A model generated the notes under the pieces. The model saw nothing but the letters and a program-made list of their open reading frames with translations. It did not search any database and was not told where the DNA came from. The position numbers and the translations under genes are program-made. Shown piece after piece: positions 1 to 64,000 of a DNA stretch of 64,000 nt (within the stretch, counting starts at the first letter, position 1; the number at the start of each line of letters is the position of its first letter). Source of the DNA: Symbiodinium natans (taxonomy: Eukaryota; Sar; Dinophyceae; Suessiales; Symbiodiniaceae); contig CAJNDS010002103.1 in NCBI GenBank assembly GCA_905221605.1, positions 542,306 to 606,305 of the forward strand, in the 5' to 3' direction.

Positions 1-1116
1 CCAACACACACAATATGCAAATTAAGGGACTAGGTGGATGTAGGGTTTCGCCGCTTGAGGCTACTCTCAAGGTGATTTAAGCTCTTGAACTTCTCGGGGT
101 GTCAGATGCATCCGAACATGACCCCCCCCCCCCCCGCTGCATGCACATGCTAGTCATAGTTACTTTTACTTCAAGGTGAGCTAATCAGGAAGGTTGTAGG
201 TAGCCCACCCCCCCCCCCCTCCCAAAAAAAAAAAAAAATGTTGTAACCACTTGTTATAGACAGGCGGTAGATACGTGGGGTTCCGCCCCATGGTATCCCG
301 CCCTCCACCCCCCCCCCCTCCCACCCCTCCCATCAAAACCCTCACGCGAAGCTAAACCCTACACCCTAAACCCTAAGCCTTAAACCCGAAAACCCAAAAC
401 TCTAACACCTGCAACCCGAAACAGATCCTTCAAACCTCAAAAACCTTTTAACCCCCACGCAAAAACCACAAACCTTGAAACCCTAAGCCCTAACACTCTA
501 AAACCCTTAAACCCTTAAACCCTAAACCCTGAATCCTAACCCCCCTCCCCTCGCTCCACCCCAAGAGGGGGGGCTTGGGGGGGATATCATACCTTGGGCG
601 GGGGGGACCGGGCGACACTGCACCATGTATGGTCATCAGAACCTGTTTAGAGCCCCTCAGTCCTAGACCCTGAACCGCAGCCTTTCTGCACAGTCCGGGT
701 TAGTTGCCTCTCTCAATGCCTCTCCCAATGACTCAAAACACTACGTAGATGTCCTTCCAATATTTCGGGTGTACTCAGCGCTCCTCCCTCCTCTGTGATT
801 AAGGACTTTCGAGGCCTGATGCACTACATAAAACATACGTAGGCACCCTGAGTATGCTGCACGACTGCTGGTTGCTGGGACAACACGTTTTGCATCTCCC
901 TTCTCCCCTTGTAACGCGAGTCTGAGTATCAGCACCGCACGGCAGACCCAACCAGGCTGAAGCCCGAAGCAGTCATCCCCATATAGGAGCAATGTGAGTC
1001 TTCAGGTGAGCCCCATGCGGCCCTCAGTCCGAATTCCTGATCCCTGACCCCTAAAACCCAAAGCCCTAAACCATAAACCCTAAAAACCCTGATCCCTGAC
1101 CCCGGAATCCTTCGAC
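1..1116. other. Repeat-rich stretch without a convincing gene
   Basis: This part holds poly-C/poly-G tracts (about 121-136, 209-221, 304-320), a degenerate CCCTAAA array at about 344-540 and a shorter one at 1048-1105. Open frames present near 741-992 show no motif, no clear splice borders and low-complexity telomere-derived ends. I see no supportable gene. Confidence 0.5.
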
Positions 1117-1174
1117 CGGCCTCGAGTTTCGTCATGAGCTCCTGCAGACTCGCTCGCTGTGCCTCTAATTGCAC
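1117..1174 (-). CDS. Coiled-coil exon (internal)
   Basis: Minus-strand island with acceptor CTGCAG|G at its upper edge and a possible GT donor (G|GTCGAA) at its lower edge. The frame reads VQLEAQRASLQELMTKLEA, with leucines and charged residues spaced as in a coiled coil. No family is recognised. The flanks are telomere-unit arrays, which I take to be intron sequence. Parent gene unknown. Confidence 0.5.
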
Positions 1175-1899
1175 CTGCAGCCGAGTTTGGGGGGTTCGGG
1201 TTTCGGGTTTAGGGTTTAGTTTCCTGATACAGGGAGTGTAGGGCTTACATGGGGCGAGCGGCTAGAATTCTTCCTGGGCTTAAAGCCGAAGATGCCATTA
1301 AACATTGCTGCGTTCTTCGCCCGTATGCTCCGCACCCCTCTGGAGCCGAAATCTCCACAAGTCCCAAACACCATAGGCCCCAAGCCCCGAAGGCCTTTTC
1401 AAGCAGAGGGTTAGGTGTGTCGCCTTCGGCCGACTGTACCCAAATCCCGAAAATCCTGAACCTGACTTGATCACACAGTTGAGAACTCCTGATTCGTTGT
1501 TAGCATCTGCATGAATGCCTCCTCTCAGACTTCTCCCCAAGAAACGGGACGAGAAAACATGCCCTGGACTATCCCCACACACCTGCACTAACATGCGGCT
1601 GACCAGTGAAAATTCGCGAAGGTGCTTATACAGAGGGTTCAGGGTTTAGGGGGCTCCTCTAAAGCCTGCTGGGCACGAGTCTTCCCCTGGCCGACTTCAT
1701 GCAGGAGTTGCCCGGAACTTCCGCTCTGTGCAGGTGGAGCTTGCCAATGTAGCTGAAGTCAGTAATAATCAGAAAGCTGAATGCTAAAAAAACATCATAT
1801 CCAGTCATGATCTTGAGATATATCACAAAGTATTTGGTCTTAAGTGACCTAAGTACCTGTACGTCTTCGGTCTCACAACAGCGTGAACCCAACTTTTTG
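1175..1899. other. Islands with weak coding potential
   Basis: Two unique islands (about 1250-1600 and 1660-1890) have open frames on both strands, for example a minus reading near 1670-1770 containing YIGKLHLHRAEVPG. Neither strand is clearly better and splice borders are not obvious, so I leave them unassigned. Confidence 0.3.
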
Positions 1900-2487
1900 T
1901 CAACGATACCGCATAGACCTCCAGCACTGGCACAGTGTCAGCAAGTTAACAGAAACGGAGGCGTCCTTGGACCCACCGACTGCGGCATGCCCAGCGTTAG
2001 GCGGAAAGACCCCTCGAGCCTCATCATGTGAGCAGTCTTGCCAACTTTCCTGGTGAATATCTGCTCCATCATGGGCATATGCTTTGCGCTCGGAGACACT
2101 CGTCCAACTCAGCCTGAGCACCTGTGGCGATTCAGTCGGTACCAGGATGCCTTCAGCACTCAGCTCGTCTGCGGTGTAATGCTTGCGAAAGCCACCCGAT
2201 GATAAGCACTCGTCTTCGTCTTCCGTTCTGATCTTGTATCCACGAAACCCGCCGTCCGATGCTAACAGCAAGTCGTAGTTGTGGACAGTGCAATAGATGT
2301 CACCCTCAGCACTTTCGCCTTGGTTTGTGCTGCTCATCTCTAGGTGGAGACAGCCTCCTTGACCACCTGTTCCTGGATCTTCGAAGGCGCCGAAACTCGC
2401 AAGGTCATCCCACACTTCCTGCGGAAGAACTTCTGCGAGGGTGGCCATGAGGTCGATCTGCGGGGTAATGACGAGCAAGAGATTCAC
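1900..2487 (-). CDS. Hypothetical protein exon, long acidic open frame
   Basis: A 195-codon open frame on minus, among the longest non-repetitive frames in the window. It is rich in acidic residues (stretches include EVLPQEVWDDLASFGAFEDP and IRTEDEDECLSSGGFRKHY), which is unlike translated repeat. The first in-frame ATG is at about 2448, after a possible acceptor CCCCGCAG. The upstream edge abuts a palindromic repeat of family A (2497-2597), so the element may mark the intron boundary. The C-terminal 40 codons may be read-through past a donor. No domain recognised. Confidence 0.45.
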   Translation of the reverse strand: MNLLLVITPQIDLMATLAEVLPQEVWDDLASFGAFEDPGTGGQGGCLHLEMSSTNQGESAEGDIYCTVHNYDLLLASDGGFRGYKIRTEDEDECLSSGGFRKHYTADELSAEGILVPTESPQVLRLSWTSVSERKAYAHDGADIHQESWQDCSHDEARGVFPPNAGHAAVGGSKDASVSVNLLTLCQCWRSMRYR

Positions 2488-2496
2488 ATCCTAGGT

Positions 2497-2597
2497 TGCC
2501 CAGTAACCTAGGATTCAAAAGAGTGCCCTTTTTTGCTTGAACAAGTTTATAAGGGGAACCTAAACTCCCAAAAAGGGAATAAGGGCACTACTGGGCA
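2497..2597. mobile_element. MITE-like palindromic repeat, family A, copy 1
   Basis: About 100 bp. It opens with TGCCCAGTAACC and closes with TACTGGGCA, an imperfect terminal inverted repeat. Inside are a GTGCCCTTTTTT block, TTTATAAGGGGAACC and a CCCAAAAAGGG block. Other copies lie near 5513, 14309, 19970 and 51058, with a diverged one near 30838. No coding capacity, so it would need a transposase elsewhere. Confidence 0.6.
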
Positions 2598-2699
2598 TCC
2601 TAGCATCATGCACATGGCTCACATCCGTGAAGGGTGTAGGGATCTCACCCGTCAAGGCTACGCCATCCAAGCACAACTTCCTGCGCAGGGAGGAGCGAT

Positions 2700-2790
2700 C
2701 TTCGGAGCCCAGCTTTTCCTTGGCTGTTTAGGGTTTAGGGTTTAGGGTTCAGGGTTTAGGGTTTTGGGTTTAGGGTTTAGGGTTTAGTTG
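2700..2790 (+). repeat. TTTAGGG array
   Basis: About ten units with variants (TTCAGGG, TTTTGGG). It separates the minus exons at 1900-2487 and 2875-3120, so it would be intronic if they belong to one gene. Confidence 0.8.
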
Positions 2791-2874
2791 TCACGGTCGG
2801 CAGCAGCGATACAAGAGACAACTAGGTCACGCTGCTGTTGCGGCCGTGGACGGCTTGCTATAGGAAATGGTGCT

Positions 2875-3108
2875 TTAACCCACGCCAGCGTTCTCAGCGC
2901 AAAATGTTTGATTTTGAGCCGTCTTTTCTAGTTGCTTGCAAACCCCTTCTTGCGCATGCTTATTTTCCAGGGTTCGCAGCAAAGCCATACGGAAAGAAGC
3001 TATTTCTCCTCTGAGGTCGCTGCAAGCTTTGCGGTTGCGAAGCACGGCAAGATGAATGCCTTCGTACTCTGCACCAAGCTCCTTTAGAAGTTCGGGATAG
3101 CGATGCAT
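2875..3108 (-). CDS. Hypothetical helical protein exon with ATG and stop
   Basis: Minus frame of 77 codons from an ATG at 3108 to a TAA at 2875. It begins MHRYPELLKELGAEYEGIHL and continues with a helical, charged stretch (NRKACSDLRGEIASFRMALL). This is convincing protein sequence without repeats. It may be a small complete ORF or a last exon whose upstream frame extends to about 3120. A family B palindrome lies just upstream (3151-3262). Function unknown. Confidence 0.45.
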   Translation of the reverse strand: MHRYPELLKELGAEYEGIHLAVLRNRKACSDLRGEIASFRMALLRTLENKHAQEGVCKQLEKTAQNQTFCAENAGVG

Positions 3109-3150
3109 GGGAATAGGCAATCCAGCTTTGGCTGCACACCAGGGCCCTTT

Positions 3151-3262
3151 CCCAAAGGGTCCTAAGTACCTACATAGTAGAAAGCAGGGTTTCTATAATA
3201 GGAATTACTACTATGGTTTGGGTAAGTGTCCACCACATAGGTACTTAGGACTCTTTGGGTTT
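3151..3262. mobile_element. MITE-like palindromic repeat, family B, copy 1
   Basis: Inverted ends CCCAAAGGGTCCTAAGTACC and TAGGTACTTAGGACTCTTTG flank about 65 bp of AT-richer sequence. It is related to the GGTCCATGTACCTA family found near 18411, 26768, 27405, 35311 and 52973. Confidence 0.55.
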
Positions 3263-3352
3263 AAAGGCCTCTTGTACTAAGTTAACACGCCTTCGACTCT
3301 AGCTCTATGCCACCAACAGCGCCTGTCACCAGAGCCCTTTGAAGGCCGTTTA

Positions 3353-3750
3353 TTGAAGCCGCTGCACATCAAAGTTAGCACGCCTTCGTACTTGCGTGAC
3401 CGCATAGTTGATCCGGCGAAAGTGCCAGGTCACAAAAGCACGACTTCTGCCCCACGTGGCAACTTTGCCGCAGAGACTGCAGCGCTTCGTGTCGTTTGCT
3501 GGCATGGCGAGGAGGCCAAAGGAAACGCGTCGCTTATAACCCAAAAGCAACCGCTGTGGATGAATCGGCAAGGTCCGCAACCAAACCCCCTCCCCCCCAC
3601 CCCAACAATCAGAGCAGTCCTGACCGAAAGATTCCGAAAAATGTTGCAACTAGTTTTCTCCCTACGGCTGCTAACAGTGGCGTGAGCAACAACTTGGCGG
3701 TGTGGCTTCTCACTGAGCATCGCCGCATTTACGATGCAACCATCAACTAA
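3353..3750 (+). CDS. Possible exon(s), strand uncertain
   Basis: Two overlapping plus frames look partly protein-like, for example a run ending SNNLAVWLLTEHRRIYDATI before a TAA at about 3748. A minus frame in the same place contains LLAMPANDTKRCSLCGK. I cannot choose between strands. Confidence 0.25.
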
Positions 3751-3862
3751 AAAGATCTTTTCTCAATCGGACATTCCCAGTCACAAGTACATCTTGAACA
3801 AGCAGTGGTGTGGTCATCCGCTCCGACAGGAGCTCCTCACCAGCCACGTTGTGCACATGGAC
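3743..3862 (-). CDS. Ubiquitin-like N-terminal strand exon (tentative)
   Basis: Forty codons on minus after a clean acceptor (CCCAG|GTC), ending at TGA. It starts VHVHNVAGEELLSERMTTPL and continues with LVQDV. The pattern hydrophobic-x-V...G-E-E-L...VQDV resembles the first beta-hairpin and helix start of ubiquitin-like domains; this is resemblance only. An internal GTACTT could be the true donor after QD, in which case the last 14 codons are intronic. A long CCCTAAA array begins nine bases beyond the acceptor side. Confidence 0.45.
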   Translation of the reverse strand, partial: VHVHNVAGEELLSERMTTPLLVQDVLVTGNVRLRKDLFS

Positions 3863-3870
3863 CTGGGTCC

Positions 3871-3977
3871 CAAACCCTAAACTAAACCCTAAACCCTAAA
3901 CCCTAAACCCTAAACCCTAAACCCTAAACCCTAAACCCTAAACCCTAAACCCTAAACCCTAAACCCTAAACCCTAAA
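3871..3977 (-). repeat. CCCTAAA array, about 15 units
   Basis: Nearly perfect CCCTAAA tandem copies ending before a poly-G tract (about 4010-4028). Confidence 0.9.
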
Positions 3978-4132
3978 TGTCTGTCTTGTGGCTCAATCAC
4001 TGCTCGCTTGGGGGGGGGGGGGGGGGGGCTCCTGGCATTTCTTCCTGCGTTCCTGAGCCGTAGCCGGCACGACTTAACGTCCTACACACCTAAACCCAAA
4101 AAACCTAATTTAAGGGCCTTAAGAATTAGACG

Positions 4133-4212
4133 AGGGGTTTTGGGGTTCCGTATACTATACTATACTTATATAGGGACCACAAGGGAGTACTACTAGTAAT
4201 TATTCCGATCCA
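4133..4212. mobile_element. Family D palindromic repeat, partial copy
   Basis: Contains TATATAGGGACCACAAGGGA followed by GTACTACTAGTAATTATTCC, matching the reverse of family D copies near 23246 and 41629. It is truncated on one side. Confidence 0.45.
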
Positions 4213-4240
4213 TATAGTAACAGGGTCGAGCGACCATCAC

Positions 4241-4341
4241 TTGAGCGGTTTCGAAGGACGCTACCGGAGTGTCTGCCGTTCGTTGTCGACATGCATCCGC
4301 CTCCTCTGTCAGCCGCCGCAGGAGCTCCTGATCCCGACACC
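4241..4341 (-). CDS. Helical exon with canonical borders
   Basis: Minus exon between acceptor CCGCAG|G and donor CAA|GTGATGG. The frame reads DQELLRRLTEEADACRQRTA and ends with VASFETAQ. It is strongly helical and charged. No family recognised. Confidence 0.6.
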
Positions 4342-4499
4342 CTGCGGGACCCAGGCCCTACAACGTTCAGCGCCTGTGAGGCTGTTGAAAGGCCACCCCC
4401 CCCCCCCCCTCCCGAAAAGCCCTGAGCCCCAAACCCTAAACTGCAAAGCCCTGTCACAAAAAAGCCCTTCACCCTAAGCTTTGAAAGCCTTGTCCCTGA

Positions 4500-5115
4500 A
4501 GTAGGGTTTAGGGTTTAGGAGTAGGCTTGACGGCTTAGGGTTTAGGGTTTGAAGCAACACAATGCTCAAACCCCTGCCGTATGTTGATTTGTTGGAACCC
4601 AGGCCCTAAACCCTAAACTCTAATCCCCAAACCCTAAACCCTAAACCCTAAACCCTAAACCCTAGACCCTAGACCCTAGACCCTAGATCCTAGACCATGC
4701 CAGCCCTCAACTTTTAGGGACTCTGTCCTTGTGCGGGACCCGAAACCTTAACCCCTTAAACCCTGAAAGCCTCAAACCCCTAAAACCCCGAACATCCCTA
4801 AACCCTAAACTCTTAAACCATAGAGCCTACACCCTAAACCCTAAAGCCTTAAACCCTAAACCCTAAACTCTTAAACCATAGAACCTAAACCCTAAACCCT
4901 AAAGCCTTAAACCCTAGACCCTAAACTCTTAGACCATAGAGCCTAAACCCTAAACCCTAAAACCGAAAGCCTCAATCCCTAAACCCTAAACTCTTAAACC
5001 ATAGAGCGTAAACCCTAAACCCTAAACCCTGAAGCCTAAAACCTTAACCCTAAACCCTAAACCCTAAACCCTAAAGCCTTAAACCCTAAAGCCTTAAACC
5101 CTGCAGGCCTGAAAC
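4500..5115. repeat. Degenerate CCCTAAA/TTTAGGG block
   Basis: Mixed perfect and degenerate telomere units, with a recurring longer motif around CTCTTAAACCATAGAGCC (near 4810, 4868, 4926, 4990). That points to tandem duplication of a roughly 60-bp unit made from decayed telomere repeats. No gene seen. Confidence 0.7.
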
Positions 5116-5182
5116 CTGCAAAGGGCTCCTCCTTGCACATACTGGACAATCCCAGATCGTCGGGCTGCACATTTTGAAGCGC
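5116..5182 (-). CDS. Short internal exon
   Basis: Minus exon between acceptor CTAAAG|G and donor CAG|GTTTCAG. It reads ALQNVQPDDLGLSSMCKEEP. TTTAGGG-type arrays flank both sides. Function unknown. Confidence 0.5.
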
Positions 5183-5344
5183 CTTTAGGGGTGGAACCCC
5201 AAACTGCGGGTTTAGGGTTTAGGGTTTAGGGTTTAGGGTTTAGGGTCTTAGGGCTTAGGGCTCCTTGAAAACCCCAAGACCCTAGCCTCAACCCTTCGAA
5301 GCGCGATACCCGAAACCCTTCACCTTCCTCCCTTGGGGAGCCCA

Positions 5345-5497
5345 GCACTCATAGGGTTCTTAAGGGAGGGGGGTTCAAGGGGTATCTAACCCAAGGTCCC
5401 CCAAATACTCCCTACTACTCCCCAAGGCTCCCTAAGCTTCCCTAAGGCTACCTAGGTACTAACCCCCCAAGAACCACCCTCCCTTAAGAACCCTAAA
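5345..5497. mobile_element. MITE-like palindrome, family F, copy 1
   Basis: Inverted ends AGGGTTCTTAAGGGAGG and CCTCCCTTAAGAACCCT, here about 25 bp long, enclose a core rich in CTCCC/TTCCCTAAGG. A related core lies at 41518-41625. Confidence 0.55.
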
Positions 5498-5512
5498 AGC
5501 AACCTCCCAGGA

Positions 5513-5614
5513 TAGCCCAGCAACCTTACTGCAATAAGGGCACCCTTTTTGGTTGGTTGGCTACTTTTGCAGGGATCCTTGAACCAAAAACCAAAAAAGG
5601 CACCACTGGGCTAC
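5513..5614. mobile_element. MITE-like palindromic repeat, family A, copy 2
   Basis: Starts TAGCCCAGCAACC, ends CACTGGGCTACC. Inner blocks AAGGGCACCCTTTTTGG and CCAAAAAAGG match the other copies. It lies directly between family F (5345) and a CCCTAAA array. Confidence 0.65.
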
Positions 5615-5616
5615 CT

Positions 5617-5935
5617 ACCCCTAAACCCTACACTCTAAACCCTAAACCCTAAACCCTAAACCCTATAACCCTAAACCCTAAACCCTAAACCCTAAACCCT
5701 AAACCCTAAACCCTAAATAAACCCCCGGGCCGCAGACCCCAGAAACTTCGAGCCCTGGATCCTGCACCCTCAGCTGCCAAACCCCGAAATCTGAACCCTA
5801 AACCCTAAACCCTAAACCCTAAACCCTAAACCCTAAACCCTAAACCCTAAGCCCTACACCCTAAACCCTAACCTTAAACCCTAAACCCTAAACCCTAAAC
5901 CCTAAACCCTAAACCCTAAACCCTGGACCCTAGAA
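5617..5935 (-). repeat. Two CCCTAAA arrays
   Basis: Arrays at about 5617-5717 and 5785-5935 separated by a 65-bp unique spacer; mostly perfect units. Confidence 0.85.
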
Positions 5936-5945
5936 TCCCTAGGAC

Positions 5946-6038
5946 CCTTCAAGCGCCGACATCTCGTCTTCGAGGTCTTCGACCAGGCGGGACCTCCATT
6001 CATTGACGTCCTCCTCCTTCAGGGAGCTTCTCAGAGTC
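5946..6038 (-). CDS. Acidic helical exon
   Basis: Minus frame reading STLRSSLKEEDVNEWRSRLV, then EDLEDEMSALEG. The likely donor is GG|GTCCTA; the acceptor may be CTGAG| or AAG| inside the island. A CCCTAAA array is on the left and TTTAGGG on the right. Function unknown. Confidence 0.55.
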
Positions 6039-6113
6039 GATGGGTTTAGGGGTTTAGGGTTTAGGGTTGAGGGTTTAGGGTCCCAGGTTTCAAGCTAGGG
6101 AAGGTTTCGGTAG

Positions 6114-6164
6114 GACCTGCTGCCGACCCAGGAGCTCCTGGAAGGGAAGGCCCCTGTGCCAGAG
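6114..6164 (+). CDS. Small plus-strand exon with GTAAGC donor
   Basis: Phase-0 exon of exactly 17 codons between acceptor TTTCGGTAG|G and donor GAG|GTAAGC. It reads DLLPTQELLEGKAPVPE. The reverse frame is less protein-like. If right, it reads opposite to its neighbours at 5946 and 6738. Confidence 0.45.
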
Positions 6165-6443
6165 GTAAGCAACTTCCCCACGCTGCGAAATCCCCAGACC
6201 TTCTGGGCATGCGGGAGGCGCGGGGTTCAGGTTTGGAGGTGGCTTAGGGTTTATAAACCCTAAACCCTAAACCCTAAACCCTATTAGTTTAGGGTTTAGG
6301 GTTTAAACCCTCCACAACCCTGAAACCGAATTCCCTATCAGGGTTTGCGGCGGGTTAGGAATCTAGCGTTCGAGGTGTGATTAGAGTTTACAAGTGCTTG
6401 GAGCAGGGCGTGATGACGAAGCCCCCCCCGGGAAAAAAAAAAA

Positions 6444-6720
6444 ACAACACATTTCCTACAAATAATACTACCAATAACACTAACAATAACAATAACAATA
6501 ACACTAACAATAACAATAACAATAACAATAACAATAACAGTAACAGTAACAATAACAGTAACAATAATTACAATAATCATAACAACAACAACAACAATAA
6601 TAATAATAACCATAATAATAAGTGTACTACTAATAAAAGTACTAAACGCATGCCAATGATAATAATAATAATAATAATAGTTATAACAAGAAATAATGAT
6701 AAGAATAATCGTAATGTAGT
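6444..6720. repeat. Degenerate AAC/AAT trinucleotide block
   Basis: About 270 bp of AAC, AAT and AGT triplets after a C(7)G(3)A(12) junction. It translates as poly-Asn on plus and a fake hydrophobic valine/isoleucine run on minus; both are artefacts of the repeat. Confidence 0.85.
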
Positions 6721-6737
6721 GTTGCTAAAAAAAAAAC

Positions 6738-6840
6738 CTGCATGGCCTGGGTCTCGGCGTCGCGCGTCGCTGTATGCCACCTTGGGAGGCCAGCTCAGGC
6801 CACAAAGGCCCTGGCGCTTCGCGAAGGCTTTGTAGACAAC
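6738..6840 (-). CDS. Internal exon, basic
   Basis: Minus exon from acceptor AAATGCCAG|GTT to donor G|GTTTTTTT. It reads VVYKAFAKRQGLCGLSWPPK, then VAYSDARRRDPGHA. Both borders are canonical and the frame is open throughout. The triplet block 6444-6720 lies in the downstream intron. Function unknown. Confidence 0.6.
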
Positions 6841-7003
6841 CTGGCATTTAGGGTTTAGGGTTAGGGGGTTTAGGGTTTAGGGTTTAGGGTTAGGGGGGTT
6901 TAGGGTTAGGGGGTTTAGGGTTAGGGGGTTTAGGGTTTAGGGTTGGGGTCCAGAGTGATGGTTCAGCGCTTTTGGGGTTTGGGGGCCGTCGCCCCTTGTT
7001 CGT

Positions 7004-7037
7004 TTTTTTTTTTTTTTTTTTTGGGGGGGGGGGGGGT
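7004..7037 (+). repeat. T(n)G(n) bipartite homopolymer
   Basis: About 18 T directly followed by about 14 G. Similar paired homopolymers recur at 10799, 32873, and as C(n)A(n) at 28346, 42106 and 56998. Confidence 0.85.
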
Positions 7038-7357
7038 TAAGTTTATAAGGGTTTGCGGCAGGGTTCTGGCGCTTACGGATTAGGATGCTTGGGCCGGAAG
7101 GGGGGAGTGTCATGAGCTGAAAAGCCACAGTGCAGCTCCGATCGAATGAGTCGTTGCTCTGGTCCCTAAACCATGAACTCTAAATCCTCTGCACAACACG
7201 AAGCCCTAATGTAAGCTCTAAACCATACACCCCGAAACAAAGGCGGGGTTCATAAACGGCTTGGGCTTAGATCTCTTACCGCTTGTGCCGTTGGAGGTCT
7301 CGACACAGAAGCAGTTGCTTCAAACCCTCAACCCTCAACCCTCAACCCCCAACAAAC

Positions 7358-7478
7358 GCTGGCGGAGCAGCCACCAGCGTGTGCTTTCGCGCGACGGCGT
7401 CCTCCAACCGACGCTGCCACTCATCAAACCACTTGCACCCAAACTGCTGGACGGATCCATAGAGGTCCAAGCACCAGC
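7358..7478 (-). CDS. Tryptophan-rich internal exon
   Basis: Minus exon from acceptor ACCCAG|GC to a likely donor GC|GTTTGTTG. It reads WCLDLYGSVQQFGCKWFDEW and then QRRLEDAVARKHTLVAAPP. The W/Y/C content argues for real coding sequence. No family recognised. Confidence 0.6.
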
Positions 7479-7519
7479 CTGGGTATTCGGGTTTAGGGTC
7501 TCAGGGTTTGAGTTTAGGG

Positions 7520-7700
7520 GTTTGGGGTTTTAGGGTTTTAGGGTTTTAGGGTTTTAGGGCTTTAGGGTTTTAGGGTTTTAGGGTTTTAGGGTTTTGGGGC
7601 TTTAGGGTTTTTAGGGTTTTAGGGTTTTAGGGCTTTAGGGTGTTATTTAGGGTTTCAGGGTTTCAGGGTTTCAGGGTTTTAGGGTTTTAGGGTTTAGGGT
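7520..7700 (+). repeat. 8-mer variant array TTTTAGGG
   Basis: About 20 units, most with an extra T (TTTTAGGG), so the variant has spread locally instead of being scattered. Confidence 0.85.
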
Positions 7701-7837
7701 TTAAAACCCTCAACTCCAAACCCTTATGGGGCCACGAGCGCACCGGGCTTTGGCTTAGCGTTCGAGAGGCTGCGTGCAAAGCTTCGTAGCCCAAAACTAG
7801 AGCCGATGGTCACGGGTTCATGGTGCATAACGAAAAC

Positions 7838-8335
7838 CTAAACCCTAAAACAATTTGGGGGTATGTAGGGTTTGAATTGTGGTTGATCAGACAAGCGGCA
7901 GCTGTTCGAGCCATCGGATTTAAAAACATGCGCCCCGTTGAATTTCCTGGTGACCAGAAAAACACAGCTGGTACTGCCAGCTCCATAGTGCGTGGAGATA
8001 TCGTCAGAGACCTTCTTGGCCTTCGCCGAATGCATCTCAAACCCGGTCCGCTTGACGGATCGTCGAACCAAGCATTCCCAATCCTCCTTGTACACACCCG
8101 GGAAGCTCACGACAGTCTTCACGTGAGGGCCCGTCTGAAACGAGACTGCTCCGAAAAAGTTTGCATCATCCTCGCTGATGCATTGTCCCAAAACCTCTGG
8201 TTGAAGCTGCTTAGTTGACATGAGTGCCGGCCATTCCTTAGGAAGAGCTGCAGTCATGTAAAGGTGCTGCTTGTAGGCAGTGCGGAAGTCCGGGCCGCAG
8301 CTGGCCCCCGACCCCATGGCCCGGTACCCTTGCAA
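7838..8335 (-). CDS. Hypothetical protein exon(s), 165 codons open
   Basis: Long minus open frame with non-repetitive, well-mixed composition, including SEDDANFFGAVSFQTGPHVK and VSFPGVYKEDWECLVRRSVK. The last about 15 codons (ending in CFRV) run into telomere-unit sequence and are probably intron. An ATG lies near 8318. No domain recognised. Right flank is a TTTAGGG array (8384-8438). Confidence 0.5.
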   Translation of the reverse strand: MQGYRAMGSGASCGPDFRTAYKQHLYMTAALPKEWPALMSTKQLQPEVLGQCISEDDANFFGAVSFQTGPHVKTVVSFPGVYKEDWECLVRRSVKRTGFEMHSAKAKKVSDDISTHYGAGSTSCVFLVTRKFNGAHVFKSDGSNSCRLSDQPQFKPYIPPNCFRV

Positions 8336-8383
8336 TCCGGAACAAGATTCCCTGCATCAACCCCTCCACTCCCATCCGCAACC

Positions 8384-8438
8384 CAGGGTTTAGGGTTTAG
8401 GGTTTAGGGTTTAGGGTTTAGGGTTTAGGGTTTAGGGG
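8384..8438 (+). repeat. TTTAGGG array
   Basis: About eight perfect units followed by degenerate ones to 8470. Confidence 0.9.
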
Positions 8439-8439
8439 T

Positions 8440-9485
8440 TTAGAGTTTAAGGGTTTAGGGGTTTAGGGTCGGGTCTGGCGTTAAGGGTCTGTTGCCGGGC
8501 AAAGACGCCCTGACCCTCATGATTTAATATCCGAGGCGTGAAGCTTTCGACTCCGGATTATGCGCCACCTCCAAAGTGCTTAGGTTTTAGGGTTCAAGTT
8601 TGTGGCTTCTCGGGCTTAACATCCTAAGCCCTAGCCCAAACAGCAACAACCCCGAAAACCAACAACCTTAACAAACAACCCATTTTGATGGATTGCCTTG
8701 GGTTGACAGCCACAGGCGCAAGATCAAAGAGGCCGTGCAACTAGAAGGGTTTGTGGTTTAGGGTTTAAGGTTTAGGGTTTAGGGTTCAGGGGTTTAGGGT
8801 TTAGGGGTACTCGCTTCCAAGGACGTCCTTGCAACCTATTTCCCTTGAAGTATAAGGTACTGTCCCTCCCCCTGTCAACACACAAATTGGTACGCTGGAA
8901 TAGTGGGGCGGGGGGGGGGGGGGGGGCAATGGTCTCCGTCTCCGCGTTCCCCTCTCTCTCTCAAGGTTTAGGGTTTAGGGTTTAGGGTTTAGGGTTTAGG
9001 GTTTAGGGTTTAGGGTCTAGGGTCTAGGGTTCAGGGTCTAGGGTTCAGGGTTTAGAGTTTAGGGTTCTCTCTCTTCAGGTTGGAAGCCCCAACAGCCTGA
9101 TGCCTGAAGCGCAGGAAGCCTGATGCCTTAGGAAATCTTAGCGTTTGGGTTAACCTCCGAACCCTAATCCCTAAACCCTAAACCCTAAACACTAAACTAA
9201 CACTAAGCCCTAAACCCCTAACCCCAAACCCCAAACCCCAAACCCCAAACCCCAAACCCCAAACCCCAAACCCTAAACCCTAAACCCTAACCAGCCTTGA
9301 GATTTTAACTGCCTGCCTCAGCTCTGATCAGCTTCAGATCGTTGAGCTTTGAGGGTCGCATGGTTGAGGGCTTCAACTTTGAGCTACTGTATGTCTGCTC
9401 AGTTCAGAAGTTAACTTTAGGCAGCATATTAATATACATTCAACAACTCACAAAAAAGTTCGCATGACCACAAAAGCCTTAACAC
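8440..9485. other. Repeat-dominated stretch
   Basis: Telomere-unit arrays at 8755-8805, 8962-9065 and 9160-9292 (the last with CCCCAAA homogenised copies), a poly-G tract near 8909, and short islands. A plus reading near 8700-8750 (PWVDSHRRKIKEAVQLEG) looks protein-like but lacks clear borders. Confidence 0.4.
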
Positions 9486-9617
9486 GATTCTGGGGGTGTA
9501 GCTAGCTTCTGCAAGTTGCAGTGTACTGCTGGCGGCCTCCTGGCTATCGACCTGCTGCGTCAGATCATCACACTCCTGCGCCCAGGAACTCTGGTCCACA
9601 TGTGTGTCCTCAAGTAG
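9486..9617 (-). CDS. Glutamine-rich helical exon
   Basis: Minus frame reading LEDTHVDQSSWAQECDDLTQ, then QVDSQEAASSTLQLAEASY. The downstream edge has a GT (ATC|GTGTTAAG); the upstream border may be CTTGAG|G. The composition suggests a coiled coil. Function unknown. Confidence 0.55.
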
Positions 9618-9769
9618 AGGACCCTAAAACCCTAAAACCCTAAACCCTAATCCCTAAACCCTAAGCCCTAGTAAAAACCATATTGTTGGAGACCCCGGCA
9701 TGAGGGTTGACTGGCTCTGCGCGAGCGCGCGCTGTGATCCGAAAGCGATGGGAAAACCCTGCGATTTAG

Positions 9770-9860
9770 CCCCAGGGCTCCAAGTATACAAATAATACCT
9801 ACATTGGGGTCCAAAGTCTATAAATAGTACCTTAGGGGCTACTTGGAGCCATAGGGTAGG
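9770..9860. mobile_element. Small palindromic element
   Basis: CCCAGGGCTCCAAGTATAC near the left end pairs with GGGGCTACTTGGAGCC on the right around an AT-rich core containing TAAATAGTACC. Single clear copy in the window. Confidence 0.4.
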
Positions 9861-10080
9861 GTTCTGTGGATATAGGTGCTCCGGGACGTAGGTGTCGCTA
9901 CAACTGACACCAATGCCCCCAGATTCATAGAGAGCCATGCGGCGTAGTGGCAAGGTTGGGAGAGTTCTGCCTTAACACCATAGTCCCGTAAACCCTTACG
10001 CCTTAATACCCTATCAGTCGCTTACTCCCTGAAACCCTGAAGCCCGAACCATAAACCCTAAACTGTTTCAGTCCTGACTC

Positions 10081-10257
10081 CTATATGGGGTCTTTACAAT
10101 ATAAGGGGTACCTTATGAAGGTCCTGATTATAAGGAGATCCTACTATTTGGGGGTCTATATTACGGTTCGATAACCCTAAACCCTAAACCCTAAACCCTA
10201 AACCCTAAACCCTAAACCCTAAACCCTAAACCCTAAACCCTAAACCCTAAACCCTAA
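10081..10257. repeat. Family E palindrome followed by CCCTAAA array
   Basis: At 10081-10168 lies an element with GGGGTACCTTATGAAGGTCC and ACTATTTGGGGGTCTATATT, shared with copies near 28550 and 60164. It is joined directly to about 12 perfect CCCTAAA units. Confidence 0.6.
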
Positions 10258-10914
10258 CAATTAGGGGGTACCTTTTTGCCGTAAACCCCCCATATCAGTC
10301 CCCTAACGGTTGTCCTCCTCAGCTTTGTCGGCCCTGGCTTTCGGCAAGCAAAAGGACAAAACCAGCCACAGAGCAGGAAGTCCGTAGGGTTTAGGGTGTA
10401 GGGTGCAATTAGGGGTTTAGGGTTTAGGGTTTAGGGTTTAGGGTTTAGGGTTTAGGGTGATACCCGAAATCCATGAACACAACCCTAGACCCTGTAGGAG
10501 CATAGACCATCAGGCACCTCAGCATAGACGACAAGGTACTGATAAGCCATCAAACCTCTGCATCCCTGAACCCCAAGCAGTCTTCACCGTGTGTCTTTGG
10601 CTTGATGAATTGCAAGGTGCCCCATGTCCCTAGACCCAAAGCCGGAATTCAAGACTATGTCTTACATTCTAGTAGAGATGCTAAGGTGAATTTGGGCCCA
10701 TTCCGCAAATAAGGCTTCTTGGGCTCTCTGGGTAATTAACTGCTACTTGCCTAAGAATCCCAACAATAAAACACTAATTCCTATGGATTACTTTTTGTTT
10801 TTTTTTTTGGGGGGGGGTTCTGAAGTAAATTCTAAACCCTAAACCCTAAACTTTTTAACCCAGTAGGTCCTCAATAGGTACGAGGCCTTCCTGGCTGAAA
10901 AATCTTTTTCGGAC

Positions 10915-10987
10915 CCCGGAGCCCTCCAACGAGCCTCTCCGTCGCCTCGTCCAAGGCCATCTGGGACCGAGCACGGAGTTTGCCGCT
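10915..10987 (-). CDS. Helical exon (strand ambiguous)
   Basis: Minus reading LRARSQMALDEATERLVGGL with a possible acceptor TCCCAG|ATG and donor GG|GTCCGA. The plus strand is also open (YEAFLAEKSFSDPGALQ). I favour minus because of the splice borders and neighbouring exons. Confidence 0.4.
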
Positions 10988-11549
10988 TTAGGGTTTTTTT
11001 GGGAATTAGGGGTTTAGGGTTTAGGGGTTTAGGGGTTTAGGGGCGTAGGGGCTTAGGGTTTAGCTAAGGGTAGTTAGCTAGGGTACTTAGGGTAGTCAGG
11101 GAAGCTAGGGTAGTTGGGGTGGTTGGGGTAAATTTAGGGCATTTAGGGATTTAGGGCATTTACGGGCTTTAGGGTCAAGGATTTGGGGGTTGAGGGTCTC
11201 GGTTCGAGAGATATTCAGGGTTTGGGTTGTAAGGGTTAGGAGGTCCCGGGTCGGCTGTCTACCTGCCAGGGTCTACAAAGCATGACGGGGTCAGGTCCCG
11301 TTAGATCTCCGCGTGGTATCGCCTAAACCTAAACTCTGGAAACTATATCATGAAGTCTACCCTGAACCCCGAACCCTAACCCCCAACCCTCGCAGCACAA
11401 CATCAACATGCACCCTCAATGCTTTAACGGCCCTTAACCCTACAGATCCTAGCCCTAAACCCTAACCCTAAACCCTAAACCCTAAACCCTAAACCCTAAA
11501 CCCTAAACCTTAAACCCTAAACCCTAAACCCTAAACCCTAAACCCAAGC

Positions 11550-11653
11550 CTGAAGTCCCAGGCCCGAAAGGCTCGCGGCCTTCTGCGTCTCGAGCTCCGA
11601 CCGTGCGGTGCCCTCCTGGCTTGACATTGCAGCCAGAGGCTTCATCAGCATCC
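11550..11653 (-). CDS. Internal exon with GC donor
   Basis: Minus exon of 34 codons plus 2 nt between acceptor AAACGTCAG|G and donor CAG|GCTTGGGTTTAGGG. It reads MLMKPLAAMSSQEGTARSEL, then ETQKAASLSGLGLQ. The donor runs straight into TTTAGGG units and the acceptor follows CCCTAAA units, so both introns carry telomere units at the splice site. Function unknown. Confidence 0.6.
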
Positions 11654-11756
11654 CTGACGTTTAGGGTTTAGGGTTTAGGGTTTAGGGTTTAGGGTTTAGG
11701 GTTTAGGGTTTAGGGTTTCGGGTGTGAGGTTTAGGGATGTATTGCTTACTTCTGAA

Positions 11757-11824
11757 AAATTGGTTGAACTTTATTCCTCCTGCTAAATAAGGAAACCCAA
11801 AAAAGTTTAAAGTTCAACTGTTGG
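11757..11824. mobile_element. Short hairpin element
   Basis: TTGGTTGAACTTTA pairs with AAAGTTCAACTGTTGG, with a CTGCTAAATAAGG core; AT-rich compared with its surroundings. Confidence 0.35.
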
Positions 11825-12129
11825 CTAAGTAGAAGAGGCTTCATCAGCATTCCTGCGCTTAGGGTTTAGGTTTAGGGTTTCGGGTTTGAGGTTTAGGGAT
11901 ATTGGAGTTTGAACTTAGGGTGTAGGGTTTAGGCTTTTGGGTTTGGGGTTAAAGGGTTTAGGGTTATTGGATTTTGAATTCAGGGTGTAAGGAATTTAAA
12001 GCTTACCCTAAAACCTAAACCCTAAACCCTAAGCCCTAAGCCCTAAGCCCTAAAAAACCCTAAACTTGGGGTTCTGGGTTCAGGGTGCAGGGTTCCAGGA
12101 GCCAGTTCCTCAGCTTGTGTTTTTTGCAG

Positions 12130-12159
12130 TGGAGGAGGACGAGGAGTGTGGAGCGTGTG
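12130..12159 (+). CDS. 30-nt microexon candidate
   Basis: Plus strand: textbook acceptor TGTTTTTTGCAG| and donor |GTAAGCC enclose 30 nt. One frame reads EEDEECGAC, acidic with a C-x2-C. The splice signals are the best on this strand nearby; coding frame and parent gene are unknown. Confidence 0.4.
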
Positions 12160-12441
12160 GTAAGCCTAAACCCTAAACCGTAAACCGTAAACCCGAAACC
12201 CTAAACCCTAAACCCTAAACACTAAACCCTAAGCCTAAACCCTAAACCCTAGTTTAGCTCTGAGGCCCTCAGACCTAAGCCCCGATCAGCCCTGAGATCC
12301 TCAACATCCAACAAGAAAAACAAACAAAACCTAAACTCGAACCGCAAACACCCCTAAACCCTAAACCCAAAGTGCGGTTTAGGGTTTAGGATTTAGGGTT
12401 TAGGGTTTAGGGTTTAGGGTTTAGGGTTTAGGGTTTAGGGT

Positions 12442-12534
12442 TTAGGGCTCCAGCCATAGCTTCTGAAGACCTGGACTCCCCGGCTCCTGCTGCGCGGCTT
12501 TCTCACCCCAAGCCACAGCTTTGCGCTTCAGGTC
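12442..12534 (-). CDS. Exon with stop codon, lysine-rich
   Basis: Minus frame from acceptor CTCTAAG|GAC to TAA, 30 residues. It reads DLKRKAVAWGEKAAQQEPGS and ends GLQKLWLEP. An internal G|GTGAGA is an alternative donor. TTTAGGG arrays lie on both sides. Function unknown. Confidence 0.45.
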   Translation of the reverse strand, partial: DLKRKAVAWGEKAAQQEPGSPGLQKLWLEP

Positions 12535-12552
12535 CTTAGAGTGTGGGGTTTT

Positions 12553-12700
12553 GTTTAGGGTTTAGGGTTTAGGGTTTAGGGTTTAGGGTTTAGGGTTTAG
12601 GGTTTAGGGTTTAGGGGTTAGGGGTTTAGGGGTTTAGGGGTTTAGGGGTTTAGGGGTTTAGGGGTTTAGGGGTTTAGGGGTTTAGGGTTTGGCGTTTAGG
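12553..12700 (+). repeat. TTTAGGG array switching to TTTAGGGG
   Basis: About nine perfect 7-mers, then about nine copies of the 8-mer TTTAGGGG: a sharp switch between homogenised variants in one array. Confidence 0.9.
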
Positions 12701-13058
12701 GTTTCGTGTTCCGGTTTGAGGGTTGAGAATTCAGGGTTTATGGTTTTGCACGGCTTCGGGCTTTCGGGGTATTAGGGCTTTAGGCTTATTAGGGTTTAGG
12801 GTTTGGTAGGGTTCGGGGTGTGTTGCTTGTCTTGGATCTAGGGCTTGGAGAGGTTTAGGGTTTAGGGTTTAGGAACCCGAATGAACCCGGATAAAACCCT
12901 AACAAACCCTGACAAACCCTAGTTGACTCTAATGAACCCTAATAAACCCTACCCTAAACCCTAACTCCTAACCCCTAACCCCGAAACCCTCAAGCCTAAA
13001 GCTTGAAGCCTAAACCCTAAACCCTAACAAACCCTAAACCTAATAAACCCAAACAAAC

Positions 13059-13154
13059 CCCAATCAGCCGCAGGCACGCTGGGTTCCGCGCACTCTGCCG
13101 CTCCAAGGCATGGGCCACGGCGCTTCTGGTGGCCGACATGCGTCGGGCGGCTGC
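13059..13154 (-). CDS. Arginine/alanine-rich internal exon
   Basis: Exactly 32 codons between acceptor AAACAG|GCA and donor GGG|GTTTGTTTGGG, phase 0 at both ends. It reads AAARRMSATRSAVAHALERQ, then SARNPACLRLIG. Helical and basic. Function unknown. Confidence 0.6.
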
Positions 13155-14308
13155 CTGTTTGGGACTTTTTACAGGGGTTTAGGGTTTAGGGTTTAGGGGT
13201 TTAGGGGGTTAGGGGTTTAGGGTTTCGGGTTTAGGGGTTTAGGGTTTAGGGTTTTGGGTTTAGGGTGAAGGGGCTGTAAAGGGCTTAGGGTAGAGAGCTT
13301 CGGCTTAAGGGTCTAAGCTTTGGCGGGCATGGTTTAAAGTTTGGGTGTAGGGTTTAGGGTTTAGGGTTTAGGGTTTAGGGTTTTGGGTTTAGGGTTTAGG
13401 GCCTGTTAAGAAGTGTACGGTATTGGGCCAAGGGTTCAAGGCTCACGGTTAAGGCAGTCGTTTGGGATTTGGAGCTGTAAAGGTTCGAGATGTGGAGTTC
13501 CTAGGGTTTAGAATCTAGAAGGCCGAGCTCTTGCGGCACAAGGCGGACACTTCTGTCTCACTGCGGCTTGAGTTTTCGAAATGTTCTGAATACTGTTGTT
13601 TCGGGGCACCTGTGATTGCCGCGCGGATGCCGCAACGCGAGAGCTAGATGGAGCCGTTCAGAGAAAGGTCACTGAATCTGCTACCCCCAGCTGGCCCCAA
13701 CTCAAACCCTAAACCCTAAACCCTAAACCCTAAACCCTAAACCCTAAACCCTAAACCCTAAACCCTAAACCCTAAACCACCAACTCAATCCTTCTTCAAG
13801 AAGCCTGAGACGAGCCCCATCATGGGACTCTACCTCGGACCCCTAAGGTTTCACCCTTGGGTTTGGGCCCTCTGTGCAGGGTTTAGGGTTTAGGGTTTAG
13901 GGTTTAGGGTTTAGGGTTTAGGGTTTAGGGTTTAGGGTTTAGGGTTAGGGTCTAGGGTCTAGGGTTTAGGGTTTAGGGTTATATAAGGGCCCGATTCGGA
14001 GTAAATTAAGGGAACCTCTTAGGGGTACGTTCTTAGGGGTACGAGCCTTTATCTCATGACCCAAGCCAACAGGTGTGCACTTGTCAAAGATGCAAGGGGC
14101 AGCTACCCCGAAATAACCCATGCAGCACAGCTCTACAGATGTTTTGTCTTACTCTTCTTGCATTCTTGCGAGATTGCAGTTTGCGAGGTTATCATGTATC
14201 ATTTGTGAGAAACTACACCATGCAATTTAGAAAGACTTGCTGCCTGGATGGCAATGCGGCTTGCCCTGGACAGGGAGGCGCCCGGCATCCTTGCCATCAA
14301 GACCTGAG
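13155..14308. other. Array-rich stretch, no clear gene
   Basis: TTTAGGG at 13175-13400, CCCTAAA at 13706-13777, TTTAGGG at 13878-13975. A plus frame at 14073-14330 is cysteine-rich but runs into the family A element. I do not call a gene. Confidence 0.4.
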
Positions 14309-14412
14309 TAGCCCAGTAGCCATCTTGTGATGAGGGCGCCCTTTTTTGGGGTTGGTTACGTTATAAGGGAACCTTGAACCAAAAACAAGGGTAAAGGGTA
14401 CTGCTGGGCTAC
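14309..14412. mobile_element. MITE-like palindromic repeat, family A, copy 3
   Basis: Ends TAGCCCAGTAGCC and GCTGGGCTACC; inner GAGGGCGCCCTTTTTTGG, GGTTGGTTACGTTATAAGGG and ACCTTGAACC. The best-preserved copy together with 19970. Confidence 0.7.
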
Positions 14413-14640
14413 CAAGAGATCTCAGGTGGTTGGACACTTAGACCCAGGGGCTTTGGGAATCCTGGAAGAGCCCTAATTAAACCCCAACACTCTAACACCC
14501 GAACACGTCAACACCCTAACACCCTAACGCCCTAACACCCTAACTCCCTAACTCCCTAAAACCCTGAAACCCTAACACCCTAAAACCCCAAAACCTCAAT
14601 TTCGAAAACCCTAAAACCCCAAACCGCAACTAAACAGGCT

Positions 14641-14733
14641 TTAGGGCCTGACGCCCAGCAAGTTGCAGATCTCGTCCGTGCCTGTGTCCTCGTCTTTGTC
14701 TAGCCACTCCTGGCACTCTATGCGTGGAGGCAT
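14641..14733 (-). CDS. Acidic exon ending in a stop
   Basis: Minus frame from a possible ATG at 14733 to TAA at 14641, 30 residues. It starts MPPRIECQEWLDKDEDTGTD and ends EICNLLGVRP. An acceptor GCATAG| inside would shorten it and a GTCAGG near the end could be a donor. A likely second exon lies upstream near 14820-14915 (frame uncertain). Confidence 0.5.
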   Translation of the reverse strand: MPPRIECQEWLDKDEDTGTDEICNLLGVRP

Positions 14734-15056
14734 GGGGGAGACTCGCTCCACTTTTTGGGGGATAGTACTCGTAAAAAAATGTAATCCTCACGTAGTACGA
14801 ACAGCAGTCACAACAAACGTAACGGTTTGGTCTAGCCGTGACTGTGCTTGCCTCCGCTACATCCCAAGCCAGCTGCAAGGCCGTGGTCAGGCGTGGTGTA
14901 CGTGCCATGCAATGTCGTAACTACTGGTGACAGACACTGCATAGCCAGTGTAAGGAGTTTTGACTCACGCTTTGCCTAAGCTACAAATAGCAGCGAGAAC
15001 CCTAATGATGACAATGGTAGCTACAGCCCAAAAACCTTAAGAAAGACCCCCAAATC

Positions 15057-15230
15057 CTAAACCCTAAACCATAACCCCCAAACCCGAAACCCTAAACCCC
15101 AAACCCCAAACCCGAAACCCTAAACCCGAAACCCTAAACCCGAAACCCCAAACCCTAAACCCCAAACCCTGAACCCTAAACCCCAAACCCCAAACCCTAA
15201 ACCCCAAACCCTGAACCCTAAACCCTAAAT
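15057..15230 (-). repeat. Mixed CCCTAAA/CCCCAAA/CCCGAAA array
   Basis: Units alternate between three variants; translated on minus it gives a spurious GFRVxGLGFRV repeat protein. Confidence 0.85.
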
Positions 15231-15245
15231 CAAACCGAGCACCAG

Positions 15246-15322
15246 GGCCTGGCCTGCCAGGCCTTGACACCTTCCATGAGCTGCTGGTCAGCGACCCGGG
15301 CATTCCTCGCTCACTGGACGCG
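15246..15322 (+). CDS. Plus-strand internal exon
   Basis: Acceptor CACCAG|GG and donor GCG|GTTTAGGG enclose 25 codons plus 2 nt. It reads PGLPGLDTFHELLVSDPGIP and RSLDA. The donor GT is itself the start of the first telomere unit. Function unknown. Confidence 0.5.
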
Positions 15323-15483
15323 GTTTAGGGTTTAGGGTTTAGGGTTTCGGGTTTAGGGTTTCGGGTTTAGGGTTTAGGGTTTAGGGTTTAGTGGGCCTGC
15401 ACCCTGGCTTCAGAGTGAAGGGTTTGGGGCTTCAGCTCGGCCTGTAATCTTTGGGCTCGCTAGGGTTGAACACCGCCAGCATA

Positions 15484-15592
15484 CTATAGGGGCCTTAATA
15501 ATTTCAATAGGGTTTTGAGGGGGGGGGGGGGGGCTATTCTCGCATAATTCTATAGGGGCCAGAAGGGAATACTGTTAGTATTGCTTCTGTCT
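15484..15592. mobile_element. Family D repeat carrying a G(15) insertion
   Basis: CTATAGGGGCCTTAATAATT and CTATAGGGGCCAGAAGGGAA match family D segments; a G(15) run replaces the middle. Confidence 0.45.
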
Positions 15593-17230
15593 CGGCTGCA
15601 GGGTGTTAAGGCTTGTGGTGAGCATTGCTTCGAAGATTGAAATCTCTCAGACATAACCAGGCACTACCCATGACCATACACCCAGAAGTGGCATACTTCT
15701 AGCGGTTAAAGTCGAATTCAAGGTTGGCAATGTGGCATCTGCAATCGTCACATACTTTCCCACAACTTTTGGGAGGATCAAAGTAGAGCCCTCAAATTGT
15801 ACCCTCGGCCCTAAACTACCATTGGGTCATTCTTAGGAACGGGATGTACTTTTGGGATCCTCCCTGGGGTCTGGGAACCCCTTAACCGTAAACCCTAAAC
15901 CCTAAACCCGAAACTACCTAGGACCATGATGACGGACTTCCCATGAGAACCTGGAGATTGGTCCGGAAGTCTGCATCCGGGGATGCACTGCTAGAGTCAG
16001 GGCTTAGGGTGAGGGTTTAGGGTTTAGGGTTTAGGGCTTAGGGCTTAGGGCTTAGGGCTTAGGGTTTAGGGTTTAGAGTTTAGGGCTTAGGGTCTTTATA
16101 GGGTCTTAGGGCTTAGGGTTCAGGGTCTACTGGGAATACATGGGCATCGAAGGTTCAACAGATGGGGGGGGGGGGGGGGGGGGCTGGTTGCACATCATTC
16201 CGAGTCCACGGCTGGGTCTTCACCATGTTTTCCTGGCTCCAGATGGGGGTGTACGAAAAGAGCGGGAACTCTGAAATCGACCCCCAAAGAGTAGGATTCT
16301 CTCATAATGGGGACACCAATAATTAAGGTACCCCTAAACCCAAAACCCTAAACCCCTAGTTTCGGAAACCACCACATGCTGCAGAGCACACCAGAAGAAA
16401 TGGGGTGGGGAGGGTTTCGGGTTTAGGGTGTAGGGTGTAGGGTTTAGGGTTTAGGGGGGAGGGACGATTCTACCTGACGGGCCTTTTCGGTATCCTAGCG
16501 TGCGCTTTCGGAATCGGCTAGAGTGGAGACCCAACAGACCCCGTGTCATTGAGATTCACATCCAATGTCCTACTGTACCCAATAAAGGGTGCACATTTTG
16601 CGGCCTGGAAAGGGTTTCGGAAAAATCCTGAGCCAAAAACGAACGAATAAGTCTACGACCGAGCATCTCAGAAACTGTAGGAGAAGGTGGGGGGCAGGGG
16701 ATAAAAGCAGGGCCGAGGGAACCGCATCAAAGCATCTACACAAGAACAGGCCCCGCCTCCCTGGCGAGGGATGTTTTCAGCTCCTGCGTCGGAGAACGCA
16801 TTAAAATGCACTGTAAGTCCCATCAATGTGCGGTTGTCAACAGTATGGTCCCTTTTTGGGGTCCCTATTGTAATATGGCACCTCATATTTAGGGTGCCCC
16901 AAGAAGGATCAGAATTTTGACAACCACCCAAAGCCCAAACCCTAAAGCCCGACCTGCTGATTGACCAGGGCAGCTGCGGCCTATCACAATAGGGAGACAC
17001 CTCCCTTGAAAGCAAGTGAACCCCAAAAGGGTTTGTGGTCCACATGCCTGAGCCGGAATCATGGTAACACAGGGGGGACCCAAAGAGGAGGCCTGTGGTG
17101 GTGTCAGCCACGGACAAAACGACCAGTTCGCCAGGTCATGGCTCCGTTTTGAGTGCCCTAAATGAAAAGGCACGTAGGATAGGTAATCCCAGTTGGCGGC
17201 AAAAACTGAGAAACAACTAGGTCGGCCTTT
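15593..17230. other. Sparse stretch, one probable exon
   Basis: Contains the exon at 15951, CTTAGGG-variant arrays near 16008-16110, a G(19) tract near 16164 and weak overlapping frames at 16589-17239 on both strands. None of those shows clear borders or a recognisable motif. Confidence 0.35.
15951..15996 (-). CDS. Short serine/aspartate exon
   Basis: Minus: donor CAG|GTTCTC, acceptor probably CTCTAG|C at 15991. Reads DSSSASPDADFRTNLQ. Small, so moderate support. Confidence 0.4.
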
Positions 17231-17234
17231 TTTA

Positions 17235-17425
17235 CACATAATAAGGGCAGATAAACCCTATGAACCATATTCCCAAATTAGGCATTCTCACACCCAATAA
17301 GGGCAGACAAACCATCTGAACTACATTCCCAAACTAGGTATTCTGACACCCAATAAGGGCAGATATTCCCTCTGAACCATATTCCCAAATTAAGTACCCT
17401 TACACCCAAAAAGGCCAGACATGCA
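17235..17425. repeat. 56-bp tandem repeat, about 3.3 copies
   Basis: ATAAGGGCAG recurs at 17241, 17297 and 17353, with AAAAGGCCAG at 17409: an exact 56-bp spacing. Each unit also carries CATTCCCAAA and ends TCTGACACCC or similar. Not telomere-derived. Confidence 0.8.
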
Positions 17426-17532
17426 AACAAATCGCCCACCCAGACAGCGAGGCCACGACGCAAAAGACAATCCGGAAGGAGCCCCAACCAGGCAAGGAGG
17501 CAGGCTTGCTTCTCTGAACACAAGGTGTGTAG

Positions 17533-17642
17533 GGTTCAGGGTTTAGGGTTTAGGGTTTAGGGTTTAGGGTTTAGGGTTTAGGGTTTAGGGTTTAGGGTTT
17601 AGGGTTTAGGGTTTAGGGTGTAGGGTGTAGGGTTCAGGGTTT
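17533..17642 (+). repeat. TTTAGGG array, about 15 units
   Basis: Nearly perfect units ending in GTAGGG variants. Confidence 0.9.
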
Positions 17643-18034
17643 ACGGACTACCACGCACGCCCACCACCTGCACCAAGAAGAGTGTACCCGGCCGGCAAAA
17701 CCACTCTAGACACATCGACTCAAGGGCCCCAAGACTCAAGGGCCCCAAACTCAACCCGCAACCCTCAACCCTCAACCCTCAACCCTAAACCCTAAAGAGA
17801 CCCGGAATCTAGGATGGCCCCTCTGAACAAATATTCCAAATAGAATCCTCTTAAACCAAAAAGTTTCGATATCCCAAGGGCCGACCGGAGGTATCTGTGA
17901 GACCCGAGAACAGACTGCCAGTCTCCTCTCTCTTGTGTGAACCCTTCGGAAAGCACCTCGATTTCTCAGTATACCCATGTCAAGTGCGCACGTAGCACCG
18001 GAACCCTGGCCACCCTGAACCCTAAACCCTAAAC

Positions 18035-18088
18035 CCATGCGTCCTTCCAGTAGGTGCGGCGAACTGACTCATCTCCGAAAGCCCGCTC
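18035..18088 (-). CDS. 18-codon internal exon
   Basis: Minus, phase 0 at both ends: acceptor GCGCAG|GAG and donor TGG|GTTTAGGG. It reads ERAFGDESVRRTYWKDAW. CCCTAAA lies directly left and TTTAGGG right, the standard island layout. Function unknown. Confidence 0.55.
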
Positions 18089-18189
18089 CTGCGCCATCGT
18101 AGGGTTTAGGGTTTAGGGTTTGGGGCTTAGGGTCTAGGGCTTAGGAGTTAGGGCTTAGGGTCTAGGGTTTAGGGTGCTTCATCTCGCAG

Positions 18190-18239
18190 AATGAAAATGA
18201 AGCTGCGGCAAACTATGCCGAGCAGACCGTCTCTGGAGG
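18190..18239 (+). CDS. Plus-strand short exon
   Basis: Acceptor CATCTCGCAG| and donor GG|GTTCAG enclose 16 codons plus 2 nt reading NENEAAANYAEQTVSG. The opposite frame is less protein-like. It lies 100 nt from a minus exon, so strand assignment is tentative. Confidence 0.4.
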
Positions 18240-18410
18240 GTTCAGGATCCGGGCGTACTCCCTACACCCTACACCCTACACCCTACACCCTACACCTTAA
18301 ACCCAAAACTCTAAACCCTAAACCCTAAACCCTCGATGCGCCTGCGGCATCTTCAGCCACCCAGTGCTAAAGCCCTAAATAACCACCATCCTTAACCCAC
18401 GACCCCTAAA

Positions 18411-18516
18411 CGTCCATGTACCTATGTACCTGTCTAATATGTACTTGGGCCCTAAAGCTACGATATAGGAACCCCTTTAAGGCACGAGTATATGCAACAT
18501 AGGCACATGGACCCTG
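18411..18516. mobile_element. Family B palindrome, copy 2
   Basis: TCCATGTACCTATGTACC on the left pairs with ATAGGCACATGGACC on the right; the core has TACTTGGGCCCTAAAG and AACCCCTTTAAGGC. Confidence 0.6.
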
Positions 18517-18529
18517 AAAGGACTTGCTA

Positions 18530-19140
18530 CACTTAAGGGGTACAAGGAGGGACCACTAGAAGGGACCCTTAATCTTGCTCCCCTATAAAACCCATATATA
18601 ACCCCCTATATATACCTTATAGAGTCCCTAAGTACCTAAATAACCCCCCCAAATAACCCCCAAGGTCCGCAAATGGACCTTTTGGAACTCTAAGGGTAGC
18701 CCTTAATATGGTCCCTTGCCTCCTTTCAAGGGCTCTGATGTATGGGCCCTTAATTTGTCTATAAACAGAGCCCATGGAACTACCCTAAGAGGAATTTGCC
18801 ACACTTAAGGGGTAGAAGGGGGTGACCCCCACAAGGGACCCTTAATCTTATTCCCCTAGATAACCCACATATAACCCCTATATATACCTTATATAGTCCC
18901 TATATAACGAAAAAAAACTTGAATAACCCCCAAGGTCCCTTATAAGGGTCCCTCCTTTTGCCCCAATGTACCTAAGTAACCCCTAAATAACCCCTAGGGT
19001 CCCTTACAAGGGTCCCTTCTTTTAGTCCCTTGCTACACTCGAACCCATATATAACCCGTATATACACCTTATATAGTCCCTATATAGCTGAGTAATACCT
19101 AAATAACCCCTAAGGTCCCTTACAAGGGCCCCTTCTTTGA
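18530..19140. repeat. AT-rich block of imperfect repeats
   Basis: A segment with CATATATAACCCC, TATATATACCTTATA, CTAAGTACCTAAATAACC and CCAAGGTCCCTTACAAGGG recurs about four times (near 18590, 18845, 18965, 19050). CACACTTAAGGGGTA also repeats (18530, 18800). It is distinctly lower in GC than the neighbouring exons. Confidence 0.65.
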
Positions 19141-19154
19141 GTCCCTTGCCACAC

Positions 19155-19230
19155 GCATCTGCAGCTCGTGCCTCCCACTTGGCTTTCAACGCACGCTTTC
19201 GGTCGCGGACAACGGTGAACAAAGCCTGGA
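19155..19230 (-). CDS. Basic helical exon
   Basis: Minus exon, acceptor CGTGCAG|TC, donor GC|GTGTGG. Reads QALFTVVRDRKRALKAKWEA, then RAAD. Coiled-coil-like. Function unknown. Confidence 0.55.
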
Positions 19231-19283
19231 CTGCACGGGATGGACTTGAGTGAGGGTTTAGGGTTTAGGTTTTTTTTTTTGAA

Positions 19284-19436
19284 AGTGAGTCGGACTTTTG
19301 CACATTGCCTCCATCCACCCCTTACGAGGCGCTCACTAAACTGAAAGAGCTCCCCACTCACAAGTCGAACGAAGATTCACACTTGACGTTATCCGAGAAG
19401 AAGTTCTCACAGTGGCATCACCTAAAGTTGTACTGA
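19284..19436 (+). CDS. Plus-strand exon with stop
   Basis: Fifty codons open on plus after a T(11) tract and AAAG| acceptor, ending TGA. It reads SDFCTLPPSTPYEALTKLKE, then LPTHKSNEDSHLTLSEKKF and SQWHHLKLY. This is convincing protein, probably a last exon. No family recognised. Confidence 0.55.
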   Translation, partial: SESDFCTLPPSTPYEALTKLKELPTHKSNEDSHLTLSEKKFSQWHHLKLY

Positions 19437-19816
19437 TCCACGCGGAGCAAGGTTTAGGGTTTGGGGTTTAGGGTTTAGGGTTACCTACTTCGCGAAAACC
19501 TAAACATCAGCCCCATGACCCGAACTCATAAACTCCGCCTTGACTACTCAGTGCTACTTCCCAAAGCAGCAGGACCACAACTCCACGACCGCCCAAAACC
19601 GTAACATTAAAACCTTGCAAGCCCTAAGCTAAGCCCTAAACTGCTGTATCTCAGGAAACATGTCTCACACAATTTGCCAGCAGATGACCGAACCCACTAG
19701 ACCCTAAACCACCCCTAATCCCAAAAATGCAAACCCTCTAAACCCTAAACTACCCCTAACCCCCTGAACCCTAAACCCGAAACCCTCAAAACCCTCTAAA
19801 CCCTACAAGACCTCAC

Positions 19817-19866
19817 CAAGACCGCTTTGCCATAGGCCTCCTCACTCAGCGGAAGCTTGGCTCCGC
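19817..19866 (-). CDS. Short exon with GTGAGG donor
   Basis: Minus: acceptor TGTTCCTCCAG|GC and donor TTG|GTGAGG, both strong. It reads GAKLPLSEEAYGKAVL. The EAYGK motif resembles QAYGKPALL in the exon at 29612. Confidence 0.55.
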
Positions 19867-19969
19867 CTGGAGGAACAGTTTTGTTGGAACATGGGGTTCC
19901 GGGTTTTTTAGGGTTTAGGGTTTAGGGTTTAGGGTGAGGGTATTCTGGGTTATAGGGTGTATAGCCTGA

Positions 19970-20071
19970 TCGCCCAGCAACCATGTTGTAATAAGAGCGC
20001 CCTTTTTGAGATTGGTTACTTTATAGGGGAACCTGGAACCAAACAAAGGGAAAATGGTACCACTGGGCTAC
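19970..20071. mobile_element. MITE-like palindromic repeat, family A, copy 4
   Basis: CGCCCAGCAACC at the left, CACTGGGCTACC at the right, with GAGCGCCCTTTTTGAG, GGTTACTTTATAGGGGAACC and AACCAAACAAAGGG inside. Confidence 0.65.
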
Positions 20072-20419
20072 CAAGATAGGGCGTAGGGTTTATTGGGTTT
20101 GGGGGCCCTAAGCGGGCCGAAAGGACTGAGTGTCTATTTAGGGTTTAGGGTTTAGGGTTTGATAGTGTTAGGGTTTACAGGGCTCAGGGTGTATAGGGTT
20201 CTACAGGACTTACAAGATTTGTGGGGTTTAGGGTTTAGGGTTTGGGCTAGTTGGCTACACCAAGCCCGAGAATAAGGATTGTCACATGGCAGTTGTGGTA
20301 CTTTGGGGTTCGGGGTAGCCAAATGACACATACTAGATTGCGTACCCTTAACAGCCGGAAACAAGTAAAGGAACAGATGAACCTCTATCTGAACCATAAA
20401 AAATAAGTAAAAGCTAGAT

Positions 20420-20486
20420 ACAGATACATACATATATACATATACATATACATATACATATTCTACATGTGTACATATATATAGGG

Positions 20487-20538
<52 letters not shown>

Positions 20539-20553
20539 CGAGAGAGAGAGAGT
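20420..20553. repeat. (CATATA)n then (AG)n microsatellite
   Basis: About 45 bp of CATATA followed by about 60 bp of AG with a few CG interruptions. Confidence 0.9.
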
Positions 20554-30837: not shown

Positions 30838-30985
30838 ATCAAAAGGGCGCCCTTTTTGGGTTTTAAGGGGATGAGGAGGGAACCCCAACCCCTAAAAAAC
30901 GGAAGAAAGGGACTACTCCGGATCCTAGGAAGGGAAGTGACAGTCTCCATCTTGCCTCGTCTAAGTTGCCGGTGGTGTTCATGAC
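30838..30985. mobile_element. Diverged family A element beside an exon
   Basis: AAGGGCGCCCTTTTTGGG, GGGATGAGGAGGGAACCCC and GGGACTACTCCGG correspond to family A blocks. The next island (30935-30985) reads VTKVMNTTGNLDEARWRLSL on minus, a likely exon end touching the element. Confidence 0.45.
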
Positions 30986-31281
30986 CTTGGTCACCAGGAT
31001 TTTAAACCCTGAAACCCTACGACCCTAAAAACCCCCAAACCCTAAAACCCTAACACCTACACCCTAAAACCCTAAAACCCACACCCTAAACCCTACAAGC
31101 CCTAAATCCCAAACAGGTTCAACCCGGCACTGGCAGGATGACTTGAAAGCTCAACGGATTTTCCTAAAATTAGGGTTTAGGGTTTAGGGTTTCCCTCCTT
31201 TACCTTTTTGGAGTTCCTACTACAGCACGGACCGTGATACTACGGTTAGGGTTTAGCGTTCGGATACCCCCCCCCCCCCAG

Positions 31282-31412
31282 AACTGGCCCCAAGTGTGCA
31301 GCTCCTGTCTCAGCTCGGAAACTCGCGCTCAACCATGGGACCATGGGCTCGTCGCAGACATGCCAACAATCTGGGCCGCAAACCACTGCCGAAGAAAGCC
31401 TGGAAGAAGAGG
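31282..31412 (+). CDS. Basic plus-strand exon
   Basis: Acceptor C(13)AG|AA and donor AGG|GTTTTTGG enclose 43 codons plus 2 nt. It reads LAPSVQLLSQLGNSRSTMGP, then WARRRHANNLGRKPLPKKAW and KKR. The basic C-terminal part could be a nuclear signal or nucleic-acid contact (inference). Confidence 0.6.
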
Positions 31413-31999
31413 GTTTTTGGGGCTTCGGGTTTAGGGGTTTCTGAGGTTTGGGTTTTAGGCAAGAAAGCCTGAAACAACAGGTTTTTTGGGGTCACAGGCT
31501 TCGGGGTGACGAAGGCTTAGGGGAATATGGGATTTCTAGTAGGTTTAGTCATTCCGTCCCACACGCCCTGTGGCGTTTGCAAGTGAGCCTTATCGCTTCA
31601 GACGGGAGGACTGCAAGAACTCTGTGCTTAGAAAGCACTGGGCTTCCAAAACATCCTGAACAAGATCTCTTAATCCCAACATAGGCAAAAAGCGGCGCCG
31701 TGTTGAAAGCTATGGCCCCTCCTTGGTTGCCCTAAATATGTAAGTATTCTAGCAGAATTCCATAGATAAAAATGAACTTACCCCTAAACCCCACAGACTC
31801 TTAACCCCAAACCCATAAGCCCAGAATAAGCCCTCCGGCCATGTAAACCCTGCATACCCCATAAACCCTACGCCCACACAGGTCTTTCCCAAAGTCGGTG
31901 CCCCCTAAAGTACCCCTGAAAGCAATATAAACCTTATGATAGGAATGCGAAAACAAGGGTTTAGGGTTTAGGGTTTAGGGTTTAGGGTTTAGGGTTCAG

Positions 32000-32108
32000 G
32001 GAAACCCCCTGCCATATTATTCTGGATGCGGACGCGAAGCAGCCAGCACAGTGCCAGAAGCTGCATGTCGCGGGAGGCGCCGTGACCTGGACTCCAGAAA
32101 AAACAGAG
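32000..32108 (+). CDS. Plus-strand internal exon
   Basis: Acceptor GGGTTCAG|G directly after TTTAGGG units and donor GAG|GTCGTT; 36 codons plus 1 nt. Reads ETPCHIILDADAKQPAQCQK, then LHVAGGAVTWTPEKTE. Here the intron 3' end is TTTAGGG, unlike the usual CCCTAAA. Confidence 0.6.
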
Positions 32109-32770
32109 GTCGTTGGGTGTTGAGTTTTAGGGTTTATGGGGTGTGAGGTTTATAGGGTTTAAGGTTCATGGGGTTGAGGGTCTATGGGATTTAAGGTAAT
32201 ATAGGGTTTAGGGTTCAAAGGTTTTCGTTTTTGTTGGGGTTTAAAGTTTATAGGGTTTTCAGGGGTCGTCGGGTTCAGGGTTTATAGGCTTCAGGGAGAG
32301 TCATGAGCCTACATGCGCCCAGCTCAAACAAAATGCCAACAAGAATGGGATGCTTTAGGGAATTTCAACAGGTTCAAACTTTATGAGTGTTAAGAGGCCC
32401 AGAAGGTTGAACGAGCTTATTTGGAGGCCTAGGGCTTTTAGGGCTTCGGGGGTTGAGTCTCTTGAAGCGAAGTAATTCGCAGTGTGGGCAAGCATACATG
32501 CATTGAGACGGTCGAAACCCTACGCCCTCTAACATTAAATCCCTAAACATTCCCGGGCCTAAACCCTTAGCACTAGAAGCCCTAAACCCAGGACTCTCAA
32601 CCCTATCAGCCCTACACCCTACACCCCAAAACTATGCACCCTACGTCACACTCAACCCTATTATAATCCGCAGTATATTCTCACTCTGAGCACCCCACAA
32701 ACTCGAAACATCGAGCCAACAAAAAACCAAAACTTTGCGGTGGGGGAGGGGGCAATCTGTCGGGGCTTCC

Positions 32771-33180
32771 CTAAACCCTAAACCCTAAACCCTAAACCCT
32801 AAACCCTAAACCCTAAACCCTAGACCCTAGACCCTAAACCCTAAACCCGAAACCTTAACTTTAGCCATTTTTTTTTGGGGGGGGGGGGGGGGGGGGGGGG
32901 CATTTTTCTCATTTTCAGGCAGAGCCGCAGCTGTTATCCGACACAGAGGCGCCAGGTCCGCCGAAGCCCTGGCAGCTCAACCAAGCAGTTTAGTATGGGT
33001 ACGGGTTCAGGGTTTAGGGTTTAGGGCTTAGGGCTTAGGGCTTAGGGCTTAGGGCTTAGGGCTTAGGGTTTAGGGTTTAGGGTTTAGGGTTTAGGGTTTA
33101 GGGTTTAGGGTTTAGGGTTTAGGGTTTAGGGTTTAGGGCTTAGGGCTTAGGGTTTAGGGTAGGGTTTTTAGGGTTTAGGA
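32771..33180. repeat. CCCTAAA, T(9)G(25), exon, then CTTAGGG/TTTAGGG arrays
   Basis: CCCTAAA at 32771-32852, T/G homopolymer at 32871-32900, then after the exon six CTTAGGG units followed by about ten TTTAGGG units to 33180. Confidence 0.85.
32919..32993 (+). CDS. Terminal plus exon with strong acceptor
   Basis: Acceptor TTTTTCTCATTTTCAG|GCA is the best polypyrimidine-tract site in the window. It reads AEPQLLSDTEAPGPPKPWQL, then NQAV and a TAG. The stop sits at the start of the telomere-like flank. Probably the last exon of the plus gene with 31282 and 32000. Confidence 0.6.
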   Translation, partial: AEPQLLSDTEAPGPPKPWQLNQAV

Positions 33181-33730
33181 TTTCGGGTACAGGGTACCAC
33201 TTGCTGTGGAAATACCCATATATACTCAAACAAGGAAGCCGCCTGAATTGCTGAGCCTGAGTCCGTTTCCACTTAGGAAGGGTTTAAGACGCAAGGCTTC
33301 AAATGATAAAATGTGAGGAGCCCAGGATGTAGCTTCACCAAGAACAGAAAGTTGCGCCCTACTTCCGAGAGACTTCTCTGGATAAGAGGTTGGCCTAAGG
33401 CCTACGCACCATAAGCCTCTAGATGCTCCATGGCTTGTCACCCACTGCATTTAGAGTTCGAGGTACAGGGTTTTTGACCCTTAACCCCAAAGACACAGCG
33501 AGATCTCACACTGACATCAAGTCTGAGTGCAGCAACATGTTGAAAAAGTCATGGCCTAGGGGTATTTTGTGGCTTGCCACTTGGGGGTTCGGCCCTAAAT
33601 TTCAACAATTCACGCTTCGGGGGGGTTTGGGCTTACGCAGACCGGGCTTCCTCGGCCGTTTTGGGCCCTCAAACCGTCAAAGAGTTTGGGGTTTAGGGTT
33701 CAAGGTTTAGGGTTTCGGGTTTAGGGTTAT

Positions 33731-33843
33731 AGTATTCCAATAAGGGGTCGGAACAAGTACTAATGGTGTTCCCTTATGGTACCTATACAATTATACTAGA
33801 ATAACACCCAAAACCTTGCTCCAATCATTAAGGCCCCGCCCTC
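33731..33843. mobile_element. Family D palindrome
   Basis: TTCCAATAAGGGGTCGGAAC, CCTTATGGTACC and AATCATTAAGGCCCC match the family. Confidence 0.55.
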
Positions 33844-33952
33844 TAAGGGAATGAAGAAGGGTTCAGGGTGTAGGGCTATGGGGGGGTTTACGATATTTGG
33901 GCTGGCGACATTGGGGTCCTTTTTCAGGCCGTGAAGCTTCCTTCAAGTAGGG

Positions 33953-34018
33953 TTTAGGGTTTAGGGCTTAGGGCTTAGGGCTTAGGGCTTAGGGCTTAGG
34001 GCTTAGGGCTTAGGGTTC
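33953..34018 (+). repeat. CTTAGGG variant array
   Basis: Seven consecutive CTTAGGG units after two TTTAGGG units. Confidence 0.9.
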
Positions 34019-34105
34019 TGTGGACCCAGTTTCTCCGACTGCCTCGCAATCGAGGATGAGGATGACTGGACTCCTCACAGGCAAGATCGACCATCACGGT
34101 ACTTG
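34016..34105 (+). CDS. Acidic plus exon (tentative)
   Basis: Plus reading CGPSFSDCLAIEDEDDWTPH, then RQDRPSR. The minus strand is also open. Borders unresolved. Confidence 0.35.
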
Positions 34106-34252
34106 CTTTGCGACCAGAACCCCAAAAAGGGCATAATATGGTCCAGATACCTGAGTAGGGATTATAGTACTACAGGGTGTTTGATCACAATTTCAGGGTT
34201 CATTTGGTCCGCAAAATCCACCCTAAACTCCTAGACCCTGCGCAAGTACCTA

Positions 34253-34351
34253 CGGATGTTCCCCCTTATACTAACAGTCCTGAATAGAGACTTTCATAGG
34301 GGGTACTATAGTCCCTATTAAGGACCGTTGGTCTAAGGGGGCACATCCCAA
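34253..34351. mobile_element. Family C palindrome, copy 2
   Basis: GGATGTTCCCCCTTATACTA and GGGGGCACATCCC are the ends; GGGGTACTATAGTCCC is in the core. The other copies are near 21892, 38238 and 48180. Confidence 0.65.
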
Positions 34352-35133
34352 CCTGCACCCTATAAGGGCTTAGATGGTCCAGACAGAAGACTATGAAAGG
34401 GAACAAATGCTGCAGATGGGACACAAGATACAAATTCTTAGTCCCCATGTCGTCCCCAAGTTGCCAGGGTAATTTAGCCCGAACGTTCTGAGGGCGAAAA
34501 AACTCGCGATGAAAAGCAATCCACTTTGCCTGAAACTAGCAAAAGCCGAAAAAAGGGAACTACACTTACAGGGGTTTAGGACACAGGTTTCCAGAGGAAG
34601 CGTGCAGCTTGTAGGAATCAAAAGCATACGCACTTTTGGTTAATCGGGGTTAGAAGGGGAGTGAAGCAAAGGTAATATATATATATATATATGGCTGCAC
34701 TCTGCGCAAATAAAGACCCTAAGCCTAAACCCAAGAATCCACACCAAGCATGGCGCCTCTCATCTTTGTCCGCCCCTCCCGCCCACAGCCAGACACCTGC
34801 AAAAAGTGTGTTGGCAAAGGGCCACAACCTGAATCCCGAACCGTCCGGGGTTTAGGGTTTAGGGTTTAGGTTTAGGGTGTAGGGTTTAGGGTTTAGGGTT
34901 TAGGGTTTAGGGTTTAGGGCCCAAAAACCCTGAACCCTAAACCGTAAACTCTAACCCCAAACCCCAAAGCCCAAACGTCAAAACCCAAACCTACAACCTG
35001 AAACACGTGGCCTCCTTAGGGCAGCACAAACTGATTCCGAAACATGCTGGGTACATGGGTTGAGGGTTTAGGGTTCAGGGTTCAGGGTTCAAGGTTTAGG
35101 GTTTAGGGTTTAGGGTTTAGGGTTTAGGGTTGA

Positions 35134-35255
35134 GAGGGGCCAACCTCTCAGTTCTGAGAGATCATCACAAGACGGCTGGCCTTCCGTCCGAGTTGTGGAC
35201 CATAGGGATCCGCCGACGTGAAGTACCTCGAATCGATACTTCGGTTCGGCCTTAA
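35134..35255 (+). CDS. Plus-strand exon with stop
   Basis: About 40 codons open to TAA: GANLSVLRDHHKTAGLPSEL, then WTIGIRRREVPRIDTSVRP. TTTAGGG arrays flank both sides. Function unknown. Confidence 0.5.
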
Positions 35256-35310
35256 AGGCCCAAAGGGTTTGGGGTTTAGGGTTTAGGGTTTAGGATTAGG
35301 GTTTAGGGTT

Positions 35311-35421
35311 CCCAAAGGGTCCATGTACCTAAACAGGGAACACTTGGGCTTTAAACGTACTAGTGCTTCCTACATAGGGACTTTGAGGCCCAAGTATATA
35401 AGAAGGTGCATGGATGCTGAG
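35311..35421. mobile_element. Family B palindrome, copy 5
   Basis: CCAAAGGGTCCATGTACC and AGGTGCATGGATGC ends; ACTTGGGCTTTAAACGTACT and GAGGCCCAAGTATA inside. Confidence 0.6.
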
Positions 35422-36400
35422 GGAATGAAACGCCAAGGGCTGAGGGTTTGGGGTTTTAGGGTTCGAGGGCAGTAGTCTGATCCGCTTCTTGGGAAGCCAG
35501 TTGCAGGCTCACAGGTCGCGATGTCTGCTTTTTGGCCTATAGGCTTCTTGCAAATCTCATTGAAGATTCATAGGTCTTGATATCTGTTTGTTGGTCTATA
35601 GCTTCTTTTGGGGAACGAGTCGATGAGCTTTGTTGTTGCTGGCTGCTATCTGGCTAACTGGTGCCTTAGCCATAGGGCCTAAGCGTGAGTAGCGAGTGAA
35701 GTGTAGGTCTGCGGGTTGAGGTAGGGACTGCCGCAGGGATTGTTTCCCTCAAGGTCAGGTAGGGGTTGATGGGTAGCTACAGCTGGGGTTAAGAGTAGGG
35801 TCGTCACTGTGGAATCCGGTGAGAAGCCCGTGTGGCAGGGCGCGTAGTTACTCACAACCACCCATGAACCTTCCAAGTAGTTTCCATAAGAAACCTGACA
35901 CAAAAGATGTGTATGTTAAACAAGGGGATCCCCTGATAACCACCAAAATACGATAATTCGAACTAGGGGTCTCCCCACTTTCCTTGGGAAACCCCATATC
36001 CCTTGCTCGCCGGAATGAGCTTTTAAAGGGCAGGCGGCAGGACTACAAGGGTACCGCAGGTTCAGGGTAGGGAAAGTTGTGCCCATAGGGCTTGGGGTTA
36101 GGCTCACGCACTCGCTACAAGCCGCCATACAAGGCTGACGAAGGGGACTCCGAGTCTGTACTAGGGGGGCTTTGGGGTTTTGTGGGGTTTGAAATGCGCC
36201 GTAAGTGGGGCTTACGACTTGCATGTTCCAGCTTGTTGAAAGGTGCTGTTGGCTTTGGGGTTTGGCAGGGTTTAGGGTTTAGGGTTTAAGGTTTAGGGTT
36301 TAGGGTTTAGGGTGCAGGGTTTAGGGTTTAGGGTTGGGGTTTGGCAGGGTTTAGGGTTTAGGGTTTAGGTTCTAGGGCTGCTTAGTCGAATGCAAGGTTG
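35422..36400. other. No clear gene
   Basis: Includes a possible palindromic unit at about 35735-35885 (AGGTAGGGGTTGATGGGTAG versus ACCCATGAACCTTCC) and TTTAGGG arrays at 36265-36370. Open frames here give no recognisable protein. Confidence 0.35.
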
Positions 36401-36482
36401 AAACCACGCACCATGCTCCAAAATGCTCAGGGGTCGGCCGGCAGTCCCTGCTGAGGACGGTCCAGGAGATGATTTGCCCTGA
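36400..36482 (+). CDS. Possible plus exon
   Basis: Plus reading HAPKCSGVGRQSLLRTVQEM, then ICPE. The minus frame is also open. Low confidence. Confidence 0.3.
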
Positions 36483-37000
36483 AAGGGGTCTAGGGTTTAG
36501 GGTGCAGGGTTTAGGGTGCAGGGTTTGGGTTTAGGGTTTAGGGTTTAGGGTTTAGGGTTTAGGGTTTAGGGTTTCGGTGTCCTAGTGGCTGAGTTCCCTG
36601 ATCCAAAAAGAGGTTAAACTCTTAATTGTGGTAGCACTGTATTCTCTCTCTCTCTGTATAAATAAAATACGTGTACTATGTTACATATAGTACATGCGTT
36701 GGAAGCTATGATGATGTATAGGCACCTGTTTTGAGGCGAGAGTTCAAAGAAGATACTTGTTGTGAGTTTCCTAAAGTGGGGTACGCCCTTTAGTAGACTC
36801 CCGCTGACAAGGACACCGAAAAAAGACCCCCATTTTTTCTTGCGGACCCCCCCCCCCCCCCCCCCCCCTACAGTTGGAGCCTTAGAGAAATGAACGCCCA
36901 AACCCTAACCCCTAAACCCTAAACCCAAAACTCTAAGCCCCTGAAACCCTAAACCCTGAAGCCTATAAACCCGAAAACTCTAAACCCTAAAACCCTAAAC

Positions 37001-37098
37001 CAACTCTCGTCGCAGAGCTCAGGCCGACACAAGTACGTCTTTCCACTTTGGCACGTACCGCAGAGCGCGATGGCCTCGGGCATTGTGAAAGCATGTCC
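37001..37098 (-). CDS. Cysteine-containing internal exon
   Basis: Minus reading HAFTMPEAIALCGTCQSGKT, then YLCRPELCDES, with donor TTG|GTTTAGGG merged into the array. The spacing C-x2-C-x8-C-x4-C could bind zinc (inference). TTTAGGG at right. Confidence 0.55.
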
Positions 37099-37598
37099 GG
37101 GTTTAGGGTTTAGGGTTTAGGGTTTAGGGGTTCAGGTTTAGAGTTTAGGGTTTAGGGTGTTTTAGGGCTTAGGGTACAGGATTGAGGGTGAGGTTTGGGG
37201 GTTCGTCGGGGGTCAGGGCTTAGATTTTTACTTTTTCCAACAGGTGATCGCTCCGGAATGGGCACTGATGTCTACTGAAATCTGAAATCCGACAAGCCCT
37301 GAGGATCCGCGTACTATGTAGTTTATACTTTGGGCCCAAAGATATTACATAGGAAGACCTGAACCACAGCCTCAACCCAAAACCCAATCAAGGCCCAAGT
37401 ATATAATTACTCCAAATCATACCCAAACCCTAAACCCTACACACTCTACACCCCAAACCCATAACTAGGTACACGGACGCTTACAGCTCACTCACACCGG
37501 GAGCCACGCCACCACGCCGCGCCTCGGGGCACCAAGGTCTCTGTCATCGTTTTGGGGTTTCGGTATGTAGTTCCGTTTTGGGTTAGGTAGAGGGGATT

Positions 37599-37829
37599 CT
37601 AGTATACTACCCCAAAAAGGTACTGCAAAGGAGCCTTTGGGTAGGGGTTTAGGCGGGGCTTGCAGGGTTTAGGGGATTTAGAGGTCAGTCTAGAGTTCGC
37701 TCTTTTTCTCTCGAGTGACCTCAAAGGGGTCCGTACCCATACCGTGGAATTTTTGGCCGCTAAGACTGCAATGGCCACACCCAGAAACAGGAACCCCAAA
37801 ACCCAAGTGTTCAGAGCCACGGGCAACAC
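37599..37829 (-). CDS. Possible membrane-segment exon
   Basis: Minus frame containing VLGFLFLGVAIAVLAA, a single hydrophobic stretch followed by a basic region (RSLERKRANSRLTSK). The plus strand is also open over the same bases, so this is tentative. Confidence 0.3.
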   Translation of the reverse strand: MLPVALNTWVLGFLFLGVAIAVLAAKNSTVWVRTPLRSLERKRANSRLTSKSPKPCKPRLNPYPKAPLQYLFGVVY

Positions 37830-38082
37830 GGGATGCCCATGTCATTCGCACATCATGACCATATATTATTCGTCGAGATAAACCTTAAACCCCCTAACCT
37901 TACACCCTACACACTAAACCTTAAACCCCTAAACCCCTAAACCCCTGCACCCCAACCATCAAACTACCCCAAGTTTGGGACCCCAACATGGACAACCCTG
38001 CACCCCTTACACCCTGAAGTGCCATCCCCCTAAACCCTAAACCCTAAACCCTAAACCCTAAACCCTAAACCCTAAACCATGT

Positions 38083-38186
38083 GCTCCGAGCCAAGAGCTG
38101 TCCCATGCTTTCCAATGCAGCGGCCGCCTCCGGACAAACCTCCAGCTTGTACCTCGAAAAGCACTCGTTCCAGTGGATATCTTTGG
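38083..38186 (-). CDS. Internal exon
   Basis: Minus reading DIHWNECFSRYKLEVCPEAA, then AALESMGQLLARST. Donor TG|GTTTAGGG; acceptor CCAAAG|. CCCTAAA lies directly left. Function unknown; possibly downstream exon of the RING gene. Confidence 0.55.
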
Positions 38187-38237
38187 CGGTAGGGATCGGT
38201 GTCTGTGTGTGTGTGTGTTGGCAAAATGAATGAGCAG

Positions 38238-38318
38238 GGATGTTCCCCATTATAGGGGATTCTAGTAGAGGGTCCGATAACCCCCATTCAGGACTGTAGT
38301 ATAAGGGGGAACATCCCA
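38238..38318. mobile_element. Family C palindrome, copy 3
   Basis: GGGATGTTCCCCATTATAGG and AGTATAAGGGGGAACATCCC ends; shorter core than the other copies. Confidence 0.6.
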
Positions 38319-38552
38319 ATTTGTTGAGCAGATCTCCTGGCTACACATCTTCATTTCGTATCTCCGGGCCTGCGGATAGAACTCACATGCCATGATGGTC
38401 AGAAGAAACCAGACAACGAACATCCAGTCCCCAAGCCCCTATGCCCAAAGCTGCCTGGCTACATTCATAGGGCAAGAGAAATCAAGGCGAATTCACCATC
38501 GTCTCTGATGCATGTTGGGTTCCTAAACCCTAAACCTAAACCCTAAACCCTA

Positions 38553-38872
38553 AACCCGCCTATGCTAGTCGTCCTTCGAGGCTTAGGCAACGACAAGTGA
38601 GTGTCCAGGTTAGCAAAGAAAGAAACGGCAGCAACCGTATGCTGCTTATTCTGCTGACTGTTCTTGCTGCTATTGTTGCTGTTATGGCTATTACTATGGT
38701 TGTTTATCAATGGCTATTTTTGACATTATGGTCACTGTGTGCTGTTATTCTTGTTGTCATTACTCTTATGGTGAGGCTTTTCCTCCGCGCCAAGTCATGT
38801 CCAGGCAGTTTTGGAGGTCGTGCCAAGCCCAGCCTGCGCGCCCAAGCACAGCAAGAGATGGCAAGGTTATAG
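38553..38872 (+). CDS. Two-pass membrane protein exon
   Basis: About 106 codons open on plus from the CCCTAAA edge to TAG. After a basic stretch (SRPSRLRQRQVSVQVSKERN) come two hydrophobic segments, LLILLTVLAAIVAVMAITMV and LTLWSLCAVILVVITLMV, then RLFLRAKSCPGSFGG and a basic tail ending QQEMARL. An ATG lies at about 38639 and a GTG at 38597. Part of the DNA is a degenerate GTT/ATT/GCT triplet repeat, which could fake hydrophobicity, but the frame continues well on both sides of it. Confidence 0.5.
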
Positions 38873-38914
38873 GGCTCAGAAGCTGACCTGTAGGTTCCAC
38901 ACACCCCTTTTTAC

Positions 38915-39131
38915 ATATGTATGTATGCATGTATGTACGTACGTATGTATGTCTTGTACGGATGCATGTGCGTATGTATGTATGTATGTATGTATGTATG
39001 TATGTATGCATGTGTGCAGTGTGCATGTATACATGTCAACATTTACATAAACAAATGAACATAAGTGTGTGTATATATACATATACACACATGCGCACAC
39101 ACCTATGTACCTGCATACATACATACATACA

Positions 39132-39167
<36 letters not shown>

Positions 39168-39195
39168 TATATATACATATAGATACACATATGGC
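38915..39195. repeat. (GTAT)n and (CATA)n tetranucleotide blocks
   Basis: GTAT at 38920-39020 and CATA/TATA at 39060-39190 in opposite orientation, able to form a hairpin. Confidence 0.9.
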
Positions 39196-39588
39196 CAGAA
39201 AAAAGGACCCTCCACTGACCCTCCCTAAACTTTAAACTCTAACCCCAAACCCTGAACCTTACCAGAATCTTGACCGGCCTTCACGTCCTTCCTAAAACCT
39301 CTGGTGGTTTAGGGATCCTCTCCTATACAGCCCAAATCAGAAAAAAAAAACTAAGCCCGTGAAGCCCTGAGCCATCCTGAGCCCGAAGGGGTCACCTTAA
39401 GTGCCCAATTTGTGTGTGCTTTGAAAAGAGGTTTATGAGGGATCCTACACCTGAAGGCCCTAAAAGAGGTGGGTTTAGGGTGATTCGGGGACTGTTGGGC
39501 ATCCTTAGCTGAACCCTAAACCCTAAACCCTAAACCCGAAACCCTAAACCCTAAACCCTAAACCCTAAGAAAGGGGAGGGAGGTGCAC

Positions 39589-39666
39589 CTCCGGAGCGAA
39601 AGACACGCCGCAGACCGGGCACACCCCTTCGCTCCAGCACTGAAGCAAGCACTCCACGTGGAACAC
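39589..39666 (-). CDS. RING-like zinc finger, C-terminal exon
   Basis: Minus, 26 codons, phase 0 at both ends: acceptor CTCAAG|GTG, donor GAG|GTGCAC. It encodes FHVECLLQCWSEGVCPVCG: the F-H-x2-C...W...C-P-x-C half of a RING-type E3 ubiquitin-ligase finger. The other half is in the next exon upstream (40089-40190). Left flank CCCTAAA, right flank TTTAGGG. Confidence 0.7.
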
Positions 39667-40088
39667 CTTGAGTTTAGGGTTTAGGGTATAGGGATTAGGG
39701 ATTAATTAGGGTTTAGGGTTTAGGGCTTAGGGTTTAGGGTTTAAGATTCAGGGTTGTTCTGTGCAGATGGTCCTAGAAGGTCCATGATGGTGGAGTTGGG
39801 TTTCTTGGGCGGTTCTCAGGGGCTTGTAGGAACTCTTCCGGCATCAAATTCGATGACGCGCTATGCCGAAGGGCGAAGGTGGGGTGAGGGGGTTTGCAAT
39901 TTCGTGCCCCCAAACGGAGACTGGTTAAGAACAGCCCTCTGTATACGCTCAAGAGACACCCGAAAACTGGTTAGTGACTGGTACAGTTACCACCAAATCT
40001 TCAACTGGGTTCATGGCTCAGTGGATGCGCGCACGTGATACTCCCCGTAAACCCTAAACCCTTTATAAATCCTAAACCCTAAACCCAC
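39667..40088 (-). other. Intron with telomere units at both ends
   Basis: 422-nt GT-AG intron in coding sense. It starts GTGGGTTTAGGGTTTAGG and ends with CCCTAAACCCTAAACTCAAG, so the ends are inverted. It contains no other clear exon; an open frame on plus (39754-40038) is inside it. Confidence 0.6.
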
Positions 40089-40190
40089 TTCAGACATGTG
40101 ATCCCCCTTGTCTGGCAGAGATACATGGCTGCATTTCCGGGGCCGCGCCCGATAGTCAGCTTCTATCGGTTGGCAGCAGCTCATGCACTC
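40089..40190 (-). CDS. RING-like zinc finger, N-terminal exon
   Basis: Exactly 34 codons, phase 0, acceptor GTGCAG|GAG, donor GAA|GTGGGT. Reads ECMSCCQPIEADYRARPRKC, then SHVSLPDKGDHMSE. Joined to 39589 it gives C-x2-C...C-x-H...F-H-x2-C...C-P-x-C, a full set of RING-type ligands with a long loop between C-x-H and F-H. E3 ligase activity is inferred from the motif only. Confidence 0.7.
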
Positions 40191-40393
40191 CTGCACCCAG
40201 GGGTGCATGCCACGTCACTCTCCCTCTAAACTGCTTGCATCCGACGCCACTCTTCTCCGGTACCCCTGAACCCTAAACCCTGAAACCCCTGAACCCTAAA
40301 CCCTAAATCCGAAACCCTAAACCCTAAACCCCTAAACCTTTAACCCTAAACCCTCAAACCTCAGCGCTTCATCCGAAAACCCACACACCTCAC

Positions 40394-40471
40394 GCCGGCC
40401 TGTGGCTGCTGCTCTAAGAAGACCTCGACATCCCCAAACTCCTGCGACAGGGGTGTCCAATGGTTTTGAGG
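40394..40471 (-). CDS. Exon upstream of the RING exons
   Basis: Exactly 26 codons, phase 0: acceptor GTAG|CCT, donor GGC|GTGAGG. Reads PQNHWTPLSQEFGDVEVFLE, then QQPQAG. The phase agrees with 40089, so it is probably the preceding exon of the same gene (203-nt intron). Confidence 0.6.
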
Positions 40472-40742
40472 CTACCTGGAGGTTTAGGGTTTTAGGGTTT
40501 AGGGTTTAGGGTTTAGGGTTCAGGGTTTAGGGTGCCGTACTTGGGGAGGTGCATGGGTAGTTCGGTAGCTACAGTACCGGGCTTTTTACACGAGAACCCC
40601 GAACAAAGCGGAAATAAGTGCCCCAAATCGTATCTCAGTGTTTGCCAGTGCAATATGTTGGGCTTGAGACTGGACAAAGCTGCATGGGTGCAAAGCGAGC
40701 CAAGACCTAGGTTTGGTGTTCATGACGAGACGAGTAGTCGTA

Positions 40743-40935
40743 GTATTCGTCGCAATTTGTAGTCGTCGTCGTAGTCGTAGCACAAGGGGTGGAAATAGTA
40801 GTCGTAGTCGTAGTCGTCGTCGTACAAGTCGTGATGGAGTGTAGGAGTCGAGTAGGAGTAGTCGTAGCAGGAGCAGTAGGGGTCGTCGTCGTGGTCGTCG
40901 TCGTGGTCGTCGCCGCAGTCGGAGGAGCATCATGC
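40743..40935. repeat. GTAGTC/GTCGTC triplet block
   Basis: Degenerate GTC/GTA triplets, giving false poly-Val, poly-Arg or poly-Thr frames. Confidence 0.85.
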
Positions 40936-41071
40936 ACCTCCTCATCATCCTCGCCATCGTCACCATCACCGTCAGCGGCATCAGAGCCGTAAGCCTAAAC
41001 CCTAAACCCTAAACCCTAAACCCTAAACCCTAAACCCTAAACCCTAAACCCTAAATCTTCGTAATCATCAC

Positions 41072-41152
41072 AAGCCAACCGTGGCAGGATGCCAAGTGCC
41101 CATCTCCGCTGTCCTCGAGGTTCGCTTTCATGGCTTGGAACCTTGCTGGGTC
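41072..41152 (-). CDS. Internal exon
   Basis: Minus reading ARFQAMKANLEDSGDGHLAS, then CHGWL before donor |GTGATG; upstream border near GGAAG| or CCCAG|. CCCTAAA lies directly left. Likely the same gene as the RING exons. Confidence 0.6.
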
Positions 41153-41517
41153 TTCCGATGTTTACTACGACGGCCCTGAAAACCCTGCGAAAAATATTCC
41201 TGAACATGATCCTCTTAAACCCAATATACAAGATGTCCCCAAGGGCCTACCGAGCTTAGGGTTTAGGGCTTGGGGGATACCAGCGTTCCGGGGTTTGGGG
41301 TTTGGTTGCTGCCATATGGTTCTGCCCTGCCTCAGCAAACATAACAGGGTTTCGCAAGCAGCCGGTCTTCGGGTGCAGGGAAGTACGCGCGTGTCCCAGG
41401 GCTGCAGCGGGGTAGGGTTTGCGTTTTACTTGGTTTTCTGGCATTCAGGGCTCAGTGCACGGAGTCTTATATGACTCCCTGGCCTCAAAGTCTGCAGACT
41501 AAGCTTGTACTGTAGGG

Positions 41518-41738
41518 TTCTGAAGGGAGGAGGGTTCAAAAGGGGGGCATGTAATACAAGGTTCCCTAGTACTCCCCACTAGCCCCTTACGGCTTCCTAG
41601 TCTTTCCTAAGGTTCCCTGGTACTTAAAGTAGGGGTCGGAATACTTACTAAAAGTTATTCCCTTATGGTCCCTTTACAATTATACGATAATGACCCCCCC
41701 AAAACCCCATTCTTACTATTCAGGCCCCTATATTACAA
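41518..41738. mobile_element. Family F core followed by family D palindrome
   Basis: 41518-41625 carries AGGGTTCTGAAGGGAGG and CTCCCCACTAGCCCCTTACG like 5345. 41629-41738 is a family D copy (TAGGGGTCGGAATACTTAC ... CAGGCCCCTATATTAC). Two unrelated families abut. Confidence 0.55.
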
Positions 41739-42129
41739 TTGAAAGATGCAGATTCTCAAGTGCACCCAAGATGCCAGGGCAGCTCGCCCACATCCTCGCA
41801 GGGAATAACCATCCCTTCGTCAACCGGAAACACCCCTCAAATCACAATAAATGCTGAGTGTTTAGGGTTTATGGGGTTCGGGTGTACCCTAACCCTAAAC
41901 CCCAAACCCTACACCCTAACCTTGGCCCTAAACCCAAACCTCAACCGAAAGATTGCCAAAAACAAACAACAAAACAACCAAACAACAAAACAACAAAACC
42001 AAAATGCAGAAAACCCTAAAACCCTAACACCCTAACACCCTAAAACCCTAAAACCCTAAAAACCCTTCAACCCCTAAACCCTAAACCCTAAACCCTAAAC
42101 CCAAACCCCCCCCCCCCCCCCAAAAAAAC

Positions 42130-42215
42130 ACACACGCAGCATCCATCCAGCTGTGTCCTCCTCGCTGGGCCTCGTGCAGGGGAAGGCCTTCTCCGGCTCC
42201 TTGGGGTGGGAGTCC
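42130..42215 (-). CDS. Internal exon
   Basis: Minus reading KFLDSHPKEPEKAFPCTRPS, then EEDTAGWMLR; likely donor GC|GTGTGTG, acceptor probably CCCAAG|GAG inside. C(15)A(7) lies left and TTTAGGG right. Function unknown. Confidence 0.55.
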
Positions 42216-42696
42216 AGGAATTTGGGTTTAGGGTTTAGGGTTTAGGGTTTAGGGTTTAGGGTTTAGGGTTTAGGGTTTAGGGTTTAGGGTTGAAGCCATA
42301 AGCCCTAAGTTTCAGCAGCATGAAAACAGCCAGGCAGGACACCATCCGGAATAGACCGACCCCTCCCCTGGGACAACTTCAACGCCCAAATTCTCTAAAC
42401 CCCCCTAAGCTTCATGTTCGCTGGGCACCCTCTGGGCGCATCGCTTCTTTCGGCAATCGACCTCCACTTTCATGCTTGGCCACTTTCTCTCAATCGCATC
42501 CTAAATAGGTGCCCCTCACGACGAAAAACCCTAAACCCTAAACCCAAAATCCCAAACCTGTAGGAGCCCCATCCTTCCCTGTAATCTTGCGCATGCCCTC
42601 ATGATGTACCTCCAGCCTTCCCCAACAGGGGATAGGATTTAGGGTTTAGGGTTTAGGGTTTAGGGTTTAGGGTTTAGGGTTTGGGACCCTGGGAGA

Positions 42697-42776
42697 GATA
42701 GACCCTCTGGAATACGTTCCCTGTTTAAGAGGGCCAGAAGAGGGTTAAGAAGGGTTCCCTTTTTAAGGGTCCCTTT
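42697..42776. repeat. Dispersed repeat, family G copy 1
   Basis: GACCCTCTGGAATACGTTCC and GAGGGCCAGAAGAGGGTTAA match 54430-54510 closely. Confidence 0.5.
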
Positions 42777-42999
42777 ATCGCCCCTCCGACCCAACCTTCA
42801 ATTCAAAAGCCCCAAGCCCCTCTCCCCCAGGTCGAAGACATCAACCTAAGTCACCAATAAATCCTGAGGCCCGACAAGCCCTCCGAACCTCAGGATTTTC
42901 ATCCAACACTCTGAACAAACCTTGTCTGCAATTTAACCTTTCCGGACTCTCTAAACCCTAACCCTAAACCCTAAACCCTAAACCCTACCCCCTAAACCC

Positions 43000-43549
43000 T
43001 AAACCCTTTTCCCTAAACCCTAAACCCTAAACCCTACACCCTAAACCCTAACTCTCTAAACTTCCCGTCCGAGCCGCCGCTGCCCGGGCCTCGCTAGGGA
43101 GGGAGGGCTGTGAAGTGCTCTGAGTGGTGTGGCCATTCGCAGCCTCCAAGCCTCGCCAACATGCAAGGGTTTAGGGTTTAGGGTTTAGGATATAGGGTTT
43201 AAGGGTTTAAGGTTAGGGTCCAAGCCCGCCACCAGCCAAGGACTCCAAAAAACCCTTATCCTTCAGCAGCATAATGTTAACCTGCTTTTTACAAACCCCC
43301 CCCCCCCTACTTAAAGAATCCGGATCCCGGGACTCAATTATAAACCCCCCCTCAATAATAGGAACTCCCGGCCCGGGGACCCATTTTTTTCCTATGGGCC
43401 CTTTTGGGTAGGTCAGGGCTCCTCAATAGGCGGGGAGGGCGGAAACAAAAATCAATTGAGACGGGGGGTGGGGGGGGGGGGGGGTTATTAAAAGGAGGTC
43501 AACATTAGGGGAAAGAAGCAGTGTAGGATCTAGTTTTTATGTCGTTCAG
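43000..43549. other. Array and homopolymer stretch
   Basis: Degenerate CCCTAAA to 43060, a GC-rich island at 43070-43165 open on both strands, TTTAGGG at 43167-43220, poly-C near 43297 and poly-G near 43468-43484. No clear gene. Confidence 0.4.
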
Positions 43550-43762
43550 CAGCAGGTGGAGGAGCATTCCTTGATCAAGCGCAACCGCAAGCGCAACCGC
43601 AAGCACAAGAGATCGTGGAGCCTTAGCACCTACGTACTCCTGGCGGATCTCTCGGCCTGGGCTTCCTTGCGCCCATCGGAGGAGGTCACACTGACTGTGA
43701 GCCAGCTTGAAAGGGATGGCAGAAGGCTGCCGTTGGAGGAGGTGGACCCTTGCGTCCGATAA
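43550..43762 (+). CDS. Basic-repeat exon with stop
   Basis: Plus, acceptor TTTATGTCGTTCAG|CAG, 70 codons then TAA. Starts QQVEEHSLIKRNRKRNRKHK, a tandem K-R-N-R array that could be a nuclear signal, followed by WSLSTYVLLADLSAWASLRP and VTLTVSQLERDGRRLPLEEV. Clear single-frame protein. Function unknown. Confidence 0.6.
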   Translation, partial: QQVEEHSLIKRNRKRNRKHKRSWSLSTYVLLADLSAWASLRPSEEVTLTVSQLERDGRRLPLEEVDPCVR

Positions 43763-45140
43763 GAGGCTGTGGTGGTGAGTGGATGTGTCCAGGTTCGTCC
43801 AGGTCGTGTTTGGGCGCCTAGTATCCGTGCAGTGAAGCGTGTTGGCCGATGCGGCACATTTTCACTGCCCGGCGCGCAGGTGATGCTGGCCTGCTGAGCT
43901 TCGTTCGCTTGACGTTTAGGGTCTATAGTATAGGGTCTAGGGTGGGAGACCTGCTCTGGCAAAGCTGTAGGTGGCGGGCTTGCCTCTGTGTGTATGTGAT
44001 CTGTGATCGGAAGCAAACATCCGTGGCCAAGTCTCGTGAGGCAAGCCCATTGTTGTGCCAATGGCTGTTTGTTTGCTTTTGTCGCTTTGTTGTGTCGGGC
44101 TGAAGCATTCAGCCTTCAGGCCGGAGCTGTCGCCTTTTGTTACGCCGTGTGTAGGGCTTCGGCTTGGGGTTTAGGTTTTGTGGTTTTGGGTTTGCTTGGG
44201 CCTGGTAAGGTCTACGTATGCGTTGGAGCTTACATTAGGTTCGATGTTGTTTTTTTAGGGTTCATCGGACTAGGCAGGAGGCTCCCTGAGTCTAAGGTCC
44301 GAAGGTATGGGGATCGGGTGGAGCTAAGGGCTCGATGGGGCAGGAAGTTTCCTGAAGCCTATAAACCCCAAAACCTCAACCCTAAACTCTTGTGGTTTCG
44401 GGTTTAGCTGCAAGGGGTACTTGGAATCCTATGGAACCACAATACCCGGAGTCCTATCTGCTCCTAACCCGATTGCTCGAAGGCCCATGGCTAGATAGAA
44501 GCAGGGTCGCTGCAACATCCCACAAAGGTTGTGCCCTGTAGCTATTGAAAAAGTAGCCCCAAAAACAACGGCTACAACCCGTTATAGCCATGTTCCCAGT
44601 CATGCCCATGAACGCAGCCCCAAACTCAAAAACCTGCCCTATAACCCAAGAACCCAAAACCCGATAACCCTATAACCCAAAAACACAAAAACCCTATAAC
44701 CCTATGCCCATAACCCTGGAGATCCCTAGAGCCCTAGAGCCTGGACCCCAAACCCGCTCCCGAGACACGAAAGCTCTGACGGCCTCTGATTCTGTTGGTC
44801 AGCACTTCCCCGGGAGCAGGGCTGCGAGATTGCGAGCACGCCCGAAGCCTATGGTTTAGGGTTGATGGGTTAAGGGTTTAAGGGTGTAGTGTAAGGGTTT
44901 AGGGTTTAGGTTTACAGGTTTAAGGGTCGAGGATAAGGGTTTTGAGGTTTCGGGTCCATCATGGACATGCTACAAGTATTGGACCTGCCTCGAGTAACCA
45001 ACATGTCCCTTTTAGTTGCGACATCTACGGTCACAATTGCCACGCGTCCTTTCTATTCTAGATGCAGGCTACGTGGTTTAGGGTTTGGGCATCGTGGTGA
45101 GCCCGCGCACATCGTGGGAAGGCAAGTTTGCGCACACTAA
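43763..45140. other. Mixed stretch, no firm gene
   Basis: Overlapping frames at 43849-44407 on both strands; a minus island near 44745-44840. Decayed telomere units at 44380-44400 and 44640-44720. Nothing recognised. Confidence 0.35.
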
Positions 45141-45141
45141 C

Positions 45142-45204
45142 ACTTCTGTCGAGATAGCCCTTAGCGGCCTCCTGCAGCTTTGGGGAAGCTTTGTCCGTGG
45201 CAAG
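45142..45204 (-). CDS. Internal exon
   Basis: Minus reading LATDKASPKLQEAAKGYLDR then S before |GTTAGTG. Acceptor probably GCTGCAG|GAG (phase 0) or earlier. It follows 45278 across a short intron made almost wholly of TTTAGGG units. Confidence 0.5.
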
Positions 45205-45277
45205 GTGTTGACCCCTAAACCCTAAACCCTAAACCCTAAACCCTAAACCCTAAACCCCAAACACCCTAAACCCTAAC

Positions 45278-45358
45278 TCCGCCAAGCTGCATGTCCGATG
45301 TCAGCGTAGCCACATGTTGGAAAGTCGCTTGCTGGTGCTCAGACAGCATCTGCAGAGC
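45278..45358 (-). CDS. Glutamine-rich exon, donor inside telomere unit
   Basis: Exactly 27 codons, phase 0: acceptor ATCTTCCCAG|GCT, donor GGA|GTTAGGGTTTAGGG. Reads ALQMLSEHQQATFQHVATLT, then SDMQLGG. Coiled-coil-like. Confidence 0.65.
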
Positions 45359-45825
45359 CTGGGAAGATTCAGGCTTGGGGTTTAGGGTTCAGGGCTTGGG
45401 GTTTAGGGCTTGGGGTTTAGGGTTTAGGTTTTGGGGTTTAGGGTCCCTAGGCAAACTGGGACCCACTAGGCATAAAAGAACAGGTCGCGCTTAAACCAAA
45501 AGGGATGCAGGGGCTCAGTGTATTGGTCCTCGGAGAACCTCTAGCCCGGCCCAACCAGGATGGGCAGCAGAAGCATTAAATACCGAACTAGAGCCGCCTT
45601 ATCGCGCTGAATATAGGGATCAAACCCGCCATGTGCGGATCACACCCCCCCCCCCAGAAAACCTTACACACTCTATAAACCCGAAAAAGCCCTACAAACC
45701 CTACAAACCCTACAAACCCTATAAACCCTTATAAACCCTACAAACCCTATAAACCCAACAAATCCTGTAAACCCTATAAACCCGATAAACCCTTATAAAC
45801 CCAACAAATCCTACAAACCCTAAGC

Positions 45826-45887
45826 CCTGCTAGCCCATCCTGAGGGCCGGCCTTCACGATCTCATGCGTCTTGGTCTCAACCTCCCG
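45826..45887 (-). CDS. Internal exon with branch-point-like signal
   Basis: Minus, acceptor CCTACTAACCTACAG|CGG with TACTAAC 4 nt upstream of it, likely GC donor GG|GCTTAGGG. Reads REVETKTHEIVKAGPQDGLA. Confidence 0.55.
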
Positions 45888-45897
45888 CTGTAGGTTA

Positions 45898-46010
45898 GTA
45901 GGGTTAGGGTTTAGGGTTTAGGGTTCAGGGTTCAGGGTTCAGGGTTCAGGGTTCAGGGTTCAGGGTTCAGGGTTTAGGGTTTAGGGTTTAGGGTTTAGGG
46001 GTTTTAGGGT
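45898..46010 (+). repeat. TTCAGGG variant array inside TTTAGGG
   Basis: About seven consecutive TTCAGGG units with TTTAGGG on both sides. Confidence 0.9.
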
Positions 46011-46069
46011 TACATGGTCTCTTAATGTGGCCCCTGCCGTTTGTTTAAAGGGCTCTTGAACTACGGGCC

Positions 46070-46160
46070 CCAGTGTTGACACGGGGTGGCGGTGTCGGCC
46101 TCGTGTTTCACCTCCTTTGCCTCCTCAGACTTGTCGGAGGCTCCTGGGCCGCCAGAAGAG
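46070..46160 (-). CDS. Glu/Lys-rich exon
   Basis: Minus reading PSSGGPGASDKSEEAKEVKH, then EADTATP before GTGTCAA. Low-complexity but clearly not telomere-derived. Confidence 0.5.
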
Positions 46161-46174
46161 GGCGGTTGCGGGTC

Positions 46175-46680
46175 TCAGGGGGTTTAGGGTTTAGGGTTTA
46201 GGTTTTAAGGTTTAGGGTTTTGGGTTTAGGGGTTTTGCGGCTTAGGGGAATCAGGGTTTCAGGGTTTAGAGGGTTTAGGGTTTTAGGGCTTAGGGGTTTA
46301 AGGTTTGGGGCTTAGGGGGTTTAGGGTTTCAGGGGCTCAGGGGGTTTAGGGGCTTTAGGGGCTTTAGGGGCTTAGGGGGTTTAGGGGGTTTTAGGGTTTC
46401 AGGGGCTTAGGGGGTTTAGGGGCTATAGTAGTTGAGGGTTTGGGGCTTAGGGGTGTTAGGGTTTCAGGGTTTAGGTGGTTTTAGGGTTTAGGGTTTAGGG
46501 TTCAGGGTTCTATGGTTTTAGGGTTTGGAGCTTAGGGGGATTATGGGTTCAGGGTTTAGGGGCTTTGAGGATTTAAGGGGTTTAGGGTGTAAGGTTTTTT
46601 GAGGTTTAAGTTTAGGGTTTCATGATTCAGGCGTCTGAATCTAGGAATTTAAGGTGTTTCGGGATGTAGGGCTTTAGTGT
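46175..46680 (+). repeat. Highly degenerate G-rich telomere-like block
   Basis: About 500 bp of decayed units (TTTCAGGG, CTTTAGGG, CTTAGGGGG). It looks like an old array; no gene seen. Confidence 0.7.
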
Positions 46681-47071
46681 CTAGAGGACCTAAACGCTTC
46701 ATGAGACGGGGGCATGTAGTGGTGGAAAAGGTATAGTGTAATTATCGAGGTTTACAGGGGTTGAGGGAAAGGGTGGAAGCGCATCTATTGCACGATGTCC
46801 TCCCCAACAGCCAAAAACTGGCTGTGACGTTGTGGTCTATGAAACTGAAGGTTGTACAGACAGCTTTGGGGAGCCCTACTGGGCCGTAACTCCATAACCT
46901 CCACAGTGGCCGCATTTTCGGGCTTCAAGGGTCTCATTTCAAGGGACTGCAGGAGGGACCCTCATAAGGGGTCTGAGGGGTATGTAGGGTTTAGGGCTTA
47001 GGGTTTGGGGATTAGGGTATAGGGTTTTCGGGTTTAGGGTTTAGGGGCTACTTAGGTATATAGGGACTATA

Positions 47072-47184
47072 CAAGGTACATATACATATATACATACATA
47101 TATTACATATATTACATATATACATACATACATACATACATACATACATACATACATACATACATACATACATACATACATACA

Positions 47185-47216
<32 letters not shown>

Positions 47217-47217
47217 C

Positions 47218-47251
<34 letters not shown>

Positions 47252-47280
47252 TTATTTATTTATACATATATATATATAGG
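47072..47280. repeat. (CATA)n/(TA)n microsatellite
   Basis: About 130 bp of CATA followed by TATA and TTTA repeats. Confidence 0.95.
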
Positions 47281-47344
47281 GTTGTTATATAGGGGAATAA
47301 GATTCAGGATCCCTTCCTAGGGGTCCTTCCTTCTACCCCTGCAG

Positions 47345-47413
47345 TCATTGCCGTCCGAGGGACCAATCTGGGCCTTGAGAATCTCCAGCTCCAGGGTTGC
47401 CTGGGCCAGGGCA
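47345..47413 (-). CDS. Coiled-coil exon
   Basis: Minus reading RRALAQATLELEILKAQIGP, then SDGNDCR; acceptor AAGTAG|C, possible donor G|GTCCCT inside. A similar coiled-coil island follows at 47985-48045 (EAFRSLREQLEEQRREGVAW). Confidence 0.5.
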   Translation of the reverse strand, partial: CPGPGNPGAGDSQGPDWSLGRQ

Positions 47414-47433
47414 CGCCTGCTACTTGAAGGAGG

Positions 47434-47522
47434 GCTTAGGGTTTAGGGTTTAGGGTTTAGGGTTTAGGGTTTAGGGTTTAGGGTTTGGGGTTTGGGGTTT
47501 GGGGTTTGGGGTTTGGGGTTTA
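47434..47522 (+). repeat. TTTAGGG then TTTGGGG array
   Basis: Seven perfect units, then six TTTGGGG units: another sharp variant switch. Confidence 0.9.
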
Positions 47523-47523
47523 C

Positions 47524-47651
47524 TTGAAGGTTCATAGAAGTGGGGATAGAAGTACCCTAAATGAGGTTATAAACATAACTATCCTAAATGAAGTTGTAGC
47601 CATAGTTACCCTCCTTATAACCCCACTTCTGTGTACCCGTGACCCTCCAAG
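47524..47651. mobile_element. Palindromic element
   Basis: CTTGAAGGTTCATAGAAGTG and CACTTCTGTGTACCCGTGAC/CCTCCAAG form inverted ends; inside, CCTAAATGAGGTTATAA and CCTAAATGAAGTTGTAG are direct repeats. A related hairpin lies at 48555-48690 (GGAGGTTCATGGG and CCCATGAACCTC). Confidence 0.5.
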
Positions 47652-48179
47652 TACCTGTGCTTGAGAGACTTGAGGGATGCAAGGGTATAGGCTTTAGGGT
47701 TTATAGCTAATGATTGTGTTTGCGGGTTTAAAAAGTCTAGAAAATTAACTTAGGACACAGTGTTTCCGGTTGAAGTTAGGGTTTATCTTGCAGGCGTTGA
47801 GGTTCAGGATTTTGGAAGCCACCCTGACTGCAGGATTGCCAATTCTGCATGCAACGCACACAGGGAGTTAACGGTGCAACTGAAAGTGCAAATCGCGGAT
47901 CCCCAAAAGCTCAATGATCCCAAGTCAGGGTTTAGGGTTTAGGGTTTGGGGTTTGGGGTTTAGGGTTTAGGGACCCCCTAGGACGCGCCAAGCCACGCCC
48001 TCCCTGCGCTGCTCCTCCAGCTGCTCACGGAGACTGCGAAAAGCCTCGCAACCCGAACTCCAAACCCTATCTGGGATTTTTTTTTCACCTACCAGGGTGG
48101 GCTGTTCGGCCTTATAATCCCCATAATCAACCCTATAGAGGGCCTGGGTTATAGGGTATCATAGCCACTCCTGGTACAC

Positions 48180-48255
48180 ATTTAGTAGTCCTTAAAAGGG
48201 AAATAGGGGTACTATAATCCCGATTAAGGACTGCTAGCGGAAGGGGCATGTTCCA
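48180..48255. mobile_element. Family C palindrome, copy 4 (partial)
   Basis: TTTAGTAGTCCTTAAAAGGG, GGGGTACTATAATCCC and AAGGACTGCTAGCGG match the family core. Confidence 0.5.
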
Positions 48256-48699
48256 AGGGTATGGGCACTCTGGGAAGAGTACTTAAAGGATCAGGGGACT
48301 TAGCAAGTAGGGTTATAAAGTAGGGCAACTAGAGTTACAACTACTTACAACCCCGCATTTAGGGTACTTATATCCCTTCCTTCTTAGAGAGATTTCGGGA
48401 GATGCCGCGATGCTGCGCGTTGCAGGGGGTCTTTGCTGTCCAGGCTTGGAAGGTCGGCTCATATAGGGTAGGGTTTAGGGTTTAGGGTTTAGGGTTAAGG
48501 GTTAAGGGTTAAGGGTTTAGGGTTTGAAGGGTTTAGGGCTTATAGGGGCGCAGAGTGATATGGTTTGGAGGTTCATGGGCAGTCATACGTAGGGTTATTA
48601 TTCATCATGGCAACTAAACTGATAACCCTATTTGGGGTACTTGCAACCTTACTTACAGCTACCCCCATGAACCTCGAAGTAGGGGCTGGTTCTGCGTCG

Positions 48700-50160
48700 G
48701 GATCTCTTCACGTGTTACGCACGAAGGTCTCTCAAACCTCCTGGAGCCCGTGCGCGCCCAAACTTCCCGAAACCCTTCAACCCTAAACGTACAAAGCCAA
48801 AAGGCCCCACTACCCTCAAACTACCTATCTAGGCTCCCCAAATACCCCACAAATACCCCCAAGCCTAAACCTTCATACGTCCTTCAAGCTTCAGGGTTCT
48901 TGAACCCATGAGATGAAATCCCAAGCCCTGGCATCCTTCAAAGTTACAGCTCTGAACTAGGATGCCCTGAAAACCATCTGAAAGATTTATCCGGAAGATA
49001 ATCCTCTTAAACCCAATACAGGAAATGTAAAATCCGACCTACCCCCACACCCGACAATATTACATGCCATCCGACCCCCCCCCCCCCCCCCCCCCCCCCC
49101 TCCCCCCCCCCGACCCAATTAATGTGGCACCTGCTTGAATGTGGGGGCCCGCCCCCCCTCCCCCCTGAACAGTCGAGGCTGGAATTTGCTCTGTTTAGCC
49201 GGCCCCGGGGGTTTATATGATTTTAATAGGGAGGAGTTTAGATAAGTTTAAAGGGGCAGCGATGCCCGGCAATCTTTTTTAAAGGCACGCCACGTGGAAT
49301 TTTCTTACGGCGCCCGGACGGTTTGTGTTTAAAGAGGGACTCCCAAACAGTCAGGGTGTCCTGAATAACTCAGCCAAATTGTCTTGAAAGCGGGGCCAAT
49401 ACTAAACCAAGTGCAACATTACTCTAATATAACCCTAAACCCTAAACCCTAAACCCTAGAAGCCCCAGAAGCCCTAATGCCACAACCCACCAGCCAGAGC
49501 CTCGGTGCTCTGGGCTCGTTCAAGCTCTAAGTCCTTTCAGAAGGGGCGAGGCTTTGGGCTTGTGGGGGGGGGGGGGGGGGGGGAGATGGGTTTGGGGTTT
49601 AGGGTTTAGGGTTTAGGGTTTAGGGTTTAGGGTTTAGGGTTTAGGGTTTAGGGTTTCCGAGTTAATTAGGGTCTTAGGGGCTCTGGCTTGAACAGGGCGA
49701 CGCAGAGTCTCCTAGAGTTTCACACTTAGACAGCGGTAGGTTTAGGGTTCAGGGTGCAGGGTTCAGGGTTCAGGGTTCAGGGTTTAGGGTTAAGGGTTTA
49801 GGGTTTAGGGTTCAAACCTAGGCATCAGGAACGGTGCAGTAGTTGGCACTACGAGGGCGACATTTAAACCGTAGCTGCCGTAGGTTAACACGAAAAACAA
49901 GCCCTGAAGACAAGGCACTTGCTTCGATTTTAAGCGTAAACCGGAGGTGGTGGTGGGACCGGCACAAGACAAAGTTTTGAAGGAAGTTCGCAGAAGCCAG
50001 CCAGCCAGCCAAGCAATATCCCTAAACCCTAAACCTTAAAACCTGACGGAAGCGCAACATCGATCCGTCACGTCCGGTTCTCGGCACATGCCACGATCCA
50101 GGTTCAGCAACCTATGAGACAACATACCTTCTGGTCGCTTTCGAAGGGTTTCTTAAACGT
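48700..50160. other. No firm gene
   Basis: C(27)-type tract near 49076-49110, G(20) near 49563, TTTAGGG at 49595-49655 and mixed array at 49740-49815. A short minus island at 49495-49540 reads DLELERAQSTEALAG. Confidence 0.35.
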
Positions 50161-50163
50161 TGG

Positions 50164-50303
50164 GGTTTAGGGTTAGGGTTTAGGGTTTAGGGTTTAGGGT
50201 TTAGGGTTTAGGGTTTAGGGTTTAGGGTTTAGGGTTTAGGGTTTAGGGTTTAGGGTTTAGGGGTCAGGGTTTAGGGTTTAGGGTTTAGGGTTTAGGGTTT
50301 AGA
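50164..50303 (+). repeat. TTTAGGG array, about 19 units
   Basis: Nearly perfect, one GTCAGGG variant. Confidence 0.95.
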
Positions 50304-50305
50304 CG

Positions 50306-50390
50306 CAAAGAGGGCTCCTTGCGAAGCTGCTTGATCTGAGCCTCGAGCGTGTTCTGCTCCTGACAGTGGTGATCTGCTTGGGTCATCTGC
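50306..50390 (-). CDS. Coiled-coil exon
   Basis: Minus reading AQMTQADHHCQEQNTLEAQI, then KQLRKEPSL; donor C|GTCTAAACCC. A similar island at 50560-50620 reads LVDLQVKQQELTVADLPG. These may belong to one coiled-coil protein. Confidence 0.5.
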
Positions 50391-51057
50391 GCATTTCTTG
50401 GTTCCCGTTTGGGGTTTAGTGTTCATCCCAGAATCACCCCTCAAAAAGGGACCCTAAACCCAAAGCCCAAACCCTACACCCTCTACACCCTACACCCTAC
50501 ACCCTACACCCTAAACCCTAAACCCTAAACCCTAAACCCTAAACCCTAAACCCCAAAATGGCTCATCCGGGTAAATCAGCAACAGTGAGCTCCTGCTGCT
50601 TGACCTGCAGGTCGACCAGCCTGGGTTCGGGTTTAAGGGCGCTTGTGGTCTTTAGGGGGTTTTAGGGTTTAGGGTTTAGGGTTTTTAGGGTTTTTTGGGT
50701 TTAGGGTTTAGGGTTTAGGGTTTAGTGCCTTGGGGCTTCAGGGTCTAAGGGCCGCTGTGGGTTTGGGGTGTGGTCATTTTTGGACATAGGGGTCTTGGGG
50801 TTTACCGGGGTTTCTCGATTAGGCTCAGGTGCCCACACAACCCTGTCAACCCAGAGCCCTGCAAATCCTTGTTTAGGGTTTAGAGTTTAGGATTTAGGGT
50901 TTAGGGTTACCCCTGTATCTCGAGCTGTAAGCACGGACAACGCATGATACCTCCTCGAGCCCGAATGCCGACACGTCACCCAAATCCCCTGCCCTACCAA
51001 CACAAGGCCTGAATGACTCTGAACCAAGCCCTATTTGGGCCTGCAGTAGCCAAGGCT

Positions 51058-51167
51058 TGGTCCAGCAACCATACTACAGTGGGTTGTCTTTTTGGGGTTG
51101 GTTACTTTTATAAGGTAAACTAGAACCCCAAAAAAGGGGAAACAGGGTACCACTGGGATTCGCTACC
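51058..51167. mobile_element. MITE-like palindromic repeat, family A, copy 5
   Basis: GGTCCAGCAACC ... CACTGGGATTCGC with GGTTGGTTACTTTTATAAGG and AGAACCCCAA inside; its ends have decayed. Confidence 0.6.
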
Positions 51168-51323
51168 AAAACCTTAAACCCTAAACCCTTTATAAACCCT
51201 AAGGCCACTCGAGGCGAAAACAGAGTAGCCCGAAACCCTAAACCCTAAACCCCAAACCCCAAAACCCTAAACCCCCAAACCCCAAACCCCAAACCCTAAA
51301 CCCCAAACCCTAAACCCTAAAGC

Positions 51324-51415
51324 GCGGATCCCATGGTGGTAGCCCAGCGGCAGCCGCCGCCTCGCTTCTTCGAGCCGGTGGAAAGCCTCGCGCGAAACCG
51401 CGCCCTCGGCCACAC
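51324..51415 (-). CDS. Arginine-rich exon with GC donor
   Basis: Acceptor CGACACAG|GT, donor CGC|GCTTTAGGGTTTAGGG; 30 codons plus 2 nt. Reads VAEGAVSREAFHRLEEARRR, then LPLGYHHGIR. The donor GC is fused to the telomere unit. Confidence 0.6.
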
Positions 51416-52137
51416 CTGTGTCGGTAGCTAGGGTTTAGGGTTTAGGGTTTAGGGTTTAGGGTTTAGGGTTTTAAGGGTATTTAGGGTATTTCGGGTTTTC
51501 AGGATTTGCTTTTAGGGTTTGCACGTCGTCTTGCGTTTCATGTGAAGGTAACAATGTCTCACGAACAGGGAAACATAGCGAAGAAAAGGGACATTCATCA
51601 CAAAGTTTACACTCGCAGAGTTCATGTTGTCCGCGCTGTGCTCCTTTTTTAATGAAGCATTTTGTAAGCGAAGAAGAGAGCAAGGTATTTTTCAGTATTT
51701 TCTTGTGAATTCACGTGGGCACACATTCTTATTACGCGATTCTTTTTGCCCGCTCACGATTATTAATCAACAACCAGGACCCCAAACCCTAAACCTTAAA
51801 CCCTAAACCCTAAATAGTACGTATACACCCAAAAGGATTTAGGGCTAGTGTGCCCGTGCGTGGCCTGGTCGCTTTGAGGCTCTTAGAGTTTGGGGCTTGA
51901 GTGGGGACACCCGTGAAGGAACCTATCGCTCTAAGGAACCCGCACAGCTTACATCAATGGAGGTAGTCTTGTCCTCAGCTTGCGAATCAAAGCCCGCGAT
52001 TCGTAAGGGGTCCAGGCAACGACCCATCAAAACACATACTCCTAAGTCTACTGGAGTGGATCGCTGTTGCAAGCTTTCACGCCACCCTAGAACTAGACCT
52101 TAAGAGCCCTGAAACTAAACCACAAAAAACTGGAAGC

Positions 52138-52204
52138 AGGTTTAGGGTTTAGGGTTTAGGGTTTAGGGTTTAGGGTTTAGGGTTTAGGGTTTAGGGTTTA
52201 GGGC
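52138..52204 (+). repeat. TTTAGGG array, about 9 units
   Basis: Perfect units. Confidence 0.95.
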
Positions 52205-52206
52205 TG

Positions 52207-52297
52207 GAAAAAGCCACGAGACATCCGGTGGCCTCTGTGAGAGGTCGGTTTCGGGGTCGGGCTGTGCCGGTGCCGAAGCGAGGCAGAGTCCTTTAGG
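52207..52297 (-). CDS. Proline-rich exon (tentative)
   Basis: Minus reading GLCLASAPAQPDPETDLSQR, then PPDVSWLF. Borders weak. Confidence 0.4.
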
Positions 52298-52972
52298 ATC
52301 ATGGGGAGCTAAGGGGGCGTTGAGGGGGTTTTCGTCAAGGGTGTAAGGGTCAGGGTTTAAAGGTTTAGGGTTCAGGGTTTAGTTTTTAGGATTTAGGGTT
52401 TAGGGTGTAAGAGTTGAGGGTTTAGGGTTTAGGGTTTAGGGTGTAGGGTTTAGGGTTTTCGGGTAAGGGTTCAGGGTTTAGTGCTTGGGACCCGTTCTTC
52501 AGTCTGACTCATGAGGGCTTGACGGTGGATATCGCCGAACTTCCCCCAGCCCCTCCCCCTGTTGTCTTCTTATCTGTTGGTGTCGCGCGTTCACCAAAGA
52601 CCCCCCAGTAAACCTGGCATGTCAGAGACCTCTGCTTCACCATCTTTATAAGTCATTAGCCTTTGTCCCCTTTAGGATAACTACCTTGCAAAAGCCCTTC
52701 CGCCCGCCTCATAAGATCAGCTGTTCAAGTGCTGCAGGTGTCAAGCTAGGGGGTCAGGGTTAAGCAAGAAGCAGTAGCTCAACTGACCTCTACTCGCTGG
52801 CACCAATCGACTTGAGCAAAGGGGCCGAGCCGAAGGTGTTGGCAACAGGCCACCATAAAAACCAGACTCTTATCCAATCACGAGTAGCTAGCGGTCTTGC
52901 CAAGCCTGCCGTAGCGCCTCGTCATGACCTTCAAAAAAATTCCCTGAACAGTTGGCTTTCATTCCTAGCCAA

Positions 52973-53085
52973 AGGCTCCATGTACCCTTAGAGTAGATAC
53001 CTAGGCCTTAAGGTACCCTTATAGGAACCCCTTTAAGGCCTAGGTATCTACTATATGGGCACATGGAGCCTTAGGGCTAGCCCTG
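52973..53085. mobile_element. Family B palindrome, best-preserved copy
   Basis: GCCAAAGGCTCCATGTACCC and GGGCACATGGAGCCTTAGGG ends; AGTAGATACCTAGGCCTTAA and TTAAGGCCTAGGTATCTACT are a near-perfect inner inverted pair of about 20 bp, so the whole element can fold as one hairpin. Confidence 0.7.
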
Positions 53086-53289
53086 TACCTTCACTATCGT
53101 CACCACCTTGTAGTTCTTTGTCATGGTGCCGAAGCTTGCAGTTCGTTCCATTCTGCTGCTAGGAACACTGTCACCATCAACACAGTTCACAGTTCCCCCA
53201 AGAAGCAACACGACTACGGCAAGTAGACCCTGAAACCCCTAAACCCTAAACCCTAAACCCTAAACTGCCCAGGCACAGAGGCCAGCGGG

Positions 53290-55140
53290 GAGCCGCCGCG
53301 CGAGTGCAGGGACCTCTGCCCCTGAGGGCGCGCCCCATCCATGCGGCTGCGTCACGCCTGGTCAGGCCTAGCTAGAGGGTTCCGGACCTTTGGGCTACCC
53401 GGCTGCCCTGGAGGTTTGGGGTCTAGGGCTTTAGGGCTTCAAAGCTTAAAACCCCCGGAGGTTTCCGGGGGACAGAGGGGCTTCAGTAGATGTGTAGATG
53501 CAGGGGCGATGGTGAATCTGCGCCTGCCCCGTGCATCTAGCCGTTGCCATTCAAGGGTTTCATGACTTTGTCTGTCTGAAAATGGGAAATTTTATTTTGT
53601 TGCATTTGACCTCCCCATCTCACTGAAAAAGAAGCAAGAAAGCAAGGAAGGAAAGAAGGAAGGAAGAAAGGAAGGCAAAACATGCCGCGCCCTCCCCCAC
53701 CCCCTTTTTCCCATCCAAAGTAAATCTTACAAAACATCCTTGCAAAAAGAACACCATGCAAGAATCCGCAGTCAACTCGAAGCCTGTAAAAAAAAAAAAA
53801 AAAAATCGCCCGTCGAATCGACGCACCTGCGCTGCTTGGCGCGAACTTTGCACCACCCATGCAGCATGGCCCATGGCTTTGCTGAGGCTTTTGGGGCTTT
53901 ATGGGGGCTTCTGCTAACGTGCTGGGAGCAGGTACTTGGGATCCCCCAAAAACCCACAAAAACAGGTTTGGGATTTTGGTAAATGGTTTGTGAAGCCATG
54001 CGAAATGTGCCTTTGCTATGCAAGGGCAAGTACCCAAATTGTTTCTTCCATGGTTTAAGGGTAAACGGTAAACTCTAAAGCCTGAACCCTGACCGGCTAC
54101 TCTTGAGAAGGGTTGATGGTGATTGCATTGCCTCACAACAACGTCGCTGACGGATGCACGCACTGCCCGTGAACACGGGCCTCGAGCAAACTCGCGAGAG
54201 GATAAGACGAAAGGGGCTAAGGGTTTAGGGTTTAGGGTATAGGATTCAGGGTGTAGTATTGGGGTCCTAGAATTTCAGGGAATCCCACTATTTCGAGGTC
54301 TCTATGATAGGGTGACGGTATCAGGTGTACAGGGAAGCAATACATACCGCCTCACTACAAGCACATGGCCCTACTGTGCTCAAACAGAGAGCACAGTGTA
54401 GGGGATAGCATTAGGGGGACCCTTGGGGATGTAGACCCTCTGAATAAGGTCCCTGTTGAAGAGAGCCACAAGAGGGTTCAGAAGGGGTCCTCTTTAAGGG
54501 GGACTTATCCTACCTAGAGCACAGCTCAAAGTCGCCACTGCAAAACCTGTCAGCCCCAAAGCCACCAATCTGAGAAGCCCAGGCTTCTTTGCCCCTAAAC
54601 CCTAAACCCTTTGGGGGCACCCTCCGGCAAGGCCCGGTCGCCGCACGCAGCGCAACAGCTGCTGAGGTTCCATCAAGGTAGAGACCTCTCTTTACGAAAT
54701 GGGCTTTGAGGTTTTACCAAGAGGGTTTAGGGTTTAGGGTTTAGGGTTTTGGGGTTTGGGGTTTGGGGTTTGGGGTTTGGGGCTTGGGGTTGAGGTTACC
54801 TTGCTCAACCTTCGGGCGCGGGTTTGGGCTCAGGGCTTGGAGCTTCGAATTGCGCGAAGTATGGACCGAAGCCCTAGACCTGCGAAACCGCCCTATACCC
54901 TATACCCTAAACCCTAAACCCTGAAACCTAAATCTCCCCAAGACTCTCCAGAATCTCAGAGCTAAGGGCGAGGCCCTCCCTTGACTCATTGCTATAACAT
55001 AGTATATTCTGGGGTGGCCTTAAAGCCCCTCTGAAAAATATGATTCTGTTGGGTCCCTTATAAACCCAAGTAAGGAAACTATAAGACAGCACAAGAGCCG
55101 CCTAAACGGCAACCCCCCCTCAGCTCCCCGTGTATCGCAC
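53290..55140. other. Mostly non-coding, weak islands
   Basis: Minus islands near 53270-53341 (MDGARPQGQRSLHSRGG) and 54640-54700 (LYLDGTSAAVALRAATGPC) look coding but lack firm borders. 53537-54163 is a long minus frame through poly-A and AAGG repeats, not credible as a whole. 54423-54516 is family G copy 2. TTTAGGG/TTTGGGG array at 54724-54790. Confidence 0.35.
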
Positions 55141-55244
55141 CCTTGGGCCGCGGCGGTGCTGAGCGTGGAGCCTGGAGGCATCGTCGCATTCGCCCTGGCG
55201 TAGCTCGGAGAGCCTTGCCATTCGCAGTGCTTCTTTCAGGGTAG
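55141..55244 (-). CDS. Arginine-rich helical exon
   Basis: Acceptor CTGTAG|CT, donor AGG|GTGCGA; 34 codons plus 2 nt: TLKEALRMARLSELRQGECD, then DASRLHAQHRRGPR. Same size class (104 nt) as 11550. Function unknown. Confidence 0.6.
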
Positions 55245-55271
55245 CTACAGTTTAGGGTTTGGGTTGATATG

Positions 55272-55382
55272 GGCTTGGGGTTTTTAGGGTTTAGGGTTTA
55301 GGGTTTAGGGTTTAGGGTTTAGGGTTTAGGGTTTAGGGTTTAGGGTTTAGGGTTTAGGGTTTAGGGTTTAGGGTTTAGGGTG
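55272..55382 (+). repeat. TTTAGGG array, about 16 units
   Basis: Perfect units in one of the longest arrays; no exon recognised directly to its right. Confidence 0.95.
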
Positions 55383-55904
55383 GGCCCGTTTAACGTGGGA
55401 ACCCTGAATTGAGGGAACCCTTAAATGCCCCCTTACATACCCTCTCAAAATCGATCAATCCCCAGGGCCCCATACTTCAGGACTCTTTACAGAAGGCAAG
55501 ACGCCATATTCAAGACACCATGTGAGGTAGGGTTTAGATTCTTTGTATCCCCAAAAAGACACCAATTATGTACACTCACCAGTATTATTAAGAGGGAACC
55601 CTGAGCACGCTCACCAATAGCAGTAATACAAACCGTGTTTCATGTAAGTTACCCTGAGAAGTACAGATCAACCCCTAAAAATCAACCCTCTATCACCCTG
55701 GGGACCGACTGCTCTGTAACCCAAGAACCCTTAGCCTCCCGCCCCCCCCCCACCCTAACACCCTTAATACGAGGGCTAGGCTTAGGGTTCAGAGTTCAGG
55801 CTTTAGGGTGGCGTAGGTTTGAGGTTGTCATTGGGAACTGCCCGTGAAGCCGCAGCTACTCCCACGTAAACCTTGTGAAATCTCAGGAAAGTCCAGGAAG
55901 GTTC

Positions 55905-55992
55905 AGTACTATTTGCTTAAATCCCCCAAAAGAATTTTAAAACAAAAATCCCTGTATGGATTATCTTTGTTTTTTGGGGGCTCTTAAGCAAT
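55905..55992. mobile_element. Hairpin element
   Basis: AGTACTATTTGCTTAAATCC and CTCTTAAGCAATTACTAG pair, as do CCCCCAAAAGA and TTTTTTGGGGG. A diverged relative is at 10733-10830. Confidence 0.5.
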
Positions 55993-56087
55993 TACTAGTT
56001 CAGCAAGGTTGAGACCCCGTGATGCAAGGGCTGCACGTGGAGGTTGATGGGTCGCTACATAGCTGGGGCTGTAAGTCGGGCAAGTAT

Positions 56088-56216
56088 AGGTACCCAGATC
56101 GTCCAAAACCCCTTAACTCAGGTATATACCCGAATTCACGATAGGAATCCTTAGTATAAATTAGGGTATATTCCTTAATTAAGGGTTTTTGACTTTCCGA
56201 TCTGGGTAGTAGAACT
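56088..56216. mobile_element. Hairpin element, TACCCAGATCG ends
   Basis: TACCCAGATCGTCCAAAACC and CTTTCCGATCTGGGTA are inverted ends; CCTTAACT and TTAATTAAGG continue the pairing; AT-rich core. Confidence 0.55.
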
Positions 56217-56484
56217 GGCTCCAGCCTTGTTGGGGCCCCCTATACCCTAAACTCTGATACCCTAATACCCTAATACCCATAGCCCTAAACCCTAAACTCT
56301 ACAACCCTACTTTCAACATCTCATGCATGATGACGACTTCAGGTCGTGGGGACGGCCAGACTTCATTGGATTCTCGGGGCTCGGATTCAGGGCTTGTAGA
56401 GGTTTAGGGCTGGGATTCTCCGAGCTCTGCTTGTTAACAGCTCAAACAGGGGTGGCGTCGGGTTTGGGGTTTAGGGCCCTAGAA

Positions 56485-56690
56485 AGGTAGTATAGGAAGG
56501 AGTAAAAGAGGAGCCTTAACAATTAGAACAGGGTTTTGAGAGGAGTGATTCTCGTATATGTATATAGGGACCGTAAGAGAATATCACTAGAAATTAAGGA
56601 CGTATTCTAGTGTAGTAGAAGTATAGAGGGACCATAAGGGAATACCCCTTACTGTAGCAATTAGTCCCCGACCCCTAGAGTACCGCAATG
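56485..56690. mobile_element. Two nested family D segments
   Basis: GGGACCGTAAGAGAATATCA and GGGACCATAAGGGAATACC recur 80 bp apart with family D flanks, suggesting one copy inserted in or duplicated within another. Confidence 0.45.
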
Positions 56691-57139
56691 CCCTTGTTGG
56701 TGGACTTGCACCACGTAGAGAGCTGCCCATGATACCCCGAGGTAAACCCTAAACTCCAAACTCTGAACATGAGAACCTGAACCCGAAACCCCCAAAACCC
56801 AAAACCCCAAAACCCAAAAACCCCAAAAACCCCAAAACAAAGCCAACACCCAAGAAAACCTGAAAACACCATAAATCCTAAAGTCCCTAAAACCAAAAAA
56901 AACCTAAAACCCCTAAAACCCCAAAACGCAAAAGGCTCCAAAGAAAAAAACACAACACGCGAAAACCCCAAAACAGCAAAACCCCAAATCCCTAACCCCC
57001 CCCCCCAAAAAAAAAAAAAAAAAAAAAAAAAACTTTAAGACACCAAAAACCCTAAACCCTAAAAACCTACAAGGCTGAAACCCTCAAGCCCCTAAAAAAC
57101 CTGAGTCCTGAAACCCTCGATCCACCCTCAGAGCTCAAA

Positions 57140-57262
57140 GCATAGGGCCCTAAACCCTATAACCCTAAACCCTAAACCCCAAACCCTAAACCCTAAACCC
57201 TAAACCCTAAACCCTAAACCCCAAACCCTAAACCCTAAACCCTAAACCCTAAACCCTCAGCC
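57140..57262 (-). repeat. CCCTAAA array
   Basis: About 15 units with CCCCAAA variants, left of the exon at 57268. Confidence 0.9.
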
Positions 57263-57267
57263 CTCAT

Positions 57268-57366
57268 GGCTGGGGGCTCCCGCCGGGGTCCCCCGGCGCG
57301 GGCCGGTCCGGTGCGCGCGCCATACCAGAGCGAAGGCGGTCCACCGGGACATCCTCAAGCATGGCT
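57268..57366 (-). CDS. GC-rich exon with stop (tentative)
   Basis: Minus reading MLEDVPVDRLRSGMARAPDR, then PAPGDPGGSPQP and TGA. High GC keeps several frames open, so confidence is moderate. Confidence 0.4.
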
Positions 57367-57585
57367 TAAGGGCTTAAGGGTTTGGGGTTTGGGGTTTAGG
57401 GTTTAGGGTTTAGGGTTTAGGGTTTAGGGTTTAGGGTTTAGGGTTTAGGGTTTAGGGTTTAGGGCTTGGGGTTTAGGGTTTAGGGCTTGGGGTTTAGAGT
57501 TTAGGGCTTGTGATTTGGGGGTTGCCAGCTACTTCCTCCGTTGCAGCGGATCTCCGCGCTTCTACTTCCCATCTTGCACAGCACG

Positions 57586-57700
57586 CAGTTTAGGGTTTAG
57601 GGTTTAGGGTTTAGGGTTTAGGGTTTAGGGTTTAGGGTTTAGGGTTTAGGGTTTCGGGTTTCGGGTTTCGGGTTTCGGGTTTCGGGTTTCGGGTTTCACA
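57586..57700 (+). repeat. TTTAGGG x10 then TTTCGGG x7
   Basis: Perfect TTTAGGG units change abruptly to seven perfect TTTCGGG units. Confidence 0.95.
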
Positions 57701-57729
57701 AGAGGTAGGCTACAAACAGATGGTGGAAA

Positions 57730-57792
57730 TCAGCAGCGACGCTCCTGCTTCACGTCTAAGTTGTAGTTGCCAGCAGGGGTCATGGACACCAC
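57730..57792 (-). CDS. Second half of G-D-x-V-E-Y module, with stop
   Basis: Acceptor CTCGCAAG|GTG, then VVSMTPAGNYNLDVKQERRC and TGA. It matches VSRVNEDGTYDLACR of the exon at 63419, and like it begins right after the lysine that ends the first-half exon. Natural partner: 58776-58846 across a GC-AG intron of 983 nt. The flush stop makes it a last exon. Confidence 0.65.
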   Translation of the reverse strand: MVSMTPAGNYNLDVKQERRC

Positions 57793-58657
57793 CTTGCGAG
57801 GAGCGACCACGAAACGTGGCAAGCATGGCGCATTGGCAGTGGTTTGTGGCTCAGAATGATTTTGGGATTCTAGGGCTTATAAAGGGTCTATAGGGTTTAG
57901 CGGGCTTGGGGTCGGATCGGGCCGGTCGCACTTCAAGCAACCATCGGTGCGCTTTGCCGGTGCTCGGCGCGCATGGGCAGTCCAATCTCTCTTGCCCCTA
58001 TGCATCATGTCTGGGATGACCGAATAACCCCCAAATCCAAACCCCTCAACCGTATAAACCCGAAAAGCCCCCACCAACCCTTCAAACCCAAGAAGAAAAC
58101 CTATAAACATAGCCGCTATGAACCCTCTGAACCCAATGAACCCTAAAACCTAACCCCTATAAACCCTAAACCCTAAACCCTAAACCCCAAACACTAGAGA
58201 TGGCGCAGGGCGCGGAGCAGTTCCAGGGGCCCCAGGGCTCCCTGCCAAGCCCTCATAGGCCTACACCCCGGACCCTGATCCGCAATATCTTGAACCTTAA
58301 ACCCTAAACCCTGAAACCCTTAACCCTAAACCCTAGACTCTATAAAGAACAAAACCCTAAACTCGAAACCCCCCCCAAACCCTAGCCTCAATTTTACCCT
58401 GGGGGCCCTTCTTTCGGACACCCCCCCCCCGCAATGAGCCTTGTCTTAGCCCTAGCCTCGGTAACATCATCGACCTTCTTCGCACATCCTGTGCCCAGAA
58501 GAGCCCCCAAAATATTCCCAACACCCCCCTCCTAGTAGGGTTGAAAAGTTGAAGGTCTATAGGGTTCGTATTCTAAGAACCTTCTATAAGAACCTTTTGA
58601 CGGGGTTCCAAGTTTAGGGTTCGTATTCTAAGAACCCTTGAACGGGTTCAGAGTCTA

Positions 58658-58743
58658 GCTAAACCCTAAACCCTAAACCCTAAACCCTAAACCCTAAACC
58701 CTAAACCCTAAACCCTAAACCCTAAACCCTAAACCCTAAACTC
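58658..58743 (-). repeat. CCCTAAA array, about 12 units
   Basis: Perfect units 32 nt below the donor of 58776; in coding sense it is TTTAGGG near the intron 5' end. Confidence 0.95.
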
Positions 58744-58775
58744 TAGTGCTTGAATCTTGAATCTCCAGTTCTTGC

Positions 58776-58846
58776 CTTGGCTGGGATCCAGCGGCTTTGG
58801 CTCGCCCCGAAGTATTCCACCATGTCTCCGATGTTGTAGACGGGGC
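58776..58846 (-). CDS. First half of G-D-x-V-E-Y module
   Basis: Acceptor AATGAAAG|G, donor AAG|GCAAGA. Reads PVYNIGDMVEYFGASQSRWI then PAK. It is nearly the same as the exon at 63941 (VGDAVEYFGASRGFWIPTK). I take this as a small beta-barrel (Tudor/agenet-like) module seen in dinoflagellate proteins; that assignment is from memory. Islands at 57900-58010 and 58195-58260 inside the intron also have open minus frames and could be skipped exons. Confidence 0.65.
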
Positions 58847-59084
58847 CTTTCATTAGGGTTTTAGCGTTTAGGGTTTAGGGCTTCGGGTTTAGGGTGCGGG
58901 GTGTAGGGTTTAGGGTTTAGGGTTTAGGGTTTAGGGCAAATTTTGTTGTGTCCCTCAACCCTCAACCATAAACCCTGAACCCTTACAGCCTCCGCCTCGG
59001 TCATCACATCCAAACATGGATCCCTTCGTCAAGAGGACTCGACTCTTTAAGGGTTTAGGGTTTAGGGTTTAGGGTATGGTCCCT

Positions 59085-59235
59085 TAGTACGGGCCCCCAA
59101 ACGGGTTTAGGGCTTAGGGTAAGAGGGGACCCATTATCTACCCCTTGTATACCTTGTACAAATGAATGTCCCATAAACCAGAACCCTTTACAGGAGCTGA
59201 GAGGAGGCTAGGGACCATACTATCGGCCCATGAAA
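59085..59235. mobile_element. Palindromic element with telomere units inside
   Basis: TATGGTCCCTTAGTACGGGC and GGGACCATACTATCGGCCC are inverted ends, with TTTAGGG-type units at 59104-59120 near the left end. Confidence 0.45.
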
Positions 59236-59435
59236 CTACCCTCACAGACTCTGGGAATCCGTTGTTTGAAGCCCTGGCCCATTGCAGAAGAGAGGCCGAA
59301 TGGGACCATGTTTGGAGAACTGAATACTTAGGGGTTTAGGGTTTAGGGTTTCGGGTAATTAGGTTTGGGGTTCAGGGTAATTAGGACTCTAGGCTCAGCG
59401 AGGCTGAAGAGTCCTCAGCAATTCAAGGAAGGAAC

Positions 59436-59630
59436 ATGTGCCCTGACAATACCCTGACAGCTTTCACCAAACTCCCTAAGAAAAAGGAAATGCGAGCACA
59501 TTTCAGGATTTTATATTCGGACCAGGGTCCAGGTCATGCAAGGGCAAACAGCTTTCCAGTGCAACGAGCGCCTCTCTGCGTGTCTGCCGGGTTGGCCTCC
59601 GCACTTGCCCATCTTTCTAGTCCCTCTTAG
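59436..59630 (+). CDS. Possible plus exon with stop
   Basis: Plus reading MCPDNTLTAFTKLPKKKEMR, then AHFRILYSDQGPGHARANSF and a further 24 residues to TAG. No borders or family recognised. Confidence 0.35.
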   Translation: MCPDNTLTAFTKLPKKKEMRAHFRILYSDQGPGHARANSFPVQRAPLCVSAGLASALAHLSSPS

Positions 59631-59935
59631 CAGTCTTAGTACATCCTAAAGACCCCAAACAATATGGGAGACTATGTGAGCAAAGAAGTCCAAAGACGAA
59701 AACGGCTTCAAATTTCGCGAAGTCAACACGTCCGAAAGCGACGACCGTTTCGCATGTCGTGAAACCAGAAGCACAAAGAACCCTAGATCCTAACTAAACC
59801 CTAAACCCTGAACCCTTAACCCTATAAAGCCGCCCGCGCTTGCGCCAGAGAGCGATTGTCGTCCAACATGCGAGCAAGCCACGCGCTCGGCGACGGGCAC
59901 CGCGGGGGCCCATTCGATCTAGCCCCTCTTACCCT

Positions 59936-60120
59936 GGGTTCAGGGTTCAGGGTTCGGGTTCAGGGTTTAGGGTTTAGGGTTTAGGGTTTAGGGTTTAGGG
60001 TTTAGGGTTTAGGGTTTAGGGTTTAGGGTTTAGGGTTTAGGGTTTAGGGTTTAGGGTTTAGGGTTTAGGGTTTAGCGTTTAGGGTTTAGGGTTTAGGGTT
60101 TAGGGTTTAGGGTTTAGTGT
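59936..60120 (+). repeat. Longest TTTAGGG array, about 22 units
   Basis: Almost perfect, one TTTAGCG. Bounded by TTCAGGG variants on the left and a GTTCGAACCCCATCG island on the right. Confidence 0.95.
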
Positions 60121-60163
60121 TCGAACCCCATCGTGTCGACATCGTGTTGGGGTAACAACAGCA

Positions 60164-60268
60164 GGTTTACGATATTACGGGTACCTTCTTGGGGTCCTTC
60201 TTCTAAGGGAAACCTACTATTTGGCGGGGGTGTACAGTACAGGGTCCCTCATTTTTCGGAACCCCCCA
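60164..60268. mobile_element. Family E palindrome, copy 3
   Basis: GGTTTACGATATTACGGGTA, CTTGGGGTCCTTCTTCTAAG and GGGTCCCTCATTTTTCGG. Confidence 0.5.
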
Positions 60269-61050
60269 GAAGGCGACGAGGGTGGTTTCGAACAAACATG
60301 CGGAAGAAGGTTCGACAGGGTTCTAAAATGTTCTGGTGCTGGGATGTATTTCGGGCCAAGGCTAGGGCAACTAACCCTCAACCTACAACTCCTAAGCCTA
60401 AACCCTAAACCCTAAACCCTAAACCCTAAACCCTAAACCCTAAACCCTAAACCCTAGGGAGTCGGCACTAAAAGAAAACTGCAAGCCTTGGCCTGTGACA
60501 GCAAGCCCAGGCCTGCAAGAGAAAAAGGGGGCAAAACCCCTAAACCCTAAACCCTAAAACCTATATTCGCCCTAACAAAAAGTGCGCGTCGGGGCTGGCG
60601 CCTGGGACTTTTCGGGCTGCCGAATGTTCTCCGCAAGCACTCGCGGCTTGCCTCAGGTGGGTTCAGGGCTAAGGGTTTAGGGTTTAGGGTGTAACGTTTA
60701 GGGCTTCTGGGTTTAGCTAAACAGGAGAAGCTGTATGCCTAACGCAGTGCAAATCCACCATCTGAAGGTATGCAGATTTCTCTAGGTAGGTTGTGCCCAA
60801 CAGACCACCTCCGAACAACAGATCGCTGAGTAGCAACGCAACCGGAGTACACCTGATGTTTCTCTGCTTAAACCCTAAACCCTAAACCCGAAACCCGAAA
60901 CCCTAAACCCTAAACCCGAAACCCTAAACCCTAAACCCGGCCCTAAACCCCGCAAATTTCGCCATAAGGCGAGCCGACGTGCGCTTTCGGCTTTTCTCAA
61001 TACATCCATTATACAACATCTTCCGGCGGCACAAACTTAACAAGCAGTAC
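60269..61050. other. Arrays and weak islands
   Basis: CCCTAAA at 60397-60455 and 60866-60950. An island at 60590-60660 is open on both strands (plus ARRGWRLGLFGLPNVLRKH). No firm gene. Confidence 0.35.
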
Positions 61051-61078
61051 CCTTCACCTGCTGCTTGCTGTCTTCAGC

Positions 61079-61363
61079 CTTGAGCCGAAGTTTTCCGGTG
61101 GAAGAGTGGCTGCGTTGCAAACTGTGGCAATGGAAAGTCGTCAAGAAGGGGGAGTCCAAGAACACACGACAGGGGCCCAAAAGACCAGGTTGGACGTTGC
61201 TCGGTGCTTTCTCCGATTTTGCTCTGGCGCGGCTGTCAGTCTGCTGCTTCTGCTGCTATTTAGGGTTTGGCTAGCATCTAGGGCCGCTACAGCCGCTAGG
61301 GGTTGCAGGGTTTGGCTTTCCAGCACGGACAGGCAGGCAGGCTTGGGAGTCGGGATGCAGTAA
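61079..61363 (+). CDS. Plus exon downstream of a strong acceptor
   Basis: Acceptor CTTGCTGTCTTCAG|CC. One frame reads SRSFPVEEWLRCKLWQWKVV then KKGESKNTRQGPKRP before |GTTGGA. A second plus frame (61106-61363) holds AAVSLLLLLLFRVWLAS, a possible membrane span. They may be alternatives. Confidence 0.35.
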   Translation, partial: LEPKFSGGRVAALQTVAMESRQEGGVQEHTTGAQKTRLDVARCFLRFCSGAAVSLLLLLLFRVWLASRAATAARGCRVWLSSTDRQAGLGVGMQ

Positions 61364-61461
61364 GCTCAGAATAAGCTTGTCAAAAGTGTCTCATGTGCAC
61401 TCGGCAGAGGTGCCCCCATGCGGAAAGACCTTTCAGGTCTTGCAAAAGACAATGCCCGCAG

Positions 61462-62967
61462 TCACAAGCTGTAGTACCGTTGACGGTGGTTCTGGCGCCG
61501 GTGGCGACGGTGTCGACGGTTCCTGCGCCGTCCGCGATACTGAGAGTAGTAGTAGTAGGAGTGGTAGGTGTAAGGAGACTTCGTCCTCGTAGTGGTGGTG
61601 GTAGTAGTCGCAATGGTGGTGGCAGTCGTGGTGGTCGTGGTCGCGGTGGTGGTAGTGACGGTAGTGGTTCTTGGGCAGCAGTCGGCGCAGCTACGAGCAC
61701 CTGTACAACAGATCTCATCGGGATCGATGTTGCCACACGGCTTCGTCTCATTGGTCGCGTTGCACCCCGCCGGCGTGGCTCCAGTCCCCGAGAAGTAGCA
61801 TGAGTCACTCACCCCCTTGTTCACGACAAATCGGTCGCAAGCATTCGAGTCCTTCCACGAATCGTGCAGATGGGCGAACTCACAAGAGATTTTAAAGCGG
61901 TACACACCTCCATACTGCTTCGCGCCTGTGAACCCCCAAGAGATGATGTTAATAGAGCAGTCCAACAAACCAATATCTGCCTGACAAATCACCAAGACGC
62001 ATATATGAACCCAACTTCTCAGAAACGGGCTGAATCCAAAGCCTAAACTTGTGCAGGATCCAGGCTACCCGGTCCTGGCACTGCAGAAATAGGCAAGAAC
62101 CACCACGAAGGGTAACGTTGGTTTCAAAGCAGGCTGCCGGGTTTATATTGGAGTCGCACTCGAAGGAGATCATGGAATTAGCAGCAAAGTCGAACTTCGC
62201 CTGATAGCAGACACCCTCTCCAAGGCATTTCACAACATGGTCGCCACCTTCGGTAAGGGTGAACTCGGCCAAGGTACAAGCATCTGCATTAAAGTTTGTG
62301 CTGGCACTGGTGCACACGATGTCCCTGGACAGGCTCACGACGGCTTGATAACAGGTGTCTGATCCTGTACAGTTGATGCTCTTGAGGCCACCGAGGGTGG
62401 CCAGCAAGCACGCTTCCTCTCCCAGGCAGCACACGTCGTTCTTGCAGGCGCTGTCAGGGTTCAAGGAGATCTGGGCACCCTTGCAAGCTTCGTCTTAAAT
62501 TTGTCAGGAGATGAGCTAGATAGGCAGCATGCGGCACCGGCATTCTGCACGTTCCAAAAGTCTGAGCAAACACTTTGGCCTGCGCATTCCAGGTAGTCGT
62601 TGAAGTTCTTGAAGATAATCTGCTGGGTGTTGTCGATCAAGGAGCACGTGGTTCCATCATCACCGGCACAAAGAAGCTTGCCACCAGGGAAACCTGTGGC
62701 GTTGGTGGGCAACACGTTCTCCGTGAGGTTGCACTTGTGGCACTTGTTCTTCCCCACGCACAGGCCTGCATTGAGATCCGCTATCTCACACTGAGGGACC
62801 CTTTCAAAGACTGCGCCGATTCGCTGAAGTGCTGAGCTGGCGTCGCACTCTCCGGCCGAAGCTGATGCAAAGAGCTGTGCGGCTAAGAAAGTGTAGAGCA
62901 TCATGCATGAGGGACAGGAGGAAAGACTAAGGAACATACATCGCAAACCTTGATTTAGTTGGTACAT
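61462..62967 (-). CDS. Secreted cysteine-rich C-x-G-x3-C repeat protein, three exons
   Basis: Exons 62967-62551, 62479-62069 and 61980-61462, all phase 0, give 448 residues. The first in-frame ATG is 62967; 62937 and 62904 are alternatives. MMLYTFLAAQLFASASA is a good signal-peptide core with cleavage likely before GECD. The mature part has six C-x-G-x3-C motifs (CVGKNKC, CAGQSVC, CLGEEAC, CTGSDTC, CLGEGVC, CTGARSC) spread over it, mostly followed by a hydrophobic stretch; this may be a disulphide-stabilised solenoid (inference). N-x-T/S sites are frequent (NATG, NCTG, NVT, NATN). After CADCC comes a threonine-rich stalk. Both introns are GT-AG (71 and 88 nt) and contain frame-breaking stops, which supports splicing. 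The last about 45 residues (Arg/Tyr-rich) are doubtful; see the frame break at 61380-61620. A surface or extracellular role is inferred. Confidence 0.75.
61980..62068 (-). other. Short GT-AG intron, 88 nt
   Basis: Coding-sense GTAGCC...TTTGTCAG|G, spanning 62068 to 61981. No telomere units, unlike most introns here. The other intron of this gene (62550-62480, 71 nt, GTGCAG...GCAAG|G) also lacks them. Confidence 0.65.
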
Positions 62968-63304
62968 GTTCGTAGACACGTTGTAGGCCTTGTAGGCTTT
63001 CTGCCGAAAGAGGATTTATGTGAATTGATGTTGATTGATCTGTTGTATGAGATCGGGGTCAATTAATTCAGACATATCTTGAGCCCAAAATGATAGTGCA
63101 TCTGCTTAGATGTTACGAGTAAGTGTGCCCCAAGTGAGCTCGCAAACCCAAGCCCTAAACCATCTCCACAGGCAGACTCACAAAGTTGTCAAGAAGCCGC
63201 TACCTGCTGGCATCAAACTCGACATCCATCAAACGATCCATGTACCTATAGCGTATATACTTGGGCCTGAAAGGTGTTGGTAGCTTTAGGGCCGAAGTAA
63301 CCCT

Positions 63305-63400
63305 AAACCCCTACACCCTAAACCCTAAACCCTAAACCCTAAACCCTAAACCCTAAACCCTAAACCCTAAACCCTAAACCCTACACCTAAACCCTAACCC
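63305..63400 (-). repeat. CCCTAAA array, about 12 units
   Basis: Mostly perfect, immediately below the exon at 63419. Confidence 0.95.
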
Positions 63401-63418
63401 TAACCCTCTATAGGATCC

Positions 63419-63517
63419 TTAGGGAAAGATGCCCCCATGGATCTTTCGGGACTTCTCGTTGGCTGTAGGCGCGCGGCAAGCCAAGTCGTAGGTTCCGTCT
63501 TCGTTGACCCTGGACAC
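63419..63517 (-). CDS. Second half of G-D-x-V-E-Y module
   Basis: Acceptor AAACCAAG|GTG, reads VSRVNEDGTYDLACRAPTAN, then EKSRKIHGGIFP and TAA at 63419. Continues the exon at 63941 in phase 0. The final residues may be past a donor. Confidence 0.7.
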   Translation of the reverse strand: MSRVNEDGTYDLACRAPTANEKSRKIHGGIFP

Positions 63518-63940
63518 CTTGGTTTAGGGTTTAGGGTTTAGGGTTTAGGGTTTAGGGTTTAGGGTTTAGGGCAGCAATCCTTGTGGTTTGGAGCGACTTA
63601 TTTATCATTGCGATGTACTTATTTTCTAGTTTAATTATTGTTTTAAACTCCTCTGTCTGTTTGTTTGAGACATGTGGGTTGAAATTGCTTTCAGGGCGCA
63701 GGTGTTCCTGTCAGACAAAGTTTCCGTTTCAGCATGTCGATAACATGACTACGCTATAGTTCCCTCACTTAGCCCGGATACCGTAGAGACGTCGCAGGAG
63801 AGCCATGCAAAGTGACATCATTGGCAAAGAATTTCGCTGTCTTAGCTTCTTACATCGAGTGCTGGACTGTGCAGCACGATCATAGATAACCCTAAACCCT
63901 AAACCCTAAACCCCAAGCCCTAAACCCTAAACCTAAAGGC
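63518..63940 (-). other. 423-nt GC-AG intron with telomere units at both ends
   Basis: Coding sense: starts GCCTTTAGGTTTAGGGTTTA and ends in about seven CCCTAAA units plus CCAAG. The middle 300 bp is unique and AT-richer. In-frame joining restores one module. Confidence 0.7.
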
Positions 63941-64000
63941 CTTCGTCGGAATCCAGAAGCCGCGGGAAGCTCCGAAGTACTCGACAGCGTCGCCCACCTA
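63941..64000 (-). CDS. First half of G-D-x-V-E-Y module, cut by window end
   Basis: Reads VGDAVEYFGASRGFWIPTK up to a GC donor (AAG|GCCTTT). Partial: the exon continues beyond the window. Strong similarity to 58776-58846. Confidence 0.7.

Follow-up and report, generated by a model that had tools for sequence, protein, structure and literature searches.

Telomere-unit arrays that tend to face away from exon-sized blocks in the genome of the dinoflagellate Symbiodinium natans

Results

The 64-kb window (the whole stretch of Symbiodinium natans DNA analyzed here, C1791:542306-606305) contains 625 exact copies of the heptamer TTTAGGG and 453 of its complement CCCTAAA, the reported telomere unit of dinoflagellates according to two publications (PMC11453091, PMC11508785). 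When units no more than 40 bp apart were merged, 172 arrays with at least two units were obtained; a list of islands with at least three exact units, in which units of one orientation were merged within 60 bp, comprises 136 entries between positions 1049 and 63931. Below, C and T stand for CCCTAAA and TTTAGGG arrays, respectively. The first-pass annotation had described, on the plus strand, a recurrent alternation of CCCTAAA, exon, TTTAGGG, spacer and CCCTAAA, and this alternation, with a short block in the place of the exon, is seen in the window. Among the six islands that had been singled out as examples, those at 11550, 18035, 28730, 45278 and 51324 display the full C-block-T arrangement, whereas the one at 45826 does so in part (CCCTAA at 45818, TTTAGGG at 45910). 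Some of the spacers hold repeats of other kinds, namely, long repeats at 38879-39238 and 47044-47317 that translate as YVCMYVCM or HTYIHTYI, poly-G runs in other spacers, and recurring short palindromes, among them CCCTTACAAGGG and CTATATAG, in the spacer 18981-19263 and partly elsewhere.

Two introns on the minus strand of the window could be delineated with the help of protein homology. The first of these separates the halves of a RING-H2 finger, encoded by an exon at 40125..40214 (RGMHPWVQECMSCCQPIEADYRARPRKCSH; 5' limit approximate) and an exon at 39589..39666 (VFHVECLLQCWSEGVCPVCGVSFAPE; 3' limit placed, from the sequence, at a putative GT donor at 39588). Joining these exons at a donor at position 40124, which reads CAT|GTATCT, gives KCSHVFHVECLLQCWSEGVCPVC and a zf-RING_2 score of 30.5 bits, compared to a curated cut-off of 27.3 and at most 15.9 bits for the single exons. 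Solved RING proteins match the joined exons, with EL5 as the best match (E 6e-4). The donor at 40088, which had been proposed initially, introduces 12 surplus residues into the finger and yields 18.8 bits. Because that donor breaks the RING finger and scores lower, 40124 is preferred, and the intron, with the splice choice made by RING score, most likely spans 40124-39667 (458 nt, GT-AG) rather than 40088-39667. The acceptor side of the original proposal stands, with a CCCTAAA array (39673..39739, coding sense) whose final unit stops 6 nt short of the 3' end of the intron; on the donor side, the intron start moves outward, such that the degenerate sense-strand TTTAGGG array (40043..40088) has its first exact unit beginning at nt 42. 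The two arrays of this intron differ in their variant units. Just past the second RING exon, in what is presumably the next intron, lies another sense-strand TTTAGGG array (39514..39562), and the layout of this homology-checked exon is C-exon-T.

The second intron (63518..63940, 423 nt, GC-AG) is flanked by an exon encoding VGDAVEYFGASRGFWIPTK (63941..63997; TAG|G at 63998 is predicted from the sequence to be its 5' limit) and an exon encoding VSRVNEDGTYDLACRAPTANEKSRKI (63440..63517; 3' limit unfixed). Here, the first exact TTTAGGG lies at nt 10, the final CCCTAAA stops 5 nt short of the 3' end, and AAGG is found at both junctions. The joined peptide, VGDAVEYFGASRGFWIPTK followed by VSRVNEDGTYDLACRAPTANEKSR, aligns gap-free to an uninterrupted paralogue that lies on contig C2438 within an open frame of 347 aa (17/43 identical residues, E 0.0015). 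The inverted-array plan with a GC donor, as claimed previously for this intron, therefore holds, with the paralogue spanning the junction without a gap. With GC-AG or GT-AG ends, an AG|G acceptor and homology across the joins, both introns look like dinoflagellate-type spliceosomal introns, and protein homology supports the predicted boundaries of both. The host intron system is otherwise spliceosomal.

The arrays are real and exist at the scale of the genome. Across the assembly that includes the window (759,417,921 bases in 2543 contigs), the two-unit word CCCTAAACCCTAAA has 1,787,600 exact matches in the forward and 1,788,098 in the reverse orientation (3.58 million altogether), that is, approximately 4,700 per Mb, compared to 280 + 257 = 537 matches for the reversed-word control. 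The arrays are patchy across the genome: among 17 further loci, 3 lack any unit, a fourth has 2 over its 10 kb, and densities in the remaining 13 range from 1.6 to 43 units per kb. These 17 loci are a non-random set, with L007 and L008 centred on chaperonin matches and L009 and L010 on listed matches of CCCTAAACCCTAAA; locus counts are based on these loci and the window, with one 75-base region excluded. Since they repeat the telomere unit in tandem at internal sites, the sequences in question are interstitial telomeric sequences, the unit being known from dinoflagellates generally rather than from the chromosome ends of this species.

The relative orientation of the arrays is strongly non-random. 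In the window, C-to-T gaps concentrate at about 90-145 bp. For successive arrays of at least two units in the window and the 17 loci, we compared the observed gaps with those obtained when the orientations were shuffled within each locus (3000 shuffles). At gaps of 80-159 bp, 58 C..T pairs were observed against 29.5 expected (sd 4.2), along with 14 T..C (29.5 expected), 33 T..T (36.5) and 14 C..C (23.4) pairs. At gaps of 200-599 bp, the asymmetry is reversed, with 45 T..C pairs against 23.6 expected (sd 3.9) and 9 C..T (23.6), 24 T..T (28.2) and 17 C..C (19.6) pairs. Neither the C..T excess at the shorter gaps nor the T..C excess at the longer gaps was reached in any of the 3000 shuffles, so that the pattern reported initially withstands comparison with shuffled orientations. 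For pairs of units, the C..T to T..C ratio is 1.0 at 40-70 bp, rises to 3.0-3.4 at 100-190 bp, and drops below 1 from 270 bp. Genome-wide, at a spacing of 100-130 bp, there are 476,252 occurrences of CCCTAAA-N-TTTAGGG versus 253,009 of TTTAGGG-N-CCCTAAA (ratio 1.88; controls, 417 and 361). The same spacing between two TTTAGGG units occurs 628,173 and 581,477 times on the two strands, pairs within the same array included, and T-N(270-300)-C, the single order counted at that spacing, occurs 473,954 times. Thus, the outward orientation is a genome-scale tendency of about two to one, and no law.

Kinesin exons provided a sample chosen blindly with respect to the arrays. A search of the genome with the kinesin profile (PF00225) produced 98 matches, of which 62, mainly the shorter ones, at 55 loci were used; several of these are short P-loop pieces that may be pseudogene fragments. 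No unit was found within 200 bp on either side of 46 of the 62 matches. The nearest upstream unit within this distance was C in 6 cases and T in 6 (none in 50), and the nearest downstream unit was T in 6 cases and C in 2 (none in 54). All four matches flanked on both sides within 200 bp have the C-exon-T layout (L039, L040, L055, L066); when the distance is extended to 300 bp, there are 5 two-sided C..T cases versus 2 T..C cases. Among the one-sided arrays within 200 bp, the upstream-only arrays include 2 C and 6 T, and the downstream-only arrays 2 T and 2 C. Hence the two-sided layout recurs at independent exons, whereas one-sided arrays follow no clear rule. That the orientation plan extends to exons in general is not confirmed, given the 46 matches that are free of units and the 3 unit-free loci among the 17. 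Two of the kinesin matches, C2272:24877-25725 and C2351:4358-5206, have equal scores and profile spans and might be either products of recent duplication or one sequence assembled twice.

The C..T blocks in general are presumably exons. Other blocks of this type in the window give plausible minus-strand peptides, as judged by eye, and C..T blocks have higher coding scores than other blocks do (in the window, where the training exons are included, p is 1.3e-6; at the other loci, 3.3e-4). However, the scores of C..T blocks are no higher than those of the same blocks reversed, and because reversed blocks score alike, we set these scores aside as proof of exons. A purpose-built exon finder with 29 seed peptides was dropped since, at a score of 3, it called 148 exons in the actual and 148 in the reversed sequence, and a simple count of splice motifs in the blocks was uninformative. 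Comparison of stop-masked frames from part of the window with Pfam produced no match above the cut-off. The attempt to obtain homology-checked introns via TCP-1 chaperonins yielded just one exon, CCT delta. This TCP-1 exon, of the delta type by its match to a solved structure, is located on contig C1902 in intron-rich surroundings; elsewhere, chaperonin matches at C1992:33993-35855 (minus strand) fall mostly inside one 682-aa open frame that is apparently intron-less.

Further comparisons concern the intron bodies, their edges and their RNA structure. In a genome-wide search that skips very common words and was run without a positive control, the inner parts of the two introns (281 and 301 bp) had no match other than themselves (2/2). 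Among the window segments between arrays, 47 pairs are alike at E 1e-4; these similarities are mostly short and include a recurring element of about 115 bp, with no single body shared. The flanks of 80 T..C pairs, whose array edges are fuzzy and some of which may not be introns, are no more alike than re-paired flanks (means for flanks of 10 nt, 2.63 versus 2.59; of 14 nt, 3.25 versus 3.16; of 20 nt, 3.74 versus 3.81), and no signal of target-site duplication was seen. When folded as RNA, both introns form long stems, with z-scores of -4.7 and -9.8 (the RING intron being folded from a start at 40088).

Discussion

The arrays, their genome scale, their polarity around exon-sized blocks and the way they are laid out at four kinesin exons and at two introns backed by homology call for an explanation, and we tentatively favor an origin by telomerase-type addition at free 3' ends within introns, a reading that we hold to be plausible though somewhat short of probable. 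Under this scenario, in which interstitial telomeric arrays occupy many of the introns of S. natans, nicks or breaks in intron DNA, the presumed substrate, would expose free 3'-OH ends, to which a telomerase-type activity, the presumed source, would repeatedly add TTTAGGG, whereupon the ends would rejoin; the arrays would later lengthen by slippage and decay. Insertions into exons would be removed by selection, leaving the surviving arrays on the flanks of exons, and any effect on splicing would be incidental, or a minor benefit gained later. At exon-sized blocks with arrays on both sides, the 5' to 3' direction of the G-rich strand tends to point outward (CCCTAAA-exon-TTTAGGG). Telomerase acting on a fragment that bears an exon would extend its two 3' ends in just this manner, and so the outward polarity fits such an origin. 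Similarly, the unmatched intron bodies and the different variant units at the two ends of the RING intron give the ends the appearance of independent additions, not of parts of one copied element. Addition by telomerase at free 3' ends has been proposed for the telo boxes of plants (PMC3022908). Two observations fit this origin less well. Healing of a break on both sides followed by direct rejoining predicts abutting T and C arrays, yet T..C gaps shorter than 40 bp are few (14/126 when single units are counted and 2/87 for arrays of at least two units), so that this reading has to invoke filler DNA or events independent of each other. In addition, the one-sided kinesin arrays ignore the polarity, and the two-sided cases at 300 bp include 2 T..C along with 5 C..T. 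In a bolder version, which we regard as improbable, telomerase would actually build introns: DNA ends in and around exons would be capped like miniature chromosomes and rejoined, and very many telomere-repeat intron ends would then serve as splicing signals or as RNA-pairing arms.

The orientation might instead have been set by selection on splicing, with the arrays inserting both ways: TTTAGGG lying upstream of an exon would provide false 3' splice sites of the form UUUAG|GG, while GGG after the donor and CUAAA before the acceptor would be helpful or harmless. GGG runs that follow the donor and branch-point-like CUAAA that precedes the acceptor have roles in splicing. The composition of the repeats suits this idea, TTTAGGG repeats containing AG and GGG and CCCTAAA repeats neither AG nor GT, and so do the arrays downstream of kinesin exons (6 T versus 2 C), but the upstream arrays are evenly split (6 C versus 6 T) and 46/62 matches are free of units over the 200 bp on either side. 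We therefore consider such selection a rather unlikely principal cause, although, judging from the motif, it can add to the orientation rule, TTTAGGG holding the 3'-splice-like UUUAG|GG. A further possibility is that UUUAGGG and CCCUAAA pair in the pre-mRNA and draw the splice sites together, as proposed for the introners of Amoebophrya, for which a hairpin model exists. The first-pass annotation had raised this possibility for the intron ends, and both introns indeed fold into long stems; however, any inverted repeat would give such a stem, and the strength of folding accordingly shows no splicing role. The kinesin sample speaks against pairing as a requirement, in that most exon matches are array-free nearby and 6 of the 12 upstream arrays are misoriented. 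Because most of the matches are array-free and the one-sided arrays irregular, a general requirement of the arrays for splicing is unlikely, and we assign a low probability to pairing as the explanation. Even less credible, and in our view very improbable, is a microsatellite-like spread of the telomere motif without meaningful orientation, or an assembly artefact. Most arrays are short and degenerate, and their distribution is uneven, as would be the case under such a process, but shuffled orientations never match the observed values, and the genome-wide C..T to T..C ratio is 1.88.

The repeats could also be the ends of intron-creating elements (introners), as the initial reading of the window had suggested. 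For present-day elements, this is not supported: neither of the two intron bodies tested matched any other sequence of the genome, the flanks of the 80 T..C pairs have no excess of duplications, and, on this comparison of sequences, a current introner family does not appear to be supported. What could be entertained, as a rather unlikely alternative, is old introners, that is, DNA-transposon-like elements with terminal inverted repeats ending in telomere-like units, the bodies of which have diverged while the ends were kept or expanded. Such an origin would agree with the AAGG at both junctions of intron 63940-63518 and with the excess of T..C gaps of 200-599 bp. Introners with 4-bp target-site duplications and terminal inverted repeats have been published for Symbiodinium microadriaticum (PMC9860276), and inverted-repeat introns for several dinoflagellates. 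The bodies tested here, in contrast, match only themselves (without a positive control), the 47 similar inter-array pairs, mostly short and including the one ~115-bp element, reveal no common body, and the array edges show no excess of direct repeats. Furthermore, the first exact unit lies 41 nt inside the donor of the RING intron, so that its position at nt 42 exceeds the 30-base rule quoted for introners; in intron 63940-63518, the corresponding distances are nt 10 and 5 nt.

In the literature searched, we recognized no earlier report of telomere arrays at intron ends; the layout combines known kinds of sequence, interstitial telomeric repeats and inverted-repeat introns. Euglenid non-conventional introns have ends that are brought together by pairing; compared to these, the S. 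natans introns have GT-AG or GC-AG ends and telomeric repeats. The dinoflagellate introners (Amoebophrya A25/A120, S. microadriaticum, Prorocentrum cordatum and Polarella) resemble the introns analyzed here in having inverted repeats at both intron ends and non-canonical donors, and for those of Amoebophrya a hairpin has been proposed. Unlike in these introners, the inverted repeats of S. natans consist of telomere units repeated in tandem over varying lengths, neither of the tested bodies is repeated, and a signal of target-site duplication was not found. The Amoebophrya paper mentions telomere units at scaffold ends. Interstitial telomeric sequences at double-strand breaks in primates, rodents and horse likewise consist of the telomere unit in short arrays at internal positions and are ascribed to break repair, sometimes with telomerase (PMC2246262, PMC7215372), but S. 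natans differs in its millions of two-unit matches and in the outward polarity around exon-sized blocks. The telo boxes of plants are, again, telomere units within genes; their density in Arabidopsis is 155 per Mb, and 5' UTRs are enriched in them (PMC3022908), as opposed to the approximately 4,700 two-unit matches per Mb in S. natans, which form arrays beside exon-sized blocks.

Dinoflagellate chromosomes are already strange, and some of the exons described here resemble tiny capped chromosomes. Intron gain and growth are old questions, to which this layout could bring light, as it could to intron recognition, because the telomere unit offers a natural tag for the building or lengthening of introns. 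The layout also raises the question whether splicing or chromatin in dinoflagellates involves terminal stems, G-rich RNA or proteins that bind telomeres. For gene finders and repeat maskers, the arrays carry a warning that the telomere motif can mark exon borders besides chromosome ends.

Additional features of the window

A tRNA search returned none. Two stretches of the window are free of arrays and hold long open frames. At 24370-25536 on the plus strand, that is, opposite to most of the presumed exons, there is a 388-aa open frame that looks retroelement-like by eye and has no Pfam match; at 61462-63015 on the minus strand, overlapping long open frames encode a putative cysteine-rich protein with a threonine-rich tail, for which all Pfam matches are below the cut-offs. 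Between the arrays, an interspersed element of ~70-115 bp is present at 5511-5615, 14303-14417, 19965-20076 and 51089-51157 in copies that are 75-83% alike, and is possibly a small mobile element.
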